Source: Pantanalinema sp.
GTDB taxonomy: Bacteria; Cyanobacteriota; Sericytochromatia; S15B-MN24; UBA4093
Reading direction: 5' to 3'
DNA: 40,689 bases
NCBI GenBank assembly: GCA_036704125.1
Contig: DATNQI010000045.1
Location: forward strand, 1 to 40,689
Shown: positions 1-40,689 of the stretch, piece after piece
Layout: each line of letters opens with the position of its first letter
Position numbering within the stretch: the first letter of the stretch is position 1
The notes under the pieces: model-generated
Database searches by the model: none
What the model saw: only the letters and a program-made list of their open reading frames with translations
What the model was told of the DNA's origin: nothing
Position numbers and translations under genes: made by a program

Positions 1-22
1 GCTCTCTTTGCGGGTGCAGGCG

Positions 23-775
23 CTACTGGGCGGTGTAACCGCCATCGACCAGGTGGTAGCTGCCGGTGACGAACGAGGCCGCATCGGAGGCCAGGAAGCT
101 GACCAGCGCCGCCACTTCCTCCGGCCGGCCCCAGCGCTGCACCGCATGCTTCGAGGCGATGTAGTTGTGCGCTTCCTCCGGCATCTTGGCGAGCGGGGTC
201 TCGATGAAGCCGGGGCCCACCGCCATCACACGCACGTTCCGCGTGCCATACTCGAGCGCCGCGCTCTTCGTCAGACCGACGACGCCGTGCTTCGCGGCCA
301 CGTATCCGGACGACTGAGCAAAGCCAACCGAGCCGAGCACCGAGGCCATGTTGATCACGGCCCCACCGCCCCGCGCCAGCATGGCGGGGATCTGGTAGCG
401 CATGCAATAGAAGACGCTGCTCAGGTTGATGGTGATCACGCGGTCCCAGGCCGCGACGTCGTACTCGCCCGTCTCATGAATCGCACCGCCGATCCCGGCG
501 TTGTTCACGGCGATGTCCAATCCGCTAAAGGTATCGGCGGCAAAGCGCACCATCGCCTCGACCGAAGCAGGATTGCCCACGTCGACCCTGACCGCGGCGG
601 CCTCTCCGCCGGCTGCCTTGAGGGCCGCCACGACCCGCTCGGCAGCCTCGAGATTGATGTCCGCCACCACGACCTTGGCGCCGTTGCGGGCGAAGTCATG
701 CGCGCACGCCTCACCGATGCCCGAACCGCCGCCCGTAACGAGAGCGACCTTCTTCGAAAAGTCATACGTAGTCAT
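23..775 (-). CDS. SDR family NAD(P)-dependent oxidoreductase
   Basis: Classical short-chain dehydrogenase/reductase of 250 residues, expected to be a soluble NAD(P)-dependent alcohol or carbonyl oxidoreductase; the substrate cannot be read from the sequence. The Rossmann TGGGSGIG motif lies near residues 14-21, the NNAG motif follows the central strand, and the catalytic Ser (in INMAS) precedes YVAAK, the Tyr-x3-Lys pair. The PGFIETP and C-terminal VTGSYHLVDGGYT segments are typical of the family. I chose the ATG at 775 because AAGGAG sits seven bases upstream; an ATG 18 bases further upstream would place that site inside the gene. It lies 39 bases downstream of a TetR-type regulator on the same strand and is probably co-transcribed with it, which suggests inducible detoxification or catabolism (inference). 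Confidence 0.93.
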   Translation of the reverse strand: MTTYDFSKKVALVTGGGSGIGEACAHDFARNGAKVVVADINLEAAERVVAALKAAGGEAAAVRVDVGNPASVEAMVRFAADTFSGLDIAVNNAGIGGAIHETGEYDVAAWDRVITINLSSVFYCMRYQIPAMLARGGGAVINMASVLGSVGFAQSSGYVAAKHGVVGLTKSAALEYGTRNVRVMAVGPGFIETPLAKMPEEAHNYIASKHAVQRWGRPEEVAALVSFLASDAASFVTGSYHLVDGGYTAQ

Positions 776-814
776 TTCATAACTCCTTCGCATTTTTGGG
801 GGGAAACAAAGGCT

Positions 815-1432
815 TCAACGCGGTACGATGCCGTTCATAAACGTCTCGACCGTGTCGCCGACAAACGCGTCATGCGCGTCGTGCTGCTGGACCGGCGCGA
901 TGCCGAGCAATGCTTGCATCAACAGGTTGTGAACCAGGGAGTCGATGAACAGGCTAGCCAGACGCCGGGGCTCCCCTACGTCACCCCGCAGGTCACCAGC
1001 CGCTTGGCGCTCCGCAAGGTACTTCGCCAAGATCCGGGCCGCCGCGTCTGGGGCCGCCTCATAATAGGCGCGCGCTGCCCGCGGGTGGCGCGGAGCCTCA
1101 GAGATGGCGAGACGGTAAGCCTCGACGGCAACGGGCTCGGAGAGAACGTTCACCACCGTGACGCCCATCCTGGTCAGCGCATCTCGCAGCGGCAGCTGTT
1201 GCAGCTCGAGCGCTCGTAGAGAAACGAGTGCCTCGTCACAGATCCGTAGGATCACCGCCTCGAAAAGGCCATCCTTGCTGCCGAAGTAGTTGTAGACAGT
1301 GGTCTTCGATCCGCCCGTGACCTTGAGCACGTCATCCAAGCTAACGCCATTGAAGCCACGCTCCAAGAACAGGCTCGAGGCAGCCGCCAGGATGGCGTCG
1401 CGCTTTTGTTTGGTTTTGCTTGTCATTTCCAA
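815..1432 (-). CDS. TetR/AcrR family transcriptional regulator
   Basis: TetR-family repressor of about 205 residues. The N-terminal helix-turn-helix is clear: RDAILAAASSLFLERGFNG, then a recognition helix region ending in TTVYNYFGSKDGLFEAV, the family signature. The remainder is the variable helical ligand-binding and dimer domain, so the inducer is unknown. The first codon is uncertain: TTG at 1432 has GAGG seven bases upstream, while ATG at 1426 has a poorer site. The SDR gene follows after 39 bases, so the two likely form one unit. A perfect palindrome at 1493-1506, about 60 bases upstream, is the likely operator for self-repression (inference). Confidence 0.9.
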   Translation of the reverse strand: MEMTSKTKQKRDAILAAASSLFLERGFNGVSLDDVLKVTGGSKTTVYNYFGSKDGLFEAVILRICDEALVSLRALELQQLPLRDALTRMGVTVVNVLSEPVAVEAYRLAISEAPRHPRAARAYYEAAPDAAARILAKYLAERQAAGDLRGDVGEPRRLASLFIDSLVHNLLMQALLGIAPVQQHDAHDAFVGDTVETFMNGIVPR

Positions 1433-1492
1433 GATGTGGCCTCATGCCTTTTTCAATTGGATCAAGGGAGCTGGAAAGCCAACGTCGATACT

Positions 1493-1506
1493 GTACCGTA
1501 CGGTAC
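1493..1506. promoter_or_regulatory. Perfect palindrome, probable TetR operator
   Basis: GTACCGTACGGTAC is a perfect 14-base palindrome, the size and form of a TetR-family site. A candidate minus-strand -10 box (TAAAAT, plus-strand positions 1523-1528) would put the start of transcription just upstream of it, so a bound repressor would block the TetR-SDR unit. No clear -35 box is seen. The assignment is by position and symmetry only. Confidence 0.6.
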
Positions 1507-1623
1507 TAACCGCGACGGCAGTATTTTACCCGCATCCATGCCTGCTAAACGTCCAGAACCGAGGCATGGGGCAAAAGTAGGTCATCAAGTGTTGTTGAGG
1601 GCGTAGTACCGAGGTTAAACGAT

Positions 1624-1646
1624 GAGGTGGGGGGATCCCCCACCTC
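1624..1646. repeat. Ten-base inverted repeat hairpin
   Basis: Two 10-base arms (GAGGTGGGGG and CCCCCACCTC) flank three bases. Neither strand has a convincing T tract after it, so termination is uncertain. It lies between the TetR operator region and a possible transposase-helper remnant. Confidence 0.5.
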
Positions 1647-1664
1647 TCGGCGTTTGGCTTACTT

Positions 1665-1808
1665 TTACCGACGAGCGCGTCTCGCGGCCTGAGCCTCCTC
1701 AGCCTTCTTGTGCCTGTAGGATCGCCCCTTCAGCTGGATCGCCTCGGCCCGGCTCGGCCGGGGAGTGGCACCGTCACAATTGCATGCTTGTATGATTGGA
1801 AGTACCAT
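1665..1808 (-). pseudogene. Possible remnant of IS21-type IstB C terminus
   Basis: A minus-strand reading frame of 47 codons ends in AIQLKGRSYRHKKAEEAQ followed by an Arg/Ala-rich tail. This resembles the last strand and tail of IstB ATPases of IS21-family elements, where a segment like ELKGESYR precedes a basic C terminus. Upstream in frame the sequence stops looking like IstB, no ATPase motifs remain, no ribosome binding site precedes the ATG, and no terminal inverted repeats were found. It could equally be a chance frame. The 480-base region from 1433 to 1912 otherwise holds only the palindrome and hairpin listed. Confidence 0.28.
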
Positions 1809-1912
1809 GTGACTCGTAGACGGTCATGGCATCATTCGTTGGCTCTCGGGCCGTCTCGAGGTGCAGGGAGCGTGCCCTGCGACGATCTTCCGAATCATAC
1901 AGGGAGGCATTG

Positions 1913-2947
1913 ATGGTGACAAAAACGAAGCGCAAGCAATCGGACCCGACCGGCGAGGCCATCTTACGTTCCCCGGCGGCTTCGCCTTCCGCGCATGCGC
2001 TCGAGCGAAACCCGATCGTCGCGCTGGACCTCGAAGCCGTGCTCGGCCGGCAGGTCAACCTGAGCGCGACCGAACGCCGGATCGCCGCTCTGCCCGGCCG
2101 ACGGACCGTCAAGAAGGAATGGCAGGCCGCCTGGCTCCTGAAGGCCATCACCCTGATGGACCTCACCACGCTCGCGGGGGACGACACCCCCGGCAACGTC
2201 GAGCGGCTGTGCGCCAAGGCCATGCGTCCGGTCCGCCAGGACCTGCTCGAGGCCATGGGCGTGCCCCACATGGGCCTCACGGTCGGGGCGGTCTGCGTCT
2301 ATCACACCATGGTCCCCACTGCGGTGGCGGCCCTGAAGGGCTCGGGGATCCCGGTGGCAGCGGTCTCGACGGGGTTCCCGGCAGGCCTCAGCCCCCTGAC
2401 TCAACGCATCGAAGAGGTCCGCGCCTCGGTCGAGGCCGGAGCGACCGAGATCGACATCGTCATCACCCGCGGCAATGTCCTGACCGGGAACTGGGAGGCC
2501 CTCTACGACGAGGTGAAGGCTTTCCGCAAGGCCTGCGGCGACGCCCACATGAAGGTGATCCTCGGAACCGGGGAGCTCGCGACCCTGACCAACGTGGCCC
2601 GCGCCAGCCAGGTCTCCATTCTTGCGGGCGCCGACTTCATCAAGACCTCGACGGGCAAGGAGCCGGTCAACGCCACCCTGCCAGTGGGCCTGGTCATGGC
2701 CCGGATCATCCGGGACCACTACGAGCAGACGGGCTATGCCGTGGGCCTCAAGCCCGCCGGCGGGATCCGCACCGCCAAGTCCGCCCTGGACTGGATGGTC
2801 ATGGTCAAGGAGGAGCTGGGAACGCCGTGGCTGCGCCCGGAACTCTTCCGCTTCGGGGCGAGCGCCCTGCTGACCGACATCGAGCGGCAGCTGGAGCACT
2901 ACGTGACGGGTCGCTACGCGGCGGCTTACCGCCAGCCGATGCCTTAG
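1913..2947 (+). CDS. deoC: Deoxyribose-phosphate aldolase
   Basis: Cytosolic class I aldolase that cleaves 2-deoxyribose 5-phosphate to glyceraldehyde 3-phosphate and acetaldehyde in deoxynucleoside catabolism. Length is 344 residues, matching the longer DERA type also found in eukaryotes rather than the roughly 250-residue E. coli form. Catalytic residues are visible: Asp181 in EIDIVITRG, the Schiff-base Lys244 in DFIKTSTGK, and Lys280 in GLKPAGGIR. The C-terminal stretch LFRFGASALLTDIERQL is characteristic of the long type. The ATG at 1913 has GGGAGG five bases upstream, so the 29-codon upstream extension was dropped. A two-domain aldehyde dehydrogenase follows after 11 bases and could oxidise the acetaldehyde formed (inference from gene order). 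Confidence 0.95.
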   Translation: MVTKTKRKQSDPTGEAILRSPAASPSAHALERNPIVALDLEAVLGRQVNLSATERRIAALPGRRTVKKEWQAAWLLKAITLMDLTTLAGDDTPGNVERLCAKAMRPVRQDLLEAMGVPHMGLTVGAVCVYHTMVPTAVAALKGSGIPVAAVSTGFPAGLSPLTQRIEEVRASVEAGATEIDIVITRGNVLTGNWEALYDEVKAFRKACGDAHMKVILGTGELATLTNVARASQVSILAGADFIKTSTGKEPVNATLPVGLVMARIIRDHYEQTGYAVGLKPAGGIRTAKSALDWMVMVKEELGTPWLRPELFRFGASALLTDIERQLEHYVTGRYAAAYRQPMP

Positions 2948-2958
2948 GAGTCGAGACG

Positions 2959-5331
2959 ATGATCGAAGCAATTTTCAAGTCCCTGGAGTACGGGCCCGCC
3001 CCGGAGAGTGAAGCGAAAGCCATGGAGTGGATCAAGCAGCACGAAGGACGTTTCAAGCACTTCATTGACGGGCGCTGGACGGAGTCCCTGGACGGCAGGA
3101 CCTTCGAGGTCCTCAACCCGGCCACCCGCAAGCACCTGGCGCACGCGGCCCAGGCGGGAGCCGCCGAGGTGGATGCCGCCGTTGCCGCCGCCCAGGACGC
3201 CTTCCCCGAGTGGTCGGCGCTGTCGGGCCACGCCCGTGCGCGCCACCTGTACGCCCTGGCCCGCGCGGTCCAGAAGCATTCTCGCCTGCTCGCCGTCCTG
3301 GAGACCCTCGACAACGGCAAGCCCATCCGCGAGACCCGGGACGTCGACGTGCCTCTGGTTGCGCGCCACTTCTACCACCATGCCGGCTGGGCCCAGCTGC
3401 TGGATCGCGAGTTCCCGGGCTATGACCCGGTCGGGGTCGTGGGGCAGATCATCCCCTGGAACTTCCCGCTGCTGATGCTCGCCTGGAAGATCGCCCCGGC
3501 CCTGGCCGCCGGCAACACGGTCGTGCTCAAGCCCGCCGAGTTCACCCCCCTCACCGCGCTGGCCTTCGCGGAGCTCGCTCACGAAGCCGGCCTGCCCCCG
3601 GGCGTCCTCAACGTGCTGACCGGCGACGGCGAGGCCGGCAAGCTGATGGTGGACCATGCGGGAATCGACAAGATCGCCTTCACCGGCTCGACCGAGGTGG
3701 GCCGGGCGATCCGGGTGGCGACCGCCGGGTCGGGCAAGAAGTTGAGCCTGGAGCTCGGCGGAAAGAGCCCCTTTGTCGTCTTCGAGGACGCGGACCTCGA
3801 TGCTGCCGTGGAGGGCGTGGTCGACGCCATCTGGTTCAATCAGGGCCAGGTGTGCTGTGCCGGGTCGCGCCTTCTCCTGCAAGAGGGCATCGCCGAGCGC
3901 ATGATCGCCAAGCTCAAGGCCCGGCTGGAGCGCCTGCGCATGGGCTCTCCGCTCGACAAGGTCGTCGACATGGGGGCGATCATCGATACGATGCAGCTCG
4001 ATCGCATCCGCGGCAAGGTCGCCCAGGGGATCGCCGAAGGGGCTTACCTGTTCCAGCCCTCCTGGGCCTGCCCGAGCGGGGGGAACTTCTATCCCCCGAC
4101 CCTCTTCACCGGCGTGACCCCCGCCATGAGCCTGGCACAGGAAGAGATCTTCGGCCCGGTGGTCGTCGCGATGACCTTCCGGACTCCCGAGGAGGCGGTC
4201 CAGCTGGCGAACAACACGGCCTACGGGCTCGGAGCGAGTGTCTGGTCCGAGAACATCAACCTCGCCCTCGAGGTGGCCCCACGGATCAAGGCCGGCGTGG
4301 TCTGGGTCAACGGGCACAACATGTTCGATGCGGCGGCCGGCTTCGGCGGCTACCGGGAATCGGGCTTCGGTCGCGAAGGCGGCCGCGAAGGCATGTCGGA
4401 GTACCTGAAGCCCGGCTGGACCGGCACCGAGCCCGTCGTCCCCAAAGCGGAAGCCGGAGAGGCGAAGCCTTTCGCCGGAGCCGCTCCTGCCATCGATCGA
4501 ACCCCGAAGCTGTACATCGGGGGCAAACAGGTGCGGCCGGATTCGGGCTACAGCCTGCGCGTCCTCGGAGCCCGCAAGGAGCTGCTCGGGGAAGTCGGCG
4601 AAGGCACCCGCAAGGACATCCGCAACGCGGTCGAAGCCGCGCACGCCGCGTCGAGCTGGTCTCGCACGAGCGGCCACCAGCGCGCCCAGATCCTGTACTA
4701 CCTGGCCGAGAACCTCTCGGTCCGCGCCGAGGAGTTCGTCGCGCGGCTTCACGCCATGACCGGCGAGGGCATGGCCTGGGCGCGCCAGGAGGTCGAGGCC
4801 TCCCTCTCGCGCCTCTTCACCTACGCGGCCTGGGCCGACAAGTACGACGGGGCGGTCCACGGCGTGCCGATCCGGGGCGCGGTGCTCGCCATGAACGAGC
4901 CCATCGGGGTGATGGGCCTCGCCTGTCCGGAGCGCTTCCCGCTGCTGGGCTTCGTGTCCCTGGTCGCTCCGGCCATCGCCATGGGCAACCGGGTGGTGGT
5001 GGTGCCCTCCAGCGCACACCCGCTTTCGGCCACCGACTTCTACACCGTGCTCGAGACCTCGGACGTGCCGGGCGGGGTGGTCAACATCGTCACCGGCGAC
5101 AAGGAGGCCCTCTCGACCGTGCTGGCGGAGCACGACGACGTCGACGCGGTCTGGTACTTCGGCACCCAGGCCGGGGCTGCCAAGGTGGAGCGGGCGTCGG
5201 CCTGCAACATGAAGCGCACCTGGACCGGCTGGACCCCGCGTGACTGGCTGGATGCTCAGCAGGGCGAGGGGCGCGAGTTCCTGCGCCAGGCGACCCAGGT
5301 CAAGAACATCTGGATCCCCTACGGAGTCTAG
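2959..5331 (+). CDS. ALDH16-type two-domain aldehyde dehydrogenase
   Basis: NAD(P)-dependent aldehyde dehydrogenase of 790 residues with two ALDH-like modules. Module one (about residues 30-490) is complete: IIPWNFP with Asn168, LELGGKSP with the general base Glu265, and FNQGQVCCAGSR with the catalytic Cys at 299. Module two (about 510-790) begins LYIGGKQVRPDSGY, keeps the Rossmann-like PERFPLLGF region, but has no catalytic Cys or Glu motif and is truncated. This is the layout of the ALDH16 family, whose bacterial members keep the active Cys. The N-terminal YGPAPES segment recurs in deoC-linked members (from memory). AGGAG lies eight bases before ATG 2959. It forms an operon with deoC, suggesting acetaldehyde as substrate (inference). 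Confidence 0.92.
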   Translation: MIEAIFKSLEYGPAPESEAKAMEWIKQHEGRFKHFIDGRWTESLDGRTFEVLNPATRKHLAHAAQAGAAEVDAAVAAAQDAFPEWSALSGHARARHLYALARAVQKHSRLLAVLETLDNGKPIRETRDVDVPLVARHFYHHAGWAQLLDREFPGYDPVGVVGQIIPWNFPLLMLAWKIAPALAAGNTVVLKPAEFTPLTALAFAELAHEAGLPPGVLNVLTGDGEAGKLMVDHAGIDKIAFTGSTEVGRAIRVATAGSGKKLSLELGGKSPFVVFEDADLDAAVEGVVDAIWFNQGQVCCAGSRLLLQEGIAERMIAKLKARLERLRMGSPLDKVVDMGAIIDTMQLDRIRGKVAQGIAEGAYLFQPSWACPSGGNFYPPTLFTGVTPAMSLAQEEIFGPVVVAMTFRTPEEAVQLANNTAYGLGASVWSENINLALEVAPRIKAGVVWVNGHNMFDAAAGFGGYRESGFGREGGREGMSEYLKPGWTGTEPVVPKAEAGEAKPFAGAAPAIDRTPKLYIGGKQVRPDSGYSLRVLGARKELLGEVGEGTRKDIRNAVEAAHAASSWSRTSGHQRAQILYYLAENLSVRAEEFVARLHAMTGEGMAWARQEVEASLSRLFTYAAWADKYDGAVHGVPIRGAVLAMNEPIGVMGLACPERFPLLGFVSLVAPAIAMGNRVVVVPSSAHPLSATDFYTVLETSDVPGGVVNIVTGDKEALSTVLAEHDDVDAVWYFGTQAGAAKVERASACNMKRTWTGWTPRDWLDAQQGEGREFLRQATQVKNIWIPYGV

Positions 5332-5344
5332 GGTTCAGGAGCAG

Positions 5345-5378
5345 GAAATGGGCCGCGACAGCGGCCCATTTCTGTTGC
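5345..5378. terminator. Intrinsic terminator, probably bidirectional
   Basis: A perfect 12-base stem (GAAATGGGCCGC with its complement) and GACA loop lie right after the aldehyde dehydrogenase stop. The stem's own A and T ends give short T-rich tails on each strand. It sits between convergent genes and can serve both. Confidence 0.8.
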
Positions 5379-5645
5379 TTAGATCGCGAAGGCATTGGCG
5401 AGCTGCGCGTAGATGCGCCGTTGCTCCTCGAGGGAGGCGGCCATGACCATGGCCTCGAGCGTTTGGAAGTGCCCTGCGGCGTTCCCCTCCAGGCAGGGCT
5501 CGCAGACGTCCACGGGGGCGTGGCGCGACGCAGGGCGCAGTGCGACGGGTCGTGCCGGGACCTGCGGGTGGGATGCCCCGGCCCGAAAGCCGCAGGCCTC
5601 ACAGCATCTGACGTCCGATCGATCACGTTCAAGGCGGGAGGGCAT
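5379..5645 (-). CDS. Small hypothetical protein with two Cys pairs
   Basis: Predicted 88-residue soluble protein that I do not recognise. It has two Cys clusters, CCEACG near the N terminus and CEPC around residue 49, spaced as in a four-Cys zinc ribbon, followed by a helical C-terminal half (LEAMVMAASLEEQRRIYAQLANAF). No membrane segment or signal peptide is seen. ATG 5645 was chosen because AAAGGAG lies eight bases upstream; the longer reading frame upstream has no such site and unlikely composition. It converges on the deoC-ALDH operon through a shared terminator. A DNA-, RNA- or protein-binding role is possible but unsupported. Confidence 0.6.
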   Translation of the reverse strand: MPSRLERDRSDVRCCEACGFRAGASHPQVPARPVALRPASRHAPVDVCEPCLEGNAAGHFQTLEAMVMAASLEEQRRIYAQLANAFAI

Positions 5646-5797
5646 GGGAGAAGCTCCTTTCATGGATCGGGGCGCATGCAGTCGGTCTGGGCCTCGGAGG
5701 CTCGGCCGTACCTTCATGATGTGCATGATTCTCATGATTGGCAACTGTTTGTTTCTTTATTGAGTCATTGCCTGCTGCTCCTGACAGGGCATTGCCT

Positions 5798-5871
5798 GCG
5801 GCCATGGCTCAGCGGGACAGTGTGTCAGGCTACGAACCACAAGCTCGGGAGTTCAAATCTCTATGCGGGGC
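5798..5871 (+). pseudogene. Degenerate tRNA-Arg(ACG) copy
   Basis: This stretch aligns base for base with the intact tRNA-Arg(ACG) at 11532, sharing the 5' acceptor strand, D arm, the anticodon loop CTACGAA and most of the T arm, with about nine substitutions. It then diverges at the 3' acceptor strand, which can no longer pair, and two anticodon-stem pairs are broken (TCAGG against CCACA). It lacks CCA. A 10-base direct repeat, CATTGCCTGC, occurs at 5766 and 5790 immediately upstream. It is a decayed duplicate or a tRNA fragment left by integration. Confidence 0.75.
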
Positions 5872-5885
5872 TTGCTGCACCTTCC

Positions 5886-6593
5886 TCATGGCTCGTTGGG
5901 GCCAATCAGGCGGGGGTGGGTATCGGTTTGCGCGCCCGTCGTCGCACGCGCTTCGAGGGTCTTTCTCCAGCTCGTAGCGAGTGCTGGGCAAGCCGCGAGC
6001 GCAGCCGCCGCTTCGAGGTCTTCGCGACGGTGGTGCATGATGGCGTTCGCTTCGGCGACCGTCCAGTGGGGATAAGGACGCTCGATACGAATGAGCACAT
6101 CCCCCACACGTACCAAGCCTTCCCGGAGCACGCGGAAATACCAGCCTGTGCGGCCGTTGGCCTGCACGCGCACGGAGAGGTCGGGGATGCGCCAGCGGCG
6201 GGACAGCTTCCAGCACGGCTGGCGCGGTTGCGAGACCTCAAGCAGGGCTTCGCCTGCCGCGTACACGTCTCCGATGCAGACCTCCGCCTCGGTCTGAGCA
6301 TCCAGCGTGAAGTTCTCACCGAAGGCCCCGAAAGGCAGGCGCCCCAGGTCGAGCTCGCTCTCCCAGACGGAATAGTGGAGTCCGCTGTAGGCGAGCACGG
6401 CCTTTTCTGGTCCGCCATGGACCCGACGGTCTGCCACCCCGTCACCATCGAGCCCCTCCGTTCCCAGGAACACAGGTCCCCGAACGGGCTCCTTGAAGAA
6501 GCCTGTGGTCCATTGGCGGTCCATCGGCTCTGCGGCGCCTTCGGTGCCGACAGAGCGAGGCATGCCGACCTGAAGCGATAGAATGCGAGTCAT
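5886..6593 (-). CDS. MOSC domain protein (YiiM-like)
   Basis: MOSC-domain protein of 235 residues, the length of the YiiM group; family members bind molybdenum cofactor or handle sulfur and reduce N-hydroxylated compounds. Visible features are [20 protein letters not shown] (about residues 50-69), FGENFTL near 91, EVCIGDVY, and the conserved Cys127 in [10 protein letters not shown], the expected cofactor-ligand position. A 3-alpha-type C-terminal helix region ([20 protein letters not shown]) follows. No signal peptide is present, so it is cytosolic. The ATG at 6593 has GAGG five bases upstream. It is divergent from glnS with 250 bases between, where I see no clear regulatory element. The substrate is unknown. 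Confidence 0.9.
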
Positions 6594-6843
6594 ACGTCCC
6601 TCGTCTTGCGAAGCGAGTGTCCAGAAACCCCGCGATGACCTTGCCCCAAAACCGGTCCGGGCCCAATCTCCAACTCTGCTGATTCAGCTGCTTGCCTTTT
6701 CCATCTTACTCCGAACCCCAGGAGCGCGAGCGTCTGAACCGAGTCCGCGCCCTGCCTGGCCTGAGCTGGGGCGGCGCGCGGGTGGATTTCGTGTTAAATT
6801 GAGGAGTTGCCTCTTCACGCTTTCACAAAGGGAACTCGAGACC

Positions 6844-8538
<1,695 letters not shown>

Positions 8539-8555
8539 GCCTTCGAGACGAGGAC

Positions 8556-8585
8556 GCCCCCGACCAAGCGGTCGGGGGCATTTTC
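8556..8585 (+). terminator. Intrinsic terminator after glnS
   Basis: GCCCCCGACC and its exact complement form a 10-base stem with an AAGC loop, followed by ATTTTC. It lies 18 bases after the glnS stop codon. The remaining bases to 8691 show nothing further. Confidence 0.85.
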
Positions 8586-8691
8586 GTGCCGGGGGATGGG
8601 CTTGGAACGATGAGATCCCCCCACCCCGACCCGCCCCACCGGGGGGCGGGAGAAGGGCCGGCGGCTGGAACGCTCGGCTTCGACCGTTTGC

Positions 8692-9081
8692 TTAGCGCCA
8701 GTGGCTCGGCGAGGCCGAGGGGCACCGGCGGCCCTGGCCGGGCGGGACGATGACCACCGCGGGCGTGCGCTGGAAGTGGGGCCGGAGCTTGCGGAACGCC
8801 CAGTAGCCGAGGGCCGCGACGAGGGCGAGCTTGATCAGGGCGCCGAGCAGGGCGAAGGCGAGCCCCAGCACCGCCAGGACGGCGAAGAAGGCGAAGCTGC
8901 CGACGGCGAGCCCCGCACCTACCGCGAGCAGGGGGTGGCGCCTGGTCCAGGCCGGGCGCCCCTGCCAGTGGCGGCGCAGGCGAACGCTGCTGCCGCCCAT
9001 GCGGCGGCCGTAGCGCGCGGCGGCGATCTCTCCGATGAAACGGGCGGCGGTGGCCAGGCGGATCAGTTTGCGGGTGTTCAT
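8692..9081 (-). CDS. Uncharacterised small membrane protein under riboswitch control
   Basis: Predicted 129-residue protein that I do not recognise. An N-terminal amphipathic, Arg-rich stretch of about 47 residues precedes one long or two closely spaced hydrophobic segments (roughly residues 48-90, including LAVGSFAFFAVLAVLG and ALLGALIKLALVAALGYWAF). A basic tail with a PAVVIVPPG segment follows. It has no metal-transport motif of the known yybP-ykoY-linked families (UPF0016, MntP, TerC, P-type ATPase). ATG 9081 has a strong GGAGGAG four bases upstream. It is transcribed from a leader carrying a manganese-type riboswitch (9169-9271), which points to a role in Mn homeostasis or in tolerance of Mn excess (inference). 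Confidence 0.75.
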   Translation of the reverse strand: MNTRKLIRLATAARFIGEIAAARYGRRMGGSSVRLRRHWQGRPAWTRRHPLLAVGAGLAVGSFAFFAVLAVLGLAFALLGALIKLALVAALGYWAFRKLRPHFQRTPAVVIVPPGQGRRCPSASPSHWR

Positions 9082-9085
9082 GTGA

Positions 9086-9112
9086 CTCCTCCGGTGAGAT
9101 GCGTTCTCGGAG
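9086..9112 (-). promoter_or_regulatory. Hairpin that can mask the ribosome binding site
   Basis: On the minus strand CTCCG (plus 9108-9112) can pair with CGGAG (plus 9089-9093), which is part of the CGGAGGAG ribosome binding site of the membrane protein gene. This is a plausible expression platform for the upstream riboswitch. A second small stem, ACAGGC with GCCTGT, lies just after the aptamer near 9150-9164 and may take part. Confidence 0.4.
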
Positions 9113-9168
9113 GCCCCAAACAAGAAGGGAGCAGGACCTCGCAAGAACAGGCGGTGCCTGTCCACTGC

Positions 9169-9271
9169 ATTCGGTCTTGCTCCCGAGCGGATCGCTCGCC
9201 GCGGGCGCCGGGCCCGAATGGACCGTACTGACGACGCCTGCGCTGCACGTGGCAGCAGCTACTCCCCAAAT
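9169..9271 (-). ncRNA. yybP-ykoY (manganese) riboswitch
   Basis: Read on the minus strand, the leader begins ATTTGGGGAGTAGC, holding the hallmark GGGGAGTAG, and ends GAGCAAGACCGAAT, holding the hallmark GCAAGACC. ATTTGG and CCGAAT pair to close the P1 helix (one G-T wobble). GCTGC and GCAGC form the next stem, and the CGTCGTCAGTACGG region and a GAGCG/CGCTC stem lie between. The 103-base span fits the family, whose known ligand is Mn2+. A consensus-like promoter lies directly upstream and the membrane protein gene downstream. Motif and helix recognition is mine; no covariance model was run. Confidence 0.85.
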
Positions 9272-9285
9272 TGATGAACGATTCC

Positions 9286-9313
9286 ATTATCGGCAAGCGA
9301 CGCGGCTTGTCAA
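9286..9313 (-). promoter_or_regulatory. Sigma-70-type promoter of the riboswitch leader
   Basis: On the minus strand TTGACA (plus 9308-9313) and GATAAT (plus 9286-9291) are separated by 16 bases. Transcription would start a few bases before the aptamer, giving a leader of about 195 bases ahead of the ATG at 9081. Confidence 0.75.
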
Positions 9314-9408
9314 GAGCCCCGGCGCCCATGCGATCGGGGCAAGATCGCGCCGGGAGGATCCGATATAAAACGTAATCAAGCTATGGTTAATGGCGAGTAA
9401 AGAGGTGG

Positions 9409-10026
9409 ATGATGACAACGGGTTTCTCGGGCCGTCGTGCGATCGCTTTCTCCGTCGTGCTGCTCGCGCTCGCGGGCTGCGGCCTTTCCCCTCAGGCGGC
9501 GCTCTCACCCGGCGCCGATAGCCAGGCCGATGCCAGCGGCCTGTTTTCCCCCAAGCTCCCGAGCGATCGCCCCCTGGAGGCCGCCGAGCGAGAGGGCGGC
9601 TTCGAGGAGTTCCTGAAGGTGGCGACCCTCGAGGCCCTCAAGTGGGACAAAAAGGCCCAGCTGAGCGGCGCCCAGGCGATCCACGTGGACGCCGCGGCCG
9701 GCAAGGCGGGCGGCACCCAGTTCACCTACCTCTTCACCGCCGGGCGCAACGGCCTTCAGGTGAGCATCTCGGGGAACAACGTGGCCTTCGAGAAGGCCAA
9801 GGCCGGTACCCCCTTCGAGGCGGGCACGCGCGTCTCGGCTCCGCAGGCCATCCAGACGGCGCTCGCCACCGGCCAGATCGCGGGCGAGGCCTTCATCGTG
9901 GCGCTCGTTCAGCCGAGCACGGCCAAGGTCCCGGTCTTCGTCGTGATGGAGCACAAGCCCGAGGGACGTCGGGTCGTCGTCAACGCTCGCACCGGTCTGG
10001 CGCTCGGCGCTGCCGAGCAGATCTAA
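9409..10026 (+). CDS. Lipoprotein with PepSY-like C-terminal domain
   Basis: Predicted lipoprotein of 205 residues. A signal peptide ends in the lipobox LALAGC, so the mature protein is lipid-anchored outside the cytoplasmic membrane. The C-terminal part, SAPQAIQTALATGQIAGEAF followed by strands and VVVNARTGLAL, looks like a PepSY fold (helix, then a beta hairpin ending in a vdatG-like turn). PepSY domains often inhibit proteases. It is 13 bases upstream of a secreted subtilase and shares its operon, so control of that protease is a reasonable idea (inference). GAGGTG is very close to ATG 9409; ATG 9412 is an equally good start. The 327-base region upstream holds the riboswitch on the other strand. 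Confidence 0.72.
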   Translation: MMTTGFSGRRAIAFSVVLLALAGCGLSPQAALSPGADSQADASGLFSPKLPSDRPLEAAEREGGFEEFLKVATLEALKWDKKAQLSGAQAIHVDAAAGKAGGTQFTYLFTAGRNGLQVSISGNNVAFEKAKAGTPFEAGTRVSAPQAIQTALATGQIAGEAFIVALVQPSTAKVPVFVVMEHKPEGRRVVVNARTGLALGAAEQI

Positions 10027-10039
10027 GGAGAGGTTTGAA

Positions 10040-11449
10040 ATGGCACGCCGCATGACCCACCGCGTCGGTATCGGAGCGTTGCTCGCCCTCTTCGCCTTGA
10101 GCGGCTGCGGGGTAACGGGCGGATCTCCTTTGTCGGCCGGGGGCGCGAACCTGGGTGCGAATGACACGAGCATGATGGCTGCGCGCAAGGCCGGCCGGGT
10201 CCAGAAGGACGCGGTGCTCGTCAAGCTGAAGAACCTGGCCGATGCCGAGGCGGTCGCCAAGGCCCACGGCCTCGAGGTCTCGCGCCGCATCAACGGCATC
10301 CAGGTCGTCGAGCTCCGCACGACAGCGAAGGCCCCGGCCGCCGATTGGCTGGACGTGACCCTGCGCAAGCTCGGCGCCGACTCGCGGGTCGCCTTCGCCG
10401 AGCCGAACCTCTCGCTGCGCTTCAAGGCCACCACCTCCGACGAGGTGGGCTCGAACGTCGCCCTGGAAGGCGGCTCCGGCGAGGATCCCCTGCGCCGCCT
10501 CCAGTACAGCCTCGATGCCATGAAGGTGGAGCAGGCCTGGCAGACGACCCGCGGCGACAAGAAGATCGTGGTGGCGGTCATCGATTCGGGGGTCGATGCG
10601 AAGCATCAGGACCTCAAGGCCAACCTCTCGGCGGACGCCTACGACGCCTTCAGCGATCGCAAGGGCCTGGATGCCGCTTCGCCCGAGATGGTGAGCCGCC
10701 TGGGCGGCCGCTTCGCCTCGCTCGGCCACGGGACGCACGTGGCCGGCATCATCGGCGGGGTGGCGGGCAACAAGGTCGGCATCGCCGGCGTCGCGCCCGG
10801 CTGCACGATCCTTCCGATCAAGATCTTCCCCGGCCTCTCGCTGAAGCCCGATCCGCGCCTCACCTCGGGCCAGGACCAGGAGAGCGTGCTCGCGGGAGTC
10901 GTCGCGCAGGGGATCGTCTACGCCACCGACAAGGGCGCCCAGGTGATCAACATGAGCCTGGGCTTCCCCCACGAGAGCCAGGCCCTCGCCGCCGCGGTCC
11001 AGTACGCCCTCGGCAAGGGGGTGACGGTGCTGGTGGCCGCGGGCAACGAGCGCCTGGAAGGGAGCCCCGTCAACACGCTGGCCGCTCAGCCCGGCGTCAT
11101 CGGGGTCGGGGCCACCGACGAGGACGATCGCGTCACCTTCTTCTCGAACGCGGGCAAGTACGTCTCGGTCGCAGCCCCTGGCTCGCGCGTCCTCTCGACC
11201 ATGCCGAGCCTCTTCAACGGCCTGGTGTCCAAGCCCTACCAGTACATGGACGGCACGAGCATGGCGTGCCCGAACGCCGCCGGGGTCGCGGCCCTCGTCA
11301 AGAGCGTGAGGCCGAGCCTGTCGCCCGCCCAGGTCAAGGAGATCCTCGAGAAATCGGCGGATGACCGGGGCCCTGCGGGCTACGACACCGACTACGGGTA
11401 CGGTCGGGTGAACGCCGAGCGGGCGGTGGCTCTGGCCAAGGGGATGTGA
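10040..11449 (+). CDS. Subtilisin-like serine protease lipoprotein (S8)
   Basis: Secreted serine endopeptidase of 469 residues. A signal peptide ends in LFALSGC (Cys23), predicting a lipid anchor. Residues about 50-130 form an inhibitor I9/fervidolysin-type propeptide (KDAVLVKLKN, then AFAEPNLSL). The subtilase catalytic triad is intact: Asp182 in AVIDSGVD, His230 in GHGTHVAG, Ser407 in GTSMACPNAAG, with the oxyanion-hole Asn335 in VAAGN. The short C terminus indicates no extra domain. AAGGAGAGG precedes ATG 10040. It is co-transcribed with the preceding PepSY-like lipoprotein. Likely roles are extracellular protein degradation or processing of surface lipoproteins; the target is unknown. Confidence 0.95.
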   Translation: MARRMTHRVGIGALLALFALSGCGVTGGSPLSAGGANLGANDTSMMAARKAGRVQKDAVLVKLKNLADAEAVAKAHGLEVSRRINGIQVVELRTTAKAPAADWLDVTLRKLGADSRVAFAEPNLSLRFKATTSDEVGSNVALEGGSGEDPLRRLQYSLDAMKVEQAWQTTRGDKKIVVAVIDSGVDAKHQDLKANLSADAYDAFSDRKGLDAASPEMVSRLGGRFASLGHGTHVAGIIGGVAGNKVGIAGVAPGCTILPIKIFPGLSLKPDPRLTSGQDQESVLAGVVAQGIVYATDKGAQVINMSLGFPHESQALAAAVQYALGKGVTVLVAAGNERLEGSPVNTLAAQPGVIGVGATDEDDRVTFFSNAGKYVSVAAPGSRVLSTMPSLFNGLVSKPYQYMDGTSMACPNAAGVAALVKSVRPSLSPAQVKEILEKSADDRGPAGYDTDYGYGRVNAERAVALAKGM

Positions 11450-11531
11450 TTGCCTGAAAAGGGGGCTTCTCTTGGCGCGATGCTTGTGGTAGACTGATCA
11501 AGTCGGTCGGGATCAAGTTCCTACGACGTGT

Positions 11532-11608
11532 GCGGCCATAGCTCAGCTGGATAGAGTGTCTGGCTACGAACCAGAAGGTCGGGAGTTCGAATCTCTCTGG
11601 CCGCGCCA
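11532..11608 (+). tRNA. tRNA-Arg(ACG)
   Basis: Complete cloverleaf: GCGGCCA acceptor pairs exactly with TGGCCGC; anticodon stem TCTGG/CCAGA encloses CTACGAA, giving anticodon ACG (read as ICG after A-to-I editing by TadA); T arm GGGAG-TTCGAAT-CTCTC. CCA is encoded at 11606-11608. A weak -10-like TAGACT lies at 11490-11495. Confidence 0.97.
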
Positions 11609-11611
11609 AAA

Positions 11612-11656
11612 GAAGAAGCGGGTCTCAGGGTTTTCCCTGGGCCCGCTTCTTCCCTT
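11612..11656 (+). terminator. Terminator after tRNA-Arg
   Basis: GAAGAAGCGGG and its complement form an 11-base outer stem around an inner CAGGG-TTTT-CCCTG hairpin, followed by a pyrimidine-rich CCTTTCC. It begins three bases after the tRNA CCA end. Confidence 0.75.
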
Positions 11657-11678
11657 TCCTGAGCTGGGAGACCTCAAT

Positions 11679-12560
11679 ATGGTGCGGCTGCTTGCCTTGT
11701 TCATGGTTCCGGCGGTCTGGGGCGTCGGGTTCCTCGCGACTCGCTGGGGCTTACAGGGCCTCGGCCCCTTCTGGCTGACGGAGGGGCGCTTCCTGGCGGC
11801 GGCGTTGCTCGCCGCCCCCTTCTTCCCCTGGAAGCGCTTCAACGAGTGGCCTTCCGTGCTCCTCGCGGCGGCCCTGCTGCTTTGCGGCATGCTGCTGCAG
11901 ACGATCGGCCTCGCCCACACCACCGTCGCCAAGAACGCCTTTCTCACGGCCCTCTACGCCATGTTCATCCCGGCCATCGGCGCCGTCTTCCTGGGGCACC
12001 GCATCCGGGCGCTCGAGTGGGGCGTCCTCGCGCTCGCGGTGTTCGGCGTGGCCCTCATGTGCGATCTGAGCCCGGGCGCGCTGAACCTGGGCGATCTCCT
12101 GACGCTCGCTTGCGCCTTGGTCTTCGCGCTGCACATCCTCTGGCTCGATCGCTGCGCCCACCGGACCAAGGACGTCCTGACCTTCGGTCTGGCCCAGGTG
12201 ATCGGGGTGGGGATCCTCGGCTTGCCGGTCGCCTTCCTGGCGGAAGGGCTGCCGAGGTGGAGCGGCACCTCCCTTTTGCCGGTCGTGGGGATCGCGTACC
12301 TGACCCTGCTCAGCACGCTCTTCTCGTTCGTGCTCCAGATCTGGGTCCAGCGCCAGTTCCCGCCTCACGTGGCGGGAGTCGTCTTCTTGCTCGAGTCCCC
12401 GATCGCGGCCGTGGCCGCCCTCTTCATCCTGGGCGAGGCGATCACCCCCGTCGGCTTCGCCGGTGCCCTGCTGATCTCGATCTGCGCCGTCTTCCTCGTG
12501 TGGCGCAGCAGCGAGGCGCCGCAGCCCGCTCCGGAGAGCCCCGCCCTGGCGGCTTCCTGA
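11679..12560 (+). CDS. EamA/DMT family transporter
   Basis: Inner-membrane protein of 293 residues with about ten predicted transmembrane helices arranged as two EamA repeats, each of five helices. It starts LLALFMVPAVWGVGFLATRWG, a typical first EamA helix with small residues and the conserved Arg-Trp. The second repeat includes LTLLSTLFSFVLQIWVQRQ and the terminal AGALLISICAVFLVW. Drug/metabolite transporters of this type usually export small metabolites or amino acids, but the substrate cannot be inferred here. The ATG at 11679 has GGGAG upstream; the longer frame runs through the tRNA and is not credible. A Pro/Glu tail closes the protein. Confidence 0.92.
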   Translation: MVRLLALFMVPAVWGVGFLATRWGLQGLGPFWLTEGRFLAAALLAAPFFPWKRFNEWPSVLLAAALLLCGMLLQTIGLAHTTVAKNAFLTALYAMFIPAIGAVFLGHRIRALEWGVLALAVFGVALMCDLSPGALNLGDLLTLACALVFALHILWLDRCAHRTKDVLTFGLAQVIGVGILGLPVAFLAEGLPRWSGTSLLPVVGIAYLTLLSTLFSFVLQIWVQRQFPPHVAGVVFLLESPIAAVAALFILGEAITPVGFAGALLISICAVFLVWRSSEAPQPAPESPALAAS

Positions 12561-12602
12561 GTCGATAGAGGGTTTCTTGAGATCTTCTTAACATTCTTTT
12601 TA

Positions 12603-12622
12603 CCGATCTTCCGCAAGATCGG
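12603..12622. repeat. Eight-base inverted repeat between EamA and DUF3465 genes
   Basis: CCGATCTT-CCGC-AAGATCGG is a perfect stem-loop. A T-run precedes rather than follows it on this strand, so it is not a usual terminator. It may be part of the leader of the next gene. Confidence 0.45.
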
Positions 12623-12692
12623 CTCAACCGGATCCGATAAGCCAAACAGCGATACATTGCCGCCCCCGGGCTGCAGGCATAGGAGTCTCATT

Positions 12693-13139
12693 TTGGCTAC
12701 TTTCAACCCCTTGCTCCGTCGTGCATCCATCCTCGCCGCGATCATCGCGATCGCCGGCTGCGGAAGCGTCACGACCCTCCAGGCGCCCCAGGTCTCCGCG
12801 ACCTCCTCGGTCGTCGAAGCCAAAGCGGTACCGCCCCAGAGCGCGTTCAAGGTCGTCAAGGCCACGGTGATCCAGCTGCTTCCCGAGGACAACGACGGCC
12901 TGACCCACCAGAACTTCAAGGTCAAGGCGATCTCCCCGGACGCGGGTCGCGTCTACGAGGTCAACAACAGCACGACCCACGGCTCCAAGGTTCCCAACCT
13001 CAAGGTGGGCGATGTCCTCGAGATCCGGGGCACCACCTACCAGAACAAGGACCGCTACGGCCTGCACTGGACCCACAAGGCGGACAAGTCGGGCGATGCC
13101 GGCTACATCAAGACCGCCGACGGCAAGATCTACGAGTAA
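12693..13139 (+). CDS. DUF3465-like lipoprotein
   Basis: Predicted 148-residue lipoprotein. I placed the start at TTG 12693 because AGGAG lies seven bases upstream; this gives a clean signal peptide ending in AIAGC. An ATG 12 codons upstream has no ribosome binding site. The mature part is a small beta domain: a conserved NFKVKAISPDAGRVYEV region, KVGDVLEIRGTTYQ, and LHWTHKADKSGDAGYIK with GKIYE at the end. The HWTH ... GYI ... GK.Y pattern is that of DUF3465, a domain of unknown function related to OB-like folds. It stands alone between terminators. No function can be assigned. Confidence 0.8.
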   Translation: MATFNPLLRRASILAAIIAIAGCGSVTTLQAPQVSATSSVVEAKAVPPQSAFKVVKATVIQLLPEDNDGLTHQNFKVKAISPDAGRVYEVNNSTTHGSKVPNLKVGDVLEIRGTTYQNKDRYGLHWTHKADKSGDAGYIKTADGKIYE

Positions 13140-13146
13140 CCACCAG

Positions 13147-13189
13147 CAAAGAAAGAGGGGCAAGCGTCAAGCTTGCCCCTCTTTCTTTG
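13147..13189. terminator. Bidirectional terminator with 19-base perfect stem
   Basis: Two exact complementary 19-base arms flank a GTCAA loop. The arms carry A-rich and T-rich ends, so both directions end in T-rich RNA. It separates the convergent DUF3465 and CNNM-type genes. Confidence 0.88.
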
Positions 13190-13200
13190 TCTTGGCCGCG

Positions 13201-14505
13201 TTACGGGATCGGCGCCCCCTCGACGGGGGTCGCGCCCTCCACCAGGACGCGGGTGATGCGCAGGTGCTCGATCTCCTCGACCCGGAAGGTGACGCTGTCC
13301 TCCTCGATGCTGTCCCCGAGCTGCGGGGCGTGGCCCAGGCGGGTGTAGAGCCAGCCGCCCACGATGTCCTCCTCGGCCTCGATCGCAAGCCCGAAGAGCT
13401 CGTTGAGGTCGTCCACCAGGAGCAGGCCGTCCACCGAGAAGGCGGTGCCCCGGCGCTCGATGCGGGGACGCTCGTTGTCGAACTCGTCCTGGATCTCGCC
13501 GACGATCTCCTCGAGGATGTCCTCGACCGTCAGCATGCCGGCGGTGCCGCCGTACTCGTCCATGACCAGGGCCATGTGGGCCTTGGCCTTCTGCATCTGG
13601 CGCAGCACCTGGCTGATCTCGAGGCTCGCCGGCACCGCCATCAGCGGGCGGGTGACGCGGGTGAGGTCCTGGTGCTTGGCGGCGTAGAGGTCCTTGATGT
13701 GGACGAAGCCGACGATGTTGTCCTTGTCGCCGTCGCAGACCGGGTAGCGGGTGTGCTGCTCCTGCTCGGCGATGGCGAGCAGCTCCTCGAAGGGGGCGTT
13801 GCGATCGAGGCAGATCATGTCGACGCGCGGGACCATGATCTCGCGGGCGACTCGCTCGGCGAAGTGGAAGACGCGCTCGAACATCGCCATCTCGTGCTCG
13901 TCGATGTGCCCGCTCTTGGCGCTCTCCTTCATGAGGATGCGGATCTCGTCCTCGGTGTGGGCCGCCTCGTTCTCGCTCACCGGCGGGACGCCGAGCAGGT
14001 GCAGGAAGCGGTTGGCCATGCCGTTGAGGACCCAGATGGCCGGGTAGACGAGGGTGTGGAAGAGCTTGAGAGGCCAGGCGACCAGCAGCGTGGTGTCCTC
14101 GGCCTTGCGGATGGCGAGCGTCTTGGGAGCCTGCTCACCGATCACGATGTGCAGCGCGGTGATGACGGTGAAGGCGATGGCGAAGGCGATGGTGTGCGTG
14201 AGCGCCTCGGGCATCCCCAAGGCCATGAGGCCGGGGGCGATCAGCGTCGCGATGGCCGGTTCGCCGAGCGCGCCGAGGGCGAGCGAGGAGAGCGTGATGC
14301 CGAGCTGGCAACCAGAGAGGTAGGCGTCCAGGTTCTCGGTGATGTGCTGGGCGACCCGGGCCTGGGAGTTGCCGTCAGCGACGAGCTGCTGGAGACGGCT
14401 CGGGCGAACCTTTACCATGGCGAATTCTGCGGCAACGAAGAAACCGTTTAGCAGGGTGAAGAACAGAACGAGGAAAAGGTTCCAGCTGGTACTCGCGACG
14501 TCCAT
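13201..14505 (-). CDS. CNNM/CorC-HlyC family membrane protein
   Basis: Inner-membrane protein of 434 residues with the full hemolysin-like layout: an N-terminal DUF21/CNNM transmembrane domain of three to four helices (about 1-185), including NGFFVAAEFAMVKVRPSRL and GEQAPKTLAI; a paired CBS domain (about 205-335) with VMVPR-type MVPRVDMICLD and VMDEYGGTAGMLTVEDILEE; and the C-terminal CorC_HlyC domain (about 350-434). Relatives move or regulate Mg2+ (MpfA, CorC) and some are Na+-coupled. The start at 14505 uses GGTGGG seven bases upstream; the longer frame would add a Cys-rich stretch unlike the family. It is divergent from the Rsr gene. Confidence 0.93.
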   Translation of the reverse strand: MDVASTSWNLFLVLFFTLLNGFFVAAEFAMVKVRPSRLQQLVADGNSQARVAQHITENLDAYLSGCQLGITLSSLALGALGEPAIATLIAPGLMALGMPEALTHTIAFAIAFTVITALHIVIGEQAPKTLAIRKAEDTTLLVAWPLKLFHTLVYPAIWVLNGMANRFLHLLGVPPVSENEAAHTEDEIRILMKESAKSGHIDEHEMAMFERVFHFAERVAREIMVPRVDMICLDRNAPFEELLAIAEQEQHTRYPVCDGDKDNIVGFVHIKDLYAAKHQDLTRVTRPLMAVPASLEISQVLRQMQKAKAHMALVMDEYGGTAGMLTVEDILEEIVGEIQDEFDNERPRIERRGTAFSVDGLLLVDDLNELFGLAIEAEEDIVGGWLYTRLGHAPQLGDSIEEDSVTFRVEEIEHLRITRVLVEGATPVEGAPIP

Positions 14506-14625
14506 TTTTTTGCCCACCTGATCGGTGGATTTCGCTCCTTTCGCGTAAACGCCGCATGCGCGGCACTTCCAGTTTAGCATGGCCCGCTGTCAGGGGCGGG
14601 TCTTGCCGATTGACGGGGCCTCGAT

Positions 14626-14700
14626 CGCCGTGTTCGAATGGCGGTGCTCCGGGCCGGAGGGTCTGGGTTATCGGAACAAGTAACCCCAGGCTCGGCTTTT
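14626..14700 (+). other. Cluster of three hairpins upstream of the Ro60 gene
   Basis: Three stem-loops follow one another: CGCC/GGCG around GTGTTCGAAT, a loop that looks like a tRNA T loop (14626-14643); CTCCG-GGC-CGGAG (14647-14659); and CTGGGTTA with TAACCCCAG, one base bulged (14663-14689), then CTCGGCTTTT. It ends 29 bases before the Ro60 start. It could be a structured leader, a terminator-ended small RNA or a Y RNA-like partner. No match to a known Y RNA core was recognised. Confidence 0.35.
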
Positions 14701-14729
14701 GTCCGGAGTATCTCTTAGAGGGTGAGGCC

Positions 14730-16286
14730 ATGCGGACGCCCCAAGACCAGCCGATTCCAGGCTCGGCCCAGGTGCCGAACAGCGCGGGCGGCTTCTCGTG
14801 GGCCGTCGATGACTGGGAGCGCCTCGATCGCTTCCTCATCCTGGGCACCGAGGGCGGCAGCTACTACGTGAGGCCCGCCGCCCTCGCGCGCGAGAACGCC
14901 GCGGCCGTGCTGCGCTGCATCGCACAGGACGGCCCCCGGGCCGTCGAGCGCATCGCTCTGATCAGCGAGGCCGCTCGCGCGCCGCGCAACGACCCGGCCC
15001 TGTTCGCCCTGGCCCTCGCGGCGGCGATGGGCTCGGCCGAGACGCGCTCGCTCGCGCTGGCCGCCCTCCCCCGCGTCGCCAGGATCGGCACCCATCTCTT
15101 CCACTTCATGGCCTACGTCGAGGGCTTTCGCGGCTGGGGCCGGGGCCTGCGGCGCGCGATCGGCGCCTGGTACAACGCCCAGGATCCGGATGACCTGGCG
15201 CTGCAACTGATCAAGTACCGGCGCCGGGACGGCTGGAGTCACCGCGACGCCCTGCGCCTCTCGCACCCCGTGCCCGCCTCGAGCGCTCACCAGGCCCTGT
15301 ATCGCTGGGTCGCACACCAAGAGGACGTCGAGGGTCTGCCCGAGCGTCTCTCGGCCTTCGTGGGGCTGCAACGGGCCGAGACGCCCGAGGCGATCGCCGG
15401 GCTGATCACCGCGCATCGCATGCCGCGCGAGGCCGTCCCGACCCGCTGGCTGGATCGGCCTGAGGTCTGGGAGGCGCTGCTCGCGGCGATGCCGCTCGAG
15501 GCCATGGTGCGGAACCTTGCGACGATGACGCGCGCCGGCCTGCTGCGTCCTTTGTCGACGGCGTCGCGCCTGGTGTGCGAGCGCCTGGGGGACGCCGAGC
15601 GCTTGCGCCAAGCACATCTTCATCCCATCAAGCTGCTCGCCGCCCTTGCGACCTACACCGCGGGCCACGGTGTCCGCTCGAACGCGGGCGAATGGGTACC
15701 CGATCCTTCGATCGTGGATGCGCTCGACGGGGCCTTCTATCGCGCGTTCGAGAACGTCGCGCCGAGCGGCAAGCGTATCGTGCTGGCGCTGGACGTCTCG
15801 GCGTCAATGGACAGCGGGCAGGTCGCGGGGGTGGCGGGCTTGACGCCGCGCATGGCGGCGGCCGCCCTCGCCCTGGTCACGGCGAGTACCGAGCGCGAAG
15901 TCACGGCGATCGCCTTCAGCGACCGGATGGTGCCCCTCGCCCTCTCGGCGCGCGAGCGCCTCGACGACGTCATGCGCGCGACCGCGGCGATCCCTTTCGG
16001 GGGGACCGACTGCGCCCTGCCGATGCTGTGGGCGCTCGAGAACGGGGTCGAGGCGGACGCCTTCGTGATCCTGACCGACAGCGAGACCTGGGCGGGCGAA
16101 ATTCACCCGGCCGAGGCGCTGGCACGTTACCGGGAACGCACGGGCATCCCCGCCAAGCTCGCGGTGGTCGGCATGGTGTCGAACGGCTTCTCGATCGCGG
16201 ACCCCGCCGATCCCGGCATGCTGGACGTGGTCGGCTTCGACACGGCGGTGCCCCAGCTGCTTTCGGACTTCATCGCGGGCTGGTAG
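14730..16286 (+). CDS. rsr: Ro60/Rsr: TROVE and vWA domain RNA-binding protein
   Basis: Bacterial ortholog of the Ro60 autoantigen, 518 residues (vertebrate Ro60 has 538). The N-terminal TROVE domain (about 10-345) is a ring of helical repeats that binds misfolded RNA ends and Y RNAs; segments such as GGSYYVRPAALARENA, GTHLFHFMAYVEGFRGWGR and HPIKLLAALATYTAG are characteristic. The vWA domain (about 348-518) has a MIDAS motif DVSAS from Asp355, then FGGTDCALP and LTDSETWAG. In Deinococcus and Salmonella, Rsr works with Y RNA and PNPase in RNA decay or with RtcB in RNA repair; neither partner is in this window. ATG 14730 follows GAGG. It is divergent from the CNNM gene; hairpins lie between. 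Confidence 0.93.
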   Translation: MRTPQDQPIPGSAQVPNSAGGFSWAVDDWERLDRFLILGTEGGSYYVRPAALARENAAAVLRCIAQDGPRAVERIALISEAARAPRNDPALFALALAAAMGSAETRSLALAALPRVARIGTHLFHFMAYVEGFRGWGRGLRRAIGAWYNAQDPDDLALQLIKYRRRDGWSHRDALRLSHPVPASSAHQALYRWVAHQEDVEGLPERLSAFVGLQRAETPEAIAGLITAHRMPREAVPTRWLDRPEVWEALLAAMPLEAMVRNLATMTRAGLLRPLSTASRLVCERLGDAERLRQAHLHPIKLLAALATYTAGHGVRSNAGEWVPDPSIVDALDGAFYRAFENVAPSGKRIVLALDVSASMDSGQVAGVAGLTPRMAAAALALVTASTEREVTAIAFSDRMVPLALSARERLDDVMRATAAIPFGGTDCALPMLWALENGVEADAFVILTDSETWAGEIHPAEALARYRERTGIPAKLAVVGMVSNGFSIADPADPGMLDVVGFDTAVPQLLSDFIAGW

Positions 16287-16296
16287 CGCTGAGGGG

Positions 16297-16455
16297 CTAG
16301 ACCTCCTCGAAGTCTTCCTTGCCTACGCCGCACTCCGGGCAGGTCCAGGTGTCGGGCACGTCCTCCCAGCGGGTGCCGGGGGCGATCCCGCTGTCGGGAT
16401 CCCCGAGGGATTCGTCGTAGATGTGGCCGTCGACGATGCAGCGGAACTTACGCAT
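16297..16455 (-). CDS. Rubredoxin with one iron-ligand Cys replaced by Asp
   Basis: Small electron carrier of 52 residues. The sequence follows rubredoxin closely: FRCIVDGHIYDESLGDPDSG, then GTRWEDVPDTWTCPECGVGK. The C-terminal knuckle CPECG is intact, but the N-terminal knuckle reads C-I-V-D-G instead of C-x-x-C-G, so the second of four Fe ligands is Asp (codon GAC, two base changes from TGC). AAGGAG lies upstream of the ATG. The rubrerythrin gene ends 16 bases before, and that protein lacks its own rubredoxin domain, so this is the likely electron donor or iron module for peroxide reduction (inference). The Asp could alter redox potential or iron affinity. Confidence 0.9.
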   Translation of the reverse strand: MRKFRCIVDGHIYDESLGDPDSGIAPGTRWEDVPDTWTCPECGVGKEDFEEV

Positions 16456-16471
16456 GGGGCACTCTCCTTGC

Positions 16472-16948
16472 TTACTTGAGGCCTTCGAGGGCCTGACGGT
16501 AACGATTGGCGTGGCGCTCCTCGACCTTGGCGAGGGCGGCGAAGCGCTTCTCGGCGAGCTTCAGGGCCTGGCGGAAGATCTCGGCGTGCTCGCGGGACTC
16601 CTCTTCCTGCTCGGTGAACTCGGCGGCGGCTGCCTCGTCCTGCTCCTCGACGGCCTTCTGGCGGAACTCGGGGTACATGGTCGTGTACTCGTAGGTCTCC
16701 CCCTCGATGGCGAGCGCGAGGATGCGCGAGAGGGTGAGCGTCTCCTTGGGGTAGAGCAGCTCCAGGTGGCCGAAGGCGTGGGCCGTCTCCTGGTGGGCCG
16801 TCTCCTCGAAGAGCTTCGCGACCTCCTCGTCCCCCAGCTCGCGGGCGATCTTGGCGAAGTAGAGGTACTTGCGGTTGGCCATGGACTCGCCGCCGAAAGC
16901 GGCTTCGAGGTTCTTGCGGGTCACGGTGCGCTGAAGCGGGGTTTCCAT
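16472..16948 (-). CDS. Rubrerythrin lacking the rubredoxin domain
   Basis: Ferritin-like diiron protein of 158 residues that reduces hydrogen peroxide in the cytoplasm. Diiron-ligand helices are visible: ESMANRKYLYFA, FEETAHQETAHAFGH, EGETYEYTTMYPEF and EEESREHAEIF. The usual C-terminal rubredoxin-like domain with two CxxC knuckles is absent; the chain ends in RYRQALEGLK. A separate rubredoxin gene 16 bases downstream probably supplies it. AAGGAGA precedes the ATG. Two PerR-type operators lie upstream, as expected for peroxide-induced expression. It could also be called an erythrin-type or DUF2383-like protein, but the spacing of ligands fits rubrerythrin best. Confidence 0.93.
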   Translation of the reverse strand: METPLQRTVTRKNLEAAFGGESMANRKYLYFAKIARELGDEEVAKLFEETAHQETAHAFGHLELLYPKETLTLSRILALAIEGETYEYTTMYPEFRQKAVEEQDEAAAAEFTEQEEESREHAEIFRQALKLAEKRFAALAKVEERHANRYRQALEGLK

Positions 16949-16976
16949 CGCGGCTCTCCTTTTGAATCAGGTCATA

Positions 16977-16993
16977 TTTAGAGTCATTCTAAA
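16977..16993. promoter_or_regulatory. PerR/Fur-type operator, site 1
   Basis: TTTAGAGTCATTCTAAA is a 7-1-7 inverted repeat with one mismatch pair, close to the PerR box pattern TTATAATnATTATAA. It lies about 30 bases before the rubrerythrin ATG and immediately beside a minus-strand -10-like TATGAC (plus 16971-16976). Confidence 0.75.
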
Positions 16994-17001
16994 TCACCGG
17001 G

Positions 17002-17031
17002 AAATAAAAAGAGGGCGAGGGCGTCGCTCTC
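17002..17031 (-). terminator. Intrinsic terminator between the two PerR-type operators
   Basis: On the minus strand GAGAGCGA and TCGCCCTC form an 8-base stem with one mismatch and a 5-base loop, followed by TTTTTATTT. It would end transcripts of the YkgJ-type gene before rubrerythrin, and would also attenuate any transcript started at the promoter at 17047-17075. Confidence 0.75.
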
Positions 17032-17046
17032 CTGGTTTCTTTTATA

Positions 17047-17075
17047 ACTTTAGAATGATTCTAAAAATGTGTCAA
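17047..17075 (-). promoter_or_regulatory. Promoter containing PerR/Fur-type operator, site 2
   Basis: On the minus strand TTGACA (plus 17070-17075) and TAAAGT (plus 17047-17052) are 17 bases apart. The spacer is nearly filled by TTTAGAATGATTCTAAA (plus 17049-17065), a perfect 7-1-7 palindrome of PerR type. Binding would block the promoter. The TTGACA overlaps the stop codon of the YkgJ-type gene. Confidence 0.7.
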
Positions 17076-17374
17076 CCCCTTTCTTGGGGGGCAAGACCGA
17101 ATATTTCGAGGTAGCGCTGGATCCGGGCCTCCAGGGTCGGAAGGGGGGCGACCTCGGCGCAGATCCAGTCGGGTCGGTAGTTGCGGCAGACGGCAGGGCG
17201 CGTCTCGTAGCGGCCGCACAGGTGGTCGGGCCCCAGGTGGCTGCACGGCACCCCCAGCGGCTTTTGCAGGGTGCTGATGTCCGGTGCCGCGCAGCAGGCG
17301 CCGCACGCGACGCACTGGTACACGCCGGGTGCCGGGTTGACTTCAAGGGGGATGACAGGAGGAGTCGTGCTCAT
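17072..17374 (-). CDS. YkgJ-type cysteine cluster protein
   Basis: Predicted 100-residue cytosolic protein of the YkgJ/UPF0153 zinc- or iron-chelating type. The Cys pattern is typical: YQCVACGACCAAPDIS, then VPCSHLG, HLCGRYETRPAVCRNY and a final WIC. Cys residues in this family probably bind Zn or an Fe-S cluster; function is unknown. The start at ATG 17374 has GGGAGA a few bases upstream; the frame extends 30 codons further but with low-complexity basic sequence. It lies upstream of the rubrerythrin unit on the same strand with a terminator between, and is divergent from an NHL-like lipoprotein gene. Confidence 0.87.
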   Translation of the reverse strand: MSTTPPVIPLEVNPAPGVYQCVACGACCAAPDISTLQKPLGVPCSHLGPDHLCGRYETRPAVCRNYRPDWICAEVAPLPTLEARIQRYLEIFGLAPQERG

Positions 17375-17431
17375 ACGTCTCCCATCATGGGCCAACATGT
17401 GAGGGCTTTCAATCGGCTTCGTCCTTTTTCG

Positions 17432-17467
17432 CCCATGACGCGGGGGCTTTTCCTGCGGCGTCATGGG
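17432..17467. repeat. Ten-base inverted repeat in a divergent promoter region
   Basis: CCCATGACGC and GCGTCATGGG flank 16 bases between the divergent YkgJ-type and NHL-like genes. It may be an operator for one or both, or an RNA hairpin. No clear promoter boxes are seen. Confidence 0.4.
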
Positions 17468-17526
17468 ACGTGGGCGGAGGCATGCGGCTGAGCGAGCCTT
17501 CTACCCGGCGGAGAAAGAGGAGAGGC

Positions 17527-18444
17527 ATGCGCGGAATCATCGCTCTGGCAGGCATCGTCTTCCTCGTCGGCTGCGGCCATTCGACCCGCCCGGCGATCCC
17601 CGCCCCGCGGGTGGGGCCTGGGCCTGCGCTGGGCCCTGCGCCCTCGGCGTTTCCGGCCCTGGTCGTCCCGGCGGCGCGCTCGGCGGCCGATGCGGCCGCG
17701 GCCTACGCCCGCAACACCTCGGTCGTCGGCAGCGGCATGAGCGGGCCGAACGGCCTGGCCATCGACGCGGGCGGCAACCTCTACGAGTCCGACTACTACC
17801 GCGGGACGGTGACGCGGGTGACGCCCTCGGGCGAGACCAGCCCCTACGCCTCGGGGTTCAGCGGGCCGGCGGGCCTCGCCTTCATGCCCGACGGCAGCTT
17901 GCTGGTCGCCTGCTACGAGAGCCACCAGCTCGCACGCATCCAGCCGGGCGGCGGTGCGCACCGGCCCCTGGCCGCCTCGGGCCTCCAGAACCCGGTCTGG
18001 CCCGCCGTGGACGGCCGCGGCCGGATCTTCCTGGCCGACTACAACAACAACCGGATCGCTCGGGTCGCCGAGGACGGCAGCCTGTCCACCTTCGCGTCGG
18101 TCCCCGGGGTGAACGCGATCGCCGTCGATTCGCAGGACGCGCTGTGGGTGACGACCTGGTCGGGCGAGGTCGTGCGCCTTTCGCCGGACGGCAGCCGGAT
18201 GAACGTCGCGAGCGGGATCGGCAGCGCCTGCGGGATAGCCTGGTCCCCGTCCTACCTGGCGGTGGTGACCTACGGCGGCGAGAACAGCCGGAACGGCAGC
18301 CTGTTGCTGGTGGACTTCAGCGGCCGGACCTACCCGGTCGCTTCGCCGCTCGATCGGGCCTCCTCGGTCCTCTTCGATCGGGAGGGGAACCTCTACACGG
18401 CCAACATCGGCGACACGGGCCTCAGGAAGTTCGCGTTGCGCTGA
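17527..18444 (+). CDS. NHL/SMP30-like beta-propeller lipoprotein
   Basis: Predicted 305-residue lipoprotein with lipobox FLVGC and a Pro/Ala-rich linker. The mature part carries propeller-type repeats such as GPNGLAIDAGGNLYESDYYR, GPAGLAFMPDGSLLVACYE and RIFLADYNNNRIARVAEDG, each ending in a turn like TPSGETSPYA. This places it with NHL or SMP30-like propellers; catalytic residues of lactonases were not identified, so a binding role is as likely. AGGAGAGG precedes ATG 17527. A cupredoxin-like lipoprotein follows after 19 bases, so the two form an operon. It is a smaller relative in style of the giant NHL proteins near 33-40 kb. Confidence 0.85.
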   Translation: MRGIIALAGIVFLVGCGHSTRPAIPAPRVGPGPALGPAPSAFPALVVPAARSAADAAAAYARNTSVVGSGMSGPNGLAIDAGGNLYESDYYRGTVTRVTPSGETSPYASGFSGPAGLAFMPDGSLLVACYESHQLARIQPGGGAHRPLAASGLQNPVWPAVDGRGRIFLADYNNNRIARVAEDGSLSTFASVPGVNAIAVDSQDALWVTTWSGEVVRLSPDGSRMNVASGIGSACGIAWSPSYLAVVTYGGENSRNGSLLLVDFSGRTYPVASPLDRASSVLFDREGNLYTANIGDTGLRKFALR

Positions 18445-18463
18445 GCATGAAGGAGGATGCGCC

Positions 18464-18931
18464 ATGGGAGGCGTCTTGCGTGGTTTACCCGGTGGGGTGC
18501 TGGTCGGGCTCTTGGCGGGCTGCGCCGCGGCTGCGCCCGGGGGCGGCCCGAGGCCCGAAGGGGAAAAGGCGGCCGTGCCCCGGGTGAGCGCGATGGTGCA
18601 GCCGCCCTCCACCCCCGCGCCGGGCGGCGGCCCCACGGCGTACCCGGCGGGGACCGCGTTCGCCACGGGGACCGTGAGCGTGAGCATCGGGAAGGGCGGG
18701 GTCTTCACGCCGGCGCACGTCTACCTGCGGCCCGGCACCCGGACCGTCATCACGAACCGGGACGCGCGCCCCCATTCCTTCGTCGGCTTCGGCGGGGCCA
18801 CCGACGCCTACGGCTCCATCGCGCCGGGAGAGAGCATCACCAAGGAGTGGCACCACCCCGGCACCTGGACCTTCCGCGACACCCTGACGCCCAATGGGGG
18901 CGTCTTCACGGTGACGGACGTGCCGGGATAA
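18464..18931 (+). CDS. Cupredoxin-like lipoprotein
   Basis: Predicted 155-residue lipoprotein (lipobox LLAGC). After a Pro/Gly-rich linker the C-terminal 90 residues have a cupredoxin pattern: VFTPAHVYLRPGTRTVITNRD, RPHSFVGF with the first candidate His, then EWHHPGTWTFRDTLTPNGGVF. In blue copper proteins the loop after the last WTF-like strand holds Cys-x(n)-His; here it reads RDTLTPN with Thr at the usual Cys position, so a type 1 copper site is not complete. The protein may bind Cu2+ in another way or be only structural. GAAGGAGG precedes ATG 18464. It is co-transcribed with the NHL-like lipoprotein. Confidence 0.75.
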   Translation: MGGVLRGLPGGVLVGLLAGCAAAAPGGGPRPEGEKAAVPRVSAMVQPPSTPAPGGGPTAYPAGTAFATGTVSVSIGKGGVFTPAHVYLRPGTRTVITNRDARPHSFVGFGGATDAYGSIAPGESITKEWHHPGTWTFRDTLTPNGGVFTVTDVPG

Positions 18932-18965
18932 GCAGGTCAGAATTGAGATTGGCGCCCACTTGAAT

Positions 18966-18988
18966 CCCCGCCCCCCGGTGGGGCGGGG
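18966..18988. terminator. GC-only hairpin between convergent genes
   Basis: CCCCGCCCC and GGGGCGGGG form a 9-base stem with a 5-base loop. There is no T tract on either side, so it is a weak terminator candidate for the lipoprotein operon and the J-domain protein gene. Confidence 0.4.
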
Positions 18989-19025
18989 AGGACGCAGGCA
19001 GACGTTTGATTCAGGCAATACGTGC

Positions 19026-20015
19026 TTAGAACCCGAGAATCTCCTTGGCGCGGTTGAGGTTGCGGATGAACTCGGGCGAGGCGTCGGGGTTGCGATCCGG
19101 GTGGAAGGCCTTGGTCAGCATCCGGTAGGTGCCGCGCAGCTGGTCGGGGGTCGCGGTGGCGGTGGCGTGCAGGATGGCCAGGGCCCACTCGCGGTCCGGG
19201 TTGGCCTTGCTGACCGTGAAGCCGAACCTGGAGCGCCCCACGTTCGTGCCCTCGCGCCGGCCCTCTTCCCAGCCGTCGCGGCGGCCCCGGTCGTAGGCGT
19301 TCATGACGTCGGCGGCCGCCTCGGCCTTGCCTTCCTTGACGCCTCGCTCGTGGGCCTGGTTGACCTCCACCTGCAGCTCGGCGCGGCCCATCTGGCGGCC
19401 GCGGTCGTAGGCGTTGCGCGCCTCCTCGCCGCCGGCCTTGAAGCCGTCCTGGCGGCCGCGCTCGTAGGCCTCGGCCAGCTCGTTGGAGGTCTCGCGGCCG
19501 TCGCGCAGTCCGCGCTCGTAGGCCTGGTTGAGGTCCTCGCTGAGCTCGTTGCGGCCGGCTTCGCGGCCGCGCTCGTAGGCCTCGCGCAGGCCGCTCTCGA
19601 CGGTCTCCTGGGTGGGCAGCTCGGCGAGGGCCTCCTGGCGGCCGCGCCGGTAGGCCTCGTCGGAGCTGTTGCTCGCCTGGCTCAAGAGGCGCTGGATGTC
19701 GTGCATGACCGTGTCCAGCGAGACGGGGTGGGCCTGGTCGTCGAGCGCCTCGGGGGCCGGGACAGCGGGCGTGATGAAGCCGACGCGCAGCTGCTGGAGC
19801 TGCTCGGCGCGTCGGCGGACCCGCTCGGCCTCGGCCGAGGCGATGGCCGTCTTCCACGCGGCCTCCTTGCTGAGGGCCGCGCGGGGGATGTCGCAGCGCC
19901 GCGCGATTTCGGTCAGGGTGATGGCGGTGGCGCCTTCCTGCAGCAGGTCGGTCAGGGCCGCCTGGATCTGCTCCCAGCGAAGTTCGCGGGTCGCGAGTCG
20001 GACTTGTTCGCTCAT
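19026..20015 (-). CDS. J-domain protein with HTH-like N terminus and AYERGR repeats
   Basis: Unusual 329-residue cytosolic protein. The N terminus (about 19-55) resembles a helix-turn-helix (TLTEIARRCDIPRAALSKEA). The middle (about 120-254) holds seven copies of an (E/Q/N)AY(E/D)RGRxxG motif with a period of about 19 residues and charged helical spacers, predicting a long helix. The C terminus (about 274-329) is a J-domain, REWALAILHATATATPDQLR with HPD at 305-307 and a terminal NRAKEILGF helix, so it should stimulate an Hsp70 ATPase. No Gly/Phe region, zinc fingers or membrane segment is present. ATG 20015 has GGAGG 11 bases upstream. It is the last gene of the OPT-HD-DUF445 run. I know no named family with this layout. 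Confidence 0.85.
   Translation of the reverse strand: MSEQVRLATRELRWEQIQAALTDLLQEGATAITLTEIARRCDIPRAALSKEAAWKTAIASAEAERVRRRAEQLQQLRVGFITPAVPAPEALDDQAHPVSLDTVMHDIQRLLSQASNSSDEAYRRGRQEALAELPTQETVESGLREAYERGREAGRNELSEDLNQAYERGLRDGRETSNELAEAYERGRQDGFKAGGEEARNAYDRGRQMGRAELQVEVNQAHERGVKEGKAEAAADVMNAYDRGRRDGWEEGRREGTNVGRSRFGFTVSKANPDREWALAILHATATATPDQLRGTYRMLTKAFHPDRNPDASPEFIRNLNRAKEILGF
19254..19658 (-). repeat. Seven tandem AYERGR-type coding repeats
   Basis: Within the J-domain protein gene, motif starts are spaced 25, 19, 18, 19, 19 and 19 codons. The Arg codons and the CGCTCGTAGGCCT-type plus-strand phrase recur. The repeats have diverged in the spacers, so they are old rather than a recent expansion. 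Confidence 0.85.
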
Positions 20016-20131
20016 CTGAGAGATCGCCTCCGGGTGAAGTGACGATGGAGATTCCGCTTCCATCCTAGCCTAGCGCGCGGGCCTCGCGCCGTAACGGACG
20101 CCACACAACAGAAAGCGCGAGCGCGTCCCCC

Positions 20132-21856
20132 TCAAGAGTCGTGCGGCGCCGGGATGCGCAGATAACGTGCCGCCGCGACCAGGAGGGCGGCCCCCACCCC
20201 GGCGATCGCGATCCAGCCCGTCCCGGGCCGGACGTGCTCCACCAGGGCCTCGAGCCCGAGCAGGAAGCCCGTCATGACGAGGCTGACCACGATCCCGCCG
20301 TAGAGCCCCTTGGTGAAGATGGAGTTGAGCTCCTTGCGCGCGAGGTTCTTGACCATGTGCTCGATGGCCTGGGCGTCGGCGCCCCGGATCTTGCTCTCGA
20401 CCAGGCCTCGCACGTCGATGAGCCGCGAGAGCCGAGGCGCCTCGCGCTGGGCCAGGGCGAGGAGCTGCCGCTCGATGGTCCCGTGGATACGCGCAAGCCT
20501 TTCTTGGCCGAGCCGGTCGCGCAGGCGCCCGATGGGCAGGGCCAGCACGAAGGAGGCTCCCTGGCCGATCAGGCCCTGGAGCTGCCGCTGCAGGCCCGCC
20601 TCGCGCAAGAGGTCGAAGCCGAAGTCCACCGCCTCGCGGATGGGCCCTTCCTTGCTCGCGGCCTCGAGGTCGCCCTCGGCGAGGGCGCGCAGCCCCGCGG
20701 GCAGGAACTCCTCGAGCGGGGCCTGCCGGAAGCGCGTGAGGAGGTGGTCCACCCACTGCTGGAGGGTGGTGCGGGTCGCGTCGCTCGAGAGCACCCGGGC
20801 GACGAGGCCCTTGAGGTCCCGGCGCAGGTCGTCGGGGACGGTGGCGTAGCGCGCGCCGAGCGGGGTGCTCGCGATCTCGGTGATGGCCTGGTCCAGCTTC
20901 TGGTACAGGCGATCGCGGTTGGCCGGATCGTTCAGGCTCTCGCGGAAGCGCGCCACCTGGCCGGGGAGGATCTCGAGCACCTTGCGGCGGTAGTGGGCCT
21001 TGTTCTCCCGGTAGGTGGTGCGGATGAACCAGCCCACCAGCTCGTTGAGCAGGCCCTGGCGCGGCAGGTCCTCGACGAAGCCCTCGACGCTGTCGAGGAC
21101 GTAGCGATCGAGCCAGGCCTGGGTGCCGGGGCGCTTGAGGGTCTCCTCGAGCGCCTTGAGCCAGTCGGGGATGCGGTGGCGGGCCTCCGAGCGCAGCCCG
21201 GCGAGCGCCTCGTCGGACAGGAGTTTCCCCGGCGCGCCGAGGCCCGAGAGCCAGGCGTCGATGCGCTCGGCGTTCAGCTCGGGCGCCTCGGCGAGGCCGC
21301 CGAGGCGGGTCTCGACCATCCGGCCGATGGCCTCCCACACCCCCGGGGCGAGCAGCTCGTCCATGCGCATGGCCTTGCGCTCGACCATCAGCCGGGTGAG
21401 GACCAGGGCGCAGCGCTCGCGGACCTCGGGGCTGTTGGCGAGCGAGGCCAGGTACTCGCCGCACCACGAGCTGAGCACGCGGATCTCCTCGTCCAGGGCG
21501 CCGGTGTCGCTCAAGAGCTCGCCGAGGAGCGCTCGGACCGAGGGCAGGTCGCGGTCGACGAAGCGATCCACCTCGCTTGCGACGTTCTCGCGGATCTTGG
21601 CGGCCATCTCCGGGCTGGTGATGAACGTGGCGAGCGTCTCTTCGGAGAGCAGCCGGTCGGCGATGGAGTTGGCGACCTGCCGGGCGAGGGCGTCCTGGCG
21701 CGCGGGCAGGACGCCGTGCAGCTTCAGGCCGGCGAAGCGCCTGGCGGTGTAGGGCCGAAAAAGGAGCTGGACCGCGCCGAAGTCCACCAGCCGGCCCGTG
21801 AGGCCGCCGATGATGACGGCAAGCAAGAGTTCATGCAGGAGCAGGGCGTCAATCAT
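20132..21856 (-). CDS. DUF445 family membrane protein
   Basis: Predicted membrane-associated protein of 574 residues. The N terminus LLLAVIIGGLTGRLVDFGAV followed by QLLFRPYTARRF is the DUF445 (YjiN/YheB-like) signature, with an N-terminal membrane segment. The long middle is helical and charged, with several DUF445-type units (RIPDWLKALEETL, VARFRESLNDPANRDRL). Two C-terminal hydrophobic stretches (GIVVSLVMTGFLLGLEALV and IAIAGVGAALLVAAARYL) anchor the other end, so a large soluble domain sits between two anchors. Function is unknown. No good ribosome binding site precedes ATG 21856. It follows the HD protein gene by 26 bases in the same run. Confidence 0.85.
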   Translation of the reverse strand: MIDALLLHELLLAVIIGGLTGRLVDFGAVQLLFRPYTARRFAGLKLHGVLPARQDALARQVANSIADRLLSEETLATFITSPEMAAKIRENVASEVDRFVDRDLPSVRALLGELLSDTGALDEEIRVLSSWCGEYLASLANSPEVRERCALVLTRLMVERKAMRMDELLAPGVWEAIGRMVETRLGGLAEAPELNAERIDAWLSGLGAPGKLLSDEALAGLRSEARHRIPDWLKALEETLKRPGTQAWLDRYVLDSVEGFVEDLPRQGLLNELVGWFIRTTYRENKAHYRRKVLEILPGQVARFRESLNDPANRDRLYQKLDQAITEIASTPLGARYATVPDDLRRDLKGLVARVLSSDATRTTLQQWVDHLLTRFRQAPLEEFLPAGLRALAEGDLEAASKEGPIREAVDFGFDLLREAGLQRQLQGLIGQGASFVLALPIGRLRDRLGQERLARIHGTIERQLLALAQREAPRLSRLIDVRGLVESKIRGADAQAIEHMVKNLARKELNSIFTKGLYGGIVVSLVMTGFLLGLEALVEHVRPGTGWIAIAGVGAALLVAAARYLRIPAPHDS

Positions 21857-21882
21857 GCCGTTATTCTAGCCCAAAGCGCGGC

Positions 21883-23805
21883 TCAGCGCGTGAAGGGCAC
21901 CGGCATCTGGCGCCGAAGCTCGCGGCGGCGGCTGGCGTTGCCCACGCCCTCCTCGTCGAGCATGCCGAAGTACTCGCGGTAGGCGTCCAGGTACGGTTCG
22001 AAGAGGTCCTTCATGGCCGCCTCGAGCGAGTCGACGTACGCGCGGCTCTCGGCCGGCTCGGCGAGGGTCCTGAAGAGGCGCTTGCCCCAGCCGGTGCTGC
22101 CGTACTTGGGCCGACGCACGAAGACGTTGCGCACCCGCTCGACGCGCGCCGGCGCGTAGACCAGGCCGCAGCGCTCCAGGTAGCGCAGGTCGTTGAGCAG
22201 CGCCCCCGACGCTCGCGTCCCGGCATAGCTCTCGGAGAAGCGCGGGGCCAGGATCGCGCGCAGGGCCGGGTGACGCAACAGCGTCAGCACCGCCTCGCGG
22301 CCGTCCAGGTAGATGCGCGGGTCGCCGACGGCGCGCGCGATGCTCTCGAGCGCCGCATAGCAGGTGAGGAAGAGCAGCGCCAGGCGCGAAGGGCCGTGGC
22401 CCACCTGCTCGGTCAACAGGTCGAGGGCCACCTCCTCGAGGGCCAAGAGGAGGCCGAACTGGACGCGATCGCCCCCCCACAGCTCGGCGAGGATGCCCTC
22501 GGCCTTGGTCTCGTCCATGCTCGCGTCGAGGCGGCGGTAGGCCTTCACCCACTCGGCGAAGTGCGCCGCGTCCGGCTCGATCTCGGCGTCGGAAGGGACG
22601 TACACCCGCAGGCCGATGCCCTCGAGCGAGGCGTCCACGATGCCCTGAACCGTGGGCAGCTCGGTCAGGCGGCCGTGCCAGGGGGCGTGGCCCGAGCGCG
22701 AGACGGGCAAGGGGTCGGTGGGCGGGCTGATCGAGAGGCGATCGACCAGGTAGCTGCCCCGGGTCTGGGCGTTGAGCCGAGCCTCGAGCTGCTGGGCGAC
22801 GCTGCGGCCGGGCACCTGGAGCGAGCGCAGCGCGAAGCGCGCCAGGGGCGAGAGCACCGAGAAGTCGTAGGTGGTCAGCTCGCGGAAGGGCTCGCGGCCG
22901 CCCACCATGGCCGCCATCTGGCCCCACTCGAAGGGGGCGTGCTGGCGCAGGAACTGCTCGAGATCCGAGTCCTGGCCGACGTTGACCACCCGGTCGAAGA
23001 CCTCTCGGCGCTCGGCGTCGGCGCCGTGCAGGGCCTGCCGGATGCAGCGCGCGAGCAGGAGGTCGCCCAGGCGGCTTCTGGGGTTGTTCTGGATGTTCGA
23101 GATGAGGTTGAAGCGCGCCGAGAGCAGCTGCGAGGCGACGTAGGTGTGCTGGGCGCTCAGCACCAGGCCCTGCTCCGGGTCCGGCACGTAGAGGTCCAAG
23201 AGCGACTGGGTGTCGATGCCGTGGGTGAAGCCGCAGTAGTAGTTGTCCCTCAGGACGTAGTCGATGCGGTCGGCGTCGATCTCGGAGTGGGTGAAGAAGT
23301 TGAGCTCGGCGCGCGGGTGCTCGCCGATGGCCACCAGGGCGATGTCGCGCCGGTCCAGGTCGCGGTACCCCGGGTGGCGCTCGAGGACCTCGCCGATCTC
23401 GGGGTCGGTCTCGACCAACAGGCGCGTGTGCTCCTCGTGGTCCAGGTAGTTGGCCAGAAAGGCGTACTCGGGCTCGGCGGCGTAGCGCCGGGCGGCGTCC
23501 TCGAGCGAGTGCGAGAACGGGCGGTGGCCCAGGTCGTGGCACAGCGCCCCCAGCCGGATCAGGCGCAGGTCCTGCTCGCTGAAGACCGAGCCGAGGTGCT
23601 CGGAAAGGAGCCATGCGGTGTGCATGGCTCCGATCACGTGCTCGTAGCGGGTGTGATGCGCGCCCGGGTAGACCACGTAGGCCATCCCCATCTGCCGCAC
23701 CCCCCTCAGCCTGCTGAAGGGCCTGGTGCGGAGCAGGTCCCGCTCGCACGCGGTGAGCGGGATCAGGCCGTGGATGGGGTCCCGGACGCGATCGGTGAAG
23801 ATCAC
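21883..23805 (-). CDS. HD-domain phosphohydrolase (SAMHD1/dGTPase-like)
   Basis: Soluble HD-superfamily phosphohydrolase of 640 residues related to dGTPases and COG1078. Metal-site residues are visible: His51 in AHHTRYEHVIGAMHTAWLL, His90-Asp91 in LCHDLGHRPFSH, and the downstream Asp cluster in SEIDADRIDYVLRDNYYCG (about 174-192). The HTRYEHS-like and DRIDYVLRD motifs are those of the COG1078 group. Known relatives hydrolyse dNTPs, but the C-terminal 300 residues here are not familiar. The start is GTG 23805, overlapping the OPT stop codon as GTGA, so translation is coupled. Predicted products would be deoxynucleoside and triphosphate (family knowledge, not shown here). Confidence 0.9.
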   Translation of the reverse strand: MIFTDRVRDPIHGLIPLTACERDLLRTRPFSRLRGVRQMGMAYVVYPGAHHTRYEHVIGAMHTAWLLSEHLGSVFSEQDLRLIRLGALCHDLGHRPFSHSLEDAARRYAAEPEYAFLANYLDHEEHTRLLVETDPEIGEVLERHPGYRDLDRRDIALVAIGEHPRAELNFFTHSEIDADRIDYVLRDNYYCGFTHGIDTQSLLDLYVPDPEQGLVLSAQHTYVASQLLSARFNLISNIQNNPRSRLGDLLLARCIRQALHGADAERREVFDRVVNVGQDSDLEQFLRQHAPFEWGQMAAMVGGREPFRELTTYDFSVLSPLARFALRSLQVPGRSVAQQLEARLNAQTRGSYLVDRLSISPPTDPLPVSRSGHAPWHGRLTELPTVQGIVDASLEGIGLRVYVPSDAEIEPDAAHFAEWVKAYRRLDASMDETKAEGILAELWGGDRVQFGLLLALEEVALDLLTEQVGHGPSRLALLFLTCYAALESIARAVGDPRIYLDGREAVLTLLRHPALRAILAPRFSESYAGTRASGALLNDLRYLERCGLVYAPARVERVRNVFVRRPKYGSTGWGKRLFRTLAEPAESRAYVDSLEAAMKDLFEPYLDAYREYFGMLDEEGVGNASRRRELRRQMPVPFTR

Positions 23806-25715
23806 GGCAGCAGCACGCCCAACAGGACGATCGCGACGCCCAGCAGGCTCTCACCGGCGATGAGGCCCGAGGCGATGGGGATCAGGTAGGCTTCCGACTG
23901 CTTGGCGTTCCACTTCTCCCAGATGAGCGCCAAGAGCGCGCCGAGGAACATGGAGATGGCGTTGGTCGCCGGGATGACCATCGAGAGGCCCAGGGCGCTG
24001 GCCGAGGGCACGAAGGCCTTGGCCTTCTTGGGGAGGGCCATCTCGATGAGGGGCAGGGCGATGCCGATGAGAGCGCCCACCAGCATGCTCACCTGGATGG
24101 TCGGGTGCAGGCTCGCGATGCCGTTGCTCAGGAGCTGGGCCACGCTCGCCCAGACCTGGGCGGCCGGGGCCGGGAACTTCTCGGAGCCGAGGACGTCGGC
24201 ATTGGGGACCAGGACGTACCAGACGGGGACGACCACGGCGGTGCCGACGAAGATGCCCGCGAACTGGGCGAGGAACTGCTTGCGGGGGTTGGCGCCGAGC
24301 AGGTAGCCGCTCTTGAGGTCGGTCAGCAGGTCGGCGGCCGAGCCCGCGGCCCCGGCGGTGACCGTGGCGGTCATGAGGTTGGTGACGATGTTGGCCGGGG
24401 CCAGGATGCCGTAGGTGAGCTGGGTGATCTTGCCCATGGCGCCGATGGGGGTCGTGTCGGTCTCGCCCGTGACGCGGCAGGCGACCAGGCTGAGGAAGAA
24501 GGTCATGACGATGGCGATGAGGCTCATCCAGGGCCGCACGTGGAACGCGAAGTGCATGATGGCCATGACGCCGAGGGCCGCGATGGTCGTGCCCACCCAG
24601 AACCAGGAGTTGGGGACCTCGATGGCGGCCAAGGGATCGTCCTCACCGCTCGCGGCCGCGGCCTTCTTGGGGGTCAGGGCGCTCACGATGGTCTTCCACT
24701 GCATGGCGAAGCCCAGCAGGCCCGAACTCACCATCATGGACGAGCCCATCCAGAGGCTCCAGTTGCGCAGCGCCTTGGGCGAGGGGAAGAAGCCGGGCTC
24801 GAGGGCCGTCTTGGGGTCCACGCCGTGGGCGAGGAAGGCGGTGGGGAAGTGCTTGAGGACCTCGGGCAGGGTGATGCCGTAGGTGGCGATGGCCCCCAGC
24901 AGCATGGTCCAGCCGGTTTTCCAGCCCATCAGGGCGCCGGCGGCGACCATGATGGTCGAGGCCTCGAGGGTGAAGGTCCACTTTGCGATGGGCTGGCCCG
25001 CGATCTTGAGGAACGGGATGTGGAAGTCGGCGGGCAGCGCGGGCAGGCCCATCTTGAGCTTGCCAGCGAGCCAGGGCATGCCGTCGCGGGCCCATGCGAC
25101 GATGGCGCCGAGCCCCATCATCTTGAAGAGGACGCTCGCCTGCTTGACGGCGTCGCCGCCCTTGGCGTGGAGGCTCTTGAGGGTGGTGGCCGCGGCCACG
25201 CCCGAGGGGAAGCGCAGCTGCTCGACGTTGATCATCTGGCGCTTCATGGGGATGGCCAGCATGACGCCCAGCATGGCCAGGAAGAAGGTCCAGCCCATGA
25301 GGGTCCAGAACTCCATGTTCGTCTTGGTGACGATCAGGTAGGCCGCGATCGCCGAGACCATGGTGCCGCCGGTCGAGTAGCCAGCGGCCGAGGCCGTCGA
25401 CTGCATGGCGTTGTTCTCGAGCAGGGACATGTCCGTCTTGGCCAGCCCGATCTTGCGAAGGGTCGTCCAGATCGCATACGACAGGATGCACGCCGTGATG
25501 GCCACGCCCAGGCCCCAGCCGGTCTTGAGGCCGACGTAGAGGTTCGAGAGGGACATGACGGCGCCCAGCACGCTGCCCATGAGGACGGAGCGGACCGTGA
25601 GCTGGGGCATGCTGTCGCCCTGGTAGACGTTCTTGTACCAGTCGAGCTCGCGCTCGCGCGGCGTCAGCTCCGTCGAAGCGGCCGGAGCCTCTTCGTTGCC
25701 GAGGGTCGTGGACAT
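23802..25715 (-). CDS. OPT family oligopeptide transporter
   Basis: Inner-membrane transporter of 637 residues with about 14-16 predicted helices, of the OPT superfamily that moves small peptides or metal chelates. Family segments are clear: SVLMGSVLGAVMSLSNLYVGLKTGWGLG near the start, ENNAMQSTASAAGYSTGGTM, and MKRQMINVEQLRFPSGVAAA, followed by DLLTDLKSGYLLGANPRKQF. This matches the bacterial (EspB-like) type. ATG 25715 has AAGGAA eight bases upstream. It heads a leftward run with the HD, DUF445 and J-domain genes. A minus-strand -10-like TACAAT lies at plus 25781-25786. The substrate is unknown. Confidence 0.93.
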   Translation of the reverse strand: MSTTLGNEEAPAASTELTPRERELDWYKNVYQGDSMPQLTVRSVLMGSVLGAVMSLSNLYVGLKTGWGLGVAITACILSYAIWTTLRKIGLAKTDMSLLENNAMQSTASAAGYSTGGTMVSAIAAYLIVTKTNMEFWTLMGWTFFLAMLGVMLAIPMKRQMINVEQLRFPSGVAAATTLKSLHAKGGDAVKQASVLFKMMGLGAIVAWARDGMPWLAGKLKMGLPALPADFHIPFLKIAGQPIAKWTFTLEASTIMVAAGALMGWKTGWTMLLGAIATYGITLPEVLKHFPTAFLAHGVDPKTALEPGFFPSPKALRNWSLWMGSSMMVSSGLLGFAMQWKTIVSALTPKKAAAASGEDDPLAAIEVPNSWFWVGTTIAALGVMAIMHFAFHVRPWMSLIAIVMTFFLSLVACRVTGETDTTPIGAMGKITQLTYGILAPANIVTNLMTATVTAGAAGSAADLLTDLKSGYLLGANPRKQFLAQFAGIFVGTAVVVPVWYVLVPNADVLGSEKFPAPAAQVWASVAQLLSNGIASLHPTIQVSMLVGALIGIALPLIEMALPKKAKAFVPSASALGLSMVIPATNAISMFLGALLALIWEKWNAKQSEAYLIPIASGLIAGESLLGVAIVLLGVLLP

Positions 25716-25939
25716 GCAGTCGCTTCCTTTTTCAGACGGGATGGCCCGCTTACGGGCACGGGTGGGGAGGTGATCCCTGGATTGTAACATCCTCATAACC
25801 ATGAGGTCTACGGGATCGCCGGCTCCCGGCCCTCAGAGGCAGTCAGACAGGGGAATCGCCGACACCTTGCCGGGTCTCGCCGCTTGTGTTAATCTCTTAA
25901 CCAAGGCTTAATTTTGAGAGAAGAAGGAGTGCCGCGACG
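25716..25939. promoter_or_regulatory. Divergent promoter region, OPT and rhodanese genes
   Basis: The region holds a minus-strand TACAAT (-10-like, 25781-25786) for the OPT run and, for the plus strand, the AT-rich GTTAATCTCTTAAC (partial inverted repeat) about 50 bases before the rhodanese start. A small inverted repeat, CCTCAT-AACC-ATGAGG, is at 25791-25806. No -35 box is convincing on either side. Confidence 0.35.
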
Positions 25940-26374
25940 ATGAACCGGATCCTTGTGGGTTGTGCCCTCGGCGTCATGCTGCTTTCCGGCTGCGGGGTCC
26001 GCCCGGTCAGCGCCCAGCAGGGCGTCGACGCCCGGGTGGAGGCCAAGGCCGAGGTGGGCAACGTCTCGGTCGCCGAGGCCAAGGCCATGATCGCCGCCAA
26101 TCCCAAGCTGGTGCTCATCGATGTGCGCGAGGCCTCCGAGTTCGGGGCCGGCCACATCCAGGGGGCACTGCTGCGCCCGCTGCCTCAGGTCTCCAACTGG
26201 AGCAAGGGCCTCGACAAGGGCGCCGAGTACCTCCTGGTCTGCCGCAGCGGCCACCGCAGCGGCCTGGCCGCCGCGCGCCTGGTGAGCTCGGGCTTCGAGC
26301 ACGTCACCAGCATGACCGGCGGCATGCTGGCCTGGACCGAGGCGGGCTACCCCAGCGTCGTCGGCGCCCGCTAG
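25940..26374 (+). CDS. Rhodanese-domain lipoprotein
   Basis: Predicted 144-residue lipoprotein with lipobox LLSGC (Cys18). A single rhodanese domain follows: VSVAEAKAMIAANPKLVLID, DVREASEFGAGHIQGA, then the active-site loop CRSGHRS with catalytic Cys101, and MTGGMLAWTEAGYP at the end. Such domains transfer sulfane sulfur; the anchor implies work in the envelope. The AAGGAG site lies upstream of ATG 25940. It stands alone between a divergent promoter region and a strong terminator. The physiological sulfur donor and acceptor are unknown. Confidence 0.93.
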   Translation: MNRILVGCALGVMLLSGCGVRPVSAQQGVDARVEAKAEVGNVSVAEAKAMIAANPKLVLIDVREASEFGAGHIQGALLRPLPQVSNWSKGLDKGAEYLLVCRSGHRSGLAAARLVSSGFEHVTSMTGGMLAWTEAGYPSVVGAR

Positions 26375-26392
26375 CTTCCTTTTCCCCGCTTC

Positions 26393-26434
26393 GCCACGCC
26401 GGCCGCCCAATGCAGGGCGGCCGGCGTGGCCGTT
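26393..26434 (+). terminator. Terminator with 16-base perfect stem
   Basis: GCCACGCCGGCCGCCC and its exact complement flank AATGCA, 19 bases after the rhodanese stop. The tail CGTTCTTG is short on T. Confidence 0.75.
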
Positions 26435-26492
26435 CTTGAAGTCCCGAGGAGATGGGCGTAGCATTGAAGCCAACAAGGAGGATTCAGCACCC

Positions 26493-28031
<1,539 letters not shown>

Positions 28032-28054
28032 GCGCGCCGGACCGGGCGGGGGCG

Positions 28055-28092
28055 GTCGATCGATAATCTAATCGAATGCTATTATGATCGAC
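28055..28092. promoter_or_regulatory. Imperfect dyad upstream of the BTAD regulator
   Basis: GTCGATCGATAAT and ATTATGATCGAC are inverted repeats with a single extra base, separated by 13 bases. They lie about 70 bases before the regulator start and span AT-rich -10-like TATTAT. The site may bind the regulator itself or another factor. Confidence 0.45.
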
Positions 28093-28160
28093 GGGTTGGG
28101 ACGGGCGCCATCGGTGCCTCGTCCTGGTCCCCGGTCCCCTTCTTCTTGAAGGAGCGCTCG

Positions 28161-31100
28161 TTGACGCCGGACGCCTCGCCCCCGGAACACATGCCGTCGC
28201 TCTTGCCCCGACCGTGCATCGCCGCCAGGGCCCATGCGACGGGCATTTGCACCTGGATCCTGCTGGCGGGCCCGGGATGGGGAAAGACGTGCGCGGCGCG
28301 CCTCATCGCCGATGCCCTCGGTCTGCCGCAGCACTGGCTCGATGCGGGACCGGGCGCGCTGGCGCGCCTGAACCGGACGCTCGCGCCGGGCGTGGCGGCT
28401 GCCCCCGAGGTCCTCGCCCGGCTCTTGAGCGACCGGCTGCGAGAGCGATTTCCGAATGGGGTTACCGTCGTTTTCGATCGGGCCGAGGAAGGGCTTTTCG
28501 CCCCGGCCTTCGTCCGCTTCATGCAGGCGTGGTTCGCACGGGTTCGCCTTCCCATTCGCACCGTCGTGACCAGCCGGCGGTGTCTCCCCGTCCGGCTCGC
28601 CCGCCAAATCCTCCAAGGCACGGCCGCCTATCTGGACGTCGAGGCCCTGCGCCTGTCCGAGGACGAGGTCCGAACCTGGCTTGCGGCCAAGCCCGCAGCC
28701 CTCGCCCAGGCGAAGGATCTGGCGGGGTGGCCCCTGGGTGTCGGGGCTCTGGCCATGAGCGGCGACTTGCCCTGTAATGAACACACGCTCAAGGGGCTGG
28801 TCCGCGAGGAGCTGCTCGGCCCGCTCCCGGCCGACCTGCGCGAGGTTGCCCTCGGGCTCTCGCTGCTCGCGAGCCCGACCGCCGAGGCCCTCCCCGTGCT
28901 GGGCAAGCCCCCTGAGGGCATCGAGGCCCTTCGCCGCTGGGGGCTGGTCGCGGGGGAGCCTCTCACCTGGCACCCGTTGGCCCGGCAGCTCCTGCGCGCC
29001 GAGTGGCACCAGACCCTGCCGCCGAGCGAGAAGGCCGAGCAGGCGCAGCGCGCCTCACGCTGGCTCGCCTCTAGGGACCCCGGGCAGGCCGTCGTCCTGC
29101 TGAGCGAGGCGGGCGACGAGGAGGCCGCCGTCGCCGCACTCTTCGCGCACGCCCCCGAGCTGCGGCTCTCGGGCCGGCTCGACCAGCTCTCGCGCCTGCT
29201 GGAGCGGTTCGACTCGCGACGGGCCCACGACCCTCGCTTGATCCTCGTCGACGGGATCCTGCTGGAGGCCAAGGGCTATTCCGCCGAAGCCCGAGCGCGC
29301 TACCGAGCCGCCGCCGACCGCTTCGAGCGCTCCGGCGATCGCCTCGGGCTGCTGGAGGCGCTGAATCAGCTCATGCGCCTCGCCTTCGACCGGGACGACC
29401 TCGAGGACTTCGAGGCCCTGCAAGCGACGGCTGGGCCGCTCGTGCCGAAGGGTGAGGTCCGGCACCGGGTCGAGTACCTCAACCTGCTGGGCTCTCACCG
29501 CTACGTCCAGGGCGACGAGGAGGCGGCAAGCCGCCACTACCTGGAGGTCCTGGACCTCCCCCACTTCGGCCAGTTCTCGGTCGCCGCCACCCAGCAATGC
29601 GCGGCCATCAACCTGGGGATCATCGAGCTGAACCGGGGCGAGCTCGCTCAGGCGACCCTGCACTTCAGGCATGCCCTCGCCCTCGGCGAGGCCTGTCGGT
29701 CCCGGCCCGCCATCCACCGTCTCGCGATCCTTTACCTGGCACTGCTCGCTCTCCACTTCGGCGATCGCGCCCAGGGCGAGGCCCTCTACGAGGCGCAAGC
29801 GGCCGAGGCTGCTCTCCTGGATCGGAGCTGGTCCCAGTGGCAGCTTCTCCTGCAGGAGGGCGATTGCCTCGTCTTGCTGGGCGACCACGACCAGGCCGAG
29901 GCCAAGTACCGGGAGGTCCTCGCCATCCTGAGCGCCGGTGGCGGCGCCAAGCGCCTCGACCTGGACAGCATCCTCTGCCGAATGGCGATCCTCCACCGCC
30001 GCCGCGGCGCGCCGCGCGCGGCGCTCGCCCTCCACGTCCAGACCGCTCGGAGCGCAGGACCCTGGTCCTACCATCGCGCGTACTTCCTCACGCAGTGGGG
30101 CCTGACCCTGCTCACGGCGAAATCGGAGGCCGAGGCCCTCGCGAAACTCGAGGCGGCCCATGCCGAGCTTTCGGGGCGCCCGGCGCGCCTGCTCGAACTC
30201 GACGTCCTCCTCCCGCTGGCGCTGGCCTTCGAGCGCACCGGTCAGAAGGAGAGGGCGGGCCAGGCGCTCGCCGCGGCCGTCGCCCTCATGCGTGAGCTGG
30301 GGGTGCTCTACGCGCCGCTCGCCCTGCCCGAGATCAGCGAGGCCCTGTGGGGCCTGCTCCTGGCGCACGGCCACCACGACCTGGTCGCCGAGATCGCGTC
30401 GCTGTTCCCGGACGAGGCGAGCGTCGTCCATGAAGCCCTGGTTCGCAATCTTGGGGCGGGCGGGTTGCTCGTGCCCCCCCTGCCGCCGCCGGCCCTTCGG
30501 ATCCGCTGCTTCGGGAGCCTCGAGGTCCTTGTCGGCGACCTTCCTCCCATCCACTGGCCCCGCAAGAAGGCCAAGGTCCTGCTCGCTTTGCTGCTCTTCG
30601 CCCCCGAGGGCCTCAGCCGCGAGGCGCTGTGCGAGCTGCTCATCGATCCCAGCAGCGCCGAGCCCGAGCGCCACCTGCACGACCTCTCGAGCGCCCTGCG
30701 CAAGGCCCTCGAGCCCTCGCTCGCGCACCGGCACCCCTCGCGCTACCTGACGTTCAGGGATGGCTGGTACCGCCTCTCGCTGAAAGGTGCCTGGCTGGAC
30801 GTCGCCGAGTTCGAGCGGGCCTACGCGCAAGGCAAGCGCGCCTGGGACGCGGGCGATCGCGATGCGGCCGTCGCCTCGTTCGAGGCTGCCATGCGGCTCT
30901 ACCGCGCCGATCTGCTGAGCGAGACGGTCCTCCTGGGGTGGTTCGAGGCCGAGCGGCAGCACTACCGGGCGCTCGCCCTCGAGATGCTCGATCTGCTCTC
31001 GGCCCATCACCTTGCGGCCGAGCATCTCGAGCGGGGCCGGGCCTTCACCGAGCGCCTCCTGCAGCTCGACCCGACCTGCGAGGAGGCCCACCGCCGCCTC

Positions 31101-31241
31101 ATGGCGCTCTACGGCCGTTTCGGCCAGCGCGAACTGGTGCGGCGGCAGTACGAGCAGTGCGCCCGGGCGCTCAGCGAGGCCTTCGGCGCAGCCCCCACCG
31201 ACGAGACCCGGAAATTGCGCGATCGCCTCGTCCAGGCTTGA
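28161..31241 (+). CDS. Large ATPase-TPR regulator with C-terminal BTAD (SARP-like)
   Basis: Predicted transcription regulator of 1026 residues. An N-terminal NTPase module carries the Walker A motif GPGWGKT (about 37-43), as in MalT/LuxR-type STAND proteins. The middle (about 230-760) is helical TPR-like repeats (LLEALNQLMRLAFDRDDLED, ARYRAAADRFERSG). From about residue 780 comes a winged helix (LRIRCFGSLEVLVGD ... WPRKKAKVLLALLLF) and a bacterial transcriptional activation domain (AEFERAYAQG ... LYRADLLSE ... EEAHRRLMALYGRFGQ). This reverses the usual SARP order, where DNA binding is N-terminal. TTG 28161 has AAGGAG six bases upstream; the track-like TTG at 28146 overlaps it. It precedes a run of four lipoproteins it may control (inference). 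Confidence 0.88.
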   Translation: MTPDASPPEHMPSLLPRPCIAARAHATGICTWILLAGPGWGKTCAARLIADALGLPQHWLDAGPGALARLNRTLAPGVAAAPEVLARLLSDRLRERFPNGVTVVFDRAEEGLFAPAFVRFMQAWFARVRLPIRTVVTSRRCLPVRLARQILQGTAAYLDVEALRLSEDEVRTWLAAKPAALAQAKDLAGWPLGVGALAMSGDLPCNEHTLKGLVREELLGPLPADLREVALGLSLLASPTAEALPVLGKPPEGIEALRRWGLVAGEPLTWHPLARQLLRAEWHQTLPPSEKAEQAQRASRWLASRDPGQAVVLLSEAGDEEAAVAALFAHAPELRLSGRLDQLSRLLERFDSRRAHDPRLILVDGILLEAKGYSAEARARYRAAADRFERSGDRLGLLEALNQLMRLAFDRDDLEDFEALQATAGPLVPKGEVRHRVEYLNLLGSHRYVQGDEEAASRHYLEVLDLPHFGQFSVAATQQCAAINLGIIELNRGELAQATLHFRHALALGEACRSRPAIHRLAILYLALLALHFGDRAQGEALYEAQAAEAALLDRSWSQWQLLLQEGDCLVLLGDHDQAEAKYREVLAILSAGGGAKRLDLDSILCRMAILHRRRGAPRAALALHVQTARSAGPWSYHRAYFLTQWGLTLLTAKSEAEALAKLEAAHAELSGRPARLLELDVLLPLALAFERTGQKERAGQALAAAVALMRELGVLYAPLALPEISEALWGLLLAHGHHDLVAEIASLFPDEASVVHEALVRNLGAGGLLVPPLPPPALRIRCFGSLEVLVGDLPPIHWPRKKAKVLLALLLFAPEGLSREALCELLIDPSSAEPERHLHDLSSALRKALEPSLAHRHPSRYLTFRDGWYRLSLKGAWLDVAEFERAYAQGKRAWDAGDRDAAVASFEAAMRLYRADLLSETVLLGWFEAERQHYRALALEMLDLLSAHHLAAEHLERGRAFTERLLQLDPTCEEAHRRLMALYGRFGQRELVRRQYEQCARALSEAFGAAPTDETRKLRDRLVQA

Positions 31242-31349
31242 AGGCATCCCTGTTGCGAGTGAAATGCGGGTGGGTGCGTCTACGTTAGGGGGTGGTGTAC
31301 TTACCATCCGTGCGTTGGCGGGCCTCTCTCCCTGCAAAGGACGCTTCTC

Positions 31350-31961
31350 ATGCCCACTTCCACTCACCCGCAGCCGATCGTGAGCCGCCTTGCCCTCGCG
31401 CCCCGCCTCGCGCTGCTCCTGTCCGCCCTGTTGCTCCTCGGGGGCTGCCCGGGCGGCGACGACCTCGAGGGGACCGGCCTGGTTGCGCCCGGAAGCCCGG
31501 CCCCTGGCTCGACCACCAGCAACGGGCACATCGGCGGCGGCGTCGCCACCGGCTCGAACGACGCCACGCCCGTCCCCACTCCCACCCCGACCCCCGAGCA
31601 AACCACCCCGCCCGCGACCCCCAAGCCGACGGCGCCGCCCAAGGTGGCCATTGCGTCGGTCCAGGTCTCAGCCACCTACCTCCTGCTGTATCCCGTTCCC
31701 CAGGATCCCGCCAAGGGCCTCGGTTACCCGAGCGAGCAGGCCTTGTCCGGCGTGGCCCAGCGGGCGGATGGCTTCCAGGCCCCCGTCCGCTGGATCGTCA
31801 GCGAGCACCTGACCTACAGCGACGGCAAGGTCTCCACCAAGCCCACCACTCCGGCCGGCATCCACTACCTTCGCTGCGAGGCCGTCGACGACCCCAACGT
31901 CTTCCGAGACGTGGCCGTCGAGGTCCGTACGACCAGCAGCCTCGACGTGATCGTGCAGTAA
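31350..31961 (+). CDS. Lipoprotein with Pro/Thr linker and Ig-like domain
   Basis: Predicted 203-residue lipoprotein (lipobox LLGGC). Mature N terminus is Gly/Ser-rich, then a Pro/Thr linker (TPVPTPTPTPEQTTPP). The C-terminal 105 residues form a beta domain with VAIASVQVSATYLLLY, VRWIVSEHLTYSDGKVSTK and GIHYLRCEAVDDPNVFRDV, the last part looking like a Big-type Ig fold. AAAGGA lies eight bases before ATG 31350. It is 13 bases upstream of the next lipoprotein and probably co-transcribed. The function is unknown; an adhesin or surface-display role is possible. Confidence 0.78.
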   Translation: MPTSTHPQPIVSRLALAPRLALLLSALLLLGGCPGGDDLEGTGLVAPGSPAPGSTTSNGHIGGGVATGSNDATPVPTPTPTPEQTTPPATPKPTAPPKVAIASVQVSATYLLLYPVPQDPAKGLGYPSEQALSGVAQRADGFQAPVRWIVSEHLTYSDGKVSTKPTTPAGIHYLRCEAVDDPNVFRDVAVEVRTTSSLDVIVQ

Positions 31962-31974
31962 GGGGCCAATCACC

Positions 31975-32934
31975 ATGAACCGACTCCTCCCGTTCCTCGC
32001 GGCCAGCGGCCTCCTCATCGGTTGCCAGGCCCTCACCCCGCCCTCGGCGCAGGCCCCCGAGTTGCAGCAAGGGGCAACTGGCGCCCCCGGCGTCCTCAGT
32101 GTGGCGGTCCGCTGGCCCCTGCGCCGGGCTCAGGTGATCCCGCTGAGCACCCAGACCATCTGGCTCCAGGTCAAGAAGGCCGATCAACTGCTTTACTTCG
32201 CGCCGCTCGCGCGGCCCGAGGCCACCGACAGCCTCATGGTCGCCGAGGCGAGCATCCAGCTGGACGCCGCGAGCGGGCTCACTGTCCAGGCGGACGCCTT
32301 CCGCACGGGGCAGGCCTCGACCGATATCCCCATCGCGAGCCGGCGCGTGGAGAACGTCAGCCTCCTGGCCAATCAGCGCACCGCGGTGGTGCTCGATCTG
32401 GTCGCGGCCTTCACCCCCCAGGTCACGAGCGTCACCCCGGACAACGGCGGGCCCGGCGTGGTGGTGAGCCTTGGGGGGGCCTTCAGCCCGAGCGGCTCAT
32501 ACGAGCTGCTTCTCAGGGACGCGCGGGCCTTCGGAAGCCTGACGGGATCTCAGGTGCGCGCGACAGCGCCATACGGCGCTCGCTCGGGCCCCGTTCGGGT
32601 CCTCGACGACGGGGTGCCCTCGGCGGCGGGGCCGACCTTCCGCGTCCTCTCGCGCCTCGATGTGACCCCTCAGGCCCCCCGCACCACGATCGGCACCCCC
32701 GTCGCCTTCCGGGTGCCGAGCGCCGAGGACACCGAGGGCGTCGCCGTCTTGAACCCGACCGTGACCCGCTGGAGCCTGATCGACCCGGCCAAGCTCAATC
32801 TCCCGGGCTCGGCGGCAAGCACCATCGGGACCCTCTCCCAGGACGGGACGTTCACCGCCACGTCCCCTGGGACCGCCTGGGTCTACGCCTGGTCGGGCTA
32901 CCTCAGCGCCACCACCTCGATCACCGTCGACTGA
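31975..32934 (+). CDS. Lipoprotein with IPT/TIG domain
   Basis: Predicted 319-residue lipoprotein (LLIGC). Residues about 35-145 form a beta-rich domain (LSVAVRWPLRRAQVIPLSTQ, TVQADAFRTGQ). An IPT/TIG domain follows at about 147-225: QVTSVTPDNGGPGVVVSLGG, then YGARSGPVRVLDDG. The C-terminal part, from LDVTPQAPRTTIGTP to TSITVD, has the SQDGTFTATSPGTAWVYA motif of Big_2-like Ig domains. It looks like a multi-domain surface protein. AAGGGG precedes ATG 31975. The two paralogous NHL proteins downstream also carry TIG domains, so this locus is devoted to such exported proteins. Confidence 0.82.
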   Translation: MNRLLPFLAASGLLIGCQALTPPSAQAPELQQGATGAPGVLSVAVRWPLRRAQVIPLSTQTIWLQVKKADQLLYFAPLARPEATDSLMVAEASIQLDAASGLTVQADAFRTGQASTDIPIASRRVENVSLLANQRTAVVLDLVAAFTPQVTSVTPDNGGPGVVVSLGGAFSPSGSYELLLRDARAFGSLTGSQVRATAPYGARSGPVRVLDDGVPSAAGPTFRVLSRLDVTPQAPRTTIGTPVAFRVPSAEDTEGVAVLNPTVTRWSLIDPAKLNLPGSAASTIGTLSQDGTFTATSPGTAWVYAWSGYLSATTSITVD

Positions 32935-32988
32935 GGGGAGCCGATCCGCGTGAGCCTTGATCGCATCCAAACTAGGCTTAGCCATTAG

Positions 32989-33008
32989 CGAGCCCTCTTT
33001 CGGGCTCG
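32989..33008 (+). terminator. Small stem-loop after the IPT/TIG lipoprotein gene
   Basis: CGAGCCC and GGGCTCG flank TCTTTC. It is followed 12 bases later by a far stronger hairpin. It lacks a T tail. Confidence 0.5.
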
Positions 33009-33020
33009 TCATCGACCGGA

Positions 33021-33064
33021 ACATTCGCAGGCGCCGTCATGCCGACGGCGCCTGCGAATGTTTT
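33021..33064 (+). terminator. Strong terminator with 18-base perfect stem
   Basis: Exact complementary arms at 33021-33038 and 33044-33061 enclose ATGCC, followed by TTTT (33061-33064). It separates the small lipoproteins from the giant NHL genes. Confidence 0.85.
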
Positions 33065-33091
33065 GCGAGTGGTGGGCTGTAAAATCGACGA

Positions 33092-33131
33092 GCGACGGTT
33101 TGTGCGTCGCGCCGGCACGATGCCCGGCGCG
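33092..33131 (+). other. Alternative overlapping hairpins in the NHL operon leader
   Basis: GCGACG/CGTCGC (33092-33097 with 33105-33110) and CGCGCCGG/CCGGCGCG (33108-33115 with 33124-33131) share three bases, so only one can form fully. They precede the first NHL gene by about 70 bases. A -10-like TAAAAT lies at 33080-33085. This could be a regulatory leader; nothing known was recognised. Confidence 0.35.
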
Positions 33132-33198
33132 GATGAGGCCAGTCACGTGGTAGCGGGCGCGTCATCACAGCGGCAAGGAACGCGCCGGAGGAGCACGC

Positions 33199-36100
33199 AT
33201 GAGGCGAATGGTTGAGAACGGTCGTGCGATCGCCCGGCAGGACCGGTGGCGCCGCCTGGTGCCGGGGCTGCTCGTCGTGGCCTTGCTGATGCTCTCGCTG
33301 AGCGCCTGCCGTCTGCCCGGCGGCACCCCCGTGCTCGGCGCGGGGGCCGGTGCGCCGGCTGCCACCGGCGATGTCGCCCGCGAGGCGCCCCCGCTGTCGG
33401 GGCGGGCCTACTTTGCCAGGCGTGCCGCCCAGGCGTCCATGGACGACGTGGCCATCGGGGCGACCGTGTCCCTGATCAACACGGGGTCCAACACGACCGT
33501 CGCCACGGGCCTGACCGACGCCCAGGGCCGCTTCTCGATCGCCCTGCCGCGCGGCTTCGTCTTCGACAACACCGCCACCTACTACATCGAGGCCTACAAG
33601 GGCCTGAATGGCAACCAGCCGGGTCACGACGTCGCGCGGGTGCGCACCGTCGCCAAGCTGGTGAACGGCGCCTGGTTGACCCTCACCAACGGCGCCGCCG
33701 ACGGCGACGTCGTGGTGGGACCTGCCAGTACGGCCGTCGCCCTGGGGGCGGCCCTGCGCAAGGGGACGGCCACCCCGGTCGACTTTGACGCGCTCATCGG
33801 GAAGCTCTCGGGCAATGTCTTCTCGCCGGTCCCCAACCTCTCGGGGGCGGACTTCACCGCCCTTTTCACCATGGTCCAGGAGGGCCTCATCGAGAACCGC
33901 GACCCGGTCCAGACCATCGGGTACGACTCGATCGAGGGCGTTTTCGAGCGGGTCGACGTGGCACCCAGCCAGTTCGCGGTCGAAAGCATCAGCCCGACTT
34001 CGGGCGTCGTGGGCAGCACCGTGACGATCACCGGGCGCGGCTTCTCGAAAACGGCCAGCGACCACATCGTGCGCTTCAACGGGGTGCCCGCGGTCCCGGA
34101 GGCGTCCACCGAGACGACCCTCACGGTCCGGGTGCCGCCGGGGGGCACCTCGGGCACCACCACCGCCCAGCTCCGGGGGGTCATCACCCTGGGGCCGATC
34201 TTCACGGTGCAGGTGGTGGTCGATTCCTTCGCGCCCGCCTCGGCGGCGCCAGGGGCGAGCATCACCCTGACCGGGTCGGGCTTCGACCTGGCGGATCTGT
34301 CCAAGAACGCGGTGCGGTTCGCGGGCGGGGCAATGGGGACCGTGACGGCGGCCACGGCGACGACGCTGACGCTGACGGTGCCCTCGGGCGCGGTCAGCGG
34401 GCCCCTGAGCGCTTCGGTCTCGGGCAGCCAGACCGCGATCGCCACGCCCCTCACGGTGCCGGTGAGCGTGACGGGGCTCAACCCCTTCGTGGTCCGGCCG
34501 AGCGGGACCTTCACGGTCACGGGGACGGGCTTCGGCTCGAGCGTGGCGAGCGTGTCCGCGTCGGTGGCCGCTCAGGCGTGCCAGGTGCTCGCCGCGAGCC
34601 CCGCGAGCCTGACCCTGCGGGCGCCGGGCTCGGAAATGACGGGGGCCCTCTCGGTGACGGTGGAGGGCCAGACGGGGACCAGCGCCACGAACCTGCGGGT
34701 GTTCGTCGGCCTCTCGCCCGACGCGACCATCGCGAAGCTCGCGGGCTCGAGGCTCGCCCCCCCGGGGACGCTCGCGACCAACTGGGGCCTGTCCCCCAAC
34801 GGCGGAGTGACGTTCGACAGCAGCGGCAACTACTACTTCTGTGCGAGCAACGCCGTCTACAAGGTCGACACGGCGAACCGGCTCTCGATGGTGGCAGGCC
34901 AGTACGACGGCGGCTTCTCGGGGGACGGGGGGCCTGCGCTCAACGCCAAGCTGAACTCTCCCAACGACGTCGCGGTGGACGGCGAAGGCAACGTCTACAT
35001 CGCCGACGCGAACAACTACCGGGTCCGGAAGGTGGACGCCACGGGCGTCATCACCACCATCGCGGGCACCGGCACCAGCGGGTACTCGGGAGACGGCGGC
35101 TCGGCGCTCACCGCCCGGTTCAATTACTGTCCCAGCATCGAGGTCGACGGCGCCGGCAACCTGTACATCGCGGATGTCTTCAACTACCGTATCCGGCGGG
35201 TGGCTGCCAGCGGTATCGTCTCGACGGTGGTGGGCACCGGGGTGCAAGGCTGGTCCGGGGACGGAGGGGCCGCCACCGAGGCCAACATCGACTACCCTAT
35301 CGGCCTGGCCTTCGACGCCGCCGGGAACCTGTACTTCGCCGACTACACACGCCACGTCGTGCGGAGGGTGACGCCCGCGGGCGTCATCTCGACCGTCGCT
35401 GGCGCTGGCGGCGCCGGTTTCTGGGGAGACGGCGGCCTCGCGACCAGCGCCTACTTGAGATACCCGCGCGACGTCGCGGTGGATGCCGGGGGCAACCTCT
35501 ACATCGCCGATGCCGACAACCACCGCATCCGCAAGGTGACGCCCGACGGCACGATCACCACGATCGTGGGGACCGGCGGCAACGTTTACTCCGGGGACGG
35601 TGGGGCCGCCGTGAACGCGGGGATCCCGTACCCGAAGGGCGTGGCGCTCGATGTGAGCGGGAACCTCTACATCGCCCAGGACTATCGCGTCCGCAAGGTC
35701 GATCTTTCCGGCAACATCGCCACGGTGGTCGGGAACGGCAGCAGCACCTGCTCGGGGGACGGCGGTCCTGCGCTCAACGCCCAGTTGTATTCCCCCGCCG
35801 ACCTGAAGCTGGATGCGGCCGGTAACCTGTATGTGGCCGATACCAACAACAACCGCATTCGAAAGATCGATCCCGCCGGGATCATCACGACGGTCGCGGG
35901 GAATGGGGCCTCGGGCTTCGCGGGGGACTCGGGCCCCGCCGTCGATGCCAAGCTCAATTCCCCTTACGCCGTGGCGGTCGAGGCGGACGGCAGCCTCTAC
36001 ATCGCGGATACCTACAACAACCGGGTGCGCAAGGTGGCTCCCGACGGCACCATCTCGACGATCGCCGGCGACGGCACCAGCGGCTACGAGGGCGACGGCG

Positions 36101-36717
36101 CTGCCGCGGCGAGCGCCAAGATCGGCAACGTCTACGGCCTCGCCCTGGACGCGGCCGGCAACCTCTACCTGTCGGATTCCTCCTACAACGTCGTGCGCAG
36201 GGTGACGCCCGGCGGGGTCATCTCGACGGTGGTCGGCACGGGCACGGCCGCCTACGGCGGGGACGGGGGGCAAGCCGCCAACGCCCAGCTCAGGAATCCG
36301 AACGGCCTCGCCTTCGACGCGGCGGGCAACCTCTACATCGCGGACAACGGCAACCATCGGATCCGCAAGGTGACGCCCGGCGGCATCATCTCGACCGTCG
36401 CGGGCACCGGCATCAACGGTTTCACCGGGGACGGGGGCCCCGCGACCAGCGCGCGCATCTATTCGCCGACGGCCCTGTGCCTCGACTCGGCCGGCAATCT
36501 CTACTTTGCCGACGCAACCAACTACCGCATCCGGAAGGTGACGCCCGAGGGCATCATCAGCCCGGTCGCGGGCACAGGCGCCAGCGGGTATGCGGGCGAT
36601 GGCGCCGCCGCTCTGGGGGCTCAGCTCGGCTATCCGCGCGGCGTGGCGGTGAACAGCGCGGGCACTCGCCTCTACCTCGGCGACAACACCTATCACAGCC
36701 TCCGCGTGATCGAGTAA
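33199..36717 (+). CDS. Giant NHL-repeat/IPT-TIG lipoprotein, copy 1
   Basis: Predicted surface lipoprotein of 1172 residues. The signal segment ends in LSAC (Cys37) after a basic N terminus. Next comes a carboxypeptidase regulatory-like beta domain (about 68-150, ATVSLINTGSNTTVATGLTD). Three IPT/TIG domains start near 260, 340 and 423 (VESISPTSGVVGSTVTITGR, VVDSFAPASAAPGASITLTG, VTGLNPFVVRPSGTFTVTGT). From about 535 to the end are twelve roughly 56-residue repeats with GNLYIADxxNxRIRKV, then TTIAGTGxxGYSGDGG; six blades make a typical NHL propeller, so two propellers are likely. GGAGGAG precedes ATG 33199. It is followed after 12 bases by its paralog. Binding of polysaccharide, peptide or protein partners is likely; no catalytic site is seen. 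Confidence 0.9.
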   Translation: MRRMVENGRAIARQDRWRRLVPGLLVVALLMLSLSACRLPGGTPVLGAGAGAPAATGDVAREAPPLSGRAYFARRAAQASMDDVAIGATVSLINTGSNTTVATGLTDAQGRFSIALPRGFVFDNTATYYIEAYKGLNGNQPGHDVARVRTVAKLVNGAWLTLTNGAADGDVVVGPASTAVALGAALRKGTATPVDFDALIGKLSGNVFSPVPNLSGADFTALFTMVQEGLIENRDPVQTIGYDSIEGVFERVDVAPSQFAVESISPTSGVVGSTVTITGRGFSKTASDHIVRFNGVPAVPEASTETTLTVRVPPGGTSGTTTAQLRGVITLGPIFTVQVVVDSFAPASAAPGASITLTGSGFDLADLSKNAVRFAGGAMGTVTAATATTLTLTVPSGAVSGPLSASVSGSQTAIATPLTVPVSVTGLNPFVVRPSGTFTVTGTGFGSSVASVSASVAAQACQVLAASPASLTLRAPGSEMTGALSVTVEGQTGTSATNLRVFVGLSPDATIAKLAGSRLAPPGTLATNWGLSPNGGVTFDSSGNYYFCASNAVYKVDTANRLSMVAGQYDGGFSGDGGPALNAKLNSPNDVAVDGEGNVYIADANNYRVRKVDATGVITTIAGTGTSGYSGDGGSALTARFNYCPSIEVDGAGNLYIADVFNYRIRRVAASGIVSTVVGTGVQGWSGDGGAATEANIDYPIGLAFDAAGNLYFADYTRHVVRRVTPAGVISTVAGAGGAGFWGDGGLATSAYLRYPRDVAVDAGGNLYIADADNHRIRKVTPDGTITTIVGTGGNVYSGDGGAAVNAGIPYPKGVALDVSGNLYIAQDYRVRKVDLSGNIATVVGNGSSTCSGDGGPALNAQLYSPADLKLDAAGNLYVADTNNNRIRKIDPAGIITTVAGNGASGFAGDSGPAVDAKLNSPYAVAVEADGSLYIADTYNNRVRKVAPDGTISTIAGDGTSGYEGDGAAAASAKIGNVYGLALDAAGNLYLSDSSYNVVRRVTPGGVISTVVGTGTAAYGGDGGQAANAQLRNPNGLAFDAAGNLYIADNGNHRIRKVTPGGIISTVAGTGINGFTGDGGPATSARIYSPTALCLDSAGNLYFADATNYRIRKVTPEGIISPVAGTGASGYAGDGAAALGAQLGYPRGVAVNSAGTRLYLGDNTYHSLRVIE
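34798..36714 (+). repeat. Twelve tandem NHL coding repeats, copy 1
   Basis: Repeats of about 168 bases encode the GNxYxADxxNxRxRKV core and the SGDGGPA turn. Repeat 1 (GNYYFCASNAVYKVD) and repeat 12 (TRLYLGDNTYHSLRVIE) are the most diverged, as expected for end blades; repeat 6 is short around its AQDYRVRKVD core. Confidence 0.9.
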
Positions 36718-36729
36718 GGGGATGGACCC

Positions 36730-39700
36730 ATGCGACGACTGATTGCGATGCTCCTGTCGGGCCTGCTCGTGGCGGGCTGCCGGCTTCCGGCTGCGGGTCC
36801 CTTCGCGTCCACCTCGCCGGTGGGGGGGCATGCCGGGGTCGCGGCCCCCGACGAGGCGCCCGCCGTCCTGGAAGGGCGGGTCTGGTTCGCCGCGCGCCGA
36901 GCGCAGGCGACGATCGAGGACGTGGCGGTCGCCGCCACCGTCTCGCTCATCAACACGGCGACCAGCCTGACCATCTCGACCGGCCTCACCGATGAGCAGG
37001 GGCGCTTCCGCATCACCATGCCCAAGGAGTTCCGGGCCGACGCCACGGCCACCTACTACCTGGAGGCCTGCAAGGGGCTCAACAACAATCAACCGGGCTC
37101 TGCCATGGCGCGAGTGCGAACCGTCGTGAAGTACGCCAACGGCGGCTGGGTGAGTCTCTCCAGCGCGGCGCCCAACGCCCCGATCGTCGTGAGCCCCGCG
37201 ACCACGGCGATCGCCCTGGGGGCCGCCCTTCGCAACGGCACCGACGACGATGTCGAGATCGGCGACCTGATCGGCAAGCTCTCGGAGAGCGGCTTCACTC
37301 CGGTGCCCAACCTTTCGGCGGCCGACTTCAACGCCCTGGTCGGCATCGTGAGCCAGGTGCTGGCGGACGAGAAGGACCCGGTGCGCTTCACTGGCCTGGA
37401 CACCACGAGCGGCACCTGGAAGCCGCTCGAGCGCTATGCGCCGCTGCTCGAGGTGACGGGGGTGAGCCCGACCACGGGCGTCGTGGGCAGCACGGCCACG
37501 TTCACGGGCACGTCGTTCAGCATCACGCCCTCGAACAACGTGGTGCGCTTCAACGGCACCCCCGCCGCCGCCGACCAATCGACGGGCACCACCCTGTCGG
37601 TGCGGGTGCCGCAAGGCGCCTCGTCCGGCGAGACCACCGTCCAGGTCGGGAACATCATCACCATGGGGCCGATCTTCACGGTGCCGGTGCTCGTCGATTC
37701 GTTCGCGCCCGCCTCGGCGGCCCCCGGCTCGAGCATCACCCTGACGGGGTCGGGCTTCGACATGGCGGTGCTCTCGAACAACGCCGTGCGGTTCGCGGGC
37801 AACGCCATGGGGACGGTGACGGCGGCGACGGACACGACGCTGACGGTGACGGTGCCCTCGGGGGCGGTGAGCGGGCCCCTCGGCGTCTCGGTGTCCGGCA
37901 CCTCGACCGCGCCCGCGAGCCCGCTCGTGGTGCCGGTGAGCGTGACGGGGTTCACCCCGCCCGTGGTGAAGCCGAGCGGGACCTTCACGGTCACGGGGAA
38001 GGGCTTCGGTTCGGTGGCCGCGAGCGTCTCGGCGTCGGTGGCCGGGCAGGCGTGCCAGGTGCTCGCCGCGAGCCCCGTGAGCCTGACGCTGCGCGCCCCC
38101 GGCTCGGAAATGGTGGGGGCCCTCTCGGTGACGGTCGAGGGTCAGACGGGGACGAGCGCGACGAACCTGCGGGTGTTCGTCGGCCTCGCGGCCGATGCCA
38201 CCATCCAGACCGTCGCGGGCGGCGCCAAGCTTCCGCCCGCCGGCATCGAGGGGACCGCGTGGGGCCTCGAGTCGGTCAAGGGCATGGTCCACGATCCCCT
38301 GGGCAACGCCTATTTCTGTAGCGGGAACGCCGTCTTCAAGCTCAGCTCGACCAACCAGCTCTCGGTCGTGGCGGGGACCAATGTCTACGGCTATTCCGGG
38401 GACGGCGGCCTCGCGACCGCCGCCCAGCTCAACGATCCGTGGGGCCTCGCGCTCGACTCGGCGGGGAACCTCTACATCGCGGATACGTCGAACCATCGCA
38501 TCCGCAAGGTGGATGCCGCGGGCATCATCACCACGGTCGCGGGCTGCGGCACCAGCGGGTTCTCGGGCGACGGGGACGCCGCGAGCGCCGCCAAGCTAGA
38601 TGCTCCCTCGGACGTTGCGGTGGATGCCGCCGGAAACCTGTACATCGCCGACACCTATAACTACTGCGTTCGCAAGGTCGATGCCGGCGGGCTCATCTCG
38701 ACCGTCGCGGGGCACGGCGATTCCTACGGCTTCCCGAACGACGGGGTCCCGGCCGTCGATGGCTACCTCGGCAACAACGTCCGCGGGGTGGAGGTGGACG
38801 CGGCGGGCAACCTCTACATCGCTGATGCCCGCTACGACCGGATCATGAAGGTGGATGCCGGCGGCATGATGACCGCCTACGCGGGCACCGGTACGACCGG
38901 CTACACGGGAGACGGAGGCGCCGCGACCAGCGCGACCCTCAACACTCCGTACGGCCTGAATATGGACGCAGCGGGCAACCTGTACATCGCCGAGTATGGC
39001 AACCACTGCGTCCGCAAGGTGACGCCGGGAGGCACCATCTCCACGGTCGCGGGGACAGGCGCGTACGGTTTCTCGGGGGATGGGGCGCAGGCCAGCGAGT
39101 CCAAGCTCAATTCCCCCAACGCCGTCTCGGTGGATCCCACCGGCAAGCTCTTCATCGCGGATTACAGCAACTACCGACTCCGCCAGGTGGATGCGAGCGG
39201 GGTGATCTCGACCATCGCGGGGAATGGCCTCTACAGCTACGGTGGGGACGGCTACCAGGCGACCAGCGCGAAGATGGGCGGGCCCAGCGATGTGGCCTTC
39301 GACGCGGCGGGCAACATGTACGTCACCGAGCTCTCCAACTACTGCGTGCGGAAGGTGACGCCGGGGGGCCTCATCTCTCGGGTCGTCGGGACGGGGGTCG
39401 CGGGGTACGCGGGTGACGGCGGCCCGGCGAACATGGCCCAGCTCTCGGGCGCCTCCAGCCTCGCCTTCGACGCGGCGGGCAACCTCTACATCTCGGACTC
39501 CAACAACCACCGGATCCGGAAGGTGGACGCGAGCGGGACCATCTCTACCGTCGTGGGCACCGGCACCTTCGGCTACGGCGGGGACGGCGGCCCTGCCGTC
39601 GATGCCCAGGTCGCATATCCGCGAGGGCTCACCTTCGACAAGGCGGGCAACCTCTACTTCGCGGACACCAACAACCACCGGATCCGGAAGGTCGACACCT

Positions 39701-40212
39701 CAGGCAACATCTCGACCGTCGCCGGCACCGGCGTCGCGGGGGGAACGGGGGACGGCTTCCAGGCCACCAGCGCTCAGTTGCGGAATCCGATGGACGTGGC
39801 CTTCGATTCGGCGGGCAATCTCTACATCGTGGATGCCAACAACCACTGGATCCGGAAGGTCGACGGCAGCGGCGTCATCTCGACCTTCGCCGGCAGTTCG
39901 ATGGGCATCTCGGGGGATGGGGGGCCGGCGATCGAGGCCCAGCTGAGGGCCCCCCGGAGCCTGGCCATCGACGTCGCGGACAACGTGTACATCCTGGATG
40001 GTGGGAACCGCCGGGTTCGCATGGTGGATCGCCTGGGGGTGATCACCACCGTCGTCGGGGGCGGGGCGGGCGGAGACGGCGGGCTGGCCACCGCGGCACA
40101 GCTGCTGATAGCGATTCCCGCCACGCAGCCGGCTGGGCTCGCGATCGACCCCACGGGCCGGGTGCTCTACGTGGCCGAAACCCAGGGGCCCAGGATCCGC
40201 AAGATCCAGTGA
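36730..40212 (+). CDS. Giant NHL-repeat/IPT-TIG lipoprotein, copy 2
   Basis: Predicted surface lipoprotein of 1160 residues, tandem paralog of the preceding gene with the same plan: lipobox LVAGC (Cys17), regulatory-like beta domain (about 55-135), three IPT/TIG domains from about 239, 320 and 405, and twelve NHL-type repeats from about 515 (GNLYIADTSNHRIRKVD and relatives). The stretch coding for TIG domains 2-3 (about 37690-38190) is nearly identical at the DNA level to the same part of copy 1, while the propeller repeats have diverged. AAGGGG lies upstream of ATG 36730, 12 bases after the first gene. Cys residues occur in some blades (NYCVRKV). Different propellers on one scaffold suggest different ligands (inference). 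Confidence 0.9.
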   Translation: MRRLIAMLLSGLLVAGCRLPAAGPFASTSPVGGHAGVAAPDEAPAVLEGRVWFAARRAQATIEDVAVAATVSLINTATSLTISTGLTDEQGRFRITMPKEFRADATATYYLEACKGLNNNQPGSAMARVRTVVKYANGGWVSLSSAAPNAPIVVSPATTAIALGAALRNGTDDDVEIGDLIGKLSESGFTPVPNLSAADFNALVGIVSQVLADEKDPVRFTGLDTTSGTWKPLERYAPLLEVTGVSPTTGVVGSTATFTGTSFSITPSNNVVRFNGTPAAADQSTGTTLSVRVPQGASSGETTVQVGNIITMGPIFTVPVLVDSFAPASAAPGSSITLTGSGFDMAVLSNNAVRFAGNAMGTVTAATDTTLTVTVPSGAVSGPLGVSVSGTSTAPASPLVVPVSVTGFTPPVVKPSGTFTVTGKGFGSVAASVSASVAGQACQVLAASPVSLTLRAPGSEMVGALSVTVEGQTGTSATNLRVFVGLAADATIQTVAGGAKLPPAGIEGTAWGLESVKGMVHDPLGNAYFCSGNAVFKLSSTNQLSVVAGTNVYGYSGDGGLATAAQLNDPWGLALDSAGNLYIADTSNHRIRKVDAAGIITTVAGCGTSGFSGDGDAASAAKLDAPSDVAVDAAGNLYIADTYNYCVRKVDAGGLISTVAGHGDSYGFPNDGVPAVDGYLGNNVRGVEVDAAGNLYIADARYDRIMKVDAGGMMTAYAGTGTTGYTGDGGAATSATLNTPYGLNMDAAGNLYIAEYGNHCVRKVTPGGTISTVAGTGAYGFSGDGAQASESKLNSPNAVSVDPTGKLFIADYSNYRLRQVDASGVISTIAGNGLYSYGGDGYQATSAKMGGPSDVAFDAAGNMYVTELSNYCVRKVTPGGLISRVVGTGVAGYAGDGGPANMAQLSGASSLAFDAAGNLYISDSNNHRIRKVDASGTISTVVGTGTFGYGGDGGPAVDAQVAYPRGLTFDKAGNLYFADTNNHRIRKVDTSGNISTVAGTGVAGGTGDGFQATSAQLRNPMDVAFDSAGNLYIVDANNHWIRKVDGSGVISTFAGSSMGISGDGGPAIEAQLRAPRSLAIDVADNVYILDGGNRRVRMVDRLGVITTVVGGGAGGDGGLATAAQLLIAIPATQPAGLAIDPTGRVLYVAETQGPRIRKIQ
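38279..40209 (+). repeat. Twelve tandem NHL coding repeats, copy 2
   Basis: Same unit as in copy 1, about 168 bases, with its own variants such as YNYCVRKV, YGNHCVRKV and SNYCVRKV. The first (GNAYFCSGNAVFKLS) and last (RVLYVAETQGPRIRKIQ) are end-blade types matching those of copy 1. Confidence 0.9.
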
Positions 40213-40216
40213 CCCG

Positions 40217-40245
40217 GAGGGGGGCGTCGCCGACGCCCCCCTCTT
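40217..40245. terminator. Bidirectional terminator after the NHL operon
   Basis: GAGGGGGGCGTC and its exact complement form a 12-base stem around GCC, followed by TTCGC. It lies between the NHL gene and the convergent IMPDH/GMPR-family gene. Confidence 0.75.
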
Positions 40246-40253
40246 CGCACGGG

Positions 40254-40689
40254 TCACAGGAAGATCGAGCTCTGGTGCGGGATGTGCCCGCTGCGGCTGG
40301 CCGCGTGCGGCCGGCTCTCGGCCATGCTCGCCTGGGTGACCTTGACCAGCTCGATAGTCTGCTGGTGCAGGTCCTCCAGCGAGCGCGAGTTGCAGTAGCT
40401 GAGGCCCGAGCGGATGCCGCCCTCGAGCTCGTGGACCAGGGGCGCGACCGAGCCCTTGTAGGGGGTCAGGGTCGAGATGCCCTCGGGGGTGCGATCGCTG
40501 CCGACCTTGGCCTGGGCGCCCGCCGAGGCCATGCCGCGGTACATCTTGTAGCTCTGGCCGTTCTCGGTGATGACCTCGCCCGGGGCCTCGTCGGTGCCCG
40601 CGAACAGGCTGCCTATCATGACGCTGTCGGCGCCGGCGACCAGCGCCTTGACGATGTCGCCCGAGTTGCGGATGCCGCCGTCGGCGATG
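40254..40689 (-). CDS. IMP dehydrogenase/GMP reductase family, C-terminal part
   Basis: The 3' part of a gene whose start lies beyond the right edge. The visible 145 residues begin [20 protein letters not shown] and continue [15 protein letters not shown], the phosphate-binding and following helix of the IMPDH/GMPR TIM barrel. [13 protein letters not shown] and [20 protein letters not shown] follow, ending in a helical tail. The active-site Cys loop lies outside the window. YRGMASAGA and the final ESRPH-like segment favour IMP dehydrogenase (guanine synthesis, cytosolic), but GMP reductase cannot be excluded without the N-terminal part. Confidence 0.85.

Follow-up and report, generated by a model that had tools for sequence, protein, structure and literature searches.

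A putative class C J-domain protein with an HTH-like head and a glycine-repeat rod in Sericytochromatia

What would a J-domain do at the end of a protein that begins like a transcription regulator? The question is raised by a gene on the minus strand (19026-20015) of the window, the whole stretch of 40,689 nucleotides analysed here, which is contig C45 of a 3.5 Mb host genome (G000; 102 contigs, 96% complete). Its Sericytochromatia hosts are non-photosynthetic relatives of cyanobacteria. The first-pass annotation had described an HTH-like N terminus, periodic repeats and a C-terminal HPD J-domain, and we find these parts in that order: HTH-like head, linker, glycine-repeat rod and J-domain, with the DnaJ model near or above its cut-off and the HTH models below theirs. 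The layout had been matched to no named class, and this holds, as no family model reaches its cut-off on it except DnaJ itself.

The open frame encodes 329 residues plus a stop, with no internal stop, and its GC content by codon position 1/2/3 is 0.73/0.49/0.95. It is a genuine gene, because a second genome of the host's family, Candidatus Sericytochromatia bacterium S15B-MN24 CBMW_12 (G001, DAZV01000008.1; L022 1057-1938, minus, and L027 5983-6864, plus), carries an ortholog with the identical part order. The ortholog has 293 residues from its ATG and is 45% identical over the alignment. An alternative start lies upstream at 20063. We prefer the ATG at 20015, since GGAGG (20027-20031, minus), a likely ribosome binding site, is located 11 bases 5' of it and the ortholog starts at the equivalent place. 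A consensus scan upstream found no promoter, and no candidate operator in the form of a long inverted repeat is shared between the upstream regions of the two orthologs. Upstream of the gene and on the same strand lie genes for a DUF445 protein (20132-21856), for a protein with an HD domain (21883-23805) and for an OPT transporter (23802-25802). Two plus-strand genes converge on it from downstream; one encodes an NHL-repeat protein and the other a protein whose cupredoxin match is below threshold. The gene neighbours are unlike between the two genomes, and the context therefore names no client. Elsewhere in the window, a Ro60/TROVE protein with a vWA domain (Pfam) is encoded at 14556-16286 (plus); an Rfam scan of the window saw no Y RNA, its sole match being one tRNA. 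A frame of 1819 residues (33037-38496, minus), which overlaps long frames on the opposite strand, has no Pfam match at E<=1e-5.

The J-domain, residues 268-329 (19029-19214, minus), is assigned from Pfam DnaJ, an AF2 model and Foldseek. It is short, with three helices and no helix IV. Pfam DnaJ scores 27.5 bits on residues 281-327 in the protein search, just below the cut-off of 27.8, and 29.6 bits in a six-frame search, above it. Modeled alone, the piece reaches a pLDDT of 75.6 and folds into three helices, with the HPD tripeptide (residues 305-307, CACCCGGAT; 19095-19103, minus) in the II-III loop, between helices 290-303 and 314-327. The top three Foldseek matches come from chains or complexes of J-domain or Hsp40 proteins (TM 0.60-0.66, E 0.18-0.96), a weak but consistent agreement of the model with a J fold. 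Class A and B DnaJ proteins have an N-terminal J-domain and DnaJ C-terminal domains, with a zinc finger in class A. Both classes were ruled out, as the J-domain here is C-terminal and no further DnaJ domain was matched: the protein gave no match for a Gly/Phe region, a zinc finger or a DnaJ C-terminal domain. By its domain matches, it falls into class C (type III). PMC4063869 lists eight residues as critical for DnaK binding, seven of which are kept in the window J-domain (297, 298 and 305-309); the remaining one, Phe47, aligns to Ile317. With HPD retained, DnaK contact is plausible here. The host genome has nine J-domain matches, a DnaK gene adjoining DnaJ on contig C98 and a partial Hsp70 match on C4. 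On contig C102 (L061 1377-5542), an HscA-like Hsp70, an HscB-like J-protein and an IscA-like gene, named by eye, lie side by side.

The head, residues 1-80 (19776-20015, minus), was delimited from sub-cut-off Pfam matches, the AF2 model, structure matches and the ortholog. A domain search of this end did return HTH models, but all of them (HTH_20, HTH_IclR and TetR_N, covering residues 18-51) score under their Pfam cut-offs. With residues 1-120 searched alone, HTH_20 gives 22.7 bits on residues 20-49 against a cut-off of 27, and TetR_N 14.7 bits against 24. KfrA_N has no Pfam match at E<=5 in the same residues, in a search whose HMMER filters drop weak matches. The ortholog's HTH touches DUF6262 at 14 bits, with a cut-off of 29. 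The full-length AF2 model, built from two sequences, has a mean pLDDT of 52.4 and is poor outside the head; within the head it shows four helices (3-27, 34-41, 45-50 and 52-79), at a pLDDT of about 75-84 across residues 11-70. Among the 50 VIA matches listed for the model (Z 3.9-5.9), about 24 are TetR-type regulators, some by their titles and others presumably so. The head aligns to PvrA (Z 5.5, rmsd 2.1 over 50 residues) and to SlmA-DNA (Z 5.2, rmsd 1.9 over 50 residues). These TetR-type matches, at Z of about 4-5.6, are below the tool's level of trust, and the tool warns that middling values of 4-6 may reflect common arrangements. The five top matches are long helices aligned to the poorly modeled rod, not to the head. 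In the HTH stretch, the window protein and the ortholog both keep RR-x2-IPR-x2-LS, and their heads carry net charges of +2 and +4, respectively. According to the model, a TetR-like HTH fold is likely for the head, which might in turn bind DNA.

The rod comprises seven A[YH]xRG units in residues 121-259 (19239-19655, minus). They start at residues 121, 146, 165, 183, 202, 221 and 240, or bases 19655, 19580, 19523, 19469, 19412, 19355 and 19298 of the minus strand. The seven-unit periodicity claimed in the first-pass annotation is real: the repeat segment shifted by 19 residues matches itself at 31 positions, which none of 5000 shuffles reached (largest 25), and a shuffled segment never held more than one A[YH]xRG. 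The 19-residue period, however, is exact in just four of six steps (25, 19, 18, 19, 19, 19). The (A)Y(E/D)RGR pattern does lie on predicted helices, in a low-confidence model, but the motif is not new. Six of the seven units have the form AxxxGxxxG, the exception being the first, AYRRGRQEA, and the repeats read as the glycine repeat known from FliH and YscL, here about one per 19 residues. In FliH, PMC2674601 describes AxxxG(xxxG)mxxxA repeats; Tyr or Phe occupies >30% of the x1 positions of AxxxG, and Trost and Moore propose that the helices pair. The likeness is one of motif, not of family; NCBIfam FliH models score 25 bits against 293 and 21.7 against 192 on residues 219-262. The host's two FliH-type genes lie elsewhere (L066 and L067), each adjoining a FliI-like ATPase frame, by eye. 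Other models that touch the repeats are also below their cut-offs, namely Pfam DUF6363 (22.5 bits, cut-off 26.4), Yae1_N (11.1 against 27.5) and DUF6900. PHROGs of unknown function match the repeats and the J-domain, with phrog_4785 the best (E 2.6e-6, residues 160-214), though PHROGs models come without cut-offs. The glycines form a stripe at 3.77 residues per turn, as strong in none of 2000 shuffles, which largely restates the 4- and 19-residue spacings. Acidic residues are also periodic above shuffles (31 and 1 of 2000). Ala alone and R+K are not above shuffles in the rod, and neither is the hydrophobic phase peak without Tyr in two segments (1026 and 667 of 2000). A right-handed coil type was considered for the rod and dropped, as most residue classes are not above shuffles; the stripe alone is claimed.

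To place the J-domain, we built a tree of 18 J-domains, whose resolution is limited by the roughly 50 columns of each. Six of them form a clade (97/94) apart from the other 12: those of the window protein, its ortholog, G000 C43, G000 C61, G001 C14 and G007 C2. In the C43 protein (235 aa), a single AFEAGRMEGHDAG stretch and a coiled-coil-like sequence precede the J-domain; the C14 protein (143 aa) carries YFEGKEEGYHEGYKAGFRKG. The C61 member (L062 5862-6008, minus) is a J-domain cut off by the contig end. The G007 C2 protein (L080 1576-3828, minus, last 183 residues, counted from its presumed ATG) has an unlike head, a coiled-coil-like stalk and a C-terminal J-domain of the same type. Its head, which looks like a ribbon-helix-helix by eye, matches phage transcription-regulator families in PHROG (E 7e-4 and 0.025) and has no Pfam match. 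The protein found only itself in 386 genomes of the phylum and no convincing relative in the PDB, the best match (E 0.14) being a designed protein. In four plasmid and 12 phage records, the match covers its J-domain only. A frame was obtained for five of the six viral loci that match it, all with an N-terminal J-domain, and none for L130. The clade thus appears to consist of short C-terminal J-domains on helical stalks, two kinds of which bear regulator-like heads, and such a head may have been joined to the clade's J-domain twice. Three HPDxGG C-terminal J-domains of the class form a separate tree group.

The arrangement of known parts is real, rare and lineage-restricted within what was searched. 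A profile of the two orthologs matched only 2 of the 386 genomes at E<=1e-7, those of the host and CBMW_12, and the HTH head alone matched the same number among 18 genomes of the class. No relatives were found in plasmids and phages by tblastn, and 232 pattern matches in viral contigs yielded no confirmed one. A scan of genome contigs gave 58 pattern matches and a single relative, the CBMW_12 ortholog, with short peptide patterns that miss distant relatives. In a census of J-proteins of the class, 40 stretches, mostly low-scoring J matches, were hand-picked from 150 rows, and a purpose-built model recovered a J-like match in 35 of them. None has repeats of the window type, and none has an HTH head by eye (Pfam was run on one, L096). 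A literature search, with most subscription journals outside its reach, found, among the titles and abstract openings listed, no description of this layout for J-domains with HTH, RHH or TetR parts, and the sections of PMC10313047 and PMC7824862 at hand do not describe the window layout.

How might these parts work together? The order of the parts, a J-domain recognised by sequence and model, and the presence of DnaK and DnaJ in the host are observed; DNA binding, dimerisation, DnaK contact and the client are inferred. Our preferred reading, which we hold tentatively and would not call probable, is a class C J-protein that sits on DNA via a dimeric head and rod and brings DnaK to a client bound to DNA, or else tunes its own head. 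The N-terminal HTH head would bind DNA as a dimer. By analogy with FliH, the glycine-striped helices might pair, forming a rod to hold the dimer in place and set the distance. The two C-terminal J-domains would then catch DnaK-ATP and load DnaK onto a client near the DNA site, which might be a partner on the DNA or the head of the protein itself; the latter would make the protein a chaperone-tuned regulator. The first-pass annotation had the rod delivering a specific client to Hsp70. We find no evidence for this, and it leaves the TetR-like head unused. In addition, the number of units varies, from seven in the window protein to three AYxxGxxxG units in the ortholog, and a spacer or dimer rod therefore fits better than a defined client site. 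A broader statement is unlikely to hold in full, namely that one-chain DNA-binding regulators carry their own J-domain on a glycine-striped rod and bring Hsp70 to chosen DNA sites, the clade having joined at least two unlike DNA-binding heads.

A first alternative, close to the view of the first-pass annotation, is that the head and rod bind a protein client in place of DNA, one or the other acting as client adaptor, and that the HTH fold serves protein contact. The HTH models below cut-off and the acidic rod (net charge -8) speak for it, as do the clade paralogs G000 C43 and G001 C14, which keep the glycine repeats or coiled coil and have no recognisable HTH head. However, a drop from seven to three units would be unexpected if the rod were a fixed client site, and the head is as well conserved as the rod: 33 of 80 residues are identical to the ortholog in the head and 37 of 94 aligned residues in the rod, where 47 of 141 window residues lie opposite gaps. 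We consider this alternative rather unlikely, though it fares best among the rivals.

The second alternative is a regulator or structural DNA-binding rod of the KfrA type, in which the J-like remnant serves as a module for dimer or partner contact and does not act with DnaK. KfrA proteins combine an HTH head with an alpha-helical tail behind it (PMC7821693). The ortholog bears on this directly. Its J-domain is the best conserved part (41 of 55 residues identical, and 32 of the final 39), yet it has HTD (CATACGGAT) in place of HPD and reaches just 18.5 bits, under the Pfam DnaJ cut-off. This substitution, as read from the ortholog's sequence, is the strongest contrary fact to the mechanism that we propose. 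Found in the sole ortholog, it means that Hsp70 cooperation may not be conserved. It may be an assembly error or a lineage-specific change of use, or it may mean that the partner is something other than Hsp70. A single metagenome assembly provides the ortholog, whose Thr codon is one base from that of Pro (CAT ACG GAT, against CAC CCG GAT in the window), so that an assembly error is possible. Moreover, the other five of the six clade members, the window copy among them, retain HPD. A J-like remnant is improbable to our minds, more so than a protein client. That the repeats are a low-complexity expansion without a role of their own, the head and J-domain alone mattering, is very unlikely: the unit number varies and the first 18 bases of the units are 67-100% identical, but over 57 bases the identity is just 46-74%, so the units are not fresh copies, the 19-residue spacing is seen again between the last two units of the ortholog (188 to 207), and glycine repeats are present in the paralogs too.

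For the preferred reading, a J-protein that brings DnaK to DNA, the kind of repeat (FliH) and the J-domain class (C) were known already, and what is new is their arrangement. If it is true, one chain that combines a DNA-binding head with a J-domain would allow a direct test of whether a J-domain on DNA suffices to remodel whatever is bound at that site. The best-described glycine-repeat rods are those of FliH, and here such rods would serve as spacers in chaperone helpers. To our knowledge, the known bacterial links of Hsp70 to gene control, HspR, HrcA, sigma32 and CbpA/CbpM, all use separate proteins. Class C J-domain proteins likewise have a J-domain with HPD and lack the Gly/Phe region, zinc finger and DnaJ C-terminal domain, whereas in the window protein the J-domain follows an HTH-like head and a glycine-repeat rod, forms the extreme C terminus and has no helix IV. 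The FliH/YscL glycine repeat (PMC2674601) shares AxxxGxxxG with charged x positions, a Tyr in second place and a predicted helix; its units stand back to back in FliH, but once per 18-19 residues here. KfrA-type proteins (PMC7821693) have an HTH-like head and a long alpha-helical region as well. In contrast, the window protein has no Pfam KfrA_N match, a glycine repeat in place of the coiled coil and a terminal J-domain. In HspR or HrcA with DnaK, and in CbpA with CbpM, an Hsp70 or J-domain is linked to a DNA-binding or regulator-like protein. In those systems (PMC4063869) the parts are separate proteins, whereas in the window protein the two would be joined in one chain.
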